Shown: positions 1 to 64,000 of the stretch, piece after piece
Layout of the letters: each line of letters opens with the position of its first letter
How positions within the stretch are numbered: the first letter of the stretch is position 1
NCBI RefSeq assembly: GCF_004211145.1
Contig: NZ_SEBS01000003.1
Location: 62,001 to 126,000 of the forward strand
Reading direction: 5' to 3'
From: Flavobacterium sp.
Lineage (GTDB): Bacteria; Bacteroidota; Bacteroidia; Flavobacteriales; Flavobacteriaceae
Length of the DNA stretch: 64,000 nucleotides
Notes under the pieces: generated by a model
Told to the model about the DNA's origin: nothing
What the model saw: only the letters and a program-made list of their open reading frames with translations
Database searches by the model: none
Program-made: the position numbers and the translations under genes

Positions 1-2
1 TG

Positions 3-290
3 TATTCGGCGATCTTGCTGCAACCGAACATGTCGATTTATATGTTTTTCATACCGATCGGAATTCCGGCATATATCTTCGGAATAGTCTATCTTTTGTA
101 TTCGATTTACGGCATGCGCGCCAAGAACGACAACATCGGCCACACGGCTCACTTTGGCGGCGCGATCGGCGGTTATGCGATCACGCTCATGTACCATCCG
201 TCTTTATTCGTCGACGATACGCTGACAGTCATTTTGTTAGCGATTCCGATCGTACTTCTTTTCATTTTGGAGCGCACGGGCAAGCTGTAA
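3..290 (+). CDS. Rhomboid family intramembrane serine protease, C-terminal fragment
   Basis: C-terminal part of a rhomboid protease whose 5' end lies outside the window; the frame is open to the first base, so the TTG start in the ORF track is not real. The sequence shows a hydrophobic segment (FIPIGIPAYIFGIVYLLYSI), then NIGHTAHFGGAIGGY, where the His before FGG matches the catalytic histidine of rhomboid TM6, followed by one more membrane segment. The GxSG nucleophile helix must lie upstream. Rhomboids cleave transmembrane substrates within the bilayer; the substrate cannot be inferred. A second, much longer rhomboid is at 34.5-36.0 kb. Family call is firm; completeness of the gene cannot be judged. 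Confidence 0.85.
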   Translation, partial: YSAILLQPNMSIYMFFIPIGIPAYIFGIVYLLYSIYGMRAKNDNIGHTAHFGGAIGGYAITLMYHPSLFVDDTLTVILLAIPIVLLFILERTGKL

Positions 291-338
291 TGGCACAATA
301 GTTGAAAAAAGCACAACACAACAATAAAACTTTTTACC

Positions 339-1034
339 ATGAAAAAGATTTTCCTACTACTCGCAGCGGTTACTTCGATGGCCGCATCGGCACAAATCCA
401 GGTCGTCGACCAAAAGCCCCAGATTTCAGTTTCAGGCGAAGGCAAAGTGAAGGCGACACCTGATCAAGCCCGAATCTCAGTAAGCGTCGAAACGCGCGGC
501 ACGAACGCCACCGATGTCAAGAAACAAAACGACGCGACGACCGAAAAAGTCGTGCAATTCCTCAAAAAATTCGATTTACCTAAAGGCGATGTCCAGACAC
601 AGCGCGTGTCGCTTCAGCCGGAATACGAATATGAAAAGAAAAAATATACGCACGTCGCATCGCAAACCATCACGATTTTCCTGCGCGACCTTAACAAGTA
701 CGACGCGTTGATGGGCGGATTGGTCGATACGGGCTTGAACCGAATCAACTCGGTCACGTTCGAATCATCAAAAGAAGAACAATTCAAATCGGAGGCTAGA
801 AAACTCGCGATGAAAGACGCAAAGGCCAAAGCCGACGATTACGTTTCGGCCCTCGGCTCACAAAAAGTCGGGAAAGCGTTGACGATTAATGACAATACGC
901 AAGTCGTGTATCCGCAACGCATGATGATGATGGCCAACAAAGAAATGGCCGACGGAAGCGGAAATAGAGAAACGATCGCGATTGGTGAAATTGAAATTAC
1001 CGCCAACGTGTCGGTGAGTTTCCTTCTCGATTAG
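339..1034 (+). CDS. SIMPL (DUF541) domain periplasmic protein
   Basis: 231-residue exported protein. A signal peptide (MKKIFLLLAAVTSMAASA) is followed directly by a SIMPL/DUF541 domain: conserved ISVSGEGKVKATPDQA strand at the start and a C-terminal EIEITANVSVSF strand. Length matches the family. SIMPL proteins are periplasmic or cell-surface proteins linked in some bacteria to oxidative stress tolerance, but the biochemical role is not settled. The ATG at 339 has an A-rich upstream stretch and no Shine-Dalgarno, as usual here. The gene stands alone, convergent with the bestrophin-like gene and followed by its own hairpin terminator. Confidence 0.9.
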   Translation: MKKIFLLLAAVTSMAASAQIQVVDQKPQISVSGEGKVKATPDQARISVSVETRGTNATDVKKQNDATTEKVVQFLKKFDLPKGDVQTQRVSLQPEYEYEKKKYTHVASQTITIFLRDLNKYDALMGGLVDTGLNRINSVTFESSKEEQFKSEARKLAMKDAKAKADDYVSALGSQKVGKALTINDNTQVVYPQRMMMMANKEMADGSGNRETIAIGEIEITANVSVSFLLD

Positions 1035-1055
1035 CATAAATTCAAGTGAATATAA

Positions 1056-1083
1056 ATTCCTGGTTTCGACCGGGATTTTTTTT
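1056..1083 (+). terminator. Intrinsic terminator after the SIMPL gene
   Basis: Hairpin ATTCCTGGT-TTCG-ACCGGGAT followed by a run of eight T. It lies just downstream of the stop at 1034 and before the convergent bestrophin gene. Confidence 0.75.
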
Positions 1084-1128
1084 GTCCGGAATTTCAGATT
1101 CGTGATTTTATTCAAGGTCCGCGCGCAT

Positions 1129-1161
1129 CCGCTAATCCGCTAATTTTCTAACTAACTAATC
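1129..1161. repeat. Short octamer array, CGCTAATC word
   Basis: Two adjacent octamers (CCGCTAATCCGCTAAT) followed by degenerate CTAACTAACTAATC. This is the same word that makes the arms of the large array at 47.3-48.5 kb, so it looks like a small relative of that element. It sits in the 3' intergenic space between convergent genes. Confidence 0.5.
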
Positions 1162-1164
1162 AAG

Positions 1165-2028
1165 TCAAATTAATTCCTCAACGTGCTTCCGAATATTCTC
1201 CGAAATCTTCCTCGTCGGTAAATCATTGTCGTCATCCCCGAACGGATCCTCGATTTCTTCGGCGATCAATTCCAAGCTCGCGAGTACGTAAAAGATGAAA
1301 ACCACGACGGGCGCGACGTAATATCCCAAACTGAACGCGTATCCGAACGGCAACGTCATTACGTAAAAGAAAATGAATTTCTTGATGAACGCGCTATACG
1401 AATACGGGATCGGCGTATTTTTGATGCGTTCGCACGCGCCGCAAATGTCGGTGAACGAAAGCAGTTCGGCGTTGAGCACGATAAGCTGGTCGCCCGTGAT
1501 TTTTCCGGCTTCGTACAACGCATTTATTCGCGCGAACATCGAAGCCGCGATCTGGTTGGGTTTGTGTTTGTGATGGTCGATTTCAAGGTCGAGCCCGTCG
1601 AAAAGCTGGCGCGCCGTATCGCTGTCATTCAGATGTACATGCAGGACCGCGGCGTAATCGGGAATTCCCTTCCTGAAAAATGCACGGTCTTCTTCCGACT
1701 TCAAGATCGAGCAAAGTTTGAGCGCCAAATTACGGCTGTTGTTGACAAGCGCGCCCCAAAGCCGTCGGCCTTCCCACCAACGGTCGTAAGCCGTATTCGT
1801 CCTGAAAACCAACAACAACGAGATCACGAACCCAAGCATGCTGTGCATCGTGTTGATGTTCCGGATGTAATTTTTCTCGGACAACTGCCAATATTCGACC
1901 TCCAAATAACCCAACACGCCCGAATACAAACCAATCGCGATCATGATCGGGAAAAGTTTGCTGAACGTGTCCGATTTGTGGAAACGGAAAATGAATGTGA
2001 ACCAATCTTTTGTGTTGTAGGAAAGCAC
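1165..2028 (-). CDS. Bestrophin-like anion channel family protein (YneE type)
   Basis: Bestrophin/YneE family membrane protein, probably an anion-selective channel in the inner membrane. Visible family features are the N-terminal YNTKDWFTFIFRFHKSDTF, the motif NTAYDRWWEGRRLWGALVNN after the first two hydrophobic segments, and a later membrane pair (FIFFYVMTLPFGYAFSLGYYVAPVVVFIFYVLASLELI) ending in EEIEDPFGDDDNDLP, the acidic cluster typical of the family. The ORF track extends to 2088, but those extra residues (repeated IVNCQLSI) are translated heptamer repeats. A GTG at 2028 giving MLSYNTKDWF matches where the family begins. Length is then 287 residues, normal for bacterial members. Family known; substrate inferred only. 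Confidence 0.85.
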   Translation of the reverse strand: MLSYNTKDWFTFIFRFHKSDTFSKLFPIMIAIGLYSGVLGYLEVEYWQLSEKNYIRNINTMHSMLGFVISLLLVFRTNTAYDRWWEGRRLWGALVNNSRNLALKLCSILKSEEDRAFFRKGIPDYAAVLHVHLNDSDTARQLFDGLDLEIDHHKHKPNQIAASMFARINALYEAGKITGDQLIVLNAELLSFTDICGACERIKNTPIPYSYSAFIKKFIFFYVMTLPFGYAFSLGYYVAPVVVFIFYVLASLELIAEEIEDPFGDDDNDLPTRKISENIRKHVEELI

Positions 2029-2040
2029 GGGGTTGATTAT

Positions 2041-2203
2041 TAATAATTGACAATTGATAATTGACAATTGACAGTTGACAATTGACAATGACAGGTGTTG
2101 TGAAAATCGTTCTCAAATATATTGAACTTTTCGCTGACGAAGAACGCAACAGCATCAACAACATTATTAATCATTAATTATTCACTATTCATTATTCATT
2201 ACT
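2041..2203. repeat. Heptamer microsatellite (CAATTGA)n and ATTAAT-rich tail
   Basis: From 2041 to about 2095 there is a run of near-exact heptamers of the CAATTGA/TAATTGA type. From 2163 to 2203 a second set (TTATTCACTATTCATTATTC) follows. It is noncoding, lies between the bestrophin start and the TolC stop, and explains the spurious N-terminal extension of the bestrophin ORF. It is one of the short-word arrays described in the findings. Confidence 0.7.
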
Positions 2204-2205
2204 AA

Positions 2206-3504
2206 TTAAAAAGACAAATTCCCCGCCAATTCCCTCAAAGTAATCTCCGAAATCTTCGCGTTGTACTTAGCGATGCTGTACCGCAATTGGGCGTTCAGGA
2301 AATTGAGTTGTGCGGTTCGGTATTCGATTGTCGGAATCGTTCCGATGCGATACTTTTCCATCGTGATGTCAAGGTTTTCACGCGCGATTTCCTCGTTTCG
2401 GGATTCCAGATCGATGAGACTGATATTGGTCAGATAGGTCTGATACGCCGTTCCGAGTTGCGACAAAATCGCCTGGTTCTGCTGTTCGACGAGCACTTTT
2501 GAATTCTCGAGCTGGATCTTGGCTACTTTTTCGTTGCGGTTCTGGTTGAATCCGTTGAATATGTTCATCGTCGCCGCGAATCCATACGTCAGTCCATTTG
2601 CAGAACTTTGCGAGGTAAATCCAAGACTGTTCCGCGTTTCGGCAAAATTATAACCCGTACTCACACTGACGACGGGATAGCGTTGTGATTTGACCGCCTT
2701 GAGCTGCAGTTCGGCCACGCGTTTTGATATCAGCTGCGCCTGTACCGATGGATTTTGCTTGAGTGCCAATGTTTCCAAATCGGGAAGGAGCAAAGCGCTG
2801 TCGACCGTAAATTCGTCGGTCACCGTAAAATCGATTTTGGTATCTCGGGCAAGCAATTGGTTGAGCTGGATTTTCGTGTTGGCATAGGTTTCCTTGGCAC
2901 GTAATAACGAAGTTTCGTCGGTGTTCATGTCGACTTTTGCATTCAGGACTTCGAGTTTACTTGATTTCCCGATCGTAAACCGGTTGTTTGCAAGTTCCAC
3001 GCGAGCTTTTGAAATCGCAAGCGTCGTGTCGAGTGACGCGATCTGTTGCTTTTGTTGCACGAGGTCGTAATATGTGGTCGAAACGTCCGAGACGCGTGTC
3101 AATACGACCAACTGCAGTTCGGCCTGACCTAATTTCTGCAGTTCCTTGAGCTGATCATAACGCGCGAACATTCCCAAACCATCAAAAATCGTCCAGCCAA
3201 GACTGACACCGTAATTTAAATTGCTGTTTCTCGCATTGTCGAGTTCTTGGACCGTCCCATCTGACCGTGTTTGCGAACTATTCTGCACACTGTTGTTGTC
3301 GGTCACGGCGGCTTCTACATTTGGCAACATACCTGCGTTACCGATCGTCGTGTTGGTTTGATCGATCCTCAGGTTGTTTTTTTCTATGCGAATGTCATAA
3401 TTGTTTTCAAGCGCAATCTTTACCGCTTCTTCTGCTGTGAGCAGTTCCTGTGAATTGGCGGCGATTGCGGTTAAAAATAGGAGTAGGGTGGCTAATTTTT
3501 TCAT
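2206..3504 (-). CDS. TolC family outer membrane efflux protein
   Basis: 432-residue outer membrane channel of a tripartite RND pump. A signal peptide (MKKLATLLLFLTAIAANS) is followed by two outer membrane efflux protein repeats of mostly amphipathic helices; the opening LLTAEEAVKIALENNYDIRIEKN and the second-repeat PDLETLALKQNPSVQAQ are typical. TolC trimers span the outer membrane and dock on the adaptor. It is the last gene of an operon with adaptor (6602-7666) and pump (3501-6605); its ATG overlaps the pump stop by 4 bases (ATGA), implying translational coupling. Confidence 0.93.
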   Translation of the reverse strand: MKKLATLLLFLTAIAANSQELLTAEEAVKIALENNYDIRIEKNNLRIDQTNTTIGNAGMLPNVEAAVTDNNSVQNSSQTRSDGTVQELDNARNSNLNYGVSLGWTIFDGLGMFARYDQLKELQKLGQAELQLVVLTRVSDVSTTYYDLVQQKQQIASLDTTLAISKARVELANNRFTIGKSSKLEVLNAKVDMNTDETSLLRAKETYANTKIQLNQLLARDTKIDFTVTDEFTVDSALLLPDLETLALKQNPSVQAQLISKRVAELQLKAVKSQRYPVVSVSTGYNFAETRNSLGFTSQSSANGLTYGFAATMNIFNGFNQNRNEKVAKIQLENSKVLVEQQNQAILSQLGTAYQTYLTNISLIDLESRNEEIARENLDITMEKYRIGTIPTIEYRTAQLNFLNAQLRYSIAKYNAKISEITLRELAGNLSF

Positions 3505-6500
3505 AACGATGACCTGCTTTCTTTTTCATATTCGTCGGCGTGGTCGAATTCAGGGCGATGCACGCGTTCTTTCGACCAAAGCGAGTAAATGGCGGGGATC
3601 ACGAATAACGTAAGCACGAGCGAAAATACGGTTCCGCCCACAATCACGATTCCCATTCCCATGCGGCTTGTGGCGGCGGCTCCGAGCGACATTGCAATCG
3701 GTAATGCGCCGAGTGAAATCGCCAGGCTCGTCATAAGGATCGGACGCAAACGCGCTTCCGAAGCTTCAATGATCGCATCCATTTTGTCCTTGCCTTGTTC
3801 GCGTAATTGATTCGCGAATTCCACGATGAGAATTCCGTTCTTCGTCACGAGACCGATGAGCATGACCGTTCCGATCTGGCTGAAAATATTCCATGTCTGA
3901 CCGAATAACCAAAGCGACAACAACGCACCCGCAACAGCCATCGGTACCGTCAGGATAATGATGAACGGATCGAGGAAACTTTCGAATTGCGCGGCCAGGA
4001 TCAAATAAATGAGCAACAATGCCAATCCGAAAGCGAATAACGTATTCGACGAACTTTCCACGAAATCGCGGGATTCGCCACCAAGATCGGTCGTGAACGT
4101 ATCGTCGAGCACTTTTTCCTTGATGCGGTCCATGGCCTCGATTCCGTCGCTGATACTTTGGCCCGGTGCGAGTCCGGCCGAAACCGTCGCCGACATATAA
4201 CGGTTGTTGTGGTACAATTGAGGCGGGCTGCTTTGTTCGTTTACCGAAACCAGGTTGTCGAGCTGGATCAACTGTCCATCGGTATTCTTGACGAACATCG
4301 ACGTCAGGTCAAGCGGCTTCGAGCGGTCGACTTCTTCGAACTGGCCCATTACCTGATATTGTTTTCCATTTCTCATGAAATATCCGAAACGCTGTCCGCT
4401 CAGGGAAAGCTGCAGCGTCTGCGCGACGTCGAGCACCGAAACGCCTAAGCTCTCGGCCTTTTCGCGATCGATCGTCACGTTGATTTCAGGTTTGTTGAAC
4501 TTTAGGTTGACGTCGGAATTCGAGAACGTTTCATCTTGGCTGACCTCGTCCATGAATTCCGGGATTTTCTTTTGCAATTGCTCGAAATTCTGCGCCTGGA
4601 TAATGTATTGGATCGGGAATCCGCCGCGACGGTTTACGGCGATCGTCGGGGATTCCGATACGTTCACGCGCGCCTCAGGATATGCTTTCGTCCATTTGGT
4701 CAGGTCGGCGGCGATTTCTTTTTGGGAACGCTCGCGGTCTTCGGGTTCCTTCAAAGCGATACGGACACGACCCGCGTTCACGGCGCTGGAACCGAATCCG
4801 GGCGAGGTGATGACCAAACTGACTTTCTTTTCAGGAATGGAATCGTTGATCAGGCGTGTCATTTCCTGCATGAAGCGATCCATATATTGATACGTCGCGC
4901 CTTCAGGCCCGGTCACGTTGACCCCGATGAAACTCCGGTCGTCATAAGGCGCCGTTTCCTTGGGCAGGATCGAGTAGAATAACGCGATGAATCCGATACA
5001 GATGATGATGATCGGGAAACTCAACCAGCGTCGGCCCATGAATTTCTTGAGCGATTCGGCATAACCTGAATTGAGTTTGACGAAATACGGTTCGGTAAGA
5101 TTGTAGAATTTCGATTTTTTCTGTTCGCCTCCTTTCATCAGGTAAGCGTTCAGCATCGGCGTCAACGTAAGCGATACGAATGCCGAAATCAAGACCGCGG
5201 CCCCGATCACGACGCCGAATTCCCTAAACAATCGGCCCACGAAACCTTCAAGGAAAATAATCGGCAGGAAAACCGCCGCTAGCGTAATCGAAATCGAAAT
5301 TACGGCAAAGAAAATCTCGTTCGAGCCTTTGATCGCGGCCTCGATGGGCGACATGCCTTCCTCGACTTTCTTGAAGATATTTTCAGTGACCACGATCCCG
5401 TCGTCGACGACCAAACCTGTTGCCAACACGATCGCGAGCAATGTCAATACGTTCACCGAGAATCCGAGCAAATACATGATGAAAAAAGTCCCGATAAGCG
5501 AAACCGGAATATCGATAAGCGGTCGGAACGCGATCGCCCAATCCCTGAAAAACAGATAGATGATCAGGATTACGAGCACGAGCGCAATGCCCAACGTCTC
5601 GACTACTTCGGTCACCGATTTTTTGATGAAAACCGTATTGTCGATCGCAATGTTGAGTTTCAAATCCTTGGGCAGCGTATTCTCAAGTTGGTCGAACTGC
5701 TTGTAGAATTCGTCGGCGATGTCGATGTAATTCGTACCGGGTTGCGGAATGATCGCAAGTCCCACGAGCGGCAAACCCGATTCGCTCATTTTAGTCTCGA
5801 GGTTTTCCGGCCCGAGTTCAGCGCGTCCGATGTCGCTGAAACGCACGATTTTTTCGCCTTGGGCAAGAATGATTATGTCGTTGAATTGGCTGGCTTCGGA
5901 CAAATTCCCCATGGTTTTCACCAAAAGTTCGGTGTTCGCGCCTGTTAATTTTCCCGATGGAAGTTCGATGTTCTGCGCATCGAGCGCCGCCCGAACGTCT
6001 GAAACCGTAACGCCGTACGAGTTCAGTTTTATCGGATCGAGCCACAAGCGCATCGCGTAGCGTTTTTGTCCCCAGATCTGTACCGACGAAACGCCGGGAA
6101 TCGTCTGAAGGCGCTCGGCAATCACATTCTCGGCATAGTCGCTGAGTTCCAGCGCGTTTCGCGAATCGCTTTGCACGGTCATCGTGATGATCGGTTCCGA
6201 ATCGGCGTCGGCTTTTGAAACCACAGGAGGCGCGTCGATGTCCTGCGGAAGCGAACGAACGGCTTGGGAAACCTTGTCGCGCACGTCATTCGCGGCTTCT
6301 TCAAGATTTTTCTCGAGGTTGAATTCGACGGTAATGTTGCTCGAACCCTGATTACTCGAAGACGTGATGTTTCGGATGCCGTCGATCGAGTTGATCGCTT
6401 TTTCAAGAGGTTCGGTGATTTGCGATTCGATGATGTCGGCGTTCGCGCCCGTATAATTGGTCCTGACCGAAATCTGGGCCGGGTCGATCGACGGGAATTC

Positions 6501-6605
6501 GCGGATTCCCAAATACGTAAACCCGACGACCCCGAACAAAATGATCGCGAGGTTCATCACGATCGTCATGACCGGTCGCTTGATGCTCAGCGTGGAAATG
6601 CTCAT
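3501..6605 (-). CDS. Efflux RND transporter permease (AcrB/HAE1 family)
   Basis: 1034-residue inner membrane proton/drug antiporter, full length for the AcrB/HAE1 class. The first membrane helix is at the N-terminus (IKRPVMTIVMNLAIILFGVVGF), followed by a large periplasmic porter domain. The TM4 region GLVVDDGIVVTENIF carries the conserved Asp pair of the proton relay. A second periplasmic domain follows, and the C-terminal block contains GLVTKNGILIVEFANQLREQG. It works with the adaptor upstream and TolC downstream, each joined by 4-base ATGA overlaps. Substrates (antibiotics, dyes, bile-like compounds) cannot be told from sequence. Confidence 0.95.
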   Translation of the reverse strand: MSISTLSIKRPVMTIVMNLAIILFGVVGFTYLGIREFPSIDPAQISVRTNYTGANADIIESQITEPLEKAINSIDGIRNITSSSNQGSSNITVEFNLEKNLEEAANDVRDKVSQAVRSLPQDIDAPPVVSKADADSEPIITMTVQSDSRNALELSDYAENVIAERLQTIPGVSSVQIWGQKRYAMRLWLDPIKLNSYGVTVSDVRAALDAQNIELPSGKLTGANTELLVKTMGNLSEASQFNDIIILAQGEKIVRFSDIGRAELGPENLETKMSESGLPLVGLAIIPQPGTNYIDIADEFYKQFDQLENTLPKDLKLNIAIDNTVFIKKSVTEVVETLGIALVLVILIIYLFFRDWAIAFRPLIDIPVSLIGTFFIMYLLGFSVNVLTLLAIVLATGLVVDDGIVVTENIFKKVEEGMSPIEAAIKGSNEIFFAVISISITLAAVFLPIIFLEGFVGRLFREFGVVIGAAVLISAFVSLTLTPMLNAYLMKGGEQKKSKFYNLTEPYFVKLNSGYAESLKKFMGRRWLSFPIIIICIGFIALFYSILPKETAPYDDRSFIGVNVTGPEGATYQYMDRFMQEMTRLINDSIPEKKVSLVITSPGFGSSAVNAGRVRIALKEPEDRERSQKEIAADLTKWTKAYPEARVNVSESPTIAVNRRGGFPIQYIIQAQNFEQLQKKIPEFMDEVSQDETFSNSDVNLKFNKPEINVTIDREKAESLGVSVLDVAQTLQLSLSGQRFGYFMRNGKQYQVMGQFEEVDRSKPLDLTSMFVKNTDGQLIQLDNLVSVNEQSSPPQLYHNNRYMSATVSAGLAPGQSISDGIEAMDRIKEKVLDDTFTTDLGGESRDFVESSSNTLFAFGLALLLIYLILAAQFESFLDPFIIILTVPMAVAGALLSLWLFGQTWNIFSQIGTVMLIGLVTKNGILIVEFANQLREQGKDKMDAIIEASEARLRPILMTSLAISLGALPIAMSLGAAATSRMGMGIVIVGGTVFSLVLTLFVIPAIYSLWSKERVHRPEFDHADEYEKESRSSL

Positions 6606-7666
6606 GATTTCGTCGCTTTTTGGACTGTTACCTTGATCGGCGCGTCGTTCTTAAGTGTCATGACGCCCGTCGTCAACACCGTGTCGCCCGATTTTAATCC
6701 TGACAATACAAGAATCTCGGCTTCGGTTCTCGTAGCGGTTTCAACCTTTACTTCCTTGGCTTTACCGTTGGCGGCGATAAATACTTTCTTTCCGCCCTGG
6801 ATCGGAACCACGGCTTCGGTCGGGATCACGATCGCGTCCTTGATTTCCTGAAGCGGCAAGTCGACGTTCGCAAATGTTCCGGGAAGCAGTTTTCCGGCTG
6901 AATTGTCGGCGATGGCGCGCATTCGTAATGTTCTTGTATCGACGGCGATTTCAGGTTCGATCGCGTAGATCTGTGCCGTGAATTTGTTCGACGGGCCGGC
7001 GACCGTAAAACTAACGGTAGAGCCGATCTTCATTTGGGACGCATATTTTTCAGGAACTGAAAACGTGATTTTTACTTGCGAGCTGTTGACGAGTTTCGCG
7101 ACGAGCGTTTCGGCCGTGACGTAGGTTCCCGGAGATATCGAACGCAATCCGATCTTGCCTGAGAACGGCGCGCGAACCGATGTCTTGCCCAACTGTGCAT
7201 TGATCAACTGGGTTTCAGCCTTTGCCGATTTGAAGTCGGCGCTCGCAATGTCGTATTCCTCGCGGCTGATCGCTTCTTTCTCGAGTAGGAGTTTTGCGCG
7301 TCTCTCGTTTTCAGACGCTAAATTTTGTGCGGTTTGCGCCTTTGAAAGTTGGGCGCGTAATTCGACGTCGTTTACCTTGAACAGCACTTGTCCTTTGGTG
7401 ACGTTCGTTCCCTCGCTAAAGAAAATTTTCTCGACGATGCCTGAGACTTCGCTTCGGATATCGACCTGCTCGTTGGCTTCTATCGAACCGGAAAGCGACA
7501 ACTTATTTTCGAAATTTTGGGGCTTTGCGACGACCGCCGAAACGGGTTGTGGCATTTTTTTGCCCTTATCGTCTTTCTTGCTGTCTTTGTTGGCCGAGAT
7601 TCGGTGAAAAACGAGCGCGCCTATGCCGACGGCGATCAAAGTGTAAACTATGTATTTTACTTTCAT
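6602..7666 (-). CDS. Efflux RND transporter periplasmic adaptor (MFP)
   Basis: 354-residue membrane fusion protein linking pump and outer membrane channel. An N-terminal anchor (VKYIVYTLIAVGIGALVF) is followed by a lipoyl-like half motif (GSIEANEQVDIRSEVSGIVEKI), a helical hairpin around residues 95-160, the second lipoyl half (VRAPFSGKIGLRSISPGTYV) and beta-barrel and membrane-proximal domains. It is the first gene of the adaptor-pump-TolC operon and overlaps the pump by 4 bases. A TAGATTTG -7 box lies about 35 bases upstream of the ATG. No regulator gene is adjacent. Confidence 0.93.
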   Translation of the reverse strand: MKVKYIVYTLIAVGIGALVFHRISANKDSKKDDKGKKMPQPVSAVVAKPQNFENKLSLSGSIEANEQVDIRSEVSGIVEKIFFSEGTNVTKGQVLFKVNDVELRAQLSKAQTAQNLASENERRAKLLLEKEAISREEYDIASADFKSAKAETQLINAQLGKTSVRAPFSGKIGLRSISPGTYVTAETLVAKLVNSSQVKITFSVPEKYASQMKIGSTVSFTVAGPSNKFTAQIYAIEPEIAVDTRTLRMRAIADNSAGKLLPGTFANVDLPLQEIKDAIVIPTEAVVPIQGGKKVFIAANGKAKEVKVETATRTEAEILVLSGLKSGDTVLTTGVMTLKNDAPIKVTVQKATKS

Positions 7667-7698
7667 AATGCAGGTTAAATCGAGCGAAAACGCTTTGG

Positions 7699-7706
7699 CA
7701 AATCTA
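7699..7706 (-). promoter_or_regulatory. -7 promoter box (TAGATTTG) of the RND efflux operon
   Basis: On the minus strand TAGATTTG matches the Bacteroidota -7 consensus TAnnTTTG exactly, about 35 bases upstream of the adaptor start. No clear TTTG at the -33 position, so the call is moderate. Confidence 0.45.
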
Positions 7707-7848
7707 AGAGATAGCGTTTCGGAATCGGGAACTGTTAATTTTTATTTAACAGGTGTTTCGGGATTATTTCGACGAGTGACCGTTTGTCGTCGATAAGGTT
7801 TAACCGCAGAAAATAAATGTTGCCGAAAATCCTAAATCCCACGTCGGG

Positions 7849-8406
7849 TCAAAAACTTTCCAAAAATGTGACTCTTAAAGTAAAGAGCGAGAAAATCAAT
7901 AAGACAGCCGCAGTGAAAAACAACAATCTTCGCGCCCAAAGGATTTTTTTCCTGAGGAACAAAATACCAATAACGATAAGGATTGCGATTATTATCGGAA
8001 CGGTAAAGACGGCCGTTATTACAAGCAAAAAAAACCAATCCTGGGGCGAGTCCGACAAATCGAACCAACGCGTCACGATCGGTTCCAGATTTTGGTCTTC
8101 AATCACTTTTTTCCAATCGGACTCGTTCTTGAACGTTTTATATTCTTCCGATTTCTCGTCGAACACGAAATAATAACCGGTTCCTTTCCCGATGATGTGA
8201 TCGCGATAGAAATACCATTTCTCAAGTCTTTCGAGTTTGTCGAATCCGATTAGGATCGGTGTCTGCGCATCAGGATACGGGTCGCAATGACAAATCGTGT
8301 GGCCGCCCGGCGTCTCGAAGAAAATCTCGGCCAATCCGACGCGAGCGTTTGCTGCAGTTGACAGAAACAGAGTCGCAAATAAGGATAGCGTCGTCAGATT
8401 TTTCAA
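7849..8406 (-). CDS. Hypothetical exported protein with two C-terminal membrane helices
   Basis: 185 residues, family not recognised. The N-terminus looks like a signal peptide (LTTLSLFATLFLSTAANA). A cysteine/histidine-containing segment follows (ETPGGHTICHCDPYPDAQTP), then a soluble region to about residue 125. Two hydrophobic helices (FFLLVITAVFTVPIIIAILI and RLLFFTAAVLLIFSLFTL) come next. The soluble part is expected in the periplasm. It starts with TTG overlapping the recG stop (TTGA), so it is probably translated after recG in one transcript. A later start cannot be excluded. Confidence 0.6.
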   Translation of the reverse strand: MKNLTTLSLFATLFLSTAANARVGLAEIFFETPGGHTICHCDPYPDAQTPILIGFDKLERLEKWYFYRDHIIGKGTGYYFVFDEKSEEYKTFKNESDWKKVIEDQNLEPIVTRWFDLSDSPQDWFFLLVITAVFTVPIIIAILIVIGILFLRKKILWARRLLFFTAAVLLIFSLFTLRVTFLESF

Positions 8407-10505
8407 CTTATGTAGTTCCAGATATTTTTTTTCTTGGTCATTTCGATGTAGGCGTTGCGCATGGCCGCATATTCGGGTTTTTGCATGCTCGGATCGTCTT
8501 TGAGCAGTTGCATCGCATAGTTGCGCGCGAGTTGCAGGATGTCACGGTCGCGTACGATGTCGGCAATCTGTAAGTTCAGGACACCGCTTTGTTGCGTTCC
8601 CATCAAATCTCCGGGGCCGCGTAATTTGAGGTCGACCTCGGCAATTTCAAAACCGTCGTTCGTGCGCGTCATGGTTTCGATTCGCGTTTTGGTGTCGTTT
8701 GAAAGTTTGTGGCTCGTCATTAAAATACAGTAACTCTGTTCGGCTCCACGACCGACGCGACCACGCAATTGGTGTAATTGCGACAGGCCGAAACGCTCTG
8801 CCGATTCGATGATCATCACCGACGCATTGGGCACGTTCACGCCGACTTCGATTACCGTCGTGGCGACCATGATGTTGGTTTTTCCTTTTGAGAAACGCTG
8901 CATCTCGGCATCTTTTTCAGACGGTTTCATCTTGCCGTGCACGATTGAAACAGAATATTGCGGCAACGGGAAATCGCGCGAGATGCTTTCGTATCCGTCC
9001 ATGAGATCCTTGAAATCCATTTTTTCAGACTCTTGGATCAGCGGATAGACGATGTAGATTTGTCGGCCTTTCGCGATTTCGTCGCGTATGAATTTCCATA
9101 CTTTGAGCCGGTTCGCGTCGTAGCGATGCACGGTTTGTATCGGTTTTCGTCCCGGAGGCAATTCATCGATCACCGAAACGTCGAGATCGCCGTACAGGCT
9201 CATCGCCAACGTACGCGGTATGGGCGTGGCGGTCATGACAAGCACGTGAGGCGGGATTTCGTTTTTCTTCCACAATTTCGATCGTTGCTCGACACCGAAG
9301 CGGTGCTGCTCGTCAATCACGGCCAAGCCTAAATTTTGGAATTTTACCTTGTCTTCGAGCAACGCATGCGTGCCGATCAATATGTGAAGCGAACCGTTTT
9401 CGAGCTCTTCGTGAATGATTTTCCGATCGGCAGTTTTGGTTGAACCCGTGAGGATTTTTATGTTGATTCCCAGTCCGATAGCCAATTCGCTCAAACCTTT
9501 GAAATGTTGGTTCGCTAGGATTTCGGTCGGCGCCATCAAGCACGATTGGAAACCGTTGTCGAGCGCGATCAGCATGCTCATGAGCGCGACGATCGTTTTG
9601 CCCGAACCGACGTCGCCTTGCAGCAAACGATTCATTTGGGCGTTCGTTCCCATGTCGTTACGGATTTCCTTGATCACGCGTTTTTGCGCATCGGTCAAAT
9701 CGAACGGCAAATGGTTTTTATAGAAGATGTTGAAATACGTGCCGACCTGCGTGAACGGATGGCCTTTGATCTTGTGTTTCCTGATCAGGTTTTTCGTGAT
9801 GAGTTGTAATTGGATGAAGAACAATTCCTCGAATTTGAGCCGGAATTGCGCCATCGCTAGCGCTTCGGAGCTCTTCGGGAAATGGATGTTGAACATCGCG
9901 GCTTTCTTGGGAATGAGCTTTGCGTCGCGCATCAGATTTTCGGGCAACGTCTCGGTGAAATTGGCTTGGGTTTCGAGAAAAAGCTGCTGCATCATTTTAT
10001 TGAATGACCGGTTGCTTACGCCACGGTTGTTGAGCGTTTCAGTGGACGGATAAACCGGTTGCAGTGCCGTTCTCAGGCTTTGTTCGTGTTCGGCAAGTAA
10101 TTCCATTTCAGGATGCGCCATGCTGAACTGGCCGTTGAACGATGTTGTTTTCCCGAAAATCACCATGGGTGAATTGATCTTGATGCCCTCGCGGATCCAT
10201 TTGATGCCTTGGAACCAGATGAGTTCCATTTGGCCCGTGTCGTCCACGAAAGTCGCGACGAGACGTTTGCCGCGTTTTTGCTCGACGGTTTTTACGTTTA
10301 TTATTTTGCCGATAATCTGGACCTCGGCCGTACTTTGGTTGAGCTCGTTGATCTTATAATAGCGCGTGCGGTCGATGTAGCGGTTCGGGAACAGATTCGC
10401 GAGATCGGCGTATGTATGGATGCCCAATTCCTTGCGCAACAAGTCAGCGCGTGCGGGTCCGACGCCTTTAAGGAATTCGATCGGTGTTTGGAGTAAACCG
10501 GACAT
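8403..10505 (-). CDS. recG: ATP-dependent DNA helicase RecG
   Basis: 700-residue monomeric helicase that remodels stalled replication forks and Holliday junctions by branch migration. The N-terminal wedge/OB-fold domain begins at LLQTPIEFLKGVGPARADLL and continues to about residue 180. Superfamily 2 motifs follow in order: LLQGDVGSGKT (Walker A, near residue 300), VIDEQHRFG (DEQH), VMTATPIPRTLA (motif III), and the C-terminal RecA-like domain with ATTVIEVGVNVPNA and QLRGRVGRG. Length is usual for RecG. It is followed by the 4-base-overlapping hypothetical membrane protein. Confidence 0.97.
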   Translation of the reverse strand: MSGLLQTPIEFLKGVGPARADLLRKELGIHTYADLANLFPNRYIDRTRYYKINELNQSTAEVQIIGKIINVKTVEQKRGKRLVATFVDDTGQMELIWFQGIKWIREGIKINSPMVIFGKTTSFNGQFSMAHPEMELLAEHEQSLRTALQPVYPSTETLNNRGVSNRSFNKMMQQLFLETQANFTETLPENLMRDAKLIPKKAAMFNIHFPKSSEALAMAQFRLKFEELFFIQLQLITKNLIRKHKIKGHPFTQVGTYFNIFYKNHLPFDLTDAQKRVIKEIRNDMGTNAQMNRLLQGDVGSGKTIVALMSMLIALDNGFQSCLMAPTEILANQHFKGLSELAIGLGINIKILTGSTKTADRKIIHEELENGSLHILIGTHALLEDKVKFQNLGLAVIDEQHRFGVEQRSKLWKKNEIPPHVLVMTATPIPRTLAMSLYGDLDVSVIDELPPGRKPIQTVHRYDANRLKVWKFIRDEIAKGRQIYIVYPLIQESEKMDFKDLMDGYESISRDFPLPQYSVSIVHGKMKPSEKDAEMQRFSKGKTNIMVATTVIEVGVNVPNASVMIIESAERFGLSQLHQLRGRVGRGAEQSYCILMTSHKLSNDTKTRIETMTRTNDGFEIAEVDLKLRGPGDLMGTQQSGVLNLQIADIVRDRDILQLARNYAMQLLKDDPSMQKPEYAAMRNAYIEMTKKKNIWNYIS

Positions 10506-10644
10506 TTTGTTTTGAATTTTGAATTATAAATCGTGAATGGCGCGTATGATCCGGGAAAAGTTTGGTGTAGCGAATATAAGTTTTTTATTGTGGAATTTAA
10601 AGCGTTTTTTTGCTTCGGATGTCGTGAAACCGCGCGTTGGTTGC

Positions 10645-10677
10645 AGACCTAACAGGTTTTCAAAACCTGTTAGGTCT
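10645..10677. repeat. Perfect 33-bp palindrome upstream of the M1 peptidase gene
   Basis: AGACCTAACAGGTTTT, one central C, then the exact reverse complement: a 16-bp arm hairpin with a 1-base centre. It lies in the roughly 300-bp divergent gap between recG and the M1 aminopeptidase, the rest of which shows no other gene. As RNA it would form a very stable stem. From memory similar CCTAACAGG palindromes recur in flavobacterial intergenic DNA, but that was not checked. Confidence 0.8.
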
Positions 10678-10776
10678 TACAAAAAAGCACAATTTTTTTT
10701 AATCCCCAGTACACTTTTTATACCTATTTTCCTAAAATCATCCAAAAGCAAAATCTGCCGACGCAACTCATTTTCG

Positions 10777-10784
10777 TATATTTG
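10777..10784 (+). promoter_or_regulatory. -7 promoter box (TATATTTG) of the M1 peptidase gene
   Basis: TATATTTG matches TAnnTTTG, 20 bases before the ATG at 10804, predicting a leader of about 15 bases. No TTTG at -33. Confidence 0.5.
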
Positions 10785-10803
10785 AAAACTTTCCATTCTC
10801 CAA

Positions 10804-12870
10804 ATGAAATATATTTTCCTGCTTCTTTCGGCGTTTTCGTTCGCCCAGCAAACCCAATTCGTCGATTTCAAGACCGTTACGGGCAATTTGTTTCCCGATT
10901 ACCACAAACGTTCGATCCACGGTTCGGCCTCGTATGATTTCGACGTGCTGAAACCCATCGACACCATCAAAATCGACGCGATCGCTATGGATTTCACCGA
11001 TGTCCTGCTCAACGGAAAACCCATAAAATTTCTCAATTCAGGCAAACAGCTCCAACTCGTTTCAAAGTTCAGAAAGAGCAAGAACATGCTCACGTTCAAG
11101 TATTCGGCCAAACCAAAACAAACCCTGTATTTCGTGACCGCGGGCACCGACCACCAAATCTGGACACAAGGACAAGGAAAATATACGAGCCATTGGTTTC
11201 CGAGTTTCGACGACGTGAACGAAAAGGTCTTATTCGGGCTTACGATCACATATGATAAGAATTACAAAGTCGTATCGAACGGCGTTCTCAAAAACGAATT
11301 CATTGCGAACGAGCGTGAAACCACATGGGAATATCGCATGTTCAACCCGATGTCGTCGTACCTGCTCGTGCTTGCCATCGGGAAATTCAACGTGCATACG
11401 ATTACCGCCGAATCCAAAACCGCGAGCGAGTTGTACATCGAACCCGGAGACGAGGCCAAATTCGAACCGACATATCGTTACTCAAAACAAATCTTCGACT
11501 ATTTCGAAAAGGAAATCCAGGTTCCGTATGCGTGGAATGTGTACCGACAAATTCCCGTACGCGACTTCCTCTACGGCGGGATGGAAAATACGACGGCCAC
11601 GATTTTCACGCGCGATTACGTATGCGACGACATCGCGTTCAACGACCGAAACTACGTGAATGTGAACGGTCACGAACTCGCGCACCAATGGTTCGGCGAT
11701 CTCGTTACGGCCAAATCGGGCAAACACCATTGGCTGCAGGAAGGTTTCGCGACGTATTACGCATTGTTGGCCGAGCGCGAGGTTTTCGGTGACGATTATT
11801 TCTATTCGAAATTATACGACAACGCGATGAACCTGCAACAGGCTTCGAGGACCGACACGATCCCGATCCTAAACGAAAAAGCGAGTTCACTGAGTTTCTA
11901 CCAGAAAGGCGCTTGGGCATTGCATGTGTTGCGTGAAAACGTCGGTGCCGCAGCTTTCCAAAAAGCCGTAAAAACGTATCTCGAAAAACACAAATTCAAG
12001 AATGTCGAAACCGATGATTTCCTAAACGAAGTCGCGAAGGTTTCCCCGTACGACGTCAAGGCGTTCAAGAAACGCTGGCTTGAAACGGGCGGATTCGAGG
12101 TCGCCGAGGCAATCGATCTGCTCAAGCGAAACGCGTTCATGAAACAATTTTTCGAAACCGGGGAATTGAGCCAAAAACCGTTCGCTCAAATCAAACCGCA
12201 ATTGGAAACCATCTTAAAGTCTGACGCGTATTTCCCGGTGAAGGAGCAAATCGTGTACATGATCGGGGATTTGCCGTTCGATGAAAAAAAGGATGTTATT
12301 TTGACCGCTATGCAAACGGGCGACGTGAACGTGAGACAAGCCGTGGCTTGGACGCTAAAGAAAATCCCATCGGAATTCCAAAGTGGATACGAAACGTTGC
12401 TCGACGACAAATCCTACATAACCCAGGAAATTTCATTGAACGCGTTGTGCCGTGATTTTCCCGATAAGCGCGCCCAATATCTCGACAAGACTGACGGCCG
12501 AATCGGCATGAACGACAAGAACATCCGATTGCTGTGGCTCGCGCTCGCGTTGTCGACCAAGGAATATCGCATGGATAAGAAAGCGGCGTATTACGATGAA
12601 TTGCTCGCGTATGCGCAATCGGGTGAGGAAGCGTCGGTGCGACAATCGGCGATAGAGAAATTGTTGTACATCGACAAAGGCGACCAAAACGTGTTGCCGC
12701 TGCTGGTCAATGCGACCGTGCATCACAAATGGCAGTTCACGAAATTCGGGCGCGACAAGATCCGCGAAAAACTTAAGCTCACGAATACGCGCAAATTCTA
12801 CGAGGATTTGTTGCCGAGTCTGCCAGAAGCTGAGAAAGCCCAACTCCAACGACTACTCGACGAAAAATGA
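10804..12870 (+). CDS. M1 family zinc aminopeptidase
   Basis: 688-residue gluzincin aminopeptidase with a signal peptide (MKYIFLLLSAFSFAQQ), so it acts outside the cytoplasm. The exopeptidase motif GGMEN is at residues 258-262. The zinc site HELAH is at 290-294, with the third ligand Glu about 19 residues on (WLQEGFATYY). The catalytic domain is followed by a helical HEAT-like region (PFDEKKDVILTAMQTGDVNVRQAVAWTLK) that closes the active site in this family. It removes N-terminal residues from peptides, presumably for nutrition. Its stop overlaps the start of the patatin-like gene by 4 bases (ATGA). Confidence 0.93.
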   Translation: MKYIFLLLSAFSFAQQTQFVDFKTVTGNLFPDYHKRSIHGSASYDFDVLKPIDTIKIDAIAMDFTDVLLNGKPIKFLNSGKQLQLVSKFRKSKNMLTFKYSAKPKQTLYFVTAGTDHQIWTQGQGKYTSHWFPSFDDVNEKVLFGLTITYDKNYKVVSNGVLKNEFIANERETTWEYRMFNPMSSYLLVLAIGKFNVHTITAESKTASELYIEPGDEAKFEPTYRYSKQIFDYFEKEIQVPYAWNVYRQIPVRDFLYGGMENTTATIFTRDYVCDDIAFNDRNYVNVNGHELAHQWFGDLVTAKSGKHHWLQEGFATYYALLAEREVFGDDYFYSKLYDNAMNLQQASRTDTIPILNEKASSLSFYQKGAWALHVLRENVGAAAFQKAVKTYLEKHKFKNVETDDFLNEVAKVSPYDVKAFKKRWLETGGFEVAEAIDLLKRNAFMKQFFETGELSQKPFAQIKPQLETILKSDAYFPVKEQIVYMIGDLPFDEKKDVILTAMQTGDVNVRQAVAWTLKKIPSEFQSGYETLLDDKSYITQEISLNALCRDFPDKRAQYLDKTDGRIGMNDKNIRLLWLALALSTKEYRMDKKAAYYDELLAYAQSGEEASVRQSAIEKLLYIDKGDQNVLPLLVNATVHHKWQFTKFGRDKIREKLKLTNTRKFYEDLLPSLPEAEKAQLQRLLDEK

Positions 12871-13772
12871 GAGCACTTGTAATTTCAGGCGGCGGCAGTA
12901 AAGGCGCGTTCGCAGGCGGAGTCGCGCAATATCTGATGCAGCAGAAAGGCTATCGGTACGATTTGTTGCTCGGAACCTCGACGGGAAGTCTGCTGATCCC
13001 GCATTTGGCGCTCGGCAATGTCGAGAAGATCTATGAAATCTATACGAACGTCTCGATGGGTAAAATCTTCAACGTGAATCCGTTCGTGGTCAAGAAACGC
13101 AACGGCGTCGAGTCGGTCGCGATCAACCATTTCAATGTGATTTGGCAGTTTTTACGCGGAAAGCGCACGTTCGGCGAAAGCAGGAAATTGCGAAAATACA
13201 TTCGGAAGAACTTCACCAAGGCCGAATTCGAAGAACTCAAGGCCTCGAACTGCAACATCGTCGTCACGGTCACGAACCTTTCGAAAAACGAATGCGAATA
13301 CAAATGCATAAAGGATTACACATACGATCAATTCTGTGACTGGATCTGGATTTCGTGCAATTACGTGCCGTTCATGAGCTTGGTCAAGAAAGGAAAATCC
13401 GAATATGGGGACGGCGGATTTTCAGCCCTGGTTCCGATCCGGGAAGCGATCGATCGTGGCGCGACCGAAATCGACGTCGTGATTTTGGAAACCGAAGTAT
13501 TGTCGTCACCGAAAGCCGTCGGAAAAAATCCTTTTTCATTGATGGTGAATCTTTTCGGAACCTTGCTCGACCAAGTGGAAAAGCACGATATCGTCATCGG
13601 AAAACTAGCCGCGAAAAACAAAAACGTGAAACTGAATTTATATTACACGCCGACCTCGCTTACCACGAATGCGTTGGTTTTCAATAAGGAAAGCATGAAA
13701 AAATGGTGGCACGAAGGATATGAATATGCGCAGAATAAGAGTGAGTTGATGAGTGAGGTGAAGGAGATGTAG
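12867..13772 (+). CDS. Patatin-like phospholipase family protein
   Basis: 301-residue lipid acyl hydrolase of the patatin fold using a Ser-Asp dyad. The glycine-rich oxyanion loop SGGGSKGAFAGGVAQYL is at the very N-terminus, the nucleophile elbow is GTSTG around residue 33, and the catalytic Asp is in YGDGGFSALVP. There is no signal peptide, so it is probably cytoplasmic or membrane-associated. The start overlaps the M1 peptidase stop (ATGA), giving a two-gene operon of peptidase and lipase. Known members hydrolyse phospholipid or other acyl esters; the substrate here is unknown. Confidence 0.92.
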   Translation: MRALVISGGGSKGAFAGGVAQYLMQQKGYRYDLLLGTSTGSLLIPHLALGNVEKIYEIYTNVSMGKIFNVNPFVVKKRNGVESVAINHFNVIWQFLRGKRTFGESRKLRKYIRKNFTKAEFEELKASNCNIVVTVTNLSKNECEYKCIKDYTYDQFCDWIWISCNYVPFMSLVKKGKSEYGDGGFSALVPIREAIDRGATEIDVVILETEVLSSPKAVGKNPFSLMVNLFGTLLDQVEKHDIVIGKLAAKNKNVKLNLYYTPTSLTTNALVFNKESMKKWWHEGYEYAQNKSELMSEVKEM

Positions 13773-13780
13773 TTGTTGTT

Positions 13781-13940
13781 GAATCGGTTAATCGGTTAAT
13801 TGTTGATTTGAATCGCTGTCTTCCGCTCAAATTTTTGGGTACTTTTGAAAGGAGATTCGTCCAATTTTACCTCTCGTCTAAAACCCTAAACTCTAAACCC
13901 TAAACCCTAAACTCTAAACCCTAAACTCCAAACCCTGAAA
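13781..13940. repeat. Octamer and telomere-like heptamer arrays
   Basis: Two word types in series. At 13781-13802 the octamer AATCGGTT is repeated, with a GCTGTCTTCCGCTC element nearby that also occurs reversed at 15.2 and 22.8 kb. From about 13880 a heptamer array CCCTAAA/CTCTAAA of about eight units follows, a telomere-like word though in a bacterial intergenic space. It runs straight into the reading frame of the next gene. Confidence 0.75.
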
Positions 13941-14528
13941 TCAAACTCCAAAACATCCAAGAAATTCAAAACCAAAAAGAAGCCAAAAAAGGAATACAAC
14001 TCCTATTTCCTCGCGTTCGCGTTGTTTTTGGTCGTGGTTCTACTGTATCCGTCGGGTAAGCAACCGATTTCCGATGTCAGCGTCGTAACCGGAAAGTTAT
14101 ACAAAGAGCCGCATAGTCTGGGAGCGCGAGGCTCGTACGATTACTCGTTCTGGCTGCAAGGCAAGGAAGCCCAATTCGTTATCGACAACGGCATTCTCAT
14201 CAATGGACTTTCTGAAAAATTCGTCGACTTGAAACCGGGAACCCAACTGGAACTTGGCATTTTGGGCGATGAGCGGCGATTGATGGAAAAGGATAAGATT
14301 CGCGTCTATTCGTTGAAGGCCGGGAACGAAACGATTTACGACGTGGAACTTTACGATCGGAATAATTCGAAATACCGTTTCAGGCTTGGTTTTTTCGGAT
14401 GGACGTTAGTACTGTTTCTTACGGTGAACGGCTTGAATGTGATCAGTAGCCGATGGAACAAAATTTTAGCGATTTCATTTCTCGCATCCGTTATTTTTAT
14501 GCGCGTGTATCATTTTGGAATTTTTTAA
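13935..14528 (+). CDS. Hypothetical membrane protein, start uncertain
   Basis: Family not recognised. The ORF track starts at a TTG (14022) inside the first membrane helix, which would lose the basic N-terminus. The frame is open back to a stop at 13908 and reads KKFKTKKKPKKEYNSYFLAFALF before the helix, typical of a cytoplasmic flank. There is no ATG, so a CTG at 13935 (197 residues) is the best candidate, inside the heptamer array. The rest is a 130-residue soluble, likely extracytoplasmic domain (ISDVSVVTGKLYKEPHSLGA) and two C-terminal helices. Its end overlaps the next gene by 14 bases, implying an operon. An upstream frameshift is an alternative. Confidence 0.6.
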   Translation: MKSNSKTSKKFKTKKKPKKEYNSYFLAFALFLVVVLLYPSGKQPISDVSVVTGKLYKEPHSLGARGSYDYSFWLQGKEAQFVIDNGILINGLSEKFVDLKPGTQLELGILGDERRLMEKDKIRVYSLKAGNETIYDVELYDRNNSKYRFRLGFFGWTLVLFLTVNGLNVISSRWNKILAISFLASVIFMRVYHFGIF

Positions 14529-15060
14529 TCCGACGAAAAACTTGGAAATCAAGAAAATTCCACAACCACAATTTTATAGATTCACGAAAATAAGCGCGTC
14601 CAACTTCTTGGTTCTTTCGTGCTACTTGGTCGTCTCTTATTTCCTGTATGTATTTTTTGTAACATCCGAAAATCCGAAACTCCCAAGCAATATCCTATTT
14701 GTTTATGGTTTTTCAACCCAGTTTTTTCTGTATGCCTTTCAATACAGATCGCTTAGGAATTTCAATTATTACATATGTTGGATAGTCGTCGGGATCGCTC
14801 ACTTTTTTATTTATTTCGAAATCAGTGACGATCCTCGGATTATTTTACCCAACGCCAACGCCGCCGTCGAATTGAGAAATACTTTCTTCTCGCTGATCTT
14901 ATTTCAAATACTGAGATTCATCAGCCTAAGACTTCAGAAAATGGAGCTCGTAATGATTGATCGCAGCGGATTTAATTACGGCGACAACAGAAAAAACACT
15001 ACGGTCGATATTATTCTATTTATCATATTTTTCATCTACTTGGCGCTGGTTTCATTTTGA
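14515..15060 (+). CDS. Hypothetical multi-pass membrane protein
   Basis: 181 residues, unrecognised family. There are five hydrophobic stretches: LVLSCYLVVSYFLYVFFV, ILFVYGFSTQFFLYAF, YICWIVVGIAHFFIYF, FFSLILFQILRFISL and DIILFIIFFIYLALVSF. A short hydrophilic loop (RLQKMELVMIDRSGFNYGDNRKN) precedes the last one. It starts at TTG overlapping the previous gene by 14 bases. It is more AT-rich than its neighbours, partly from codons for hydrophobic residues. Probably works with the preceding membrane protein; function unknown. Confidence 0.65.
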   Translation: MEFFNPTKNLEIKKIPQPQFYRFTKISASNFLVLSCYLVVSYFLYVFFVTSENPKLPSNILFVYGFSTQFFLYAFQYRSLRNFNYYICWIVVGIAHFFIYFEISDDPRIILPNANAAVELRNTFFSLILFQILRFISLRLQKMELVMIDRSGFNYGDNRKNTTVDIILFIIFFIYLALVSF

Positions 15061-15159
15061 GCCGATGCGCGCAAAAGATTTTTAGTCAAACTTTTAATGG
15101 CAAAAAATCTCCGACCGACTCAAACAGACGCCTCATAACAGGTTCAGGTCGAAATTTTC

Positions 15160-15345
15160 CAACGGAAGACAACGTTTCAAATCAACAAATCAACAAATCA
15201 ACAAGATACCCAAAACGTCCAACGGAAGACACTGATTCAAATCAACAAATCAACAAATCAACAAATTACCCCAAAACGTCCAACGGAAGACAACGTTTCA
15301 AATCAACAAATCAACAAATCAACAAATCAACAAAATCAAAAATCC
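15160..15345. repeat. Three copies of CGGAAGAC core plus (AAATCAAC)n octamers
   Basis: Three units of about 60 bp. Each begins CCAACGGAAGAC, then TTCAAATCAAC and a run of AAATCAAC octamers, in the 365-bp gap before the first lipoprotein gene. Frame-neutral octamers without stops make the ORF track extend the lipoprotein upstream to 15057; that extension (NQQINKST repeats) is an artefact. The same core plus octamer composition recurs in the 22.8-23.8 kb repeats and before other genes. Confidence 0.8.
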
Positions 15346-15425
15346 CCGCCAAAGGCAAAAAAAGCACGCAAAAGGTAGGGTTTTCCCAAACACGCCTGTT
15401 TCACAACAATAAAACCATATTCATC

Positions 15426-17189
15426 ATGAAAAAAACAAAACTACTTCTAGCGCTATTCTTCGTAGCAAGCCTGTTTATCAGATGTAATCACGACGATTCA
15501 GGTTCAGGAACCGACGACGGACCGTCTGATTCCGATTTCGAACAAAACTTCGGCGCGACCGCTTCCCGTGATTTCATCGGCGAGGTCGTCGACATGAACA
15601 ACCAGCCCGTACAATCGGCCACCGTAAAGATCGGCGCGTTGAGTGTACAGACCGACTCGAACGGAATCTTCGTGATCAACGGCGCTTCGGTCCACCAGAA
15701 ATTCGCCTACATCACGGCCAACAAAACCGGGTACTTTGAAGGTTCACGTGCGATGGTTCCAACATCGGGCAAAAACAACGTGAAAATCATGTTGATCCCG
15801 AATGCGCCAATCGCGACGGTCTCTTCGGGCCAGGCGAGCGAAGTCACGACCGATTCGGGCACGAAAATCATTTTCGACGGATCGTTCCAGGACGAGAACG
15901 GCGCCGCGTATTCAGGAAATGTCGCGGTATCAGTGTATCATTTGAGTCCGTGGAACGCGAACCTCGACAAATTGATGCCCGGAATGATGTATGCCGAGAG
16001 AGAAAACGGCGATGAAGCCACGCTTGAAACGTTCGGCATGATCAACGTCGAACTTCGAGGTGCAGGCGGACAAAAATTACAACCTGCCCAAGATCATCCG
16101 GCGACGATCGAAGTAATGCTCGACGCCGCTCAAATGGCGAATGCGCCTGCGTCAATCCCGTTGTGGCATTTCGACGCCGCAAAAGGCTGGTGGAAAGAAG
16201 ACGGGGTTGCGACGCGCCAAGGCAACAAATATGTGGGCGAAACGTCACATTTCTCATGGTGGAACTGCGATGCGCCATTCCCGACAGTACACTTCGACGT
16301 GACCGTAACCAATCAGGACGGAAGCCCTGTCTCGAATGCTCCCGTGTTCATTACGATGGCCGGGCAAAACTGGCCGACTTTGGGTTACACGAATTCAAAC
16401 GGGCAGGCGAGCGGGTTGATCCCATCGAACGCAGCATTGACGATCAGCGTGAAAGACGTTTGCGGAAACATCGTGTATACGACGACAGCCGGTCCTTACA
16501 CCGCCGACGCAACGCTTGCGATCACATTACCCGTGAGCAGTGTCGAAACCGCAACGATACAAGGAACATTGTTGAGTTGCGACGGAAATAACGTCACGAA
16601 CGGCTACATCTTGTTGCGCTACGCAGGTGTAAGTCAAGTCGCCGAGGTGACCAATGGCGATTTCAGCTTCACCGCTTTGGTTTGCACCGCGGGACAAACG
16701 TTTACGCTTCAGGGTGCCGATTTCGATTCGCTCCAGCAGACGGATTCCATCAGCTATACATTCCAGGCGCCAGTCACGAACGTGGGGAATCTACAGGCTT
16801 GTAGTACGGTCGACGAATTCATCTCGTACCAGATCGACGACGAACCGACCGTATTCCTGATCCAGGAAGTGAACGCGAGCTTGGGAAGCCAGGGACAAAC
16901 CAATGGCCTTTCAATTTCAGGTTTCAACGAAGGAAATACGCCGACAGGTTTCGCATCGCTTTACATCTACAGCGGAAGCGTGAGCACGCCGGGAACATAT
17001 ACGACAGCGCAATTCTCGCTTGAAGGAACCTTGGGTTACATCTTCTCGGGGACGACGAACGATGTGGTGTTCACGTTGACGAACGTAGGCGCGCCGGGAG
17101 AATACATAGACCTGACCTTTAGTGGAACGTACGTACAGGAAGGCGAAACGCATACCCTATCAGGTGTTGCGCACGCGATTAGGAATTGA
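15426..17189 (+). CDS. Surface lipoprotein with carboxypeptidase-like regulatory domain (paralogue 1)
   Basis: 587 residues from the ATG at 15426; the longer ORF start is repeat-derived. A lipoprotein signal (KKTKLLLALFFVASLFIRC) is followed by an acidic, Ser/Gly-rich tether (NHDDSGSGTDDGPSD), which favours surface export. At about residues 50-125 there is a CarboxypepD_reg-like beta-sandwich (FIGEVVDMNNQPVQSATVKI, then GIFVINGASVHQKFAYI). Further beta-rich repeats follow, including WHFDAAKGWWKEDG and a second regulatory-like domain (VTNQDGSPVSNAPVFI). It is an end-to-end paralogue of the next gene. No enzymatic motif; probably a structural or binding lipoprotein. Confidence 0.85.
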   Translation: MKKTKLLLALFFVASLFIRCNHDDSGSGTDDGPSDSDFEQNFGATASRDFIGEVVDMNNQPVQSATVKIGALSVQTDSNGIFVINGASVHQKFAYITANKTGYFEGSRAMVPTSGKNNVKIMLIPNAPIATVSSGQASEVTTDSGTKIIFDGSFQDENGAAYSGNVAVSVYHLSPWNANLDKLMPGMMYAERENGDEATLETFGMINVELRGAGGQKLQPAQDHPATIEVMLDAAQMANAPASIPLWHFDAAKGWWKEDGVATRQGNKYVGETSHFSWWNCDAPFPTVHFDVTVTNQDGSPVSNAPVFITMAGQNWPTLGYTNSNGQASGLIPSNAALTISVKDVCGNIVYTTTAGPYTADATLAITLPVSSVETATIQGTLLSCDGNNVTNGYILLRYAGVSQVAEVTNGDFSFTALVCTAGQTFTLQGADFDSLQQTDSISYTFQAPVTNVGNLQACSTVDEFISYQIDDEPTVFLIQEVNASLGSQGQTNGLSISGFNEGNTPTGFASLYIYSGSVSTPGTYTTAQFSLEGTLGYIFSGTTNDVVFTLTNVGAPGEYIDLTFSGTYVQEGETHTLSGVAHAIRN

Positions 17190-17206
17190 TGAAAAAGAAT
17201 GTTGGA

Positions 17207-17240
17207 AAAGAGCCTCTCGGAAACGAGGGGCTTTTTTTTT
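17207..17240 (+). terminator. Intrinsic terminator after lipoprotein paralogue 1
   Basis: AGCCTCTCG-GAAA-CGAGGGGCT stem with a GNRA-type loop, followed by nine T. It separates the two paralogous lipoprotein genes into distinct transcripts. Confidence 0.9.
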
Positions 17241-17296
17241 GGACGCAACCATTTCAGGATTAAACCATCTCAAAAGTAACCAGTAAAAAAAACGCT

Positions 17297-19012
17297 ATGA
17301 AAAAACTACTTTTACTCGTGCCCGTCGTATTGGCGGCGCTCACTTTTTTTGCATGCGATCCTGATCGCGAAGATTCCACTCCGGGTGGCGGAAATAATGT
17401 CTCCGACGAAGAATTCATGGAAAACTTCGGGAGTGCTGTTTCCCGAGATTTCATCGGGCAAGTCGTAGATGCCAATGACGATCCAATCCAGAATGCCACG
17501 GTCAAAATCGGTTCCTCGACCGTCCAGACCGACGAAAACGGCGTGTTCATCATCAACGAAGCGCAAGTCCATCAAAAATTCGCGTACGTAAAAGCCTCGA
17601 AATCGGGTTACATCGACGGGTCGCGCGCTTTGGTTCCGACATCGGGCAAAAACAATGTCAAGATAATGTTGTTGCAATCGGGCGCGTTGGAAACCATTCA
17701 ATCGGGAGAGGAAAGTGTCGTGTCGATCTATTCGGGCACACAAGTTAAATTCGACGGCGCGTTCGAGGACGAAAATGGCGTTCCGTATTCAGGCAGCGTC
17801 GGCGTTTTCATGTTCCACTTGACGCCTTCGAACGAGAAAATTTCAGAACTGCAACCCGGAATGTTATATGCCGAAACCGAAACGGGCGACGAAGCCGTAT
17901 TGCAAACATTCGGCATGATAAACGTTGAACTGCGCGGTTCAGGCGGACAAAAACTTCAGATAGCCGAAGGTCACACGGCCGAAATCACGATGCGTATCGA
18001 CGACGGCCAAATCGCATCAGCCCCGGCCACGATCCCGCTTTGGCACTTCGATGAGAATGCGGGTTGGTGGAAAGAAGACGGTTCGGCGACCAAACAAGGG
18101 AATTATTACGTTGGGAACGTAAGCCACTTTTCTTGGTGGAATTGTGATGTTTTTGAATCGGTAGTTATGCTTACAGTGACTGTAAAGGACGCCAACGGGA
18201 ATGCCGTTCCAAACGCTGTTACGTACTTGGAAATAGCGCAAAATAATCTTTTTAGCGGAACAATTACGACGGGTTCGACCGGCACGGCTGCAGGAATAGT
18301 TCCGTCAAATGTCGCACTGGACCTTTCGGTTGCGTTACCTTTTTGCCCCACGACAGTGCAGTCTGTCAGCATTGCACCAACTTCCACTGATTTAGCCGTT
18401 ACCGTTGTTATGGTAGACTATTCTCCTGAAATATTTTCAATATCTGGCGAATTAGTGTCATGTTCGGGTTCTTCAACAAATGGATACCTTCAGGTAAAAG
18501 TAAACGGTTTCATAAATCTATTCCCGGTCGAGGGAGATTTTCAAATAAGTATCGGAAATTGTGAAGCACCCGAAATTTTCCTTGTTCGTTCCAATAATTC
18601 TTCTTGGACACAATTTTTGGTGAATGGAACTGAAAATAATATTGGTGTACTTCCATTCTGTTCATCGACCACAGAATTTCTTGTTTATAAAATTGATGAC
18701 CAAGTTGCCAATGTTTACGTGGCAGGAATCAGTGCGACTTTTCAAAACGGGCAACTTAACGTAAACAGCGGAGGCACGAATCCTTTGGGAATTACTACCA
18801 GTGTGACAACGCCCGGCGTATACGATTCGGCCCAATTCTCATTACAATACAATGGCGTCACGATTCCCGCTGCCGCCATGCAACAAACCTACGTACTCAA
18901 TAAATTCGGAAGTGTCGGCGACTACATCGACCTTGTGTTTTACGGAACCTACACGGATCTCACGGGAGCACACAATCTCGTAGGAACCGCTCACGTGCTG
19001 CGCGACGAGTAA
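17297..19012 (+). CDS. Surface lipoprotein with carboxypeptidase-like regulatory domain (paralogue 2)
   Basis: 571-residue tandem paralogue of the preceding gene. It has a lipoprotein signal ending at Cys (LLVPVVLAALTFFAC), an acidic tether (DPDREDSTPGGGNN), and the regulatory beta-sandwich with near-identical motifs (FIGQVVDANDDPIQNATVKI; VHQKFAYVKASKSGYIDGSR; VPTSGKNNVKIML). The shared WHFDENAGWWKEDGSATKQG block follows. From about residue 290 the two proteins diverge strongly and the DNA here (about 18140-18790) is visibly more AT-rich than the first half. The last 40 residues are similar again (GDYIDLVFYGTYTDLTGAHNLVGTAH). It ends before a bidirectional terminator. Confidence 0.85.
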   Translation: MKKLLLLVPVVLAALTFFACDPDREDSTPGGGNNVSDEEFMENFGSAVSRDFIGQVVDANDDPIQNATVKIGSSTVQTDENGVFIINEAQVHQKFAYVKASKSGYIDGSRALVPTSGKNNVKIMLLQSGALETIQSGEESVVSIYSGTQVKFDGAFEDENGVPYSGSVGVFMFHLTPSNEKISELQPGMLYAETETGDEAVLQTFGMINVELRGSGGQKLQIAEGHTAEITMRIDDGQIASAPATIPLWHFDENAGWWKEDGSATKQGNYYVGNVSHFSWWNCDVFESVVMLTVTVKDANGNAVPNAVTYLEIAQNNLFSGTITTGSTGTAAGIVPSNVALDLSVALPFCPTTVQSVSIAPTSTDLAVTVVMVDYSPEIFSISGELVSCSGSSTNGYLQVKVNGFINLFPVEGDFQISIGNCEAPEIFLVRSNNSSWTQFLVNGTENNIGVLPFCSSTTEFLVYKIDDQVANVYVAGISATFQNGQLNVNSGGTNPLGITTSVTTPGVYDSAQFSLQYNGVTIPAAAMQQTYVLNKFGSVGDYIDLVFYGTYTDLTGAHNLVGTAHVLRDE

Positions 19013-19034
19013 GATTATATTGCCATGAAAAAGA

Positions 19035-19062
19035 AAAGCCTCCAATCACGGAGGCTTTTTTT
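19035..19062. terminator. Bidirectional terminator between convergent genes
   Basis: AAAGCCTCC-AATCAC-GGAGGCTTT with A-rich and T-rich flanks, serving both the lipoprotein gene on the left and the convergent hypothetical gene on the right. Confidence 0.85.
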
Positions 19063-19582
19063 ATATCAATTCTTTCACTTCATTCCGAATGTAAGCGAGT
19101 GCCGCCGAACTCGGGCTCGGATTGTCGAACGACAATGTCAGTACTTTTTCGCGGAAATTATCGGCGTCCGAAATATCTTCGCTTGCCGCGGCTTTACGCA
19201 ACGTCTGGATCGTGGCGTTCTTGGCGGTTTGTATGATTCCCCAACATTCGTCCGAAACGTAAATCTGTTGCGTCAGATTGTGCTCGAATTCCTGCTCGAT
19301 CTGTGCGATGATGTAATTTGCGTAATCTTCTTTCTTCTCTGAAATCGGAGCGACGCGGATGAGCAATTTCGCAGGATCGATGCGTTCCAAAAACAACGTC
19401 ATGCGTTCGTATGCCTGTAATTTCAACGGCAGCGAATCCTTCCTGTTCTGGCGCAACAGCATGAAACGCCTCTTGTTGTCCTCGTTCTTGGCGAAGGTCT
19501 GGAAAAAATAGTAGGCGACTCCGCCCGTGATGGCCGCGGGAAGGCAGAAAAATAGCAATTCGATTATCTTGTCGGTGTTCAT
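19061..19582 (-). CDS. Conserved hypothetical membrane-anchored protein
   Basis: 173 residues from the ATG at 19582 (MNTDKIIELLFFCLPAAIT); the ORF track start at 19603 adds seven residues with no support. There is one N-terminal membrane helix (LLFFCLPAAITGGVAYYFF). A basic linker (KNEDNKRRFMLLRQNRKDSL) and a mainly helical cytoplasmic domain (LPLKLQAYERMTLFLERIDP, ANYIIAQIEQEFEHNLTQQI) follow. It resembles a flavobacterial family of unknown function. It is a single gene, convergent with the lipoprotein. Confidence 0.8.
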   Translation of the reverse strand: MNTDKIIELLFFCLPAAITGGVAYYFFQTFAKNEDNKRRFMLLRQNRKDSLPLKLQAYERMTLFLERIDPAKLLIRVAPISEKKEDYANYIIAQIEQEFEHNLTQQIYVSDECWGIIQTAKNATIQTLRKAAASEDISDADNFREKVLTLSFDNPSPSSAALAYIRNEVKELI

Positions 19583-19714
19583 TGTTTGTGAATTTGGAAA
19601 CAAAAGTCGACATATTTACCGAATCTGCAAATCGGGAATCAAATTTCCCAGGCAACTATTCACGCTTTGCCACGTCTTGTATTTGTATTACTTTTAAGAA
19701 CCAAACCAAACAAC

Positions 19715-20893
19715 ATGAGAATTTTTTTGATAATCGCATTACTCGCGATCGGCGTTCCGATGTTTTCACAATCGGTTTCCATCCAGGGAAAATTGGTCGA
19801 CGCCACGAACAACGAACCCGTAATCGCCGCGTCGATAGGAGTGAGGAACCATTTCGCGGGAACGATAACCAACGATGAAGGCGTTTTCCAGTTGAACGCA
19901 CCCAAGGATTCTGACATCGGGATCACGTGCATCGGATACAAAGACATCGTATTGCCGATTTCGAAATTCACGTCCGAAATTACCGTCATCAAACTCGAAC
20001 GCAGCGAGGAAATGCTCGAGGAAATCATCGTATCGACAATTCCGATGAAAGACTTGATCAAACTCGTGATCGAAACTTCCCAAAAACGATTCAACAAACC
20101 CATCCAGCTCGATACGTATTACCGAGAATTCGTGAAGCAGAACGGCGCGTACACGAAATTCAGCGACGGATTGCTCGAATATCACCTCGACGGAAGTACG
20201 AAAAACACGACCTCTGATTTGATCGTAAGCCAATCCCGCGCGTTCCAGATCGCAAAACCCGCCGATGAGGAATTCGATTTCGATTCGGTCATCGGGACAG
20301 AAAAAGCCGTCGAAAAATATTACGACCTCAAATTCCTCAAGTCGATTGCGAGCGACCAGAAGAAATACGATTTCGTGCTGAAGCGTTTCATGTCGGAAGG
20401 AAAGGAAATGCTCAAGATCGTCTGGACGCCAAAGGAAGACGCCGACGAAATGCTCACGACGGGTTCGGTCACCTACGATCCCGAAACCAAACTGATTTTC
20501 GCGTTCGACGCCCATGTCGACGAGAAACACAAGCCGCTCGCCAAAACAATGAATATTTTGTTGTTCCGCATCGAAATCCAGGACATCGACCTTGACGTGA
20601 AGTACAAAATGTCGGGCACCAATTATTTGCTTTCGTACAACAAACGTTACGCGAAAATGCGCGTCTGGAAGAAGAACAAATGGAATTACGTGCTCGAATC
20701 AAAGACCGATCTGCTCGTGACCAATTTCTCGAAAGACGACAAAACCTACGACAAGAAAGCCGTAAACAAAGAACGCGGCCTGTATCAAAGCGGCAGCAAA
20801 TACACGTTCCCGTTCTGGAAACAAAGCAATGCGATCGTGCTGACGTCGGCCGAGGAAAAGATCGTCGCGGATTTGGAGAAGAGCGGAGATTAG
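19715..20893 (+). CDS. CarboxypepD_reg-like domain exported protein
   Basis: 392 residues from the ATG at 19715; the ORF track start at 19667 precedes the signal peptide. Signal peptide MRIFLIIALLAIGVPMFS is followed by a CarboxypepD_reg-like beta-sandwich at about residues 22-100 (VSIQGKLVDATNNEPVIAAS, GTITNDEGVFQL, ITCIGYKDIVLPIS). This is the N-terminal domain seen in many Bacteroidota envelope proteins and TonB-dependent receptors. A roughly 290-residue beta-rich region follows (YYREFVKQNGAYTKFSDGLL). No TonB box or plug domain is present, so it is not a receptor. Probably periplasmic or outer membrane; function unknown. Confidence 0.85.
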   Translation: MRIFLIIALLAIGVPMFSQSVSIQGKLVDATNNEPVIAASIGVRNHFAGTITNDEGVFQLNAPKDSDIGITCIGYKDIVLPISKFTSEITVIKLERSEEMLEEIIVSTIPMKDLIKLVIETSQKRFNKPIQLDTYYREFVKQNGAYTKFSDGLLEYHLDGSTKNTTSDLIVSQSRAFQIAKPADEEFDFDSVIGTEKAVEKYYDLKFLKSIASDQKKYDFVLKRFMSEGKEMLKIVWTPKEDADEMLTTGSVTYDPETKLIFAFDAHVDEKHKPLAKTMNILLFRIEIQDIDLDVKYKMSGTNYLLSYNKRYAKMRVWKKNKWNYVLESKTDLLVTNFSKDDKTYDKKAVNKERGLYQSGSKYTFPFWKQSNAIVLTSAEEKIVADLEKSGD

Positions 20894-20894
20894 G

Positions 20895-21085
20895 TTGATG
20901 TTTGTTGTTTAATCGGTTAATGGTCGGTGCTTCTTGCCGAAGGATTCAATTGTCATTGAACTGACTATAAATCACAAGCCATCTCGAAAAATATTTCCTC
21001 TATCGGACGATTCGATACACAAGCGATCACTGGTCGTTTCGTCATAATTGTCTGACTCGATTTTAACCGATTAACCCGACCCAAT
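20895..21085. repeat. Mirror arms of the AATCGGTT octamer around a 130-bp loop
   Basis: Left arm TTTAATCGGTTAATGG (about 20912) and right arm TTTTAACCGATTAACCC (about 21060) are inverted relative to each other, flanking about 130 bp that contains no ORF. It fills the 288-bp gap before the alpha/beta hydrolase gene, where a smaller GTACGT...ACGTAC hairpin also lies just before the ATG. One of the mirrored short-word loci. Confidence 0.6.
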
Positions 21086-21181
21086 ATCCGCGGCACGCAA
21101 AACACGACACAACAACAACTTAAAATCCTGTAACGGTTTCACGTTTTCGATTGGGTAAATTGTACGTCTTATTCACGTACG

Positions 21182-21982
21182 ATGGCTGCATTCGATCACA
21201 CTTCAGGAAAACATTTCGAAATAGACGATGCCGCAATCTACTTTCACCGAATTCCGAATCGAGGCAAACCGACGCTGTTGTTTTTACACGGCGGCGGCGG
21301 GACGATCGAGGATTTCAATCAGATCCTTCACGATTTCACCGATGATTTCGATGTACTCGGCATCGACAGTCGCGGACACGGCGCGTCATCGGTCGGATCC
21401 GGAAAACTCAGTTACGAACGGCTGCAGCGCGATGTGGAAGCCATTTTGAAATCATTGGACATTTCAAGCGTCACGATTGTCGGGTTCTCCGATGGCGGAA
21501 TCGTGGGCTATCGATTAGCGTCCGACGATAAAATAATAATCGACAAACTCATCACCATCGGCGGGACTTGGAGCAAAAAAGACCTGAGGGAAACTAAACA
21601 TCTTTTAGAAAGTTTCACGGTTTCGAAATGGCGCGAGCTCATGCCCGAAGCTTTTTCGACCTACCAAAAGACCAATCCTGAAAAAGACGCCCGGAAATCA
21701 CTCGAGAAAATCATTTCGATGTGGACGGACGATTCCGATTCGGGTTATCCGGATTCGTCGGTCGAAAAAATAAAATGTCCGACGCTGATCATCCGCGGTG
21801 ACGAAGATCATTTGTTCTCCCGTGAAAGCGCGTTCAGGCTCGCCGAGTCGATTGCCGATTCGAAACTCCTGAACATTCCGTTCGCGGCGCACGTGGCGTT
21901 TGTCGACCAAAAAGAAATCATACTTCAAATAATCACACAATTCCTAAAACAACATACAAATGCCAACGACCAAGAAAACTAG
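21182..21982 (+). CDS. Alpha/beta hydrolase
   Basis: 266-residue cytoplasmic alpha/beta hydrolase. The oxyanion-hole motif FLHGGGG is near residue 36, a Gly-Arg-Gly-His loop (GIDSRGHGAS) follows, and the nucleophile elbow is GFSDGG around residue 101. An acid is in IIRGDEDHLF and the catalytic His in PFAAHVAFVDQ. It lacks a signal peptide. Its last 23 bases overlap the start of the FMN reductase gene on the same strand, so the two form an operon. Fold and triad are clear; substrate not predictable. Confidence 0.9.
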   Translation: MAAFDHTSGKHFEIDDAAIYFHRIPNRGKPTLLFLHGGGGTIEDFNQILHDFTDDFDVLGIDSRGHGASSVGSGKLSYERLQRDVEAILKSLDISSVTIVGFSDGGIVGYRLASDDKIIIDKLITIGGTWSKKDLRETKHLLESFTVSKWRELMPEAFSTYQKTNPEKDARKSLEKIISMWTDDSDSGYPDSSVEKIKCPTLIIRGDEDHLFSRESAFRLAESIADSKLLNIPFAAHVAFVDQKEIILQIITQFLKQHTNANDQEN

Positions 21983-22520
21983 GATCATCGCGTTCTCGGG
22001 AAGCCTGAGAAAAGAATCGTACACGACGCAATTGTTGCGCGCATTCGCGAAAGTCACCCCGAAAAACGTCGAATTCGAGATCATCGATATTTCCGATCTG
22101 CCGTTCATCAACCAGGATTTGGAAGAAAATTTGCCGACGTCGGTCAAAAACCTGCACAAAGCCATCAAATCAGCCGACGCGGTCCTTTTCGCGACACCCG
22201 AATACAACCGTTCGTATTCGCCCGTCGTCAAAAATGCGATCGATTGGGGTTCCCGACCTCAAGGCAAGAACGCGTGGGATGGAAAACCCGCCGCGGTAAT
22301 CGGGTGTTCGCCTTACAGTTTGGGCGGATTTGGAGCCGTGAATCATTTGCGTCAGGTCATGTTGTATGTGAATCTCGCGACGATGCAGCAACCGGAATTT
22401 TATTTGTCGTTCGCTGATGATAAGATGGATAAGGACGATAATATTACCGATAAGGAAACGCAGAAATTCGTGGGTGATTTTTGGAAGGCGTTTTTGGAGT
22501 GGACGGTGCGGTTTGTTTGA
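21960..22520 (+). CDS. NADPH-dependent FMN reductase family protein
   Basis: 186-residue flavodoxin-fold oxidoreductase. The FMN phosphate-binding loop FSGSLRKESYTTQLLRAF is at the N-terminus. The family signature ATPEYNRSYSPVVKNAIDWG is near residue 85, followed by GKPAAVIGCSPYSLGGFGAVNHLRQV, which binds the flavin ring. Such enzymes reduce quinones, chromate, azo dyes or free flavins with NAD(P)H. It overlaps the alpha/beta hydrolase by 23 bases, suggesting joint expression in detoxification. It is followed by the 1.3-kb repeat field. Confidence 0.93.
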   Translation: MPTTKKTRIIAFSGSLRKESYTTQLLRAFAKVTPKNVEFEIIDISDLPFINQDLEENLPTSVKNLHKAIKSADAVLFATPEYNRSYSPVVKNAIDWGSRPQGKNAWDGKPAAVIGCSPYSLGGFGAVNHLRQVMLYVNLATMQQPEFYLSFADDKMDKDDNITDKETQKFVGDFWKAFLEWTVRFV

Positions 22521-22587
22521 TTGTTTGCTTTTTTAAACCATTTGGATAGTTAAGGAAGTTAGGGTTGGGCGCAGTTTGTTGTGGGCT

Positions 22588-23830
22588 GTTGCTTCGCAAG
22601 TTTTTTTTTGTTGCTTCGCAACTTTTTTTGACACGAAGACACGAAGGCACGAAGGCACGAAGGTTTGGTCGTTTTGATTTTTGCGTGTTGTAGTTTTGTG
22701 CTTTTTGTTTTTTTGTTTGTGCGCGTGTACTTTTCGCCTTGCACTTTGCACTTTGCACTGATGCATTTACCACACGAATTTTCCAATCAAAAAGCAACGT
22801 ATACGCCAACGGAAGACACGTATTCAAATAAACACCCGAGGCGCAGCCGAACTGATGGAGCGCAGCGGAATAAATCAACAAATCAACGAATCAACGAAAA
22901 AACCAACGTCCACGGAAAGGCAAGAATCAGATAAACAATTCAACTTTTTGGTTGCTTCGCAACTTTTTTAACACGAAGTCACGAAGGCACGAAGACTCGA
23001 AGGTTTGGTAGTTTTGATTTCTATGTTTTGCAGGTTTGTGTTTAATCATTCATGCACTTTGCACTTTGCACTGATGCATTTACCACACGAATTTTCCAAT
23101 CGAAAAGCAACGGAAGACACGTATTCAAATAAACAAATAAACAAATCAACGAATCAACGAATTATCGAATCAACAAATCAACGAAAAAACCAACGTCCAC
23201 GGAAGGCAAGAATCAAATAAACAATTCAACTTTTTGGTTGCTTCGCAACTTTTTTAACACGAAGGCACGAAGGCACGAAGACACGAAGGTTTGGTAGTTT
23301 TGATTTCTGCGTGTTGTGGTTTTGTGTTTAATCATTCATGTACTTTGCACCTTGCACCTTGCATCTTGCACTTTGCACTGATGCATTTACCACCACGGAT
23401 TTTTTCATTAGAAAGCAACGTATACGCTAACGGAAGACACGCATTCAAATAAACAAATCAACGAATCAACAAATCAACAAAAAACTAAAGTCTACGGAAG
23501 GCAAGAATCAAATAAACAATTCAACTTTTTGGTTGCTTCGCAACTTTTTTAACACGAAGGCACGAAGGCACGAAGTTTTGGTAGTTTTGATTTCTACGTG
23601 TTGTGGTTTTGTGTTTAATCATTTATGCACCTTGCACCTTGCACCTTGCACCTTGCACTTTGCACTGATGACCTCCACGGATTTTTTCATCAAAAAGCAA
23701 CATATACGCCAACGGAAGACAGGCATTCAAATAAACAAATCAACAAATCAACAAATCAACAAAAAAACTAAAGTCCACGGAAGCCAAGATTCAAATAAAC
23801 AATCAAACGATTCAACAATTAACCAACAAA
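22588..23830. repeat. Four-copy compound tandem repeat (units about 285-340 bp)
   Basis: Units begin at the hairpin GTTGCTTCGCAAC at 22610, 22951, 23237 and 23532, with an extra hairpin copy at 22588. Each unit has the same internal order: hairpin; T-run; octamers CACGAAGG; a TTTGGTAGTTTTGATTTC block; heptamers TTGCACC/TTGCACT; ACGGAAGACACG...TTCAAATAAAC core; octamers AAATCAAC/GAATCAAC; then GTCCACGGAAGGCAAGAAT. Copies differ by substitutions, octamer number and one GC-rich insertion in the first copy. The field contains no credible gene; ORFs in it are translated repeats. It runs up to the helicase start. Confidence 0.9.
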
Positions 23831-23847
23831 TAACTATTTTTGCGTCC

Positions 23848-26193
23848 TTGGAATCCATACACAAATACATCGACCAACTCAACGACGCCCAGCGCGCGCC
23901 GACCTTGCAGAAAGACGGTCCCATGATCATAATCGCGGGTGCCGGCTCGGGTAAGACGCGGGTGCTTACGATCAGGATTGCGTACCTGATGGCGCAGGGC
24001 GTGGACTCGTTCAACATCCTCGCGCTCACGTTTACGAACAAGGCGGCGCGTGAAATGAAATCGCGAATCGCGGCTATCGTCGGCAACAACGAGGCGAAGA
24101 ATTTGTGGATGGGAACGTTCCACTCGGTGTTCGCGAGGATTCTGCGCGCCGAGAGCGACAAGTTGGGTTACCCGTCGAACTTTACGATTTACGATACGCA
24201 GGATTCAGTGCGGCTCATCGGGTCGATCATCAAGGAAATGCAATTGGATCGCGATATTTATAAGCCGAAGCAGGTTTTGGGTCGGATCTCGTCGTACAAG
24301 AACAGCCTGATCACCGTAAAAGCGTATTTCAACAATCCCGAATTGATGGAAGCCGACGCCATGTCCAAGAAACCGCGTCTGGGCGATGTCTACCAAAATT
24401 ACGTCGACCGATGTTTCAAGGCGGGCGCGATGGATTTTGACGATTTGCTGCTCAAAACCAATGAACTTTTGGCGCGTTTCCCCGACGTGCTCGCGAAATA
24501 CCAAAACCGTTTCCGCTACATTCTCGTCGATGAGTACCAGGATACGAACCACTCGCAGTATCTGATCGTGCGCGCGTTGAGCGACAAGTTCCAGAACATT
24601 TGTGTCGTCGGTGATGATGCGCAGAGTATCTATGCGTTCCGGGGCGCGAACATCAACAATATCCTGAATTTCCAAAAGGATTACGACGGCGTGCAGACGT
24701 ATCGCCTCGAACAGAACTACCGCTCGACCAAGAACATCGTCGAGGCCGCGAATTCGATTATCGATAAAAACAAAACCAAGCTCGACAAGATCGTCTGGAC
24801 AGCTAACGACGACGGGCCAAAAATAAAAGTACACCGTTCGATCACCGATGGTGAGGAAGGCCGTTTCGTCGCCGGGGAAATCTGGGAGCAGAAAATGCAG
24901 CAGCAGCTCGACAACGGCAAATTCGCAATCCTATACCGAACCAACGCCCAATCGCGTGCGATGGAAGACGCGCTTCGCAAACGCGATATCCCGTACCGAA
25001 TCTACGGCGGCTTGTCATTCTACCAACGCAAGGAAATCAAGGACGTATTGAGCTACCTGCGATTGGTGATCAACCCGAAGGACGAGGAAGCACTCGTTCG
25101 CGTGATCAATTATCCGGCACGTGGCATCGGCGATTCGACGATCGAAAAACTCACCGTTGCCGCGAACCACTACAAGCGCCCGATTTTCGACGTGATGGAA
25201 AACATCGATAAGATCGATCTTAAACTCAATTCGGGCACCAAACGAAAGCTCGACGATTTCGTCACGATGATCAAGAGTTTTCAGATATTGAACGAAACCC
25301 ACGACGCGTTTTTCATAGCCGAACACGTGACCAAAAAAACCGGTCTCGTCATGGAACTTAAGAAAGACGCGACGCCTGAGGGAATCGCGCGCATCGAAAA
25401 CATCGAGGAACTTTTGAACGGTATGAAGGATTTCATCGAGGGCCAAAAGGAAATCGACGGAGCCCGAGGTTCGTTGTCGGAATTCATGGAAGATGTCGCG
25501 CTTGCAACTGATTTAGATAAAGACACGGGCGACGACGATCGCGTGGCGCTGATGACGATTCACCTCGCGAAAGGGCTGGAATTTCCGTACGTATTCATCG
25601 TCGGGATGGAAGAAGATCTGTTCCCGAGCGCGATGAGCATGAACACGAGAAGCGAACTCGAGGAAGAACGCCGACTGTTCTACGTCGCATTGACAAGGGC
25701 CGAAAAACAAGCGTACCTAACGTATGCCCAATCGCGTTATCGCTGGGGAAAACTCACCGATAGCGAGCCTTCGCGTTTCATCGAAGAAATCAAACCCGAA
25801 TATATCGAATATCTTACGCAGCCTGAAACCGGCTATCGTTACAAACCGATGATCGACGCCGATATCTTCGGTGATGTCGACAAATCGAAACTGCGACAGA
25901 CCAAACCCGTAACGGGAACGCCGCCCAAATGGATCACCGACAACCAGCCGAAGCCTGATTTAAGCATCCGGAAACTAAAACCCGTCGGAACGAGCAAACC
26001 GTCATCGAATGGAGCGAATCTGTTTGACGGCAACCTGATAATCGGGAATGTCGTGATGCACGAACGCTTCGGAAAAGGGGAAATCTTGAATCTCGAAGGC
26101 GTCGGAGGCGATAGGAAGGCTGAGATTCGCTTTGAAGTCGGCGGAATTAAGAAATTGTTGTTGCGATTTGCGAAGCTTGATGTGATTGGTTGA
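23848..26193 (+). CDS. uvrD: UvrD/PcrA-type ATP-dependent 3'-5' DNA helicase
   Basis: Superfamily 1A helicase, 781 residues from a TTG at 23848 (MESIHKYIDQLNDAQRAP). The ORF track start at 23533 adds 105 residues of translated repeat. No in-frame ATG lies near the family start, and a TATTTTTG box ends six bases before the TTG, so the mRNA may be nearly leaderless. Motifs: IIAGAGSGKTRVLTIR (Walker A), LTFTNKAAREM, LVDEYQDTN (motif II), VGDDAQSIYAFRGA, LEQNYRST, IHLAKGLEFPYVFI and VALTRAEKQAYL. A C-terminal Tudor-like module of the PcrA/UvrD type is also present (HERFGKGEILNLEGVGGDRK). Roles are nucleotide excision and replication repair. Confidence 0.93.
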   Translation: MESIHKYIDQLNDAQRAPTLQKDGPMIIIAGAGSGKTRVLTIRIAYLMAQGVDSFNILALTFTNKAAREMKSRIAAIVGNNEAKNLWMGTFHSVFARILRAESDKLGYPSNFTIYDTQDSVRLIGSIIKEMQLDRDIYKPKQVLGRISSYKNSLITVKAYFNNPELMEADAMSKKPRLGDVYQNYVDRCFKAGAMDFDDLLLKTNELLARFPDVLAKYQNRFRYILVDEYQDTNHSQYLIVRALSDKFQNICVVGDDAQSIYAFRGANINNILNFQKDYDGVQTYRLEQNYRSTKNIVEAANSIIDKNKTKLDKIVWTANDDGPKIKVHRSITDGEEGRFVAGEIWEQKMQQQLDNGKFAILYRTNAQSRAMEDALRKRDIPYRIYGGLSFYQRKEIKDVLSYLRLVINPKDEEALVRVINYPARGIGDSTIEKLTVAANHYKRPIFDVMENIDKIDLKLNSGTKRKLDDFVTMIKSFQILNETHDAFFIAEHVTKKTGLVMELKKDATPEGIARIENIEELLNGMKDFIEGQKEIDGARGSLSEFMEDVALATDLDKDTGDDDRVALMTIHLAKGLEFPYVFIVGMEEDLFPSAMSMNTRSELEEERRLFYVALTRAEKQAYLTYAQSRYRWGKLTDSEPSRFIEEIKPEYIEYLTQPETGYRYKPMIDADIFGDVDKSKLRQTKPVTGTPPKWITDNQPKPDLSIRKLKPVGTSKPSSNGANLFDGNLIIGNVVMHERFGKGEILNLEGVGGDRKAEIRFEVGGIKKLLLRFAKLDVIG

Positions 26194-26244
26194 GATTTTA
26201 GAATTGAGATTTTGAGTGGGAGCGATGTTTACATTTAAGAAAGG

Positions 26245-26925
26245 CCGGTTCAAAAAAAATTGCGGGCAATCAAATTCACCAAAAAAACATTTAATTTTTA
26301 CTATTAAGAGCATTAAGCTCATTAAGGAAACAAATTCTTAATGAACTTAATGTTCTTAATGGTCAAAAAAATAAATCAAAAGTTTCCGCAATACAATTCC
26401 CGACCAAAATCTTAACTAACCTTAACTTCTTAATTGTTAAAAGCGAAACACTCGTTTTCAATTAAGCGACTTCCTAACGAACTGCGATTTCAAGTCCGAA
26501 ATCACCGATACCAAAATCATCGGCCACAACTTATCCTTACAAGCGCCAAAATTTCGGACATAACTTAAATCAAAAAATTCGCGGGCAATCAATTTCACCA
26601 AAAAAACATTTATTTTTTCCAGTAAGAGCATTAAGAGCATTAAGAGCATTAAGGAAGAAACTCTTAATGAACTTAATATCCTTGATGGTTAAAAAAAATA
26701 AAACTTCACTTACAATACAAGTCCGACCAAATCTTAACTAACCTTAACATCTTAATTGTTAAAAGCGAAACACTCGTTTCAAATAAGCATAAAGTGCATC
26801 GACAAAAAGAAACTCTTAATGAACTCAATGTCCTTAATGGTTAAAAAAAAATTACAATTTCACCTACAATCCAAATCCGACCAAAATCTTAACTAACCTT
26901 AACTTCTTAATGGTTAAAAACAAAA
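26245..26925. repeat. Compound repeat field with mirrored nonamer arms (three units)
   Basis: Units begin near 26245, 26569 and, truncated, 26790. Each full unit holds GCGGGCAATCAA, ACCAAAAAAACATTTA, then nonamers ATTAAGAGC. A short loop separates these from their reverse complement words (CTTAATGAACTTAATG, CCTTAATGGT), so the arms pair. The tail is ATCTTAACTAACCTTAAC followed by GTTAAAAGCGAAACACTCG. It fills the 770-bp gap between the helicase and the AraC regulator. No gene is supported in it. Confidence 0.85.
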
Positions 26926-26964
26926 TTGCACCAACCATTAAATCACATACCGCTAAAATCAAAA

Positions 26965-27876
26965 TCAATTAAACGACTGCCGAAACCCCAAAGGCGAAAA
27001 ACTCGTCTTCATCTTAAACAACTTACTAAACGACTGCGGATGTTCAAACCCCAACTCATACGCGATCTCACTCACGCTCAAATCACTCCCCGACAATTTC
27101 TCCTTAGCCTTTTCAATCAACTTATCATGTATGTGTTGCTGCGTGCTTTGTCCTGTCAAAATCTTAAGCAATCCGCTGAGGTAATTGGGCGAGACGTTTA
27201 GCTTGTCTGAAACGTATTGAACCGTCGGCAACCCTTTTTCATGCAACTTATTATCGTCAAACCAATCGGCGAGTAATTCCTCAAGCCGTTCAAGGATTTT
27301 GTGGTTAGAGATTTTACGCGTTAGAAACTGTCGGTGGTAAAATCTATTCGCATAAGTAAGCAGCAATTCCAATTGCGCGATGATCACATCCTGGCTGAAA
27401 TTGTCGATGTTCGACCGGTATTCCTTCTCAATGTTCTGGATGAGATCGGCAATCGTATTCTCTTCTTTTTCTGACAAATACAACGCTTCATTGACCGCAT
27501 AACCGAAGAATTCGTATTGCTTGATCGTCTTCGCGAGTGGCGTGTTCCAAAGGAAATCGGGATGTATCAAAAGCGACCATCCAGTATGCCTGTAATCGCC
27601 GTCGACCTCGATCGAATACACTTGTCCGGGCGCCATGAAAAACATGATGCCTTCGTCGAAATCGAACTCCTGCTGTCCGTATTTCATCTTCGCCTTGAAG
27701 TCGCGTTTGAGTGCGATCGTGTAGAAATTGTTCACAAGTGTGATCGGCTGGTCCGGAATCCGGCTCTTCATTTCGCCCGAACTGATCACGCTCACCAATG
27801 GATGCGACGGTTTTGGCCAACCGCGTAGTTTGTGGAATTCGGAGATCGTGTTGTTAAGATGAGGTTTGTTGGGCAT
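26965..27876 (-). CDS. AraC family transcriptional regulator
   Basis: 303 residues. The N-terminal half is a cupin-like sensor (FDEGIMFFMAPGQVYSIEVD at about residue 75). The C-terminal 100 residues are the double helix-turn-helix of AraC/XylS: first helix pair around VQYVSDKLNVSPNYLSGLLK, then SVSEIAYELGFEHPQSFSKLFK with the family-typical FSPLGFRQ ending. It lies downstream of the NmrA-like reductase on the same strand with a 219-bp gap, and may regulate it. Ligand unknown. Confidence 0.92.
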   Translation of the reverse strand: MPNKPHLNNTISEFHKLRGWPKPSHPLVSVISSGEMKSRIPDQPITLVNNFYTIALKRDFKAKMKYGQQEFDFDEGIMFFMAPGQVYSIEVDGDYRHTGWSLLIHPDFLWNTPLAKTIKQYEFFGYAVNEALYLSEKEENTIADLIQNIEKEYRSNIDNFSQDVIIAQLELLLTYANRFYHRQFLTRKISNHKILERLEELLADWFDDNKLHEKGLPTVQYVSDKLNVSPNYLSGLLKILTGQSTQQHIHDKLIEKAKEKLSGSDLSVSEIAYELGFEHPQSFSKLFKMKTSFSPLGFRQSFN

Positions 27877-27974
27877 GTCTAAAGATAGTTAATTTGATTT
27901 TTTTTGAACCATAGCATTAAGAACATTGAGATTGGAGCGGATAATTGCGGCGCCGAAGCTTTGCGTCGGTTTTT

Positions 27975-28065
27975 TAGTCACAGATTACTTCGTCAGTTCG
28001 CTTCGCTCGGGTCACAAATTTTTAAATAGATTTTTAAAGATCTGTAAATCTGTGGCTTTCAAATA
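27975..28065. repeat. Mirrored CACAGATT element with GCTTCGC mini-hairpin
   Basis: TTAGTCACAGATTACTTCG on the left pairs with GTAAATCTGTGGC on the right; between them lies CAGTTCGCTTCGCTCGGG, whose other strand contains the stable mini-hairpin core GCGAAGC. It sits between the NmrA-like reductase and the AraC regulator and may act on the transcript linking them. Confidence 0.55.
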
Positions 28066-28095
28066 AATACCTTTCTGTGGTAAGCTGTTTAAGCG

Positions 28096-28992
28096 TTATT
28101 CTGAGTCCAAAAATTTCTTGAAATCGACCGCGTAATCGACGAGTTTTGTCTTTCCGAGCGGATTCGGACGGTTTTTGAAATAATCCTCACCGAGCAATCC
28201 CGTGTTCAACGCCGAATACATCTCGACCAAACCCGCGGCAATTTTTGGGTTCATCCCGGCTTTTGTCAATCCGTCGAGCATCGTTTGGTCGGAAATTATT
28301 ACCCATTTCAGATTCGGTTTTCCGATGGCCGGCCCAAGGATTTTTGCCGTTTCATCGCCCGTCAATTCCTCGCTCGCAACGTAGCGGATCTTGCGTCCCG
28401 AAAATGGCGTCGTGATTTCGTCGGCGATGGCAGACGCGATATCTACAGGTGCGACCCACGGAATTTTCGTTTCGCCATGGTTCGAATAAATCGTGTCCTC
28501 GCTCTTGATGCCGCGCACATAAGCGTTGAGGTTGTAGAAAAACGACGTCGGACGCATGTGCGTGATCGAAACGTCTGACGGAAGTTCGTCGAGAATCAAA
28601 GCCAATTGATGCGCTCCTTTCAAAATCCCGTTTCCTTCGCTCAAATGCGCGCCGATCGTACTTAAATTCACCACGCGTTTCACGCCCGAATCGGCGATCG
28701 CTTTCGCGTAATTACTACCGAGCCTGCGATAATAGGCGAGAAGGTCGAGGCTGTGGTCGAAGTAATTGTTGGGCGGAACCATCGTGTAGACCGCGTCGGC
28801 GCCCGTAAATGTCTCGGTAAGGAAATCCACGTCTTCGAGCGTGCCTATTGCGGCTTTCGCACCCAGAGTTTCGATTTCGGACGTTTTTTCAACATTGCTG
28901 CTGATTACGGTAACGTTGTGGCCTTTCTGCGCCAATTCGGTCGCAAGCGGTTTGCTGATATGTCCCAAAGAACCTGTCAAAATGATTTTCAT
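28096..28992 (-). CDS. NmrA-like NAD(P)-binding oxidoreductase
   Basis: 298 residues from the ATG at 28992; the 33 upstream residues in the ORF track are not family-like. Atypical short-chain dehydrogenase with Rossmann motif ILTGSLGHISKPLATELAQ at the N-terminus. It then shows AVYTMVPPNNY and RVVNLSTIGAHLSEGNGILK, where the Tyr-x3-Lys catalytic pair of classical SDRs is absent, as usual for NmrA/azoreductase-like proteins. These bind NAD(P)(H) and act as redox sensors or reductases of quinones or nitro compounds. It is upstream of the AraC regulator on the same strand. Confidence 0.9.
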   Translation of the reverse strand: MKIILTGSLGHISKPLATELAQKGHNVTVISSNVEKTSEIETLGAKAAIGTLEDVDFLTETFTGADAVYTMVPPNNYFDHSLDLLAYYRRLGSNYAKAIADSGVKRVVNLSTIGAHLSEGNGILKGAHQLALILDELPSDVSITHMRPTSFFYNLNAYVRGIKSEDTIYSNHGETKIPWVAPVDIASAIADEITTPFSGRKIRYVASEELTGDETAKILGPAIGKPNLKWVIISDQTMLDGLTKAGMNPKIAAGLVEMYSALNTGLLGEDYFKNRPNPLGKTKLVDYAVDFKKFLDSE

Positions 28993-29132
28993 GATAGTTG
29001 ATTTATGTTTGGCAAAGTTGGGGCGAAACGGGTGAAACGACGTAGCCGAATCTATTTTCGTCTTAGCTGAAAATAAGGTGCCGATTTGCAAAACTCGCCT
29101 CGAATGGGTAGCTTCGGACGAAATTCCGCTCT

Positions 29133-30038
29133 ATGTCCATCAAGAAATCAATTCTGCTTTTACTGTTTTTCGTGTTCCAATTCGGGTTTTCGCAGGATTA
29201 TCGCGAGCAGTTCGGCGGCTTCGTGAAGGCGAGCGATACGGTGAACCAACTCAAAATATTGCAGCAATGGGAGAAGAAGAATGCGTCCGATCCTGAATTA
29301 TATGTGGCGTGGTTCAACTATTATTTCATAAACGCGAAGAAGGAAATGTTGCATCTTGGTGACAATCCTGAAGGCAAGGAAGCGCTTGAAATAACCGATA
29401 CGACAAGCAAAAAACCCGTAGGATATTTGTACGGGACGGATCATTACGACGACGCCAAAGTCGAAAAAGGAATCGCCAAAATCGATGCCGCCATCAAGAA
29501 ATTCCCGACGCGGCTCGACATGCGTTTCGGGAAAACCTACGTGCTTGGCGAAATGAAAAATTGGTCCGATTTCACGACCGAAATCATCAAAACCGTCGAA
29601 TATTCGGCCAAAATCCAAAACAAATGGACGTGGCGCGACGGCAAACCCGTTGAAGACGCGAAGAATTTCATGCTCGGCAGCATACAGGGTTACATAAACC
29701 AATTGTATGAGGCCAACGATGATTTGCTGCTCGACGACATGAAACGCATTTCTGAAACCGTCGTGAAATATTATCCCGACCACGTCGAAAGTTTGTCGAA
29801 CGTTTCGATCGTATTGATGATCCAAGGCGATTTCGACAAAGCGCTCACGTATCTTTTGAAAGCCGAAAAACTCGCGCCGAATGATACGGTCGTACTCGGA
29901 AACATCGCGCACGCCTACAATTCAAAGGGCGATTCGGCCAAAGCGATCGCGTATTACGAGAAAATCCTCGCGATCGGAGATGAGAACACGAAAGCATTCG
30001 CCAAAGACCGAATCGAGAAAATCAAAGCTAAAAAGTAG
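29133..30038 (+). CDS. TPR-containing exported protein
   Basis: 301 residues with signal peptide (KSILLLLFFVFQFGFSQ). The middle is family-unassigned (YVAWFNYYFINAKKEMLHLG; PTRLDMRFGKTYVLGEMKNW). The C-terminal 100 residues form tetratricopeptide repeats (ESLSNVSIVLMIQGDFDKAL, VVLGNIAHAYNSKGDSAKAI). Probably periplasmic with a protein-binding role. It is followed by a microsatellite gap before the YciO/TsaC-type gene. Function unknown beyond the TPR fold. Confidence 0.85.
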   Translation: MSIKKSILLLLFFVFQFGFSQDYREQFGGFVKASDTVNQLKILQQWEKKNASDPELYVAWFNYYFINAKKEMLHLGDNPEGKEALEITDTTSKKPVGYLYGTDHYDDAKVEKGIAKIDAAIKKFPTRLDMRFGKTYVLGEMKNWSDFTTEIIKTVEYSAKIQNKWTWRDGKPVEDAKNFMLGSIQGYINQLYEANDDLLLDDMKRISETVVKYYPDHVESLSNVSIVLMIQGDFDKALTYLLKAEKLAPNDTVVLGNIAHAYNSKGDSAKAIAYYEKILAIGDENTKAFAKDRIEKIKAKK

Positions 30039-30300
30039 TGCCTGAGTGCCTGAGAACCTTAGTGCCTGAGCGGATTTCGTAAAGAATTACGTTTTTGATA
30101 ACATTTGAGTTGGGGAAAAGGGGTTAATTTGATGTTGTTGATATGTTGATGTTGATGTGTTGATTCGTTGATTCGTTGATTCGAGCAATCGATGGGCGAA
30201 AAGTCCTTTCAAAGACAAAACATCAAATAAACACATCAACGCATCAACGCATCAACGCATCAACATCAAAAAGTCCCGTCAAAGACACAACAGCATCAAA
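30037..30300. repeat. Octamer arrays: GTGCCTGA, then mirrored GTTGATTC / CATCAACG arms
   Basis: Just after the TPR stop come three or four GTGCCTGA octamers. From 30131 a run of GTTGATGT/GTTGATTC units is mirrored by CATCAACG units at about 30235-30272, with GGGCGAAAAGTCCTTTCAAAGACAAAAC between the arms and a similar AAAAGTCCCGTCAAAGACACAAC after. It ends 10 bases before the next start codon, so it lies in that gene's leader. Confidence 0.75.
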
Positions 30301-30310
30301 TTAAACTAAA

Positions 30311-30931
30311 ATGTCACAGTTCATCAAAATATACGAAGACAAACCCAACGAAGCAGCCATCCAACGCGTCGTAAAGACTTTGCGCGACGGCGGTTTGGTT
30401 ATTTACCCGACCGACACGGTTTACGGTCTGGGTTGCGATATCACGAACACGAAAGCGCTCGAAAAGATCGCGCGCATCAAGGGAATCAAGCTGGAAAAGG
30501 CGAATTTCTCGTTCGTGTGCAGCGATTTGAGCAACCTGAGCGACTATGTGAAACAAATCGACAGCGCGACTTTTAAGTTGCTCAAACGCGCGCTTCCGGG
30601 ACCTTACACGTTTATTTTACCCGGAAACAACAGCCTGCCAAAGGAATTCAAGAAGAAAACCACCGTCGGTATCCGCGTGCCCGACAACAACATCGCGCTT
30701 GAAATCGTGCGCCAATTAGGCAACCCGATCGTGTCGACGTCTATCCACGACGAAGACGAAGTACTCGAATATTCCACCGATCCGGAACTTATTTTCGAAA
30801 AGTGGCAAAACCTCGTAGACGTCGTCATTGATGGCGGTTACGGCGGGAACGAAGCCTCGACGATCATCGACCTTTCGGGTTACGAACCCGTCGTCGTGCG
30901 TGAAGGCAAAGGCGATCCCGATATTTTTTAA
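30311..30931 (+). CDS. Sua5/YciO/YrdC-type protein (threonylcarbamoyl-AMP synthase family)
   Basis: 206-residue YrdC-fold protein. The nucleotide-binding start LVIYPTDTVYGLGCDITN is conserved, followed by KRALPGPYTFILPGN, TVGIRVPDN and PIVSTSIHDEDE. The ending VDVVIDGGYGGNEASTIIDL with VVVREGKGD resembles YciO more than TsaC. TsaC/YrdC makes threonylcarbamoyl-AMP for the t6A modification of ANN-decoding tRNAs; YciO is a related protein with weak activity. Which one this is cannot be settled without knowing whether another YrdC protein exists elsewhere in the genome. Confidence 0.88.
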   Translation: MSQFIKIYEDKPNEAAIQRVVKTLRDGGLVIYPTDTVYGLGCDITNTKALEKIARIKGIKLEKANFSFVCSDLSNLSDYVKQIDSATFKLLKRALPGPYTFILPGNNSLPKEFKKKTTVGIRVPDNNIALEIVRQLGNPIVSTSIHDEDEVLEYSTDPELIFEKWQNLVDVVIDGGYGGNEASTIIDLSGYEPVVVREGKGDPDIF

Positions 30932-30967
30932 CCGTTCACACAATTATAATTCATCAATCAAAAAAAC

Positions 30968-31330
30968 ATGGCAAATCAACCTGAGGAAACAATCAAAAAA
31001 GCCTACACGGCATTCAACGACCGCAACATCGACAACGCTTTATCCACGATGCAGAATGACGTTCAATGGTCGAAAGCCTGGGAAGGCGGCTATATAATCG
31101 GGCATGACGAGGTAAAGCAATATTGGACGCGCCAATGGAGCGAAATCGATCCAAAGGTAGAACCCGTCGGTTTTGACGAGCGCGACAACGGCAGCCTCGA
31201 AGTCAGAGTCCATCAAAACGTGAAGGATCTTCAGGGAAATCTGATGTTCGATGGGCTCGTGAAACACGTTTACACCTTTTACGACGGCCTGATCAAGACC
31301 ATGGACATCGAACTCCTCGAAAGCAACTGA
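30968..31330 (+). CDS. NTF2/SnoaL-like small protein
   Basis: 120 residues with an NTF2-like cone fold signature: N-terminal helix TIKKAYTAFNDRNIDNALST, then MQNDVQWSKAWEGGYIIGHDEVKQYWTRQW and a beta-sheet tail (NLMFDGLVKHVYTFYDGLIK). Members range from isomerases to stress proteins; catalytic residues cannot be assigned. It starts 36 bases after the YciO/TsaC-type gene and may be co-transcribed with it. Confidence 0.85.
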   Translation: MANQPEETIKKAYTAFNDRNIDNALSTMQNDVQWSKAWEGGYIIGHDEVKQYWTRQWSEIDPKVEPVGFDERDNGSLEVRVHQNVKDLQGNLMFDGLVKHVYTFYDGLIKTMDIELLESN

Positions 31331-31415
31331 ATGTCTCGCAGCAATCCGTATTCGAATCGGGCAATTCGCGTCTAAAAACATTTCCAATCATCGTCAAGCG
31401 CCGTAACTTCGCAGC

Positions 31416-32324
31416 ATGAACAATTCCCGTTACTACTTTTCAGCGATCTCGGCCTTCAGTATCTGGGGCGTTTTTAGTCTGGCATTGCGTCCGATAAAGG
31501 AATTCGCCCCTCTCGATATCTTGTTCTACCGCATTTCGTTGTGCTTGATCCTGCTTTTGATTCTCGTGTTCGCGATCCGACGAAAGCAACTCAACGAAAC
31601 GCTTCGCACATTCTCGGCCTTTGACAAAACAAAGAAGCGAAAACTGCTGTCGATCAATGTAGTCGCGGGATTGCTGCTCACCTCAAACTGGTTCCTGTTC
31701 ATTTACGTGATGAATTTCGTGAGCGTAAAAGCAACCGCGCTTTCTTACTTGGTTTGTCCGATCCTGACCGCCGCACTCGCCGTCATCATCCTTAAGGAAA
31801 AAATGAAAAACATCCAATGGATCGCGCTGCTCGTGGGTTGCGCAGGTTGCGGAATGTTGGCGGCCGGTCACTTGCGCGATTTGGTTTTGAGCGTGTTGAT
31901 CGGGGTTTCGTATGCGCTTTATCTGATCATCCAAAAGAAAAACGCGGGTTTCGACAGTTTCTGCATCCTCACATTTCACGTTTGCGTAGCGGTCGCGACA
32001 TTAGGAATATTGTTCCCGTTTCTTGATATCGGTGTTCCTCAAAGTCCGAAGTTTTACGGTTTCATCGCGATCATCGCAGTGTGTTTCACGATTTTGCCGA
32101 TGTTTCTGAGTTTGCTCGCACTCAAAGGAATCAAGTCGTCCACGGTTGGAATGTTAATGAACATCAACCCGATAATCTCGTTCGCGCTGTCGGTGTTCTA
32201 CTTCGATGAAAAGGCCGACGCCTGGCAATACTCGGCGTATTCGATCGTTTTTGTCTCGGTCATACTCTTCAACATTCCCGCGATTTTAGGCAAGCGGAAT
32301 ACCGAACCGGCAACGGCCGAATGA
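31416..32324 (+). CDS. rarD: EamA family transporter, RarD type
   Basis: 302-residue inner membrane protein of the drug/metabolite transporter superfamily with ten predicted helices. The N-terminal block RYYFSAISAFSIWGVFSLAL with APLDILFYRISLCLILLLIL is typical of RarD. The repeat signature is VSVKATALSYLVCPILTAAL, mirrored in the second half by KGIKSSTVGMLMNINPIISF. RarD proteins are putative exporters with no firm substrate. A single gene ahead of the two-component pair. Confidence 0.88.
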   Translation: MNNSRYYFSAISAFSIWGVFSLALRPIKEFAPLDILFYRISLCLILLLILVFAIRRKQLNETLRTFSAFDKTKKRKLLSINVVAGLLLTSNWFLFIYVMNFVSVKATALSYLVCPILTAALAVIILKEKMKNIQWIALLVGCAGCGMLAAGHLRDLVLSVLIGVSYALYLIIQKKNAGFDSFCILTFHVCVAVATLGILFPFLDIGVPQSPKFYGFIAIIAVCFTILPMFLSLLALKGIKSSTVGMLMNINPIISFALSVFYFDEKADAWQYSAYSIVFVSVILFNIPAILGKRNTEPATAE

Positions 32325-32386
32325 CCGTTCACTCGCCTGAATTTTCCATTCGCAATTTTATATTTTAGGATCGCCGACTGTAGTTT

Positions 32387-32394
32387 TAGGTTTG
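32387..32394 (+). promoter_or_regulatory. -7 promoter box (TAGGTTTG) of the LytS/LytTR operon
   Basis: TAGGTTTG matches TAnnTTTG exactly, 17 bases before the histidine kinase ATG; the identical box serves the Ntn hydrolase operon. The -33 element is weak. Confidence 0.55.
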
Positions 32395-32410
32395 TCGAAA
32401 ATAATCGATC

Positions 32411-33835
32411 ATGACAAAACAAATTATCACACAAAATCCCAAAACACTCTCGAGTAACGTCAAAGCCTTTTTTTGGCTCTGGCTCGCGCCTTTGGCGGCA
32501 TTGATAATTATTCCCTTACTGATGGGAAATTTCGAATCCGTCCTATACTGGAAGTTCAACATCTTCTTGGCCGTATTCTTTTCGATTAGCGCAGCAACAA
32601 ATGGCTTCCTCGTGCCTTTGCTGTCACGGAACTTCTCGATTTTCAAAAGTGTTTTTATCGGGATGTTGGTCGTGTTGCTGCTGTCGTTTTTATACGACGC
32701 GCAATTCGCACTGCATTTCCGCGACCTCAAATATCAAAACATTCAAGTTTCGGTGATCCGCTCGATTTTGAACGCATCGGTGTTCGTGCTCGGACATTTT
32801 TCGATCCGGCTTTTTTCACGCCAAAAAAGCGAACGCGATTTCAATTTGCCCAAATCGGCGTCGTTCTATAAGAAAATCGTGCTGTGGATTTCAGTTCCCC
32901 AAGGTTTGTTGATCGGATTTATATTTGTGACCGAATCGCTTCACAAATCATCGTCCCTTGACAACATCGTATACGTTTTGGGCGCGCTCGGATATTCGCT
33001 TCTAACAACGGGAACTGCTGTACTTGCCGTATTTTTGTTGACCAGGTTCTCGTTTCTCAAATCCGAAACGGCTGTTTTGGTCGCTGCGACAACGGTGCTT
33101 TGCGTGTTGGCGGGTTCCGCGTTTTCGATGGCGACGCTGGACCGATTCACATTGACGTCGGCCTTGGTCACGGTTGTGTTTCCAAGTTTCTTCACGGCAA
33201 GCGGCGTGATATTTTTATTGCTTCATTTCAATTCCGACGCCGCGAAAAACAAGACGATAAATGCGCTCGACCGATCGTTCCGAAAACAGTATTCCGAACT
33301 GCGCTATTTGAAACAGCAAACCAACCCGCATTTTTTCTTCAATAACCTGAACATGCTGATCTCGCTGATTGAGTCCGATCCTCAAAAAGCCGCGGTTTTC
33401 GGCAAGCAACTCGCCAATGTCTATCGGAAATTCCTCAAGGCCGATGATGTTGACTTTGTAAGTATTTCCGACGAGATCGAATTCATCTCGGAATATCTCG
33501 AGATCTACAAAGCCAAGTTCGGAGCGTCCGTTTCCATTTCGATCGATGTAAATTCCGACGGATTTCTACTTGCGAATTCACTTCAGGAAATCATCGACAA
33601 TATTTTTAAGCACAACGTCTTATCGGACGAAAATCCAATTGAGATTTCTATTTTTTCAACCGACGATTACCTGATCGTGAGAAATTCGACGCGACCTAAA
33701 ATCGCCGAACATTCCGACAAGAAAGGACTCTCGAATATTCTACGCCGACACGAATTACTCGTCGATCTGCCCTTCATAGTCAACGCTGAAACGACGTTTT
33801 TCGAAGTAAAACTTCCAATCCTCAAATCCGAATGA
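32411..33835 (+). CDS. LytS-type sensor histidine kinase
   Basis: 474 residues. The N-terminal half carries about eight hydrophobic segments (AFFWLWLAPLAALIIIPLLM, SVFVLGHFSIRLFS, LLTTGTAVLAVFLLTRF), so sensing is membrane-embedded. A His_kinase domain of the LytS/YehU class follows: RYLKQQTNPHFFFNNLNMLI with the phospho-accepting His in NPHF. The ATPase module has the N-box LQEIIDNIFKHNV and a late GLSNILRRHELL. It overlaps the LytTR regulator gene by 4 bases (ATGA), giving a cognate pair. Signal and targets unknown. Confidence 0.9.
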   Translation: MTKQIITQNPKTLSSNVKAFFWLWLAPLAALIIIPLLMGNFESVLYWKFNIFLAVFFSISAATNGFLVPLLSRNFSIFKSVFIGMLVVLLLSFLYDAQFALHFRDLKYQNIQVSVIRSILNASVFVLGHFSIRLFSRQKSERDFNLPKSASFYKKIVLWISVPQGLLIGFIFVTESLHKSSSLDNIVYVLGALGYSLLTTGTAVLAVFLLTRFSFLKSETAVLVAATTVLCVLAGSAFSMATLDRFTLTSALVTVVFPSFFTASGVIFLLLHFNSDAAKNKTINALDRSFRKQYSELRYLKQQTNPHFFFNNLNMLISLIESDPQKAAVFGKQLANVYRKFLKADDVDFVSISDEIEFISEYLEIYKAKFGASVSISIDVNSDGFLLANSLQEIIDNIFKHNVLSDENPIEISIFSTDDYLIVRNSTRPKIAEHSDKKGLSNILRRHELLVDLPFIVNAETTFFEVKLPILKSE

Positions 33836-34539
33836 TCAAGACAGCGCTCATAATCGAAGATGAAATTCCCGCGGGTTTGCGTTTGGAACGCTTGCTTCGA
33901 TCGCGTGGTTTTTCGGTGCTCGCAATCTTGCCGTCGGTTGCAAAGGCGACGCGTTGGCTGACTGAAAATCCGCATCCAGATTGGCTTTTCGTCGATATCG
34001 AACTCCGCGACGGAAACATATTCGCGTCACTCGAAAAGTTACGGCCGAAGTCGCGAATCGTGTTCACGACGGCCTACGAAGACCGGGCGCTCGAAGCATT
34101 CCGACACGGTGCGATCGACTATTTGCTAAAACCGATAGACGAATCCAAGCTCGACGCGGCAATCGAGAAAATCGAAAGAATCGGGAATGTGCTGCAACCG
34201 CAAAACGCTTCATCTGAAGTTCAGAAATCGATGCTGGTTTCGGCGGGAAAAACGATACGCAAAGTAGCGCTTGATGAAATCGCATATTTTTCAAGCGTGA
34301 ACAACATGACGTTCGTTCATTCGCAAAACCGCGATTATCCGATAGGGAAGTCGCTCGAAAAGCTGGAGTCGGAACTCGACGAGCGATTGTTTTTTCGCGT
34401 GAGCCGTAAGCATATCGTGAATCGCGGATTCATCGACCGCATTTCATCGACCGAACTTTTTCTCAAAAACATATCCGATCCGATATCGGTAAGCAGGCAA
34501 CGCGCCAAGAGTTTCAAGGAGTGGTTTTCACAGGTTTAG
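33832..34539 (+). CDS. LytTR family response regulator
   Basis: 235 residues. The receiver domain at about 1-120 has the acidic pair in ALIIEDEIPAG, phospho-acceptor Asp in WLFVDIELRDGN, and a Lys in YLLKPIDESKL. The C-terminal LytTR DNA-binding domain runs from about 140 to the end (IRKVALDEIAYFSSVNNMTF; RVSRKHIVNRGFIDRI). It is the partner of the overlapping histidine kinase. Its TAG stop interlocks with the stop of the convergent rhomboid gene in the four bases TTAG, so no terminator fits between them. Confidence 0.93.
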   Translation: MIKTALIIEDEIPAGLRLERLLRSRGFSVLAILPSVAKATRWLTENPHPDWLFVDIELRDGNIFASLEKLRPKSRIVFTTAYEDRALEAFRHGAIDYLLKPIDESKLDAAIEKIERIGNVLQPQNASSEVQKSMLVSAGKTIRKVALDEIAYFSSVNNMTFVHSQNRDYPIGKSLEKLESELDERLFFRVSRKHIVNRGFIDRISSTELFLKNISDPISVSRQRAKSFKEWFSQV

Positions 34540-36020
34540 CGCCCAAAATGTGAAACCATTTCGTTGATTTCCCTGGTGTTTTCCTCGATCTTCGATTTGT
34601 ATTTTACGTTTTCCTCGTCGATCATCTTGTAAAGCAAGTCGTTGTTTTCAAGCCTTAGTTGTACGTATTCGCGCATCATTTTGATTCGTTCGTAATACGG
34701 TTCGGGCAATTCCATGTCGTCCATCTGTTCGGTGATGGCGAGATTTTCATCCCAATAATAGTCGCTGCGGTCGCGGATTTCCTTCAGGGCTTGATGTTTT
34801 TCGACATAAGCCGTCGATAGGACTTCAAGCGCCAAACGTTCGTGGGTGATGAATTCCCCAAGTTTCTGGTTGAAAAGGATGGTGTCGTCTGAAACCGTTT
34901 TTGACATCCCGAATGAGACGATGCCGAGAAAAACGCCTAATGCCGTGAGCGAAATATATTTCGGCAACGACACATTCGGACGCGAAAAACTCGGAAGAAT
35001 CGCGAAACCGCAGAGTATCCCAAAAAGTAATCCGCCGATATGAGCGGCGTTGTCGGTCTGGCCTTTTAATCCCGAAAGCAGGTTCAGCACGACATAAATG
35101 AGCAATCCGGGCAATACGTTTTTCCGAAATTCCTTGCGTACGAGATTCGTCGTGAGCAACGCCAGGAAGACGCCGAACATGCCGAAGATCGCGCCCGAAG
35201 CTCCGGCACTCGCGGTTCCGACGTACCACCAAACGCTCGCGACTCCTGATGCGGCGGCACATAAAAGATACAGACCGGCGAATCTTGCCTTGCCCAAAAT
35301 AGGTTCGAGCATGCTGCCGATGTAGCCCAAAGCGACCATGTTGAGCAACAAATGAAGCAATCCGTAATGCAGAAAACTCGACGAGATGATGCGCCACCAT
35401 TGGTTTTCTCCTATCGTAAGCTCGCGCAGGTCGCCGCCCCATTTTAAGATCGTTTCCGCGCCGGGATCCAGGAAATCCACACCGAAGCCGATCATGATGA
35501 GATAAACGGCAATGTTCAGGTAAATCAAAGACGGCGTGACTATGTAGCCTTTGTAAAAAGTAAAAAATCCGAGGAAATTATGGTTGAGCGACGGATGTTT
35601 CATTTCAATTTCTCCAGAAACGACCGCAACGTCATCCTCGGCAGGTTTTTCGACCTCGACCTCGACTTGCGGTTCGTGCAGCAAAGCGTCGATGTCCTGT
35701 GCTAAAAATTCGCGCCGGACGACTTCGTACATCTCGATGAACTTCCTAACGTTCTTGCGGTTTCGGTCGAGGTCGAACATTTCATTTCCGAGTGATTCGC
35801 TTGTAATGAACGCGGCGTCAAAATCGGGCGTCGCGCTGATCTCGGCATTGTGCGAAAGCTCGTCGTTATTGGTCCGGGCGACGAGACTTCCGTCGTTTAT
35901 CGCAATTGATCGCAAGCCGAGCCTGTTCGCGGTTTCACGTGCGAGAAACAGGAAATGGGACGCGGGAAGTCGGTTCAACGATATGCCTTCGCTGTACTTT
36001 GGCGGGAATCCGATGGCCAT
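34536..36020 (-). CDS. Rhomboid protease with long N-terminal domain and C-terminal coiled coil
   Basis: 494 residues from the ATG at 36020 (MAIGFPPKYSEG); the ORF track adds 27 spurious residues. Residues 1-165 form a cytoplasmic domain (LPASHFLFLARETANRLGL) ending in an acidic linker. The rhomboid core follows: FLHYGLLHLLLNMVAL, the nucleophile loop GASGAIFGMFGVF and catalytic His in AAHIGGLLFG. After the last membrane helix comes about 110 residues of charged helix (EHQALKEIRDRSDYYWDEN, YKSKIEENTREINEMV). Most bacterial rhomboids are half this size. Convergent with, and interlocked at the stop with, the LytTR gene. Confidence 0.9.
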   Translation of the reverse strand: MAIGFPPKYSEGISLNRLPASHFLFLARETANRLGLRSIAINDGSLVARTNNDELSHNAEISATPDFDAAFITSESLGNEMFDLDRNRKNVRKFIEMYEVVRREFLAQDIDALLHEPQVEVEVEKPAEDDVAVVSGEIEMKHPSLNHNFLGFFTFYKGYIVTPSLIYLNIAVYLIMIGFGVDFLDPGAETILKWGGDLRELTIGENQWWRIISSSFLHYGLLHLLLNMVALGYIGSMLEPILGKARFAGLYLLCAAASGVASVWWYVGTASAGASGAIFGMFGVFLALLTTNLVRKEFRKNVLPGLLIYVVLNLLSGLKGQTDNAAHIGGLLFGILCGFAILPSFSRPNVSLPKYISLTALGVFLGIVSFGMSKTVSDDTILFNQKLGEFITHERLALEVLSTAYVEKHQALKEIRDRSDYYWDENLAITEQMDDMELPEPYYERIKMMREYVQLRLENNDLLYKMIDEENVKYKSKIEENTREINEMVSHFGR

Positions 36021-36082
36021 AAAATACGTTTGGTTTAAACTGCAAATTAAGTTTTTTTCGCAAACGCCGGAATGAAGGCATA

Positions 36083-36110
36083 AAAAAAGCGCCTCTTTCA
36101 AAGCGCTTTA
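36083..36110 (-). terminator. Intrinsic terminator after fumarylacetoacetase
   Basis: On the minus strand AAAGCGCTTT...AGGCGCTTTTTTT forms a short GC stem with a T run, directly downstream of the fumarylacetoacetase stop and before the rhomboid gene. Confidence 0.65.
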
Positions 36111-36112
36111 TA

Positions 36113-37396
36113 TTAGTTTCTCACGAAAGGCGGCAGCAATTTGCTTTTGACTTCCCCGAATCCGATTCGGATGTCGTTGTTCTTGCAATGCCCGCGCATG
36201 ATCACGGTGTCGTTGTCGTTTATGAATTTGCGTTCGCTTCCGTCGCTGAGTTTCAGAGGGTTTTTTCCGCCCCAGGTGAGCTCGAGCATCGATCCGAAAC
36301 TGTCTTCGGTCGGGCCTGAAATCGTTCCCGATCCCATCAAATCGCCCGAATTTACGCGGCAACCGTTCGACGTATGGTGCGCCAACTGTTGGCTCATGCT
36401 CCAATACATGTATTTGAAGTTCGATTTCGACACGAGGTTTTCATCGCCGTTTTCAGGTTGTATGAACGTCTCGAGGCAAATATCGAACGCGTGTTTCCCT
36501 TTTTGCTGCAGATAGGGAAGTGGAGACGGGTTTTGTTTCGGTCCTTTCGCGCGGAACGGTTGCAACGCGTCCATCGTCACGATCCAAGGCGAAATCGACG
36601 TCGCGAAATTCTTCGCAAGGAACGGCCCGAGCGGCACGTATTCCCATTTCTGCATGTCGCGCGCGCTCCAGTCGTTGAGCAAAACCATGCCGAAAATGTG
36701 GTCTTCGGCTTCGTGCACGGGAATGTTTTCGCCCATGATGTTGGCATCGGTCGTAATGAAACCGGTTTCCAATTCAAAGTCGACCAAACGCGAAGGCCCG
36801 AAAACAGGAGTCGTTTCACCGTTTGGCAGGGTTTGTCCCATCGGCCTGTGGACCGGAATTCCTGACGGAACGATCGTCGAGCTGCGTCCGTGGTAGCCTA
36901 CGGGAATGTGAAGCCAGTTGGGCAACAATGCATTCTCAGGATCGCGGAACATTTTCCCCACGTTGGTTGCGTGCTCGCGGCTTGAATAAAAATCGGTATA
37001 GTCGCCGATGAGCACCGGCAATTGCATCTCGACGTCGGCTATATTAAAAATGACGGTGTCGCAATGCGATTTGTTGTCGCGCAATTGCGGGTTTTCGGCA
37101 TCAAAGATATCGGCGATCCGATTGCGTACCTGGCGCCAGGTTTTTTGTCCGTCCGATATGAAATCGTTAAGCGTGTCCTGCATGAACATGTCGTCGGTGA
37201 GCTCGATTCCTTCAAAGTAATTAAGTTGTTGCAGTGCGCCGAGGTCGATCGCGAAGTCGCCGATACGGGTCCCGATCGTGACCACGTGATCTACGGTCAA
37301 AAAGACGCCGAACGGAATGTTTTGTATGGGAAAATCGCTGTCGGAAGGCACTTCGAGCCACGATTTCCGACGCGGGTCATTTGCTGTTATAGGCAT
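36113..37396 (-). CDS. fahA: Fumarylacetoacetase
   Basis: 427 residues, full length for the enzyme that splits 4-fumarylacetoacetate to fumarate and acetoacetate, the last step of tyrosine/homogentisate degradation. The N-terminal small domain includes IPFGVFLTVDHVVTIGTRIG. The catalytic and metal site includes DYTDFYSSREHATNVG, the His of PVGYHGRSSTIVPSG, the Glu pair in LELETGF-type DFELETGFITTD, and LLNDWSARDMQKWEYVPLG with KNFATSISPW. SGTISGPTEDSFGSMLELTW is also conserved. It has its own well-formed promoter, divergent from glyA. Confidence 0.97.
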   Translation of the reverse strand: MPITANDPRRKSWLEVPSDSDFPIQNIPFGVFLTVDHVVTIGTRIGDFAIDLGALQQLNYFEGIELTDDMFMQDTLNDFISDGQKTWRQVRNRIADIFDAENPQLRDNKSHCDTVIFNIADVEMQLPVLIGDYTDFYSSREHATNVGKMFRDPENALLPNWLHIPVGYHGRSSTIVPSGIPVHRPMGQTLPNGETTPVFGPSRLVDFELETGFITTDANIMGENIPVHEAEDHIFGMVLLNDWSARDMQKWEYVPLGPFLAKNFATSISPWIVTMDALQPFRAKGPKQNPSPLPYLQQKGKHAFDICLETFIQPENGDENLVSKSNFKYMYWSMSQQLAHHTSNGCRVNSGDLMGSGTISGPTEDSFGSMLELTWGGKNPLKLSDGSERKFINDNDTVIMRGHCKNNDIRIGFGEVKSKLLPPFVRN

Positions 37397-37444
37397 GGTT
37401 TGTTTGTTGTATATGGTGTGGAAAGGTTGTTAAAATTGGGCAAT

Positions 37445-37475
37445 CAAATATAGAATTAACATTCATTTTACCAAA
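37445..37475 (-). promoter_or_regulatory. Promoter of fumarylacetoacetase gene, TTTG-N19-TATATTTG
   Basis: On the minus strand TTTG (37475-37472), exactly 19 bases, then TATATTTG (37452-37445): a perfect Bacteroidota promoter about 49 bases upstream of the ATG. The same spacing is found for tRNA-Arg and the Ntn hydrolase operon. Confidence 0.85.
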
Positions 37476-37484
37476 CGTATTTCG

Positions 37485-37492
37485 TATTTTTG
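37485..37492 (+). promoter_or_regulatory. -7 promoter box (TATTTTTG) of glyA
   Basis: TATTTTTG fits TAnnTTTG 27 bases before the glyA ATG, in the divergent gap shared with fumarylacetoacetase; the two promoters nearly abut. Confidence 0.55.
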
Positions 37493-37518
37493 GCCTCACT
37501 TTAACTTAAATTTATAAG

Positions 37519-38793
37519 ATGCGCAACGACCAGGAAATTTTCGATTTAATCTTAGAAGAACAAGACAGGCAAGTACACGGGCTAGAGCTTATCGCGTCCG
37601 AGAATTTCGTGAGCGACCAAGTCATGGAAGCTGCGGGTTCATGCCTTACGAATAAATACGCCGAAGGTTATCCGGGCCGTCGTTATTACGGTGGTTGCGA
37701 GGTGGTCGACGTGGTGGAACAGATCGCGATCGATCGTGCGAAGGCGCTTTTCGGTGCCGAGTACGCGAACGTGCAACCGCATTCGGGATCACAGGCGAAC
37801 ACCGCTGTTTACGCGGCATGTTTGAAACCCGGCGACAAGATTTTAGGTTTCGACCTTTCTCACGGCGGACACTTGACGCACGGTTCGTCGGTGAACTTCT
37901 CAGGCAAATTATACGAGCCGTCGTTCTACGGTGTCGAAAAAGAAACAGGTCGTTTCGACTATGATAAAATACAGGAGATCGCAACGAGAGAGCAGCCGAA
38001 AATGATCATCGCAGGCGCTTCGGCTTACTGTCGTGACATGGATTTCAAGCGGTTCCGCGAGATTGCCGACAGCGTCGATGCTTTGCTTTTGGCCGACATT
38101 TCGCATCCTGCGGGATTGATCGCGAAAGGCTTGATGAACGATCCTGTTCCGCATTGCCATATCATCACGACCACGACACACAAAACCCTTCGCGGGCCAC
38201 GAGGTGGAATGATCCTGATGGGCAAGGATTTCGAAAACCCTTGGGGATTGACGGGGCCGAAAGGCGATATCCGCATGATGTCGGCGTTGCTTGATCTTGC
38301 CGTTTTCCCTGGAAACCAAGGCGGACCGTTGATGCACATCATCGCCGCGAAAGCCGTTGCATTCGGCGAAGCGTTGAGCGACGAGTTTTTCCAGTATGCG
38401 ATGCAAGTCCAAAAAAATGCGAAAGCGATGGCCGAAGCGTTCATGGCACGCGGTTACAACCTGATCTCAGGCGGAACCGACAATCACATGATGCTGATCG
38501 ACCTTCGCAACAAAGGAATCACGGGCAAAGAAGCCGAGAACGCATTGGTGAAAGCCGAAATCACAGTCAATAAAAACATGGTGCCGTTCGATGACAAATC
38601 GCCGTTCACGACTTCGGGAATCCGCGTTGGAACTCCGGCGATCACGACTCGCGGCCTTGTCGAATCGGACATGGAAACCGTAGTCGAATTGATCGACCGC
38701 GTATTGATGAACATAAACGACGAAGCCGTCATTGAGGAAGTCGCTGATGAAGTGAATGCGATGATGAGTGAGCGTGCGATATTCGTGTTTTAA
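37519..38793 (+). CDS. glyA: Serine hydroxymethyltransferase
   Basis: 424-residue PLP enzyme converting serine and tetrahydrofolate to glycine and 5,10-methylene-THF, the main one-carbon source. Signatures seen in order: [57 protein letters not shown], the PLP-Asp region [15 protein letters not shown], and [18 protein letters not shown] with the Schiff-base Lys. The C-terminal [13 protein letters not shown] binds substrate. Full length and intact. Confidence 0.98.
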
Positions 38794-38794
38794 A

Positions 38795-38890
38795 AGTTTA
38801 TTTGTTGATTTGTTTATGCGTTGATTCGAGTCAGTGTCTTCCATTGTCGGCCCTGTCTCAAATCAACGCATAAACGCATAAACGCATCAA
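38795..38890. repeat. Mirrored octamer arms between glyA and miaE
   Basis: GTTTATGCGTTGATTCGAG on the left is the reverse complement, with one mismatch, of CTCAAATCAACGCATAAAC on the right; the right arm continues as CGCATAAA octamers. The roughly 30-base loop includes AGTGTCTTCC, the reverse of the GGAAGACA core seen at 15.2 and 22.8 kb. It ends three bases before the miaE ATG. Confidence 0.8.
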
Positions 38891-38892
38891 CC

Positions 38893-39480
38893 ATGCTACG
38901 TCTCCAACTCCCAACCGATCCACGCTGGGTAAACATCGTCGAAACGAATATAGGGGAAATCCTTACCGATCACGCCTGGTGTGAGCAGAAAGCCGCGACG
39001 AACGCGATCACGATCGTCACGAACAACCCGAACCTTTCAGATTTGGTAACGGATATGCTTGCGATCGCGAAAGAGGAAATTGAGCATTTCGACATGGTGC
39101 ACGAACTCATCAAGAAGCGCGGCCTTACTTTGGGCAAGGAGCGCAAGGATGATTACGTCGGGGAGCTTTTCGGATACATGAAACAGAATTTGTCAGGTGA
39201 GCGCGATTCGGGATTGGTCGAGCGACTGCTGTTTTCGGCCATGATCGAAGCGAGAAGTTGCGAACGATTCAAAGTGTTGTCGGAAAATATAAAGGACGAA
39301 GAACTCGCAAAATTCTACCGCGACCTGATGGAAAGCGAAGCCGGACATTACACGACTTTCATAACGCACGCGCGAAAATATTCACATAATATCGACGTTG
39401 AAAAACGCTGGCGCGAGTGGCTTGACTTCGAAGCGTCGGTGATTGCGAGATATGGGAAAAAGGAAAGTATACACGGATAG
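38893..39480 (+). CDS. miaE: tRNA-(ms2)io6A hydroxylase-like protein MiaE
   Basis: 195 residues from the ATG at 38893 (MLRLQLPTDPRWVNI); the ORF track start is repeat-derived. Ferritin-like four-helix di-iron protein. Iron ligands are visible as Glu in HAWCEQKAATNA, the E-x-x-H in KEEIEHFDMVHEL, Glu in MIEARSCERFKVL, and E-x-x-H in ESEAGHYTTF. MiaE hydroxylates ms2i6A at tRNA position 37. The frame is intact and of normal length. Confidence 0.92.
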   Translation: MLRLQLPTDPRWVNIVETNIGEILTDHAWCEQKAATNAITIVTNNPNLSDLVTDMLAIAKEEIEHFDMVHELIKKRGLTLGKERKDDYVGELFGYMKQNLSGERDSGLVERLLFSAMIEARSCERFKVLSENIKDEELAKFYRDLMESEAGHYTTFITHARKYSHNIDVEKRWREWLDFEASVIARYGKKESIHG

Positions 39481-39481
39481 T

Positions 39482-39568
39482 TTTTTGTTAATTCGTTAAT
39501 CGTTTAATCGGTTAATCGAAACCACCGCTAACCAATTAACTAATTCAACTATAGTTGTCCGATTAAAC
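39482..39568. repeat. Mirrored GTTAATCG array upstream of the GNAT gene
   Basis: Octamer-like units GTTAATTC, GTTAATCG, TTTAATCG, GTTAATCG are followed by inverted words AACCAATTAACTAATT and CCGATTAAAC, ending at the ATG of the acetyltransferase. Same arrangement as the 20.9 kb locus with the same word. Confidence 0.7.
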
Positions 39569-39569
39569 A

Positions 39570-40061
39570 ATGAAAATAAAGTTCGCTTTCCCCAACGAAT
39601 TCAACATCATCAAAGACCTCGCGGAGCGCATCTGGCCTGTGACGTATGGCGAGATAATTTCGTCGGAACAGATTGATTACATGATGGGAATGATGTATTC
39701 GATCGAAACGCTGAATGCGAATCACGAGAAAGGAGTGGAGTTCCTGCTAGTTGAAGAAGACGGGAAATATCTCGGATTTTCAGCGTTCCAACACGATTTT
39801 AAGGAAAAAGGACGTTCTCACGTCCAAAAGATTTACGTGCTTCCTGAAGCCCAGGGAAAAAACATCGGACGCATGCTCATGCATTTCATGGAGCGGCAGT
39901 CACTTGAAAAAGGCGCTCAAAAAATGACGCTTAACGTAAACAGGTTCAACAAGGCCCGGCATTTTTATGCGAAACTCGGTTATGAGGTCGTCGAAACCGT
40001 CAATATTGAAATCGGAAACGGTTATCTGATGGAGGATTTCGTAATGGAGAAAACGCTGTAA
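39570..40061 (+). CDS. GNAT family N-acetyltransferase
   Basis: 163 residues with the GNAT fold. The acetyl-CoA pyrophosphate loop is VLPEAQGKNIGRMLMHFMERQ (V-x-x-x-x-Q-x-x-x-G) near residue 92, preceded by VQKIYVLPE. The C-terminal region has NVNRFNKARHFYAKLGYEVV, the usual motif B. Substrate cannot be assigned. Convergent with the small exported protein next to it, with a 1-bp gap. Confidence 0.9.
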   Translation: MKIKFAFPNEFNIIKDLAERIWPVTYGEIISSEQIDYMMGMMYSIETLNANHEKGVEFLLVEEDGKYLGFSAFQHDFKEKGRSHVQKIYVLPEAQGKNIGRMLMHFMERQSLEKGAQKMTLNVNRFNKARHFYAKLGYEVVETVNIEIGNGYLMEDFVMEKTL

Positions 40062-40346
40062 TCAATTCGAACGCTGGTTTGGAGGAGTTCCCGGTACCGC
40101 ATCGGGGATCGGATCGTCAAGCTTGGGCTTATCCTGGTCGGTCGTCGTCATGCCTGAACCTTTTTCATTCGGATCATTTTTACCGGCGGTATTTGCTTCT
40201 TTTTTAATTTTCTTGGTTTTTTTCTTGGTGATCTCATTAGGAGCTTTCTTCATGATTTGCACTGGTGTCGTTTTTCTTGCCTTGGCTTGAGCCGACGAGA
40301 TGCCGAACGTCAGCATCGCGAAAATCAGGAACATGATCGTTTTCAT
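40062..40346 (-). CDS. Small exported Lys/Pro-rich hypothetical protein
   Basis: 94 residues from the ATG at 40346 (MKTIMFLIFAMLTFGISSAQA, a signal peptide); the longer ORF start has no support. The mature part is low-complexity: basic (KKAPNEITKKKTKKIKKEAN) then acidic/proline (PKLDDPIPDAVPGTPPNQRS), probably disordered in the periplasm. No family recognised. Its stop abuts the convergent GNAT gene. Confidence 0.65.
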   Translation of the reverse strand: MKTIMFLIFAMLTFGISSAQAKARKTTPVQIMKKAPNEITKKKTKKIKKEANTAGKNDPNEKGSGMTTTDQDKPKLDDPIPDAVPGTPPNQRSN

Positions 40347-40557
40347 AATCGTTTCATTTAGGTGTCGAATAAAAATACTGATAATCGTTTTCCCGACTGT
40401 TGAATTTAAGTAAAATTTATATCGAAACGTTTGATAGTAAGCCAGACTATGCGTATTGTGCAATTCTTACAATTAAAGGTGTAAGAACACATAACGCTAA
40501 TTATCGTCAATTTGTGAGGCACGATGGCTATTCTTCCATCTTAAAAAACAAAATGCC

Positions 40558-40983
40558 ATGGAAACTGATCACACGTCAACGTTAACCGTCAGAATCAACG
40601 GGATGATTGAAACGCCTCCTGCGGCGAATCGCGAAAATTTCAGACAAAGCGTTATTGAAACCATTTTGTTTGTTTTAAAGACACAGGACGTCGATGTCGA
40701 ATACATCGGTTACAAACCTGACCGTCTAGGCGTACATCATCTGGATTCGGTAACCACCGATTATGAGGACTGTATTTATGCGAGTCTCAGCGTGAGTGAA
40801 AATTTATTGTCGAGATTTGATGAGAACCATCGTAAAGAAGATATCATCCAGGCTTTCGTAGAAGCTTTTGAAAACAAAACCCACCGACATCTGGAGGTGG
40901 ATTCGACGCTGGAATTAAAAGGCAAGAAGCATCGGATTATCGAGATGAGCAGCGATTGGAAGTTGTATTTGAAGCAAGGTTAG
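40558..40983 (+). CDS. Hypothetical protein
   Basis: 141 residues, family not recognised, no signal peptide. The composition looks like a real soluble alpha/beta protein (TLTVRINGMIETPPAANREN; SVIETILFVLKTQDVDVEYI; ASLSVSENLLSRFDENHRKE). The frame starts at ATG 40558 after an A-rich stretch. Isolated between two unrelated loci. Confidence 0.6.
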   Translation: METDHTSTLTVRINGMIETPPAANRENFRQSVIETILFVLKTQDVDVEYIGYKPDRLGVHHLDSVTTDYEDCIYASLSVSENLLSRFDENHRKEDIIQAFVEAFENKTHRHLEVDSTLELKGKKHRIIEMSSDWKLYLKQG

Positions 40984-41104
40984 TTTGATTGGAAAGTGAA
41001 TTTATTTTTTTGAAGATATTTCATCCTGACATTTTTGTTGGGATTTTTTTTTGGATTTAAGTTTTCCGATGAGACGTTGGCAATTTGGATTTGAGGCGGA
41101 TGTT

Positions 41105-41322
41105 TGAGGGGATTACTTCGTAATCCGGGGTGAAGTTTGGGCTGGAAATGTTAGTGTTTTGGAAAATAGAAGGATTTGATTGTTTGTGACTGGATTACTT
41201 CGTGATCCAGAGTGAGCTCCGGGTTGAAAAAGGAAAATCCCATTGCTTTTGAAAAAAAAGCAATGGGATTTTTTGCTTCCCAAGAAACTCGAAAGCGAAG
41301 CTTTCGATTTCTCGGTAAACAA
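41105..41322. repeat. Cluster of small palindromes near tRNA-Arg
   Basis: The 380-bp gap before the tRNA holds no gene but several palindromes: GGATTACTTCGTAATCC (about 41112), CTGGATTACTTCGTGATCCAG (about 41190), and CGAAAGCGAAGCTTTCG (about 41290) containing the GCGAAGC mini-hairpin core. All have a three-base TTC/GAA centre. A long terminator-like hairpin lies among them. Confidence 0.75.
41235..41275 (-). terminator. Second strong hairpin downstream of tRNA-Arg
   Basis: AAATCCCATTGCTTTT pairs with AAAAGCAATGGGATTT over about 15 bp, with a T run on the plus side and an A run that reads as T on the minus side. It may be a backup terminator for tRNA-Arg and for the gene at 40558. Confidence 0.6.
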
Positions 41323-41349
41323 AAAATCCCGCTCTCTGAGCGGGATTTT
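41323..41349 (-). terminator. Terminator of tRNA-Arg
   Basis: ATCCCGCTC-TCT-GAGCGGGAT stem flanked by A/T runs, starting 12 bases after the tRNA 3' end on the minus strand. Confidence 0.85.
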
Positions 41350-41360
41350 CCTTTTATTCG

Positions 41361-41434
41361 TGACCTCGACTGGATTCAAACCAGTAACCTCTTGAGCCGT
41401 AATCAAGTGCGCTATTCAGTTGCGCCACGAGGCC
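41361..41434 (-). tRNA. tRNA-Arg (anticodon ACG)
   Basis: On the minus strand the acceptor GGCCTCG pairs with CGAGGTC (one G-T), followed by discriminator A; CCA is not encoded. The anticodon arm is CTTGA-TTACGGC-TCAAG with anticodon ACG (A34 expected to become inosine). The T arm CTGGTTTGAATCCAG and the D arm GCGCAACTGAATAGCGC are regular. Length is 74 bases. It has an exact promoter just upstream and a terminator just downstream. Confidence 0.95.
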
Positions 41435-41446
41435 TTATTGCGGGTG

Positions 41447-41477
41447 CAAATATAGGCAAGAAACTCTAATTTGCAAA
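41447..41477 (-). promoter_or_regulatory. Promoter of tRNA-Arg, TTTG-N19-TATATTTG
   Basis: On the minus strand TTTG (41477-41474), 19 bases, TATATTTG (41454-41447), ending 12 bases before the mature tRNA 5' end. Perfect consensus and spacing. Confidence 0.88.
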
Positions 41478-41493
41478 TCAATTTCAGTGAAAA

Positions 41494-41643
41494 TTATTTC
41501 TTTTTTTCCAAAGCTCTGGTTGTCACATAATAACGCCAGGCAATTAATGCCATTTGCCATTTGCTTGCCTTTGCCAAATCGAGTTTTTGGCTCGTAAGGC
41601 TCGGCAACAGCAGTTTGTTCAGTTTGGCAAGCAGTCGAAACAT
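41494..41643 (-). CDS. Conserved 49-residue basic protein
   Basis: This gene is below the ORF-track cutoff and in a different frame from the listed ORFs. From ATG 41643 it reads MFRLLAKLNKLLLPSLTSQK, then a segment with AKASKWQMALIAWRYYVTTR, ending EKKK and TAA: 49 residues, amphipathic and basic. I recall very similar proteins of about 50 residues across flavobacteria, sometimes carrying an SsrA-binding label that is probably a misannotation (true SmpB is about 150 residues). Its stop lies just upstream of the tRNA-Arg promoter on the same strand. Function unknown; helical membrane- or RNA-associating peptide is a guess. Confidence 0.7.
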   Translation of the reverse strand: MFRLLAKLNKLLLPSLTSQKLDLAKASKWQMALIAWRYYVTTRALEKKK

Positions 41644-41742
41644 AACGGCGTCGGTTTACCCAAATATAGCGAATCGAGCGCAAATAAGCCAGAACTATCG
41701 GCTCTAATTCGATAAAATTCTTGACATTCGCACCAAAAAAAA

Positions 41743-42312
41743 ATGTCGCTTGAATACATCCAAAGCAAAGATTTTTCCCAGAAATTCACGTTCGACGACA
41801 TCGCGTACACCGATTTCGAGAATTGCATCTTCACCGATTGTGATTTCACGATGGCCGATTTCACGGGAACTGCATTCATCGACTGTACGTTCAAAGGCTG
41901 CAATTTCCAATTCGCAAGGATCAATTACGTGGCGTTGCGCGGTGCGGCGTTCACCGATTGCGACTTCAGCGACGTGAATTTCGCGATGGTCGACCAACTG
42001 CTTTTCGACATCAGCTTCACGGGTTGCATTCTCGATTACGCCAAATTTTATACGCTCAAGTTGCCTAAGACCGTTTTCGGCAACTGCAGCATCGTTGCCG
42101 CCGACTTCATGGCTGCCGACCTTACCGAGGCTGTATTCGACAATTGCAACCTGCACAAATCCGTTTTCATGGACACGATCGCCAACAAGACTGATTTTTC
42201 AACGAGCTACAACTTTACGATCGATCCTGAAAAGAACAAACTCAAGAAAGCGCGCTTCTCAAAAGACGGTCTCGCCGGACTGCTCACCAAATACGAAATC
42301 ATCGTCGCATAA
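41743..42312 (+). CDS. Pentapeptide repeat protein
   Basis: 189 residues made of tandem A(D/N)LxX-type pentapeptides from about residue 15 to 150 (FENCIFTDCDFTMADFTGTA, FTDCDFSDVNFAMVDQ, AADFMAADLTEAVFDNCNLH). These build a right-handed quadrilateral beta-helix. The Cys/Phe-rich pattern resembles the McbG/Qnr group, DNA mimics that protect gyrase, but pentapeptide proteins have many roles and no resistance function can be claimed. The short C-terminal tail (FSKDGLAGLLTKYEIIV) is helical. Followed by a terminator. Confidence 0.9.
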   Translation: MSLEYIQSKDFSQKFTFDDIAYTDFENCIFTDCDFTMADFTGTAFIDCTFKGCNFQFARINYVALRGAAFTDCDFSDVNFAMVDQLLFDISFTGCILDYAKFYTLKLPKTVFGNCSIVAADFMAADLTEAVFDNCNLHKSVFMDTIANKTDFSTSYNFTIDPEKNKLKKARFSKDGLAGLLTKYEIIVA

Positions 42313-42315
42313 AAA

Positions 42316-42341
42316 AATCCCGCCTGTGAAGACGGGATTCC
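42316..42341 (+). terminator. Terminator between pentapeptide and M56 genes
   Basis: AATCCCG...CGGGATT stem with an A run on one side; works best for the minus-strand M56 operon and may also stop the plus-strand gene. Confidence 0.6.
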
Positions 42342-42360
42342 CATTTAAAGGTAACATCGT

Positions 42361-44223
42361 TTATTTTCCTGACGCGGCGCGTTCCTTTGCGAGTTCCTCA
42401 CGCATCTTGCGGATTTCTTCCTGAGCTTTCTTGATGTCTTCGCGCGCGGCCTCGATATCCTTGCGGGCTTGCTCCATATCGTCTTTTTTGTAGCCTTTTG
42501 CCACGATTTCCTTATCTCGGCTCCTTTGGCTGGCTTCGATCTCCTTATGAGCGCGTTTGATTTCGGCGGCAGAACGTTTGATTTCGGCTTTTGCGCGTTC
42601 CAGTTCAGGACGGGCGGCCGCGATCGCTTTTTGGGCTTCGGCGAATGCCTGGCTTGAAATTTCGCGAAGATCTTCAGACGTAAAGACCTCGTCCCCGTTC
42701 ACACTGATGATCATGTCTTCGTTTCCGTTTTTGGAGCGCGAAAAACTTCTGATTTTAACCGGATCGATGTCGAACATTATTTTGTCGGCCTCGGCACCCG
42801 TAACTTCTTTGCCGTTGACGATGACCGTGCGTTTGTTTCCGTTGCGTGTCGCGACGACGATTTTTTGGTCGGCGACAAGAGAATCGGTGTCGAAATCAAA
42901 GTCGAAATTGAAGTTCAAGTTTTCAGTCACGTCTTCGCCCTCGTTTTCATCATCGTCTTCCGAATCATTACGTGTGAATGAAATGTGCGTTTGCGGTTTG
43001 TTCTCGTTTTTGTTGAAGATGTGAAATCTGTTTCCCGTAAAACCGATCGCGCCGTCATTTTCCTTGTAGAATCGGATTGGTTCTATGGGTTTGTCGCTCG
43101 CGAACATGGTCGTTCCTTTCTTTCCGTCGGCATCCTTGAACTCGGCCTTGATCGCGATTATTTCGCCGTTGCCGTTGCGTTTTACCTTTGAGAATTTGAG
43201 TTTGATACCGTGGTCTTTCTTGAGTTGTTCGGACTTGGCTTTGAGTTCGGCGTCCGACGTATTTTTGTCGACGACAACCTCGACGCCTTCCTGGGCCGCG
43301 ACGATCATAGGATCGATGTTGCGCTGTTGTGCGACCACTTTCACCTGAAAATAAAGCAGGAACGCGGCCAAAGCGGGCACGATCAACAAATACTTCCAGG
43401 AATTCCACTTGCTCGATTGATTTTTGTTAAGCATAACGATTCGTTTTTTGATTAATGATTGAAAAAAATGATTGGTAACCGCAACGCAACTTTCGTGCGT
43501 CGTTATTTTTAAAAGCGTGAACTGATATGACTTCAAGTCCGGGATTTTCTTCGCGGCCTCGCTATCGGCGATGAACTCGAGATTTTGCAGGATCGCTTTT
43601 TTGTAGAGCCAGGCAAACGGATTCCACCAGAACGCGATGCACATGAAACGCGCGATCAGGACGTCTAACGTGTGCTGTTGCGCGCTGTGGACTTTTTCGT
43701 GTTCGAGGATGTTTATAAGTTCATCGGTGCTGTAAAGCGATGAATTGTACACGATGTAACTGAAGTACGAAAACGGCGCGACATTTTCGGCAACGTCTAC
43801 AAATTTATAATCCAATTGGCGTTGCACGGTCTTTCCCTTTAGTAATTTCCGAAGCGAATAAAAGTCTCGTAAAAAACTAACAATCAATGCCAAAGTAATC
43901 AATGCATAAACCGATGCTGCAACCAAAAACCAATTGACTTCAAACGCTTCTGCGGCAGGCGTGACCGTCGAATAAGCAATCGAATCCAGTTCTGAAAGCG
44001 AGCCGTTGTCCCAATTCACAATCGGTTCGACAGGCGTCGGATCGACCCAGACCACTTTCCTAAAAGTAACCAAAGGCAGCAAGACCGACGTGACTAACCC
44101 GAGCAGCAAATACCAACGGTTACTCTTAAAAAACGTCTCGCGGCGCAACAACAGATAATACGCGACGAAGAACAGCGCCATGAGCGCGCCTGATTTTGCG
44201 AGATACAAGGCCAGCGTTTCCAT
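42361..44223 (-). CDS. M56 family (BlaR1-like) membrane metallopeptidase
   Basis: 620 residues. The N-terminal 290 residues are the BlaR1-type M56 domain: membrane helices (LYLAKSGALMALFFVAYYLL, YLLLGLVTSVLLPLVTF, FLVAASVYALITLALIVSFL) and the zinc motif HEKVH at 175-179, with a Glu in LEFIADSEAAK. A fourth helix (YLLIVPALAAFLLYFQVKVV) leads to about 310 residues outside, ending in charged helices (AAARPELERAKAEIKRSAAE). There is no penicillin-binding sensor domain, so it does not sense beta-lactams in the known way. It presumably cleaves or relieves the BlaI repressor whose gene abuts it (TAATG overlap). Confidence 0.92.
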   Translation of the reverse strand: METLALYLAKSGALMALFFVAYYLLLRRETFFKSNRWYLLLGLVTSVLLPLVTFRKVVWVDPTPVEPIVNWDNGSLSELDSIAYSTVTPAAEAFEVNWFLVAASVYALITLALIVSFLRDFYSLRKLLKGKTVQRQLDYKFVDVAENVAPFSYFSYIVYNSSLYSTDELINILEHEKVHSAQQHTLDVLIARFMCIAFWWNPFAWLYKKAILQNLEFIADSEAAKKIPDLKSYQFTLLKITTHESCVAVTNHFFQSLIKKRIVMLNKNQSSKWNSWKYLLIVPALAAFLLYFQVKVVAQQRNIDPMIVAAQEGVEVVVDKNTSDAELKAKSEQLKKDHGIKLKFSKVKRNGNGEIIAIKAEFKDADGKKGTTMFASDKPIEPIRFYKENDGAIGFTGNRFHIFNKNENKPQTHISFTRNDSEDDDENEGEDVTENLNFNFDFDFDTDSLVADQKIVVATRNGNKRTVIVNGKEVTGAEADKIMFDIDPVKIRSFSRSKNGNEDMIISVNGDEVFTSEDLREISSQAFAEAQKAIAAARPELERAKAEIKRSAAEIKRAHKEIEASQRSRDKEIVAKGYKKDDMEQARKDIEAAREDIKKAQEEIRKMREELAKERAASGK

Positions 44224-44585
44224 TATTTGTCGCGTTTTTCGATGGTCGCCAGGATCTCACGCAGCTCGTCGGCTGAAATTTTTTCCTCCTTCGCAAACAT
44301 CGACACCATATTCTTGTACGATGAATTGAAATAATTGTCGATCGCGGTCTTCATGAAACCCTTGCGATAATCTTCTTTTTTCACGATCGGGAAATACTGG
44401 TGCGTATTTCCGTAGGCCGTGTGCGACACATAACCTTTTTCCTCGAGGTTGCGCACGATCGTCGACAGCGTGTTGTAATGCGGCTGTTCATCGGTGATTT
44501 CGGCCATCACATCTTTCACGAATGCCTTTTCGAGCTTCCAGATGATGTGCATGATTTCTTCTTCTTTGTTGGTCAGTTTTTGCAT
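44223..44585 (-). CDS. BlaI/MecI/CopY family transcriptional repressor
   Basis: 120-residue winged-helix repressor. The N-terminal DNA-binding part is LTNKEEEIMHIIWKLEKAFV, VMAEITDEQPHYNTLSTIVR and NLEEKGYVSHTAYGNTHQYF. The C-terminal helices dimerise (GFMKTAIDNYFNSSYKNMVS). Family repressors bind short palindromes and are inactivated by cleavage triggered by their M56 partner. It is translationally coupled to the M56 gene and 48 bases after the Ntn hydrolase gene; two matching operators lie before that gene, so autoregulation of the three-gene operon is likely. Confidence 0.95.
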   Translation of the reverse strand: MQKLTNKEEEIMHIIWKLEKAFVKDVMAEITDEQPHYNTLSTIVRNLEEKGYVSHTAYGNTHQYFPIVKKEDYRKGFMKTAIDNYFNSSYKNMVSMFAKEEKISADELREILATIEKRDK

Positions 44586-44633
44586 AATTAAGTTTGAGTC
44601 GAAAGTCTAAAGACTGACGAATTTGGGTGGATA

Positions 44634-45896
44634 TTATTTTAATTTTTTGAGCATCTCTAGGCTGCGATCGTAACTTATCGGATAAGAATTCGCCGCGTCC
44701 GAACCAGCTTTGGAGTAGTAAACCAAAGCGTTTTTCTTATCGCCTCGGAGCAAATGGAGATACGCGATCATTTCATATTCGAAGTTTTTGATTTTGATGT
44801 CCGACTCAGATTCCGACAGTTCTTCAAATATCGATTCGGCAACATCGAGGCGTTCGTCAGCGTACGCTTTTAAATTGAATCCGTTTTGAAATCCGAACCA
44901 ATATTCCCAGACCTTCCCGCCTGACTGCTTGTTGTTCGCATCGCGCATCAATTGGATGGCGACGTCGAGAATTTGCGTTTTTTGTTTCGCGTCCAGCGGA
45001 TTTCGGGCGATCGACAAATAGTGTTCCTTCGCACGTTCAAATCCGATTTTGTCTATTTCGGCAAGCCACGATTCCTTTTGATACAATTCGTGGTTTTGGA
45101 CGTAACTCGAATAAGCGAAAGTAGGAGCGAAGCGGGTTGCGAGCGATTCAAGTCGATAACCGTTCGCGAGTTCGGTTTCCAGATCGATCTCGAATACATT
45201 TTCAAAATCGTGGAACAGATACACGTAAACCTTCTTGCGTTTCAAGTCGTAGATCGCCGAATATTGGGTTGACAGATTTCCCTCTTGATGCGTGGCGTTC
45301 AACACCGATTTCATCATTGGAACAGAAACTGTTTTGGCATTTGACAGCATATTTTCAGCAGTCGTATAACGGAAACAGTTGAAACCTTTTTCGAGATCGA
45401 GAATGTTGAAATTGGTATTGATCTGATAGTTGTCCTGCTTCAAAACCTTTCCACCCGGATTGATTACGATTGATTTTCCGGTCGCATCGGCCAACAAAAC
45501 TTGGGACGAATTAATGTAGTCGTGGGTTTCAAGGAGCTTCAGCGCCTCATCGACCGTTTTGCATTTGCCGATGATTTCAAAAAACAAATCGCCTGAAAAT
45601 GGGTTTTTAAATTTCATCTCCGACGTGTCAACACCGTATTGTGCCGTGTAATCGTAAAACAGCCCGAATTCGTTTATCGCCGCGGCAACCTGCAAATCGG
45701 GAGCACCGAAACAAACCGACCCAAATCGCTCTTTCGTGGCTGGGTTAAACCAAACGCGGGTAAAAGGAGTATAATCGTCTTCATTCGCAGCGGCGAAAAC
45801 CTCACCGTTTATCGCACATGAAAATATCGTACAACTATAGCCGCTTAAAGAAGTCGCCGAAAGCACAATCAAAAATATGTCGCGGATGATTTTCAT
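44634..45896 (-). CDS. Ntn-hydrolase, choloylglycine/penicillin-acylase-like superfamily
   Basis: 420 residues. A signal peptide (MKIIRDIFLIVLSATSLSGY) is followed at once by Cys22 in SCTIFSCAINGEVFAAANED. This is the pattern of linear amide hydrolases whose N-terminal Cys becomes the nucleophile after processing; conserved Asn/Asp follow in NEDDYTPFTRVWF. ADATGKSIVINPGG is a further family-like strand. The last 100 residues are helical and TPR-like (FELSESESDIKIKNFEYEM, EMIAYLHLLRGDKKNALVYY). Known relatives cleave bile-salt, penicillin or N-acyl amides; the substrate here is unknown. It is the first gene of the operon with BlaI and M56. Confidence 0.85.
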   Translation of the reverse strand: MKIIRDIFLIVLSATSLSGYSCTIFSCAINGEVFAAANEDDYTPFTRVWFNPATKERFGSVCFGAPDLQVAAAINEFGLFYDYTAQYGVDTSEMKFKNPFSGDLFFEIIGKCKTVDEALKLLETHDYINSSQVLLADATGKSIVINPGGKVLKQDNYQINTNFNILDLEKGFNCFRYTTAENMLSNAKTVSVPMMKSVLNATHQEGNLSTQYSAIYDLKRKKVYVYLFHDFENVFEIDLETELANGYRLESLATRFAPTFAYSSYVQNHELYQKESWLAEIDKIGFERAKEHYLSIARNPLDAKQKTQILDVAIQLMRDANNKQSGGKVWEYWFGFQNGFNLKAYADERLDVAESIFEELSESESDIKIKNFEYEMIAYLHLLRGDKKNALVYYSKAGSDAANSYPISYDRSLEMLKKLK

Positions 45897-45901
45897 TGAT
45901 C

Positions 45902-45946
45902 CAAACCTACAACTATATTTTTAGTTTGCAAACTATATTTTTAGTT
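45902..45946 (-). promoter_or_regulatory. Promoter with double BlaI-type operator upstream of the Ntn hydrolase operon
   Basis: On the minus strand TTTG (45932-45929), 19 bases, TAGGTTTG (45909-45902): exact consensus. Two identical 16-bp sites AACTATATTTTTAGTT lie at 45911-45926 and 45931-45946, each with AACTA/TAGTT inverted ends, 20 bp apart. The first fills the -33/-7 spacer, the second covers the upstream side of -33. The start codon is only 5 bases past the -7 box, so the mRNA would be leaderless or nearly so. BlaI is inferred as the binder from gene adjacency and site form. Confidence 0.8.
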
Positions 45947-46042
45947 ATTTAACGATTTTTTAGGAATATTTGATTGCTAAGATGTTGAAGTACAAAACAA
46001 ACGAAAGTGTAAGCAGCAAGTAGAAAAGCTACGAACTAAAAT

Positions 46043-46055
46043 AGTGCGAAGCACT
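46043..46055. repeat. GAA-loop mini-hairpin
   Basis: AGTGC-GAA-GCACT, containing the GCGAAGC core, in the 220-bp gap between the Ntn hydrolase promoter and the MFS gene end. A GTAG-AAAAG-CTAC hairpin lies just before and two CCTTCGTG octamers (the reverse of the CACGAAGG word at 22.6-23.6 kb) just after, at about 46079-46094. Confidence 0.6.
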
Positions 46056-46116
46056 TTAATGGAAAAAAAACGTCGCGCCTTCGTGCCTTCGTGGCAAAAA
46101 ATCACTTCCAAAAAAA

Positions 46117-47328
46117 CTAAACTTCCTTCCTCGTCAACTTCAACAAATAAGCTGACAACGCACAAGCGACCAACCCGAATCCCGCCATCGCCATCCAATT
46201 CGCACCATAACCAAATCCAGAAACAATCGCCATCCCGATTTTCGAATTGACCATGTGCGCCAAACTGAACATCATCGTAAATAATCCCATGTATAAACCC
46301 ATGCGTTGTTTCGGCGCGCGATTCTGGGCGAAAGCGTTCGAGAACGGGAACGCGAAGATTTCCCCGAACGATAGAAATATAATATTGAGTACGAGCAATC
46401 CTGCCCAATCGTCGGGCAACAAAACCAAAAATCCGAATACCATGCAGATCGCACCCAGCAAAAAAGGTTTGAGTTTGTCGATTTTCTTGCGTTCGCAATA
46501 ACCCACGATCGGCATTTCAAAAAGAAAGACGAGCAATCCATTGAACGTGAGCAGCAATCCGGTTTGTACTTCGGTCAGTCCGTAACGCTCGAAGTGATAG
46601 AGCGGGAGCGTGGTCAGAATCTGGAAAAATACCATCGAAACCAAAAAACTCGCGACCAGAAAAAGCAGGAATATCTTGTCTTTCATCACCGACGGAATCG
46701 GCTTTTCGTCAATTTCGTGCTGCTCCAAAACCACTTTTTTCTTTTCCTTGACGAGCAGCGCGAACAATGCTACCGAAAGAATGCACGTCGATCCGTCAAT
46801 CCAGAACAAGCCCTGGTATCCGATTCCCATGATAATAAAGCCGCCAAGCGCAGGCCCGGCCGCGAAGCCTAAATTCACCGCGAGTCGTACCAGCGTAAAG
46901 GCGCGCACGCGGTTTTCAGGTTTCGCATACGTGCCGATCGATACGAACATCGCGGGCCGGAACATGTCGGCGATGACCATGATCACGAACATGCTCGCGC
47001 ACAATTGTTCGAACGTGCGCGCGTATTGAATCACGAAAAACAGTAAACCGGTCGTGAGCATGCTTGCGACCATAATTTTATAGAATCCGATCTTGTCGCT
47101 GAGTCGTCCGCCGAGCCAGGAACCGATAGCCGAACCCAATCCGAACCAAACCATGACCGTCCCGACCTGTTCATAAGAGAATTTCAGATCCTCATACATG
47201 TATTTTGTCAGGAACGGCAACACCATCGTGCCCGCGCGGTTGATGAACGTAATGATCGTAAGGATCCAAATCTCGCGCGAGAAACCTTTGAAGTTGTTGA
47301 TGTAACGCGAGAAGGCGGTTTGGAGCAT
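46117..47328 (-). CDS. MFS transporter
   Basis: 403 residues with twelve predicted helices. The loop 2-3 signature GSWLGGRLSDKIGFYKIMV (G-x-x-x-D-x-x-G) is clear, and the second half has the weaker copy VGYCERKKIDKLKPFLLGA. Opening FSREIWILTIITFINRAGTM resembles the flavobacterial group annotated as drug or sugar efflux MFS proteins; substrate unknown. Single gene, transcribed away from the large tandem array. Confidence 0.9.
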   Translation of the reverse strand: MLQTAFSRYINNFKGFSREIWILTIITFINRAGTMVLPFLTKYMYEDLKFSYEQVGTVMVWFGLGSAIGSWLGGRLSDKIGFYKIMVASMLTTGLLFFVIQYARTFEQLCASMFVIMVIADMFRPAMFVSIGTYAKPENRVRAFTLVRLAVNLGFAAGPALGGFIIMGIGYQGLFWIDGSTCILSVALFALLVKEKKKVVLEQHEIDEKPIPSVMKDKIFLLFLVASFLVSMVFFQILTTLPLYHFERYGLTEVQTGLLLTFNGLLVFLFEMPIVGYCERKKIDKLKPFLLGAICMVFGFLVLLPDDWAGLLVLNIIFLSFGEIFAFPFSNAFAQNRAPKQRMGLYMGLFTMMFSLAHMVNSKIGMAIVSGFGYGANWMAMAGFGLVACALSAYLLKLTRKEV

Positions 47329-47337
47329 TGGGTTGAT

Positions 47338-48478
47338 TAGATGATTAGAAAATTAGATGATTAGAAAATTAGCGGATTAGCGGATTAGCGAATTAGCGAA
47401 TGTACAAATTGGAGGGACGAATCGTGTTTTAAATGGCGTAAAACTTCCGGTTGGAGGAAAAGGTGTAAATATTTGGAAGATTGAATTCGCTAATTTCTAA
47501 TTTCGAATGTACAAATTGGATGCATGAATTGTGTTTTAAACCGCGTAAAATTATAATCGAAGGGAATACGCGTAAGCGGTTGGAACAACGAATTTGCTAA
47601 TTCGCTAATTTTCCAATCCGCTAATTTTCAAACGTACAAATTGAAAGAACAAATGGCTTTTAAACCGCATAAAATCATAATCGAAGGAATAGGCGTAAAT
47701 GTTTAAAAGATCGAATTCGCTAATCCGCTAATTTTCCAATCCGCTAACTTTCAAACGTGCAAATTGAAAGAACAAATGGCTTTTAAACCGCATAAAGTCA
47801 TAATCGAAGGAATAGGCGTAAATGTTTAAAAGATCAAATTCGCTAATCCGCTAATTTTCCAATCCGCTAATTTTCAAAACGCACAAATTGAAAGAACAAA
47901 TGGCGTCTAAACCGCGTAAAATTATAATCGAAGGAATAGGCGTAAATATTTAAAAGATCGAATTCGCTAATCCGCTAATTTTCTAATCCGCTAATTTTCC
48001 AAACGTTCAAATTGAAAGAACAAACGGCGTTTTAAACCGCGTAAAATTATAATCGAAGGAATAGGCGTAAATATTTAAAAGATCGAATTCGCTAATCCGC
48101 TAATTTTCTAATCCGCTAATTTTCAAAACGTCCAAATTGAAAGAACAAACGGCGTTTTAAACCGCGTAAAATCATAATCGAAGGAATAGGCGTAAATGTT
48201 TAAAAGATCGAATTCGCTAATCCGCTAATTTTTAAAACGTTCAAATTGAAAGAACAAATGGCGTCTAAACCGCGTAAAACTATAATCGAAGGAATAGGCG
48301 TAAATGTTTAAAAGATCGAATCCGCTAATCCGCTAATTTTCCAATTCGCTAATTTTCAAACATACTTGTAAAAACGAATCGCTTTTAAACTGCGTAAAAG
48401 TTCCAATCGAAGGAATAAGCGTAAACGTTTAGAACAACGAATCCGCTAATTCGCTAATTCTCTAATTCGCTAATCCCC
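47338..48478. repeat. Nine-copy 123-bp tandem array with mirrored octamer ends
   Basis: Nine units start near 47401, 47509, 47634, 47757, 47880, 48004, 48127, 48239 and 48361, with period about 123 bp and one short unit of 112 bp. Core: CAAATTGAAAGAACAAATGG, ACCGCGTAAAATTATAATCG, AAGGAATAGGCGTAAAT, TTTAAAAGATCGAATTCG, then a spacer of CGCTAATC octamers. Central units are nearly identical; the end units are divergent. The left edge has ATTAGCGG octamers, the right edge CGCTAATT/CGCTAATC, so the array is bounded by inverted arms. There is no gene in this 1.2-kb gap. Confidence 0.93.
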
Positions 48479-48489
48479 CAATTAATACA

Positions 48490-48497
48490 TATTTTTG
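48490..48497 (+). promoter_or_regulatory. -7 promoter box (TATTTTTG) of the DUF1684 gene
   Basis: TATTTTTG matches TAnnTTTG 15 bases before the ATG at 48512, directly at the right edge of the 123-bp array, so the array would be upstream of the transcript start. Confidence 0.55.
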
Positions 48498-48511
48498 TAA
48501 AAAAAGCAACT

Positions 48512-49111
48512 ATGAAGTCGCTATCAATTTGTTTACTTTTCGTCTGCCTGAGTGGATTTTCGCAGGACAAATACGATGTCGCGGCGGCCGAAAGCTACCA
48601 GAAGCAACTCGATTCCGAATACGCCGACCCAAAGGAATCGCCTTTGCTGGACTCGGATCGCGAGCATTTCAAAGGATTGGATTTTTACGCGATCGATGCG
48701 AAATACATCGTCAATGCGAAATTTTCCCAGGTCAAGGAAGCAAGGCCGTTCGAGATGAAAACCACGGGCGCGCGACGTCCGATGTACGTGCTTTTCGGAA
48801 TCATCGAATTTTCGATCGACGGCAAACCGTTGAAATTGAACGTATATCGCAACATCGAACTTTCTAAAAAAGACGAATATAAAGATCACCTTTTCCTGCC
48901 GTTTTCTGACCTGACAAGCGGAAAGGAAAGTTACATCGGCGGGCGTTACATCGATTTGCGGGTTCCCGCGGGCGATACGATCGTCATCGATTTCAACCGA
49001 GCGTACAATCCGTATTGCGCGTACAATCCGAAATATTCGTGTCCGATCGTACCGCTTGAAAACGATTTGTCGGTCGAGATAAAAGCCGGCGTAAAAAAAT
49101 TCCACGATTGA
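48512..49111 (+). CDS. DUF1684 domain exported protein
   Basis: 199 residues with a signal peptide (LSICLLFVCLSGFSQ). DUF1684 features are visible: an early Lys-rich segment ending in SPLLDSDREHFKGLDFY, the strand PMYVLFGIIEFSIDGKPLKL, LFLPFSDLTSGKESYIGGRY with DLRVPAG, and the nearly invariant FNRAYNPYCAYNPKYSCPI. Function of the family is unknown. Its TGA stop shares one base with the ATG of the TatD gene, so the two are coupled. Confidence 0.92.
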   Translation: MKSLSICLLFVCLSGFSQDKYDVAAAESYQKQLDSEYADPKESPLLDSDREHFKGLDFYAIDAKYIVNAKFSQVKEARPFEMKTTGARRPMYVLFGIIEFSIDGKPLKLNVYRNIELSKKDEYKDHLFLPFSDLTSGKESYIGGRYIDLRVPAGDTIVIDFNRAYNPYCAYNPKYSCPIVPLENDLSVEIKAGVKKFHD

Positions 49112-49764
49112 TGAAATTCCTCAATTTACATACGCATTCGCAAACCGGAAATGCTGGGATTTTTGAACTCGTGAACCAGTATCCCGATGAGTTCGACGAT
49201 TCGGTGGATCATTTTTCGATCGGAATTCATCCGTGGCGCGTCGACGAGAACCGGCTCGAATCCGATCTGAAGTTTCTCGAAGCGAAATTGTCTGACGAGA
49301 AGTGTCTGGCGGTCGGCGAATGTGGTTTGGACAAACGCATCGAAACGCCCGAAGCATTGCAGCTTGAAGTTTTCGAACTTCAATTGTTGCTAGCCGAGAA
49401 ATACAAAAAGCCCGTGATCATCCATTGCGTCGCGGCGTATCAGGAAGTGATCGATGTGAAAAAGCGCATGAAAATCTCAGTTCCGATGGTCATTCACGGT
49501 TTTTCAAAAAACGCCCAGGTGGCGAAATCCTTGGTCGACAACGGGTTCTACTTGTCGTTCGGGAAATGGTTGCTCCGGAATCCCGAACTGGAAACCGTGT
49601 TTCAAAGTGTACCCGACGATCGATTTTTTCTGGAAACCGATACGGCCGAGGAAAGTATTTTACAGGTTTATGAACTCGCCGCGAAATACAAGGATTTGAG
49701 TTTGGACAAACTGAAAATCTTGGTAACCAATAACTTTGAAAGAGTTTTTAATTTAAAAGTTTAA
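49111..49764 (+). CDS. TatD family metal-dependent hydrolase
   Basis: 217 residues from ATG 49111. TIM-barrel amidohydrolase: metal ligands HTH at residues 7-9, Glu in AVGECGLDKR, His in PVIIHCVAAYQ and VIHGFSKNAQ, Asp in FLETDTAEES. Typical TatD proteins are about 260 residues; this is a short flavobacterial form lacking part of the N-terminal loop region but with all ligands. TatD enzymes act as 3'-5' DNA exonucleases in repair. Coupled to DUF1684 upstream. Confidence 0.9.
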   Translation: MKFLNLHTHSQTGNAGIFELVNQYPDEFDDSVDHFSIGIHPWRVDENRLESDLKFLEAKLSDEKCLAVGECGLDKRIETPEALQLEVFELQLLLAEKYKKPVIIHCVAAYQEVIDVKKRMKISVPMVIHGFSKNAQVAKSLVDNGFYLSFGKWLLRNPELETVFQSVPDDRFFLETDTAEESILQVYELAAKYKDLSLDKLKILVTNNFERVFNLKV

Positions 49765-49806
49765 GGTTTAACGTTTTGCGTGGTTAAACTTTAAACCCTA
49801 AACAAA
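49759..49806. repeat. Small mirrored heptamer element
   Basis: GTTTAAGGTTTAACG is mirrored by GGTTAAACTTTAAACCCTAAAC around a short TTTTGCG loop, in the 55-bp gap before the TcdA gene. Shares the CCCTAAA word with 13.9 kb. Confidence 0.65.
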
Positions 49807-49819
49807 AACAGCAAAAAAA

Positions 49820-50545
49820 ATGGCACAATGGACCGAAAGAGCCGAACTGCTCTTTAAACCAGAAGGACTTGAGAACCTGAAAAAATCCAATATATTGATC
49901 GTCGGGCTTGGCGGCGTAGGCTCGTTTGCGGCCGAATTCATTGCACGCGCGGGCGTCGGTAAAATGACGATCGTGGACGGAGATGTGGTCGATATCACGA
50001 ACATCAACAGGCAATTGCCGGCCTTGCATTCGACCGTAGGAAAACTAAAAGTCGATGTCGTGGGTGATCGTCTGATGGACATAAATCCCGAACTCGAGCT
50101 CACGCGCCTGAACGAATTTTTGTCGCCCGAACGCGCGTACGCACTGGTTTCGAAGGAATTCGATTATGTCGTGGATTGCATCGACAGCGTGACGCCCAAA
50201 CTCAATCTGATCGTATCGGCGAAACGCCAGAAAGTCAAGGTCATTTCGAGCATGGGCGCGGGCGGAAAACTCGACGCCGCAAAAGTCAAGGTCGCCGACG
50301 TGAGTAAAACCGAGAACTGCATGTTCGCCAAAGCCATCAAAAGACGCCTGAAACGCGAGTATAAGATCGACAAGGGAATCAAGGTCGTGTTCTCGTCCGA
50401 AATCCAGGACGTCGCGAGCGTAAAAGTCACCGACGGCAAGAATTTCAAGAAGTCGTTTTACGGCACGAGCAGTTATATGCCGGGATTGTTCGGGTTGTAT
50501 TGTGCGGAAACGGTGATTCGTTATTTGTTGAAGAAAAGTGCGTGA
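49820..50545 (+). CDS. tcdA: tRNA threonylcarbamoyladenosine dehydratase (TcdA/CsdL)
   Basis: 241-residue ThiF/E1-like enzyme. The ATP-binding Rossmann loop is LIVGLGGVGSFAAEFIARAG at about residue 30, followed by KMTIVDGDVVDITNINRQLP, DINPELELTRLNEF and VVDCIDSVTPKLNLIVSAKR. Lys-rich VISSMGAGGKLDAAKVKVAD and the C-terminal GTSSYMPGLFGLYCAETVI are TcdA-like. It cyclises t6A to ct6A at position 37 of tRNA by ATP-dependent dehydration. The t6A pathway is also represented here by the YciO/TsaC-type gene. Confidence 0.93.
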   Translation: MAQWTERAELLFKPEGLENLKKSNILIVGLGGVGSFAAEFIARAGVGKMTIVDGDVVDITNINRQLPALHSTVGKLKVDVVGDRLMDINPELELTRLNEFLSPERAYALVSKEFDYVVDCIDSVTPKLNLIVSAKRQKVKVISSMGAGGKLDAAKVKVADVSKTENCMFAKAIKRRLKREYKIDKGIKVVFSSEIQDVASVKVTDGKNFKKSFYGTSSYMPGLFGLYCAETVIRYLLKKSA

Positions 50546-50700
50546 GTGCTAAGGTGCTGAAATGCTGAAGTCGTCAGGACAGCGTTTACGCCGCGTTAGG
50601 GATTTTAGTGGAAATCCTTTTGTAACGCAGCCTGCGCAGTGACGAAAGATTGGAACGGAAGCCCGACGGCGGCTTTATTCGTTGTTTGAAGCAGATATTT
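50546..50700. repeat. Structured intergenic element with nested stems
   Basis: After GTGCTGAA-type octamers (50546-50572), a segment folds as GCGTTA(50593)...TAACGC(50623) enclosing GGATTT-TAGTGG-AAATCC. AACGCAGCCTGCGCAGTGACG follows, and then AACGGAAGCCCGACGGCGGC. From memory this resembles an intergenic element repeated in several flavobacterial genomes; that is not verified. It lies between TcdA and the HAD gene and produces the false upstream extension of the latter. Confidence 0.6.
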
Positions 50701-50847
50701 CCTGCCGCCGGAACGCCCAAAAAATGTTTAATCGGTAAATTATTTAGTTGGTTAAACGAAAAGCTCGCCCATTATCCTATTAGCCGAATAAACCAAAAAA
50801 CATCCTCGGAAGGCAAAAATTCAAATGAACAAATGAACAAACCTCAA

Positions 50848-51516
50848 ATGAACAAAAAAACAGTAATCTTCGACATGGACGGCGTCATCGTCGACACCGA
50901 ACCCGTGCATCATTATGCCTACCACGAGCATTTCAAGCAATTAAACATCCAGGTTACGCCCGAATTGTACCAATCGTTCACGGGAAATTCTACGAAGAAC
51001 GTATACGAAAAGGTAAAGCAATTGTTCGGGATCGACACTGAAACCTACGATTTGATCCAAGTGAAACGCGGGTTGTTCAACGATGCGTTTGACACCAAGG
51101 AAGATTTGTACCTGTTGGAAGGCGTCGAGGATCTGATCAAGGATTTGCACGCGAACGGAATGCAGTTGATCTTGGCGTCGAGCGCCGCGAAGGTTACGAT
51201 TAACCGAGTTTTTAAACGCTTTGGATTGTATCCGTATTTTTCTCACATCGTGAGCGGCGAGGATTTCCCGAAGTCAAAACCCGATCCTGCGATTTTCGTT
51301 GAGGCGTGGCGATTGTCGGGGCATGAAAAAAGCGAATGCGTCGTGATCGAGGACAGTACGAATGGAATCAAGGCCGCTAAAGGCGCAGGTTTGTTTTGCA
51401 TCGGATACGACAGCGAACATTCGAAAGGGCAGGATTATTCAGAAGCTGATTTGGTTGTGAGTCGGTTTGATGAATTGAATTTTGAAAGGATTCGAAGTTT
51501 AGGGTTTGGCGTTTAG
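50848..51516 (+). CDS. HAD family hydrolase, beta-phosphoglucomutase-like
   Basis: 222 residues from ATG 50848 (an ATG at 50833 adds five residues); the ORF track start at 50650 runs through an intergenic element. Subfamily IA HAD phosphatase: motif I VIFDMDGVIVDTEP with nucleophile and acid Asp, cap domain of four helices, motif II LILASSAAK, motif III Lys in FPKSKPDPAIFVEAW, and motif IV CVVIEDSTNGIKAAKGAG. Resembles phosphoglucomutase-like or sugar-phosphate phosphatases; substrate unknown. Confidence 0.93.
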   Translation: MNKKTVIFDMDGVIVDTEPVHHYAYHEHFKQLNIQVTPELYQSFTGNSTKNVYEKVKQLFGIDTETYDLIQVKRGLFNDAFDTKEDLYLLEGVEDLIKDLHANGMQLILASSAAKVTINRVFKRFGLYPYFSHIVSGEDFPKSKPDPAIFVEAWRLSGHEKSECVVIEDSTNGIKAAKGAGLFCIGYDSEHSKGQDYSEADLVVSRFDELNFERIRSLGFGV

Positions 51517-51531
51517 CGTTACGATTGGTTC

Positions 51532-51822
51532 CTAACGTTTCGAAATTTTGTTGTTGCTGATCGCGCGTTGCCGTGAACATTTGAAGCGCGACATATCGGG
51601 TTGGGCTTTGTACAAATGTTTTACGCCGACGCCCGACGATACGCGTTTCCGCCATCTTTTGAAACTCGAATGCCTGAGTTCTTTGCGCATCAGTTTTTCG
51701 ACCTCGCCCTGTGAAAGCCCGAACTGGAATTTGATGGCATCGAACGGCGTGCGGTCTTCCCATGCCATTTCAATGATCCTGTCTATTTCGTAAATGTCGA
51801 ATATTCTTGCGTTTTCAGTCAT
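51532..51822 (-). CDS. TIGR03643/DUF2805 family protein
   Basis: 96 residues. The whole sequence follows the family: IYEIDRIIEMAWEDRTPFDA, IKFQFGLSQGEVEKLMRKEL, RHSSFKRWRKRVSSGVGVKH. The middle looks like a helix-turn-helix (FGLSQGEVEKLMRKEL), so DNA binding is plausible but unproven. It is the last gene of the photolyase operon, 14 bases after it, a neighbourhood I recall as common in flavobacteria. Confidence 0.9.
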   Translation of the reverse strand: MTENARIFDIYEIDRIIEMAWEDRTPFDAIKFQFGLSQGEVEKLMRKELRHSSFKRWRKRVSSGVGVKHLYKAQPDMSRFKCSRQRAISNNKISKR

Positions 51823-51836
51823 GGACGTTGATTCTT

Positions 51837-53126
51837 CTATCGGTTCAATCCTTCTTTATATACTTTGAGGCAACGTTCGCGTGCTTCTTTGTGGTCGACC
51901 ATCGGTTCCGGGTAGTCGAACGTTTCGTATTCGGGAATCCATTTTCGCACGTATTTCAGATCCTTATCGAACTTTTTGATCTGTTCCGACGGGTTGAAAA
52001 TCCTGAAATAAGGCGCCGCGTCGACACCGCTTCCGGCCGCCCATTGCCAATTCCCGACGTTGCTCGACTGTTCGTAATCAAATAATTTCTCAGCGAAATA
52101 CGCCTCGCCCCAACGCCAGTCCAAGAGCAGATGTTTGCACAGGAAACTCGAAACCACGAGGCGTACGCGATTGTGCATGTAACCCGTTTCGTTGAGTTGG
52201 CGCATGCCCGCGTCGACCATCGGGAAACCCGTTTCGCCTTTGCACCATTTTTCGAATTCCTTTTCGGCATATCGCCATTTGATGCGGTCGTAATCAGGTT
52301 TGAACGCGTGCGAAACGGTCTTTGGGAAATGCCACAGGATCTGCATGAAGAATTCGCGCCAGATGAGTTCCTTTAAAAAAGTATTATTTTTCTCGGCCGA
52401 CGCTTTCTCCACGACTTTCCTGATGCTGAGCGCGCCATGACGCAAATATGGGCTGATCCGCGACGTGCCTTCGATCGCCGGGAAGTTGCGATGGTCTTCA
52501 TATTCGCGAATGATTTCGGGAGTCAGGTGATAATCGAAAACCTTCATTTCGGATTTCTCGAAACCGATGTCCTTGAGCGATAGAAACGGATGTTTGTGTT
52601 TTGCGACGTTTGCCAAATGCCGCTCGGACGGGAAATGGTTGATCTCGCACGTATTGAATTCCGCAAGCCAACGTTTCGAAAACGGCGTATAAACCACATA
52701 AGGTTCACCATTGTCTTTCACGATTTCTGATTTCTCGAAAATGACCTGGTCCTTGAAAGTCGCGAATCCGATGTTTTCTTTTTTAAGGAGTTCGGAGATT
52801 TCCTCGTCCCGTTTGGTCGCGTACGGTTCGTAATCGTGGTTCGTGAACACATTTTTGACGTCGTGTTCTTTAATGAGTTTCTTGAAGATGCTCTCCGGAT
52901 CGCCGTGGAAAACCGCGAGTTTCCGGTCGTGTTTTTTGAGATCGGCGTTTACGTTTTCAAGCAGGTCGTGTATGAACATGACGCGCGCGTCGTCTTTCTT
53001 GAGTTCGTCGAGGATGTTTTTGTCGAAAATGAAAATCGGCAACACGTCGTCGACCCCGTTGAGCGCGTGGAAAAAACCGCAATTGTCGTCAACGCGCAAG
53101 TCGCGCCTGAACCAGAATATCGTCAT
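51837..53126 (-). CDS. phrB: Deoxyribodipyrimidine photolyase / cryptochrome family
   Basis: 429-residue flavoprotein that repairs UV cyclobutane dimers with light. The N-terminal antenna domain starts IFWFRRDLRVDDNCGFFHAL. The FAD-binding domain has ISPYLRHGALSIRKV, LIWREFFMQILWHFP, GETGFPMVDAGMRQLNETGY, MHNRVRLVVSSFL and NVGNWQWAAGSGVDAAPYFR, including the Trp-rich electron path and the substrate-side residues of class I CPD photolyases. Slightly shorter than E. coli PhrB but complete. It overlaps the SRPBCC gene by 4 bases and precedes TIGR03643. Confidence 0.95.
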   Translation of the reverse strand: MTIFWFRRDLRVDDNCGFFHALNGVDDVLPIFIFDKNILDELKKDDARVMFIHDLLENVNADLKKHDRKLAVFHGDPESIFKKLIKEHDVKNVFTNHDYEPYATKRDEEISELLKKENIGFATFKDQVIFEKSEIVKDNGEPYVVYTPFSKRWLAEFNTCEINHFPSERHLANVAKHKHPFLSLKDIGFEKSEMKVFDYHLTPEIIREYEDHRNFPAIEGTSRISPYLRHGALSIRKVVEKASAEKNNTFLKELIWREFFMQILWHFPKTVSHAFKPDYDRIKWRYAEKEFEKWCKGETGFPMVDAGMRQLNETGYMHNRVRLVVSSFLCKHLLLDWRWGEAYFAEKLFDYEQSSNVGNWQWAAGSGVDAAPYFRIFNPSEQIKKFDKDLKYVRKWIPEYETFDYPEPMVDHKEARERCLKVYKEGLNR

Positions 53127-53584
53127 AATTCGCCAAAGATTTCAATTAGTTTTTTGCGTCGGAACTCGAAAATTTCGTCGAGTTTGGGCTTGACGAGAAT
53201 AGGGTGGACCAATTGGCCGAGAATTCCCATCGGAACCTTATAATGCAACGAGTCGATCATTTTGGTCCCGCCGTCGACTTCTTCAAGGAAATGTTTGTGA
53301 TGCCAAAACGAGTAAGGCCCGAAGCGTTGCTCGTCGACGAAATATTTTTGGTCTTCGACGTGCGTGATCTCGGTCACCCAATTCATTTTCAATCCGAAAA
53401 GCGGCGTGATCGTATAGTCGATGATCTGGCCGGCGAACATATCGCGATCGCCTCCCGACAATGTCTTGAATCCCATCGAAGGCGGCGTGATCACGGCAAG
53501 ATTGTTTGGAGTGGAAATGAAATCCCAGACTTTTTGTATGGGAACCGGAAAATTCTGGACGGCGTGCAATTGGTATAATTTCAT
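53123..53584 (-). CDS. SRPBCC family protein
   Basis: 153 residues with the helix-grip fold: AVQNFPVPIQKVWDFISTPN, ITPPSMGFKTLSGG, YTITPLFGLKMNWVTEITHV and a long C-terminal helix (LVHPILVKPKLDEIFEFRRK). Related proteins are labelled cell division inhibitor-like and are often beside photolyases. It is the first gene of the operon, with a 4-base ATGA overlap into the photolyase; the ligand bound in the cavity is unknown. Confidence 0.9.
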   Translation of the reverse strand: MKLYQLHAVQNFPVPIQKVWDFISTPNNLAVITPPSMGFKTLSGGDRDMFAGQIIDYTITPLFGLKMNWVTEITHVEDQKYFVDEQRFGPYSFWHHKHFLEEVDGGTKMIDSLHYKVPMGILGQLVHPILVKPKLDEIFEFRRKKLIEIFGEL

Positions 53585-53662
53585 ACTTTAAAGATAAAAA
53601 CTGTTCAACGATTACCCTAATTTGTTAGACATTTAAAGTTTGGAATTATGGAAATATTAACA

Positions 53663-53690
53663 TTTGACGCAGGCGTTATTCGTAATTTTG
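53663..53690 (+). promoter_or_regulatory. Promoter of the DUF2911 gene
   Basis: TTTG (53663) and TAATTTTG (53683-53690) with a 16-base spacer, shorter than the 19 bases seen elsewhere; the -7 match is exact and 25 bases precede the ATG. Confidence 0.6.
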
Positions 53691-53715
53691 AAACGCAACA
53701 AAACCACTTAAAAAC

Positions 53716-54558
53716 ATGAAGAAAATTATTATTGCTTTAGCGATTTTTATCGCCAACTACGCGATCGCACAAGTAAAAACGCCTGCCGCAAGCCCGCACG
53801 CGACATTTACGCAGGTTGTCGGTTTGACCGATGTCGAGGTTGATTATTCGCGTCCGTCGATGAAAGGCCGCACCGTATTCGGAGATCTCGTTCCTTTCGG
53901 GAAAACGTGGAGAACCGGCGCTAACCAGAACAGCATGATCACATTCAGCGAAGATGTGACGATCGACGGCAAAACGCTTAAAAAAGGAAAATACGCCATC
54001 TTCACGGTTCCGAAGATTGATAGCTGGGACGTTATTTTTTACACCGACATTTCAAACTGGGGAACGCCCGAAGAGTGGAGCGAGGCGAAAGTTGCGCTCA
54101 AAACATCGGTAAAACCCGTGATGTTGAACCGAAATGTGGAATCGTTCACACTTGCCGTAAACAACCTTGACAACAATTTCGGTATTTTGGAGATCAGTTG
54201 GGAAAAGACGTTGGTTCCAGTGAAATTCGAAGTTCCGACGAATACGACGGCTTTGGCCAGCATCGAAAAAACGCTTTCAGGTCCGGGCTCGAACGATTAT
54301 TTCTCGGCTGGACAATATTTCTACCAATCGGGCGGCGACATGAACAAAGCGCTGACTTACGTGAACAAGGCGCTCGATCTGAACAAGGACAAACCGTTCT
54401 GGATGTTGCGCCAAAAATCGTTGATCCAGGCGAAACTTGGCGACAAGAAAGGCGCTGTCGAAACGGCGAAATTGTCACTGGCCGCTGCTCAGACTGCGAA
54501 GAATCAGGATTATGTGAAAATGAACCAGGATAGCATTTCGGAGTGGAGTAAGGGATAA
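53716..54558 (+). CDS. DUF2911 domain exported protein
   Basis: 280 residues. Signal peptide MKKIIIALAIFIANYAIA is followed by DUF2911, a beta-rich domain conserved in Bacteroidota: VDYSRPSMKGRTVFGDLVPF, GKTWRTGANQNSMITFSEDV, KGKYAIFTVPKIDSWDVIFY. A C-terminal segment (YFYQSGGDMNKALTYVNKAL) looks like one or two TPR helices, as in many family members. Probably periplasmic; function unknown. Separated from the convergent symporter by a bidirectional terminator. Confidence 0.92.
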   Translation: MKKIIIALAIFIANYAIAQVKTPAASPHATFTQVVGLTDVEVDYSRPSMKGRTVFGDLVPFGKTWRTGANQNSMITFSEDVTIDGKTLKKGKYAIFTVPKIDSWDVIFYTDISNWGTPEEWSEAKVALKTSVKPVMLNRNVESFTLAVNNLDNNFGILEISWEKTLVPVKFEVPTNTTALASIEKTLSGPGSNDYFSAGQYFYQSGGDMNKALTYVNKALDLNKDKPFWMLRQKSLIQAKLGDKKGAVETAKLSLAAAQTAKNQDYVKMNQDSISEWSKG

Positions 54559-54561
54559 TTT

Positions 54562-54628
54562 GGTTCAAGGTTCAGGGTTCAGGGTTCAAGGTTTGCGATG
54601 TGCAAATTTTAAACCTTAAACTCGAAAC
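54562..54628. repeat. Heptamer GGTTCAGG array with partial mirror
   Basis: Four GGTTCAA/GGTTCAG heptamers, a short loop, and AAACCTTAAACTCGAAAC as a degenerate mirrored arm. It lies between the DUF2911 stop and the terminator, so it would be at the 3' end of that transcript. Confidence 0.6.
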
Positions 54629-54632
54629 AAAT

Positions 54633-54668
54633 AAAAAAGGCGTTCCATATCGGGACGCCTTTTTTTTT
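54633..54668. terminator. Bidirectional terminator between DUF2911 and symporter genes
   Basis: AAAAAAGGCGTTCC-ATATC-GGGACGCCTTTTTTTT, an 8-bp stem with A and T runs serving both convergent genes. Confidence 0.92.
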
Positions 54669-56376
54669 ATATCGTTTGTGACTTCGTTCGGAAAATGGTC
54701 GCCTGAAAAATCACGGCCAATACGATCGCCATCGCGGCTCCGATGAAGTTCAGCCATAAAAATCCGATGACTTCTTCCTTGTAGATATACGCGTAGTAAA
54801 TGTAAAAGATCGAAAGCTGCGTGATCACGGCACTCCAGAAGATCGCCTTCGCTTTTATGAATTTCATATAGAATCCAACGAGGAAGATCGCGAGAACGGT
54901 CGGGTAGAAGATCGATCCGATGATGTTCACCAACTGTATCAGATTCTCGAACAAGTTGCCGATACACGCGAACAGGATCGCGATCACGCCCCAGACCAAC
55001 GTGAAGAACTTCGTCGCGTTCACGTAATGTTTTTCGGATTTTATCGATTTGACGTTGCGTTTGTAGATGTCGATCGCCGTCGTCGATGCCAAGGCGCTCA
55101 AACCCGAAGCCGTCGATGACATGGCCGCCGACAGAATCACCGCGAGCAATAATCCGATCAAACCCTGCGGCAGGTAATTCAATATGAAATGGATGAACAC
55201 GTAATCTTTGTCGTTTTTCTCGGCCTTGCTGTCGGCTTTTGAAATGAGTTCCTTCGCCTGGTCGCGCAAGTCGTTTTCGCGTCCCGACAATGAAACCAGT
55301 TGTTTGCGCAGGATCGGATTGTCGTAACCCTGGTTCAGATGGTCGATGTAAATGAGGTTGAACTCTTTCTTTTCCTCGGTGAGTTTCGCAAGTTTGTCCT
55401 CGAGCTGATGGTATTCTTCCTTGTATTTCGATTTCTCGATCACGATCTTGTTGTTCGGATTAAAATTCAAAGGCACGGGATTGAACTGGAAAAACACGAA
55501 AACCATCACGCCCGTAAGCAGAATGAAAAACTGCATCGGCACTTTCAAAAAGCCGTTCATTATCAATCCCATTTGACTTTCTCGGATCGATTTGCCCGAC
55601 AGATAACGCCCAACCTGCGACTGGTCAGTACCGAAATACGCGAGCATCAAGAAAAAACCGCCCGTGATGCCGCTCCACAACGTGTATCTCGTTTCAGGAT
55701 CATACGACAGATCGACGATGTTCATCTTGCCGTTCGCGCCCGCAATCTGCAGCGCATTCGTAAACGACATATCGTTCGGAAGCAGATTCAAAATGAGGAA
55801 AAATGTGAGAAACATCCCAAGCATGATCACGAACATCTGTTGTTTTTGTGTCACGTTCACGGCTTTCGTACCGCCTGAAAAAGTGTAGATGATGACCATG
55901 ATCCCGATGATGATGTTGAGCAGCGTCAGATTCCATCCGAGTAACGTCGACACGATGATCGCCGGAGCGTAAATCGTCAACCCCGTTCCGAGTCCGCGCT
56001 GGATCAGGAAAACGATGGCGGCCAGCGAACGCGTGCGCAAATCGAATCGCTGCTCGAGATATTCGTAAGCCGTGTAAACCTTGAGTCGCGCGAAAATCGG
56101 GATAAACGTGATGCTGATGATGACCATCGCGATAGGCAACCCGAAGTAGAATTGCACGAAACCCATTCCGTCGGCGTACGCTTGTCCCGGCGTCGACAAA
56201 AACGTGATCGCGCTGGCCTGTGTCGCCATGACCGAAAGCCCGACGGTCCACCAAGGCGTCTCGTTATTGCCCAGGATATAATCTTCGACATTCTTGCTGC
56301 CGCGCGTCTTATAAACGCCGTAAACCACTATGAACAGTAGCGTGACCGATAAAATGATCCAATCAATCTGGTGCAT
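54667..56376 (-). CDS. Sodium/solute symporter (SSS family)
   Basis: 569 residues, LeuT-fold permease with about thirteen helices. Start DWIILSVTLLFIVVYGVY; family segments include GLSVMATQASAITFLSTPGQ, ERFDLRTRSLAAIVFLIQRG-like TM3, GGTKAVNVTQKQQMFVIMLG and LAVILSAAMSSTASGLSALA (Na+ site). About 110 residues around 300-380 form a charged, helical, probably cytoplasmic insert (KYKEEYHQLEDKLAKLTEEK) unusual for the family. It follows a 35-residue membrane peptide with no gap and a PIG-L deacetylase, so it likely imports the sugar or amide product of that enzyme. Confidence 0.92.
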   Translation of the reverse strand: MHQIDWIILSVTLLFIVVYGVYKTRGSKNVEDYILGNNETPWWTVGLSVMATQASAITFLSTPGQAYADGMGFVQFYFGLPIAMVIISITFIPIFARLKVYTAYEYLEQRFDLRTRSLAAIVFLIQRGLGTGLTIYAPAIIVSTLLGWNLTLLNIIIGIMVIIYTFSGGTKAVNVTQKQQMFVIMLGMFLTFFLILNLLPNDMSFTNALQIAGANGKMNIVDLSYDPETRYTLWSGITGGFFLMLAYFGTDQSQVGRYLSGKSIRESQMGLIMNGFLKVPMQFFILLTGVMVFVFFQFNPVPLNFNPNNKIVIEKSKYKEEYHQLEDKLAKLTEEKKEFNLIYIDHLNQGYDNPILRKQLVSLSGRENDLRDQAKELISKADSKAEKNDKDYVFIHFILNYLPQGLIGLLLAVILSAAMSSTASGLSALASTTAIDIYKRNVKSIKSEKHYVNATKFFTLVWGVIAILFACIGNLFENLIQLVNIIGSIFYPTVLAIFLVGFYMKFIKAKAIFWSAVITQLSIFYIYYAYIYKEEVIGFLWLNFIGAAMAIVLAVIFQATIFRTKSQTI

Positions 56377-56484
56377 TTACGAAAAGATTTGCATTAGGAA
56401 ATAAAAGATCACGATGTAGCCCACGTTCGCGAGCAAAACCCACGTGTAACTTTTTTTCCAGCCGGTGACGTGTTTTTCTCTCAT
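56377..56484 (-). CDS. 35-residue single-pass membrane peptide between PIG-L and SSS genes
   Basis: This gene is too short for the ORF track. From ATG 56484 it reads MREKHVTGWKKSYTWVLL and continues as a hydrophobic helix ending in a short tail, then TAA. It overlaps the PIG-L stop by 4 bases (ATGA) and its TAA is followed directly by the symporter ATG with zero gap. The basic, tryptophan-containing N-terminus before one helix suggests an N-in membrane peptide. By position it is probably a small subunit or assembly factor of the symporter, by analogy with small peptides of other SSS and MFS systems. Inference only. Confidence 0.75.
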   Translation of the reverse strand: MREKHVTGWKKSYTWVLLANVGYIVIFYFLMQIFS

Positions 56485-58997
56485 AGTTTTGTTTTTTGTC
56501 CGACCGAAATCATGTTTGCCATGAGCCGGAAGGCGCCCGGAACGCCTTCAGGCAATTCCCTGAAGAAACTCAATCCGGTGTAAATGTAATGTCCATTTCC
56601 AAATTGGGCGACCAAAATCCCGCCGTCCTTGGCCGATTCGCCTTTGTCGTTAGACGAAATGATCGGCGTGAACGCTTTGTCCCATTCGTTCGGATAGTAC
56701 AATCCGCGTTCCTGCGTCCAGTTCGAAAAGTCGGATGATGTGATTTTATTCGGGAAATTGAGCAGGCGATGGTCGGGTTTTAAAAACCGGACTTCGGCGT
56801 TTTCCTCGGTCACGCGTTCCCTAGATAATTTGAGCGGATACGGCGCCATTTCCTTCGACGTCAAATCGTCGAGCGTATTGTATTGCACGATCATCGTCTT
56901 GCCTTGCTTGACGAAATCGAGCAGGAACGCCTGTTTGAATTCGAGTTCCTTTACGACGTTGTACGCGCGGATTCCCGTGATCGCGACGTCAAAATCGGCG
57001 AGACGTTCGGGCGTGATTTCAGCCGGGGTCAGCAGCGTGACGTCGTAACCCATTTGACGCAGACTTTTGGGAACTTCGTCTCCGGCGCCCATGATGTATG
57101 CGATTTTCTCGTTTCCGGTCTTGATGTCGAGCTTGATGAATTTCGCTTCGGACGCTTTTAAGACCTGTTGTTTCGAGATGTGCGGATAGTTGATTTCAGT
57201 CTGTTCCTTGTCCGATTGCTGGCCATTTACGGTCGCGATGCTTTTCACGACGACTTCACTCGCTTTGGATGGCGGCGTTACGGAGAATGTCAACACGGTC
57301 GATTCGCCTTTTCGGGCAAGCGAAAATGTCGATGAAGCCGGTTCGACCTTCCAATCATTCGGCAGGTCCAAAGCCAGCGAACCTTTCACATCATTTTCGC
57401 CCGACGTCACTTTTACGCTCACCGATTTCGGTTTTGAATCACTGAAAATCGCGACCTTATCCTGAATCGAAGTCGTCACGATCGGGATGATATCGAACGG
57501 TTCGTACACTTCGCCCTTCACGTCGTCATTGTATTTGTAAACCACATTTCGGATAAAAGGAATGATGACGTTGTCTATGATGACGCTGTACGTCATTTTG
57601 GTGTTGCGCTCCACGTCGGGATTGCCAATAAGACTTTGGTCCGTGACCCGATACATTCCCACGCTTCCTTTTTGGGCGAGCCAATACGGTTGGGTGAAGT
57701 CGGCGTTTTTCGCGATCGAAGTGACGGCCGTGAGTGAATATTTTTTGTTGAATTCAAAGGTCTTCGGAGGCGGATCCATAATGACGTCGCCGTACGTGTT
57801 GCTGATGCGGATTTCTCCAAATTTCATTGGGATATCGCTTCGGTTGATGGCCTCGATCTTTAACGAAAGCGAACCACCGGGAACGGCTTCGCGCGAATTG
57901 GAAACGGCTTCGAGATAAAGTCCGCTGCAGGCCGCGATGATTTCTTTGATTTCCGACGATTTCAGGTCGCGCCAATATCGGTCGTCTATGCTCAAAATAA
58001 GTTTGTACGCTTTGATAAGTTCGTGAACGCTGGCCGACGGATTTTTAAAATCGAAGTCTTTTTCCACTTTCGACAAAATTTCACCGATGGCTTTTCCGCC
58101 TTCGACACGATTCCATGACGTATCGATGCCGTCAAATAAGTTTTTAAAATCTTTAGGTAAGTCGCCTTTGAGGAATTCGAGATATTCGGATTCTTCGCCT
58201 CGTTCGCCTGTGTTTCCGAAACCTTGCGACTTGTGGCTACTGCGGCTCAAGGCGGCAATTTCCTGGTTCGATTTCCCTAATGACTTATAATAGGTTCCGG
58301 TTTCGAGTGTCGTCAACTTGGATTTGTCGGCCTTGTCGAATTTCTCTTTACTTCCATAGAACCACCATGATGTGTTCATGAACAATCGCTTCGGTTTCCA
58401 TGGTTGTACCAATTGCAATTGAGATGGATAAGATTTATTGTCGGACGCTTTAATGAACGCCTCAAGGCTCAACATTGCCGACGACGTGTGATGTCCGTGA
58501 GTGCTTCCCGGAGTTCGCGCGTCAAAGCGATTGATGATGACGTCGGGTCGGAATTTTCGGATCACATAAACCACATCCGAAAGTACTTGGTCTTTGTCCC
58601 AAATTTGTAAAGTCTCATCCGGGTTTTTCGAATAGCCGAAATCGTTCGCGCGTGTAAAGAATTGTTCGCCTCCGTCGATTTTTCGGGCTTCGATGAGTTC
58701 CTGTGTGCGGATTACGCCGAGGAGTTCTCGTAATTCGGGACCGATGAGATTCTGTCCGCCATCGCCGCGTGTCAGCGACAGATAACCCGTCCGCGTGTGT
58801 TTTTCGTTGGCGAACCAAGATATGAGGCGCGTGTTCTCGTCGTCAGGATGAGCCGCGACATATAAGACCGAACCCAGAAAATTGAGTTTCTGGATGCGCG
58901 CGTAAATCTCCACAGCGTTAGGCTTTACGGGTTGCGCGTGTAAAAAGCTTGTAAAAAACAGGAAAAGGCTGGCGGCCCTGAATAGATGTTTGTGCAT
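56481..58997 (-). CDS. PIG-L family deacetylase with C-terminal amidotransferase-like fold
   Basis: 838 residues with a signal peptide (LFRAASLFLFFTSFLHAQ), so periplasmic or surface-located. PIG-L (LmbE-like) zinc deacetylase: AHPDDEN at 49-55, ELREIIGVIRTQELIEAR-type helix (LRELLGVIRTQELIEARKID), and a distal His cluster in STHGHHTSSAML. A central beta-rich region follows (about 330-590). The last 230 residues look like a class I amidotransferase/ThuA-like flavodoxin fold (DFDVAITGIRAYNVVKELEF, HYIYTGLSFFRELPEGVPGA), probably non-catalytic. PIG-L enzymes remove acetyl from N-acetylglucosamine conjugates. First gene of the operon with the 35-residue peptide and symporter. Confidence 0.9.
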   Translation of the reverse strand: MHKHLFRAASLFLFFTSFLHAQPVKPNAVEIYARIQKLNFLGSVLYVAAHPDDENTRLISWFANEKHTRTGYLSLTRGDGGQNLIGPELRELLGVIRTQELIEARKIDGGEQFFTRANDFGYSKNPDETLQIWDKDQVLSDVVYVIRKFRPDVIINRFDARTPGSTHGHHTSSAMLSLEAFIKASDNKSYPSQLQLVQPWKPKRLFMNTSWWFYGSKEKFDKADKSKLTTLETGTYYKSLGKSNQEIAALSRSSHKSQGFGNTGERGEESEYLEFLKGDLPKDFKNLFDGIDTSWNRVEGGKAIGEILSKVEKDFDFKNPSASVHELIKAYKLILSIDDRYWRDLKSSEIKEIIAACSGLYLEAVSNSREAVPGGSLSLKIEAINRSDIPMKFGEIRISNTYGDVIMDPPPKTFEFNKKYSLTAVTSIAKNADFTQPYWLAQKGSVGMYRVTDQSLIGNPDVERNTKMTYSVIIDNVIIPFIRNVVYKYNDDVKGEVYEPFDIIPIVTTSIQDKVAIFSDSKPKSVSVKVTSGENDVKGSLALDLPNDWKVEPASSTFSLARKGESTVLTFSVTPPSKASEVVVKSIATVNGQQSDKEQTEINYPHISKQQVLKASEAKFIKLDIKTGNEKIAYIMGAGDEVPKSLRQMGYDVTLLTPAEITPERLADFDVAITGIRAYNVVKELEFKQAFLLDFVKQGKTMIVQYNTLDDLTSKEMAPYPLKLSRERVTEENAEVRFLKPDHRLLNFPNKITSSDFSNWTQERGLYYPNEWDKAFTPIISSNDKGESAKDGGILVAQFGNGHYIYTGLSFFRELPEGVPGAFRLMANMISVGQKTKL

Positions 58998-59026
58998 GTG
59001 CCGGGATAGGTTTTTGCGATGGATTC

Positions 59027-59034
59027 CAAAAGTA
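59027..59034 (-). promoter_or_regulatory. -7 promoter box (TACTTTTG) of the PIG-L operon
   Basis: On the minus strand TACTTTTG matches TAnnTTTG, 29 bases before the PIG-L ATG. The -33 element is not clear. Confidence 0.5.
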
Positions 59035-59054
59035 CTAAATAACGCCCAACAAAA

Positions 59055-59076
59055 AAAGGCGCTTATGTGCGCCTTT
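59055..59076 (-). terminator. Terminator of the His-rich exported protein gene
   Basis: AAAGGCGC-TTATGT-GCGCCTTT stem, with a seven-A run that becomes a T run on the minus strand, directly after the stop at 59080. Confidence 0.8.
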
Positions 59077-59079
59077 GTG

Positions 59080-59538
59080 TTAATGATCGTGGTGACGACC
59101 GTGTGATTTCCTATGACTTTTCTTGTAATAGTTCTTGTGATGTCCCGGATGGTGACGATCGGCTACGTAGGCGACGCGTCTTGGGGCATAATGCGGTCTG
59201 GCGTAACGCGTCTTGTAGACGTTGTGGCGTTGGTAAGGCGCATATCCACGGTAATCCGTCAAACAAACCGTGCGTCCGCGGTTCAGGTTGTAATAACCGT
59301 ATGAGGCGGGAAGATGCCTTGCGCGAACCCAACCGCCGCCACCGTAGTAGATGAACTGTGCAGCCGGCCTGTCGTAATAGACTTGTATATCGGGCAAATA
59401 ATAAAATTGTGCTGAAGGAACCGGAGCCGCGATCCAAGCGGGAGCCGGGGCATTGATGTTTACACTTACTGAAACCTGTGCGTTTGCAAAGGCAGTTGTC
59501 AACAATATTCCGAGGGTTAAAATTTTGAAGGTTTTCAT
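59080..59538 (-). CDS. Small exported protein with His-rich tail (paralogue family member 1)
   Basis: 152 residues. Signal peptide FKILTLGILLTTAFANAQ; then FYYLPDIQVYYDRPAAQFIY, GGWVRARHLPASYGYYNLNR and DYRGYAPYQRHNVYKTRYAR. This core aligns with the two following genes (pattern YYxPNLxAYFD...W...LPxxYRGY...PY...H). Here the C-terminus is replaced or extended by about 40 residues very rich in His, Lys, Arg and Tyr (HHPGHHKNYYKKSHRKSHGR). The tail could bind metal or polyanions. Own terminator; no family name recognised. Confidence 0.75.
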   Translation of the reverse strand: MKTFKILTLGILLTTAFANAQVSVSVNINAPAPAWIAAPVPSAQFYYLPDIQVYYDRPAAQFIYYGGGGWVRARHLPASYGYYNLNRGRTVCLTDYRGYAPYQRHNVYKTRYARPHYAPRRVAYVADRHHPGHHKNYYKKSHRKSHGRHHDH

Positions 59539-59652
59539 GACGTAACGTTTTAGGTTAATGTTACGCTCGGCCTTTCAACTTTGATGCCAATCGGTGGCTG
59601 CAAAAAATTAAAAATGCTATTATCATTGATTTTCAGTATCTTAAAAATGAAT

Positions 59653-60030
59653 TTAATTCACCGATGCTGTTGCCGTACGCGATTTTTTCAATGAATTGTA
59701 AGGATATTTTTTCTTGTGCGAAGCGAAGAATTGGGTCACATCCTCGTCGTCGTAATCTTCGATCGGCGTATTCACTTTGTTGTACAATCCGTATCCGCGA
59801 TATCCGCTCGGAATTTCAGGAGCCGACGTCCATTCGCCTTTGTCCCTGAAAATGTAAACTGATTTTTGTTTGTCGAAATATGCTTCGAGGTTCGGATAAT
59901 AGTAATATCGGATCCTACAGTTGGTGGAGTTGTCGAACGCCAAATCAGTGACCGGTCGTTCGGTTTGCGAAAATACTGACTGGCAAACCACTAGCAGGAA
60001 TAAGCTGAGCATGTTTTTCAGATTTTTCAT
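59653..60030 (-). CDS. Small exported protein (paralogue family member 2)
   Basis: 125 residues from ATG 60030 (the ORF track begins one codon earlier at GTG). Signal peptide LKNMLSLFLLVVCQSVFSQ. The core CRIRYYYYPNLEAYFDKQKS, EWTSAPEIPSGYRGYGLYNK and DYDDEDVTQFFASHKKKYP matches the next gene closely and the previous one more distantly. The upstream region carries a strong inverted repeat. Likely arose by tandem duplication; role unknown. Confidence 0.75.
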   Translation of the reverse strand: MKNLKNMLSLFLLVVCQSVFSQTERPVTDLAFDNSTNCRIRYYYYPNLEAYFDKQKSVYIFRDKGEWTSAPEIPSGYRGYGLYNKVNTPIEDYDDEDVTQFFASHKKKYPYNSLKKSRTATASVN

Positions 60031-60047
60031 CACGTTTGAATATTAGT

Positions 60048-60119
60048 TTTTGTATTTCGTCGGTAAATATATTTAGAAATATCGATTAAATACATAAAAT
60101 ATCGACGAAATACACAAAA
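60048..60119. promoter_or_regulatory. Inverted repeat upstream of paralogue 2
   Basis: TTTTGTATTTCGTCG (60048-60062) and CGACGAAATACACAAAA (60103-60119) are near-perfect inverted copies around an AT-rich 40-base loop containing a second nested pair (TATTTAGAAATATCGAT, ATACATAAAATATCGA). Located 18-89 bases before the ATG, it could be a regulator site or a structured leader. Confidence 0.5.
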
Positions 60120-60168
60120 GGTGTCTATTTTGTAAGTTAAAGATTATGTTATGAAATTATAAAGCATA

Positions 60169-60197
60169 AAAAAACAGGACCGAAATCCTGTTTTTTG
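60169..60197. terminator. Terminator of paralogue 3
   Basis: AAAAAACAGGA-CCGAAA-TCCTGTTTTTT stem with A/T flanks, just after the stop at 60217 on the minus strand. Confidence 0.88.
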
Positions 60198-60216
60198 CTT
60201 TTGGTGGTATGTGGTA

Positions 60217-60651
60217 TTAATTGAAAGCCAATGTGCTGTCGTCCTTTTTGGCTTGTTTGGCATCGGCGGTCTGCGGTTGGCGTTTCGCCGAGTAGTTTGC
60301 CGGGTATTCTTTCATGTGTTCCTGGATCAATTCGTATGGTTCGTCTCCGTTATATTCGATTGGAACGCGTTTTCCGTTCGAAACTGAATAACCGCGTAAT
60401 GCATTCGGCAATTTTGCGCTTTCGATCCAGTCTTTTCCGTCGCGGCTGTATATATAGGTAGAAGTTTCACGATCGAAATATGCTTGCAAATTTGGATAGT
60501 AAAAGTAACGCACGTTCAACAAATCAACGTCTGACGTCTTCATCAAACCTTCAAGTTCCTGAGCGACATCGGCGTTTGTCGAATATTGTGCTTTTGTGAT
60601 ATTGGTGCCTAACAAGATCAAGGCGATAGCGAAGTAAGATATAGTTTTCAT
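60217..60651 (-). CDS. Small exported protein (paralogue family member 3)
   Basis: 144 residues. Signal peptide (MKTISYFAIALILLGTNITKA), then LLNVRYFYYPNLQAYFDRET, STYIYSRDGKDWIESAKLPN, ALRGYSVSNGKRVPIEYNGD and EPYELIQEHMKEYPANYSAK. Same fold pattern as members 1 and 2, with a charged disordered tail (QPQTADAKQAKKDDS). Each of the three genes has its own promoter region, and members 1 and 3 have visible terminators, so they are not an operon. Unknown function. Confidence 0.75.
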   Translation of the reverse strand: MKTISYFAIALILLGTNITKAQYSTNADVAQELEGLMKTSDVDLLNVRYFYYPNLQAYFDRETSTYIYSRDGKDWIESAKLPNALRGYSVSNGKRVPIEYNGDEPYELIQEHMKEYPANYSAKRQPQTADAKQAKKDDSTLAFN

Positions 60652-60832
60652 AGTAGTTTCTTTTAGATTACATTACAAAGTAACGACACTGCCCAAACTA
60701 TTTTCTTACAGCAATACAACCCATATTTATAGGGTTATTAGGCTTTTTTGCCCGATTTTTCACGGTTACCATGTTTATTTACACGATTGTCAGATATTGG
60801 ACAATCCACACATTCATCAACTTCATAAAAAC

Positions 60833-60862
60833 AAAAAAGGAGCGTCAAATTGCGCTCCTTGT
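60833..60862 (-). terminator. Terminator of the 64-residue membrane protein gene
   Basis: AAGGAGCG-TCAAATT-GCGCTCCTT with an A run that reads as T on the minus strand, just past the stop at 60881. The 229-bp gap to paralogue 3 shows nothing else beyond an AT-rich stretch. Confidence 0.85.
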
Positions 60863-60880
60863 TCATACTTTTTATTAAGT

Positions 60881-61075
60881 CTACGATTCATCCTTTGTAG
60901 CCTTAACGAGTCCGATTCCCGAAATGAAAAAGATAAGTCCGAGAATACCGTAAATTGCCAACGCCTTCACGTCGCGCATTGCCCCGCCCGTATTCATAAA
61001 TACGTATGCCGCGTAAATTAACGCGATGATTCCTAAAACGGTAAGCACTGATCCAAAAATTCGTTTGATGTTCAT
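60881..61075 (-). CDS. Small two-helix membrane protein
   Basis: 64 residues, MNIKRIFGSVLTVLGIIALI start, with two hydrophobic helices (FGSVLTVLGIIALIYAAYVF and LAIYGILGLIFFISGIGLV) separated by a short polar loop (MNTGGAMRDVK). Similar small proteins are common in Bacteroidota and sometimes stress-induced. It has its own terminator. Both ends and codon use look genuine. Confidence 0.75.
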   Translation of the reverse strand: MNIKRIFGSVLTVLGIIALIYAAYVFMNTGGAMRDVKALAIYGILGLIFFISGIGLVKATKDES

Positions 61076-61160
61076 GGTTGTGTTTTTTTATGGATATAAA
61101 GTTGCAGAAATGTACTGACCGAACCATTACAGGATTACACAATTGGATTGCAGCATTTCG

Positions 61161-62996
61161 TTACTCGTATAAGACCGTGCGAGGTTTGGCGAGTTCGAAA
61201 TCCATGAAGCCGAAATCGTCGGTGCTGAAGGTGTTGGTTTTGAACGCTCCGCCGCCGCCTTCAGGCATTGTCGGGAAATATGACATCGAAAGCTGAAATG
61301 TACTGAAAACCAAAAAGTCGTTACTGATCAAAACACCTAAACCGATCTGTGAATACGCTTTGCTTTTTTCAAACCCGTACTGCGCGTTCCCCAACATCCC
61401 GATACTGTAACTGAAATAAGGGTTCAATCGAAATCCTATGAAATCCCAAGGCGCGTACGACTGCGTTTGTGCCGTTACGAGCCATTTTTTGGTTCCGAAT
61501 AACGTCCGACTGTCCAATCCCTGGATTCCCGCGCGGTCCTTAAGTGTCATCATATCGCCCCACGAGGGTTCGCGATGATTCCCTATGACGACGTTGCCCT
61601 TTATGAACTGCCGGAATTTCCACTTTCCGGTTTCATAAAGATTAGTGAAGTAGCTGAACTGGAACGAAACGGCGTTCTGCTGGCTTTGTCCATCATTATA
61701 ATAGGTGCCGTATTCGAGGTTCGCGGCCAGATAGCCCCAGCTGTAATATTTTCCCGATGTGATGCGCGCCCCGAAATACGGCCGCAAAATATCGCGTTTT
61801 CGCTGCATTCCTCCCGTAACCCCGAATGCTTTCCCGACCGGAACGTCTTCGATGATACCAAAGTTGAACAGATACCGATCCTCGACGAACTGTCTCGAGG
61901 AAACCCCGACTCCGATAAGGTAGTTGCGTTCGGTCGAATAAAAATTAATCGTATCGTACGGAACCGCCGGAGATTCCACGTAATTGAGTTTGTAATAACG
62001 AGCCGACGTGATCAGGCGCGTCGTACGTTCATCTTCTGACGGACCCTTGAAAATCCGGATCGCGTGACCGCCCCAAATGTCGGTTGTATTCGTCTTGAAA
62101 TTCTGCCATGCGAATTGATTGTTGGCATTGGGCAACGTATCGGTTCGGAAGCGCTGGTCGAAATAAATTCCACCTGCCCAACGCGTATACGGCGAGAAGA
62201 ACGGTCGCTCGAAATTTACGCTCTTCAAATAATTGTTCCTGAGATCGAGTTGGTAGGCGAGTGTCGTCCTGACATACGTATTCATGATGTTCGGAACCGT
62301 GTATTTCGCATAATAGGCGTCGTCTCCGTCTGAAAAATCTTTTACGTAACGCTGTTCGACCTGATGTCCGACGCCCAGAAAGTTTCGTTCGGTCAGCTCA
62401 TAATCGGTTCTCGCTCCCGAGGCCGAAAAGTCGGGGATAAGGCTCCATGAATCCAACTCGCGTATCTCGATGTCGATGGAATCGGGAGAAGAAGTCGCAA
62501 TTGGTGTAATCTGCACGCGCCTCACGTAACGCTGCGCACGGATCAGACGTTCGGATTCCTTGACGAGCAGCGAATCGAGCGGTTTATTCTTTTTGATCAG
62601 GATAAGATTCAGGATCGTGAGCCGCTTGCTTTTTAAGTGGAATCTATTTCCGACTTCGGCCAATCGTTTCCGCGGTTTTTGCGCGGTATCCGATTCCGAA
62701 TATCCGAACGGATCAAGCGTCACCACATCGATCTTGCGAACGATCTTCCCTTGATAGTCCATAAATCGCCGCGTTTGTGCCTTGCGTCGTGCCTTAAGTT
62801 TCTTTGGAGTAAGCGGTTCGAAGATCAGGCCGTGCATGAACGAGGTCCATTTGCGCTTCTTGGAATATTTTTCGATTCGCTTATAAATCGCGGCCGAATC
62901 TTTTTTTGCCTCGGTTTCGGTGCTTTGCGAAAAAACGAATTGGCAACACAAGGTCGCCAATACTATATAAAAAAGGTGTTTTTTCGAAAAGGACAT
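61161..62996 (-). CDS. BamA/Omp85-like outer membrane beta-barrel protein
   Basis: 611 residues with signal peptide (HLFYIVLATLCCQFVFSQ). Residues about 80-200 look like POTRA-type periplasmic modules (IVRKIDVVTLDPFGYSESD, LLVKESERLIRAQRYVRRVQ, DSIDIEIRELDSWSLIPDFS). The rest is a beta-barrel of alternating aromatic strands (GIYFDQRFRTDTLPN, FRLNPYFSYSIGMLGNAQYG), ending with a short C-terminal strand (FMDFELAKPRTVLYE). It may fold or export other envelope proteins or be a specialised Omp85 relative; it is not the essential BamA itself, which is longer. A TATTTTTG box ends three bases before its ATG. Confidence 0.85.
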   Translation of the reverse strand: MSFSKKHLFYIVLATLCCQFVFSQSTETEAKKDSAAIYKRIEKYSKKRKWTSFMHGLIFEPLTPKKLKARRKAQTRRFMDYQGKIVRKIDVVTLDPFGYSESDTAQKPRKRLAEVGNRFHLKSKRLTILNLILIKKNKPLDSLLVKESERLIRAQRYVRRVQITPIATSSPDSIDIEIRELDSWSLIPDFSASGARTDYELTERNFLGVGHQVEQRYVKDFSDGDDAYYAKYTVPNIMNTYVRTTLAYQLDLRNNYLKSVNFERPFFSPYTRWAGGIYFDQRFRTDTLPNANNQFAWQNFKTNTTDIWGGHAIRIFKGPSEDERTTRLITSARYYKLNYVESPAVPYDTINFYSTERNYLIGVGVSSRQFVEDRYLFNFGIIEDVPVGKAFGVTGGMQRKRDILRPYFGARITSGKYYSWGYLAANLEYGTYYNDGQSQQNAVSFQFSYFTNLYETGKWKFRQFIKGNVVIGNHREPSWGDMMTLKDRAGIQGLDSRTLFGTKKWLVTAQTQSYAPWDFIGFRLNPYFSYSIGMLGNAQYGFEKSKAYSQIGLGVLISNDFLVFSTFQLSMSYFPTMPEGGGGAFKTNTFSTDDFGFMDFELAKPRTVLYE

Positions 62997-62999
62997 CTA

Positions 63000-63007
63000 C
63001 AAAAATA
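63000..63007 (-). promoter_or_regulatory. -7 promoter box (TATTTTTG) of the Omp85-like gene
   Basis: On the minus strand TATTTTTG followed by TAG and then ATG: the start codon would be within a few bases of the transcript start, again a leaderless-type arrangement. Confidence 0.5.
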
Positions 63008-63042
63008 GCGGTAAGTGGTTCGTTATAGGCATACCGCAGCGG

Positions 63043-63432
63043 TTATTTTCCAATTTTCAATTTCTTGAGCCATTTAGATAGCAACGGCGCGCCTTTGTCC
63101 TTTAGCACATCGGTGCTCTTGAAAGCAAGGCTTGTGGCTCCCGTTTGTGCGATGGTTCCGACGACTTTGCGTATCATTCCCGGAGAAGAACCCAAAAATA
63201 ATTTGCGCGTCAAGAAACCTGCGCCAAGCGATAAAATTCCTTTCAATGCGCCTGATTTCACATCAGATGACGTAAACAAATCCTTTACGCCGTCTTTTAA
63301 AATTGTCAACGGATTCAAGTTTTTACGAGTATAATCCCATTGATCGCGCAGCGCGATAGCTTCACCGTTTTTTCGTTGTTCGAGTTCTATTATGGCCTGC
63401 TGCAGCGAGGCGTCGTTTCTAATTACCTGCAT
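63043..63432 (-). CDS. Hypothetical protein downstream of holin-III gene
   Basis: 129 residues from ATG 63432 (MQVIRNDASLQQAIIELEQR); the longer ORF start is inside the upstream gene. The N-terminal half is helical and charged. The middle is glycine-rich and hydrophobic (LKGILSLGAGFLTRKLFLGS, KVVGTIAQTGATSLAF) and may associate with membranes. It overlaps the holin-III gene by 14 bases, forming an operon with it and the YtxH gene. A typical third gene of this stress-type cluster; no function known. Confidence 0.75.
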   Translation of the reverse strand: MQVIRNDASLQQAIIELEQRKNGEAIALRDQWDYTRKNLNPLTILKDGVKDLFTSSDVKSGALKGILSLGAGFLTRKLFLGSSPGMIRKVVGTIAQTGATSLAFKSTDVLKDKGAPLLSKWLKKLKIGK

Positions 63433-63781
63433 GTTTCTTCTCTTTAAAGATTTCGTGTACGATGTAATTATTGAAGAAGACCTCAAGCACGCGCTTTTTG
63501 GTCGCCACTAAAATAATCGCGAGCAATGCGTAAAATCCGGCCACGATGAAAAATCCGTAATACAATTTTCCTAGTAGCTCACCGATCCAAAGCGATGCAC
63601 CGATCGACAAAATAATGACGAGGAAAGTAATAATGACCCCGATGACGATGCCCGAAGCAACCGACGAAAACACATCGGTAGTCTTATCAATCGCTTTGAG
63701 CTTGTAAAGTTCGATGTTCGTCTTGGCGTACGTTTCGGCCTTGTCGATCAATTCCTGGATCATTACTACTTTCTCTTTCAT
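63419..63781 (-). CDS. Phage holin family (superfamily III) membrane protein
   Basis: 120 residues with two membrane helices (FSSVASGIVIGVIITFLVII and YGFFIVAGFYALLAIILVAT) after a helical N-terminus (IQELIDKAETYAKTNIELYK). Pfam-type Phage_holin_3_6 proteins of this kind are chromosomal membrane proteins in most genomes, not lysis proteins. It sits between a YtxH protein and a hypothetical partner, with no phage genes nearby, so a prophage is not implied. Confidence 0.88.
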   Translation of the reverse strand: MKEKVVMIQELIDKAETYAKTNIELYKLKAIDKTTDVFSSVASGIVIGVIITFLVIILSIGASLWIGELLGKLYYGFFIVAGFYALLAIILVATKKRVLEVFFNNYIVHEIFKEKKHAGN

Positions 63782-63796
63782 GTTTGGTGTTTTTGG

Positions 63797-64000
63797 TTAG
63801 CTTAAGGTTGTTTTCACGTCCTCGGCCAATTGCTTTCCGTCGCGATAATACTGTTCTTCCTTTTGCTGAGCGGCGTCGAGTTTTGAGGTAATCGAATCGA
63901 TCGCGCCGTTGTATTTGTTTTTGAGATCGTCAAGGTAACCGTTTCCTTTGTCGGTAATTTTTTGTCTTGTGGCCGAACCTTTATCAGGTGCGAACAAAAT
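63797..64000 (-). CDS. YtxH domain protein, C-terminal part
   Basis: 5' end lies beyond the window; the frame is open to the edge, so the TTG start in the ORF track is only the first in-frame codon seen. The visible part begins LFAPDKGSATRQKITDKGNG, the conserved end of the YtxH membrane helix region, followed by a helical tail (YNGAIDSITSKLDAAQQKEE). YtxH proteins are small general-stress membrane-anchored proteins. First gene of the YtxH-holin-hypothetical operon. Confidence 0.85.
   Translation of the reverse strand: MLFAPDKGSATRQKITDKGNGYLDDLKNKYNGAIDSITSKLDAAQQKEEQYYRDGKQLAEDVKTTLS

Follow-up and report, generated by a model that had tools for sequence, protein, structure and literature searches.

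A predicted BlaI-regulated operon of Flavobacterium sp. with a cysteine Ntn hydrolase gene behind the genus blaI promoter

In a 64,000-nucleotide stretch of Flavobacterium sp. DNA, here called the window, a gene for a secreted hydrolase precedes a gene for a BlaI-type repressor and one for an M56 membrane metalloprotease, raising the question of how the hydrolase is controlled and to which signal it responds. All three genes are on the minus strand, in the order hydrolase (44634–45896, 420 aa), blaI (44223–44585, 120 aa) and M56 (42361–44223, 620 aa), and the last two share one overlapping base. No promoter or terminator above background was found between the hydrolase gene and blaI, and a single hydrolase-blaI-M56 transcript is therefore assumed. 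An earlier note on this DNA had placed BlaI and an M56 sensor-protease in one operon, which holds, but its span of 44223–45946 leaves out the M56 gene. We consider it very probable that this is a BlaI-type autorepressed operon in which the hydrolase gene was inserted behind the blaI promoter that is ancestral in the genus.

The 16-bp sequence AACTATATTTTTAGTT is present twice, both copies exact, at 45911–45926 (proximal) and 45931–45946 (distal), confirming the identical pair of sites reported by the earlier note; its distance of 20 bp is correct as the pitch from start to start but not as the gap, which is 4 bp. The promoter TTTG-N19-TAGGTTTG at 45902–45932 on the minus strand matches the Bacteroidota type exactly, with the -33 element TTTG at 45929–45932 and the -7 element TAGGTTTG at 45902–45909, and TAnnTTTG has been mapped as the sigma-A -7 box in F. 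psychrophilum (PMC9723704). It is one of three exact matches to TTTG-N19-TAnnTTTG in the 64 kb, where 0.29 are expected. The description of the promoter as exact thus stands for this locus, but TTTG is a minority form of the -33 element, found at 19 of 95 loci, with TTGT and TTGC more common in the relatives. The proximal predicted operator lies wholly within the 19-bp spacer between the -33 and -7 elements, as had been claimed, and the distal one shares two bases with the -33 TTTG. The -7 box follows one base after the proximal operator, a spacing that is kept in 92 aligned loci. One 20-bp step further, at 45951–45966, there is a weak, partly remaining sequence that may be a decayed third operator; the genus profile shows a site at this step too, at -20 to -5, and several relatives have it intact. 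The Gram-positive bla dyad may have the same geometry, ACTA-N6-TAGT, as these operators.

In the window alone such a pair is not unusual by chance, since two near-matches with at most 3 mismatches occur in 24 of 100 shuffled windows. The exact dyad AACTA-N6-TAGTT is, however, found only twice in the whole 4.03-Mb genome, both times in the operon promoter, with no further exact copy, and the tandem pair with at most 2 mismatches occurs once in this genome and not at all in the reversed control. The site upstream of orthologous blaI-M56 operons, whose absence the earlier note had named as evidence against its reading, is present throughout the genus: the double operator with the -7 box was found in 293 of 400 genomes (274 of the 335 of good quality, and 0 in the reversed control of every listed genome), almost always before blaI-M56. 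The exact copies, the unique tandem pair and the conserved arrangement are decisive against chance. All 30 tandem-site loci that were retrieved adjoin blaI, and the pattern is present in 48 of 52 genomes with a blaI orthologue, the full pattern being missing in the other 4, versus 1 of 20 without (Fisher p=1.4e-12); at this lone match the contig stops within a gene beginning MQKLTNKEEE, that is, inside blaI. The gene order TatD-X-MFS-operators-blaI-M56 is kept in the genus. This conservation and the co-occurrence with blaI point to a dyad operator in the promoter of blaI itself.

The repressor domain Penicillinase_R (PF03965, 110.7 bits, E=6.5e-32) spans residues 4–116 of BlaI, so that the winged-helix and dimerisation domain makes up the whole protein, and the nearest solved structures are MecI and BlaI. 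S. aureus BlaI is cut at N101-F102, and the zinc ligands of BlaR1 are H201, H205 and E242 (PMC9834060). Phe97 (M96-F97) aligns with the scissile-bond Phe102 and is Phe in 75 of 75 relatives, giving the protein a matching P1' Phe site at which cleavage is predicted. The genome has a second BlaI, 34% identical, that could in principle use the sites; it is unlikely to own them, as its own upstream region has no such site. The M56 protein has the gluzincin motif HExxH...E within a four-TM membrane core (PF05569, E=1.4e-9), as in BlaR1 and MecR1. Its H175, H179 and E216 are invariant in 18 sequences, and their 41-residue spacing equals that of H201–E242 in BlaR1. With Foldseek the best five matches of its model, which is of low confidence (pLDDT 64.8), are all S. 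aureus BlaR1. The extracytoplasmic domain gave no transpeptidase or beta-lactamase-type match that would indicate a C-terminal penicillin-binding sensor, and the score against NCBIfam blaR1_generic is 24.7 bits with a cut-off of 400. The earlier description of an M56 protein that lacks this sensor and has a charged, helical C-terminus is supported. BlaI-M56 pairs of this kind are widespread in the genus.

The hydrolase had been placed among the Ntn hydrolases akin to acylases, and is of the Cys type with a predicted choloylglycine hydrolase/penicillin V acylase (PVA) fold. Its AlphaFold model (pLDDT 87.4) has choloylglycine hydrolase, PVA and IAT as best Foldseek matches with probability 1.00, and no solved structure matches by sequence. 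The scores are below the cut-offs for both NCBIfam C45 (E=1.6e-11, 44.1 bits against 85) and Pfam AAT (21.3 bits against 23.2). Cys22 (codon 45831–45833), the predicted nucleophile following a signal-like N-terminus, is invariant across 18 orthologues together with N38-E39-D40-D41. The protein is a putative amide hydrolase that would act after processing to the N-terminal Cys; our best guess is that it would cut an acyl or peptide amide. The neighbours of the orthologues differ from genus to genus and give no clue to the substrate. The hydrolase is the sole enzyme behind the operator pair in this genome, and the operon order hydrolase-blaI-M56 is known from this genome only. In Flavobacterium MAG PMG_227, the sister species, an identical leader precedes blaI-M56 with no hydrolase gene between, and the hydrolase orthologue (66%) stands alone elsewhere behind an operator pair of its own. 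That pair keeps the 20-bp pitch and the -7 spacing, with one mismatch each in the distal operator and the -7 box. BlaI is therefore predicted to control the hydrolase in two different arrangements.

According to the autorepressed-operon reading, BlaI dimers would sit on the two tandem dyads, one within the -33/-7 spacer and the other immediately upstream of it, and bar the sigma-A RNA polymerase from the promoter. An envelope signal would reach the M56 protease via its periplasmic domain, and the activated protease would cut BlaI beside the conserved Phe, opening the promoter so that hydrolase, BlaI and M56 are produced together. The hydrolase gene probably entered between the old blaI promoter of the genus and blaI, and would be a recent effector on an old switch, filling the role of the beta-lactamase in the bla systems.

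Damage to the cell wall or envelope, beta-lactams included, is our best guess for the inducer. The circuit might be specific for beta-lactams or wall damage, with M56 sensing a disturbance of the peptidoglycan or BlaI binding a peptidoglycan fragment, and with beta-lactams or wall peptides as the substrates of the effectors. Such a circuit would be a narrower form of the preferred reading and not exclusive of it. Penicillin V acylases belong to the fold of the hydrolase, and a peptidoglycan dipeptide frees B. licheniformis BlaI and S. aureus MecI from DNA (PMC3305447). In four other species from two separate lineages secreted enzymes of the beta-lactamase family (PF00144), with SxxK/YxN motifs, are found behind the same operators, but PF00144 is a broad family with esterases and peptidases among its members, and the scores are all far under the beta-lactamase cut-offs. 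A BlaI-controlled beta-lactamase was not found in the present genome, the family members being targets in relatives only. The same promoter also precedes genes for a GLPGLI protein and for an outer-membrane beta-barrel protein, targets which, like the missing penicillin-binding sensor, do not favour such a specific circuit, and we regard it as possible rather than probable. It is also possible, though less likely than not, that the genus-wide switch, with its non-penicillin-binding sensor, drives different secreted amidases in different species (serine enzymes of the beta-lactamase family, or the penicillin-acylase-like cysteine enzyme seen here) as an inducible response to antibiotics or wall damage.

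The earlier note had suggested an inducer resembling the substrate of the hydrolase. A substrate or product of the enzyme, such as an N-acyl amide or a bile-salt-like or acyl-homoserine-lactone-like compound, is an improbable inducer. The enzyme is encoded by the first gene of the operon, its predicted control by BlaI recurs in the sister species, and its fold family cleaves such amides. Of 300 genomes sampled from the genus, however, one has the enzyme (E<=1e-30), and the switch is present in about three quarters, so a signal must be there even where the enzyme is missing. In Chryseobacterium, Pedobacter and Mucilaginibacter the orthologues have neither BlaI nor M56 close by, and no operator lies directly before them. 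Deducing the inducer from the hydrolase was dropped as the leading idea, as most species own the switch and not the enzyme.

There is similarly little likelihood that the hydrolase gene landed behind the blaI promoter as a neutral accident, with no gain from BlaI control. The single genome with this gene order, and a hydrolase family unlinked to BlaI elsewhere, would fit an accident, but the separate operator pair in PMG_227 would hardly be expected unless BlaI control is under selection. That the dyads are an AT-rich palindrome of another regulator, or of none, is very improbable. About 5.6 single sites per genome are expected from base composition, which would speak for it, but the tandem pitch, the place relative to the -7 box, the conservation in the genus and the co-occurrence with blaI all argue against it.

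Literature searches for a Flavobacterium BlaI operator, for BlaI with choloylglycine hydrolase and for Bacteroidota BlaI-M56 gave nothing relevant, and no paper was found with the operator, targets or signal of the pairs of the genus that lack a penicillin sensor. Any Flavobacterium genome can be scanned for the motif AACTA-N6-TAGTT, twice at a 20-bp pitch and one base before TAnnTTTG, and this definition of operator and promoter yields a first target list, in which the same switch appears to take up different secreted enzymes from one species to another; with one reporter in the laboratory strain F. johnsoniae the nature of the signal could be tested.

Compared with other blaI-M56 operons of the genus, the operon has the same promoter-operators and neighbours and orthologous blaI (mostly 75–90%) and M56 genes, but none of those retrieved has a hydrolase between operators and blaI. 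With choloylglycine hydrolase, penicillin V acylase and C45 acyltransferase the enzyme shares the predicted fold, the position of the Cys and the conserved Asp region, and differs by its sub-threshold family scores and an extra helical C-terminal half. The closest known systems are the bla and mec divergons, BlaI-BlaR1-BlaP of Bacillus licheniformis and MecI-MecR1-mecA and BlaZ of Staphylococcus aureus. Like these, the operon has a BlaI-family repressor with several operators (three in the B. licheniformis bla system; PMC3305447), a membrane M56 protease with a BlaR1-like core and identical zinc ligands and spacing, a Phe at the predicted BlaI cleavage site and a secreted enzyme as effector. 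Unlike them it has no penicillin-binding sensor, the effector is a Cys Ntn hydrolase and not a beta-lactamase, the genes lie in a single operon, not a divergon, under a Bacteroidota sigma-A promoter, and the operators, with arms AACTA/TAGTT, are in tandem at a 20-bp pitch. The operon is bla-type regulation in a new form.

The operon lies on the minus strand and consists of genes for the putatively secreted hydrolase (45896-44634, 420 aa), the BlaI repressor (44585-44223, 120 aa) and the M56 protein (44223-42361, 620 aa), with 48 bp between the hydrolase gene and blaI and a one-base overlap between blaI and the M56 gene. Upstream of the hydrolase gene, and on the same strand, is a promoter of the Bacteroidota sigma-A form, TTTG-N19-TAGGTTTG (45932-45902), and the -7 box TAnnTTTG has been mapped in F. 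psychrophilum (PMC9723704). Two identical dyads, AACTATATTTTTAGTT, are the predicted operators, the proximal one (45911-45926) inside the -33/-7 spacer and the distal one (45931-45946) overlapping the -33 box, which bears out the two sites that the earlier note had placed in and beside this promoter. Positions 47534-48474 are occupied by a tandem array in which a 125-bp unit, rich in AATTCGCT and AATCCGCT 8-mers, is repeated about 7.7 times; the array is flanked by the MFS gene and the gene at 48512, which lie on opposite strands and are both read outward from it.

The repressor matches PF03965 over its whole length. BlaR1 cuts S. aureus BlaI between Asn101 and Phe102 (PMC9834060), and the aligned residues here are Met96 and Phe97, the Phe being present in all 75 relatives. 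The M56 protein matches PF05569, its structural matches are BlaR1 only, and H175, H179 and E216, invariant in 18 relatives, have the spacing of the BlaR1 zinc ligands H201, H205 and E242. Domain and structure comparison of the window protein found no penicillin-binding domain in the periplasmic part, which contains long charged helices, an acidic stretch that is disordered, and a small alpha/beta domain that recurs in many relatives, in agreement with the external part described earlier from the sequence. Outside the alpha/beta domain this part varies strongly between species, and the sensor half evolves fast; several species (e.g. at loci L167, L172 and L175) have C-terminal repeats, for example IDG...VLKG..A..KYGE.GKNGVIEI, like TonB-receptor plug motifs, and others have charged helices. 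By sequence the hydrolase is matched weakly, and under the cut-off in each case, by Pfam AAT and NCBIfam C45, but the structural matches of its AlphaFold model (pLDDT 87.4) have probability 1.00 and are to choloylglycine hydrolases, penicillin V acylases and isopenicillin N acyltransferase, supporting the predicted acylase-like Ntn fold. Cys22, following a signal-like segment, is invariant together with N38-E39-D40-D41.

Near-matches to the dyad are not rare within the window alone. AACTA-N6-TAGTT occurs twice in the 4.03 Mb genome, about 5.6 copies being expected from composition, and the genome search suggested in the earlier note thus gave only the two sites in the hydrolase promoter. The tandem pair (up to 2 mismatches) is found once in the genome and its reversed pattern not at all; in the genus, 80 of 121 sampled genomes have the pair and none the reversed control, and 293 of 400 (274 of 335 good genomes) have the pair together with the -7 box, 2 mismatches allowed. 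In all 30 loci fetched from the 121-genome sample blaI adjoins the pair, and 25 of 29 close blaI loci have two or three sites at exactly 20-bp pitch, the proximal site being followed by one base and then TAnnTTTG. In a profile of 92 loci the two dyads and the -7 box are all visible, and a third, weaker dyad lies upstream of them; an exact TTTG at -33 occurs in only 19 of 95 loci, TTGT and TTGC being commoner. Of 72 genus genomes 52 have a blaI orthologue, and 48 of these have the pattern, versus 1 of the 20 others (p=1.4e-12); in that one the contig ends inside a reading frame starting MQKLTNKEEE, the BlaI start. Absence of the site before orthologous operons would have spoken against the earlier reading, but the pair adjoins blaI, recurs across the genus and tracks its orthologue, and the comparison is strong evidence that the predicted operators exceed chance. 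The source genome also has a second, divergent BlaI (contig C54:97303-97644, locus L018), 34% identical to that of the window and with no AACTA-N6-TAGTT sites upstream. At locus L161 and in other large genomes, from several species, two blaI-M56 pairs are adjacent, about 2 kb apart, the second often without the operator pair.

The gene order in most relatives examined is TatD - unknown - MFS - operators - blaI - M56, and the window has the same neighbours but with the hydrolase gene inserted between operators and blaI. TAAAAAATCGTTAAATAACTAAAAA and the -7 box are common to the window hydrolase leader and the blaI promoter of PMG_227, a Flavobacterium MAG of a sister species, indicating that the predicted hydrolase promoter is the old blaI promoter. 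At E<=1e-30 the search of 300 genus genomes gave no further hydrolase orthologue; when 84,980 species were scanned there were 37, mostly in Chryseobacterium and Pedobacter, plus PMG_227 (66% identity), and none of these has BlaI or M56 nearby. The window and PMG_227 hydrolases are sisters in the tree with full support. In PMG_227 blaI (90% identical) and M56 follow a normal operator pair at the conserved position, and no hydrolase gene lies between them and the pair; its hydrolase gene stands alone at another locus, with AACTGCAAATTTAGTT-AGTC-AACTATAAAATTAGTT-T-TATCTTCG immediately before the ATG, an operator-promoter with two mismatches in all and the pitch and geometry of that in the window. 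The hydrolase might have been inserted neutrally behind the blaI promoter, but predicted BlaI control in two different gene arrangements argues against this. Between DUF3095 and DUF2383 genes PMG_227 has another operator pair, a perfect one (locus L187, 5882-5917), which has no -7 box at the standard distance and may mark one more BlaI target.

The list of other candidate targets is small and was assembled after the fact. The operator-promoter precedes secreted PF00144 (beta-lactamase family) enzymes with SxxK and YxN motifs in four genomes (G158, G033, G431 and G338), and as they form two lineages, three being 55–57% identical to each other and one at 28%, such enzymes were probably gained at least twice, separately. 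All four score far below any beta-lactamase cut-off and one is similar to Flp, D-amino acid amidase and DD-peptidases, so the name beta-lactamase is premature. Among the other candidates, an outer-membrane beta-barrel protein comes from a single species and a GLPGLI protein from three; before the GLPGLI-type gene (loci L258, L261 and L271) the operator pair is about 170–180 bp away, and the -7 box that goes with it has one mismatch.

By analogy with BlaI and BlaR1, BlaI dimers on both dyads would block RNA polymerase, a signal at the M56 protein would activate its protease, and cutting of BlaI should open the operon, which would also replenish BlaI and close it again. The earlier note proposed an inducer resembling the hydrolase substrate, but in almost every species the switch occurs where the enzyme is absent, and the signal cannot therefore be specific to that substrate. 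Our preference, a guess held at less than even confidence, is envelope or wall damage, since beta-lactams, via BlaR1, and a peptidoglycan dipeptide (PMC3305447) elicit responses in related systems, and amide-hydrolase families recur among the targets.

A literature search covering few subscription papers found nothing on the operator or its targets. The type of regulation is ordinary, but the operator is defined and the circuit genus-wide, and the signal behind it becomes directly testable. The M56 partner has the core in common with BlaR1 but lacks its sensor domain and should therefore not be named BlaR1; the repressor belongs to the BlaI family, and the operon would operate in the same manner as the bla operon.
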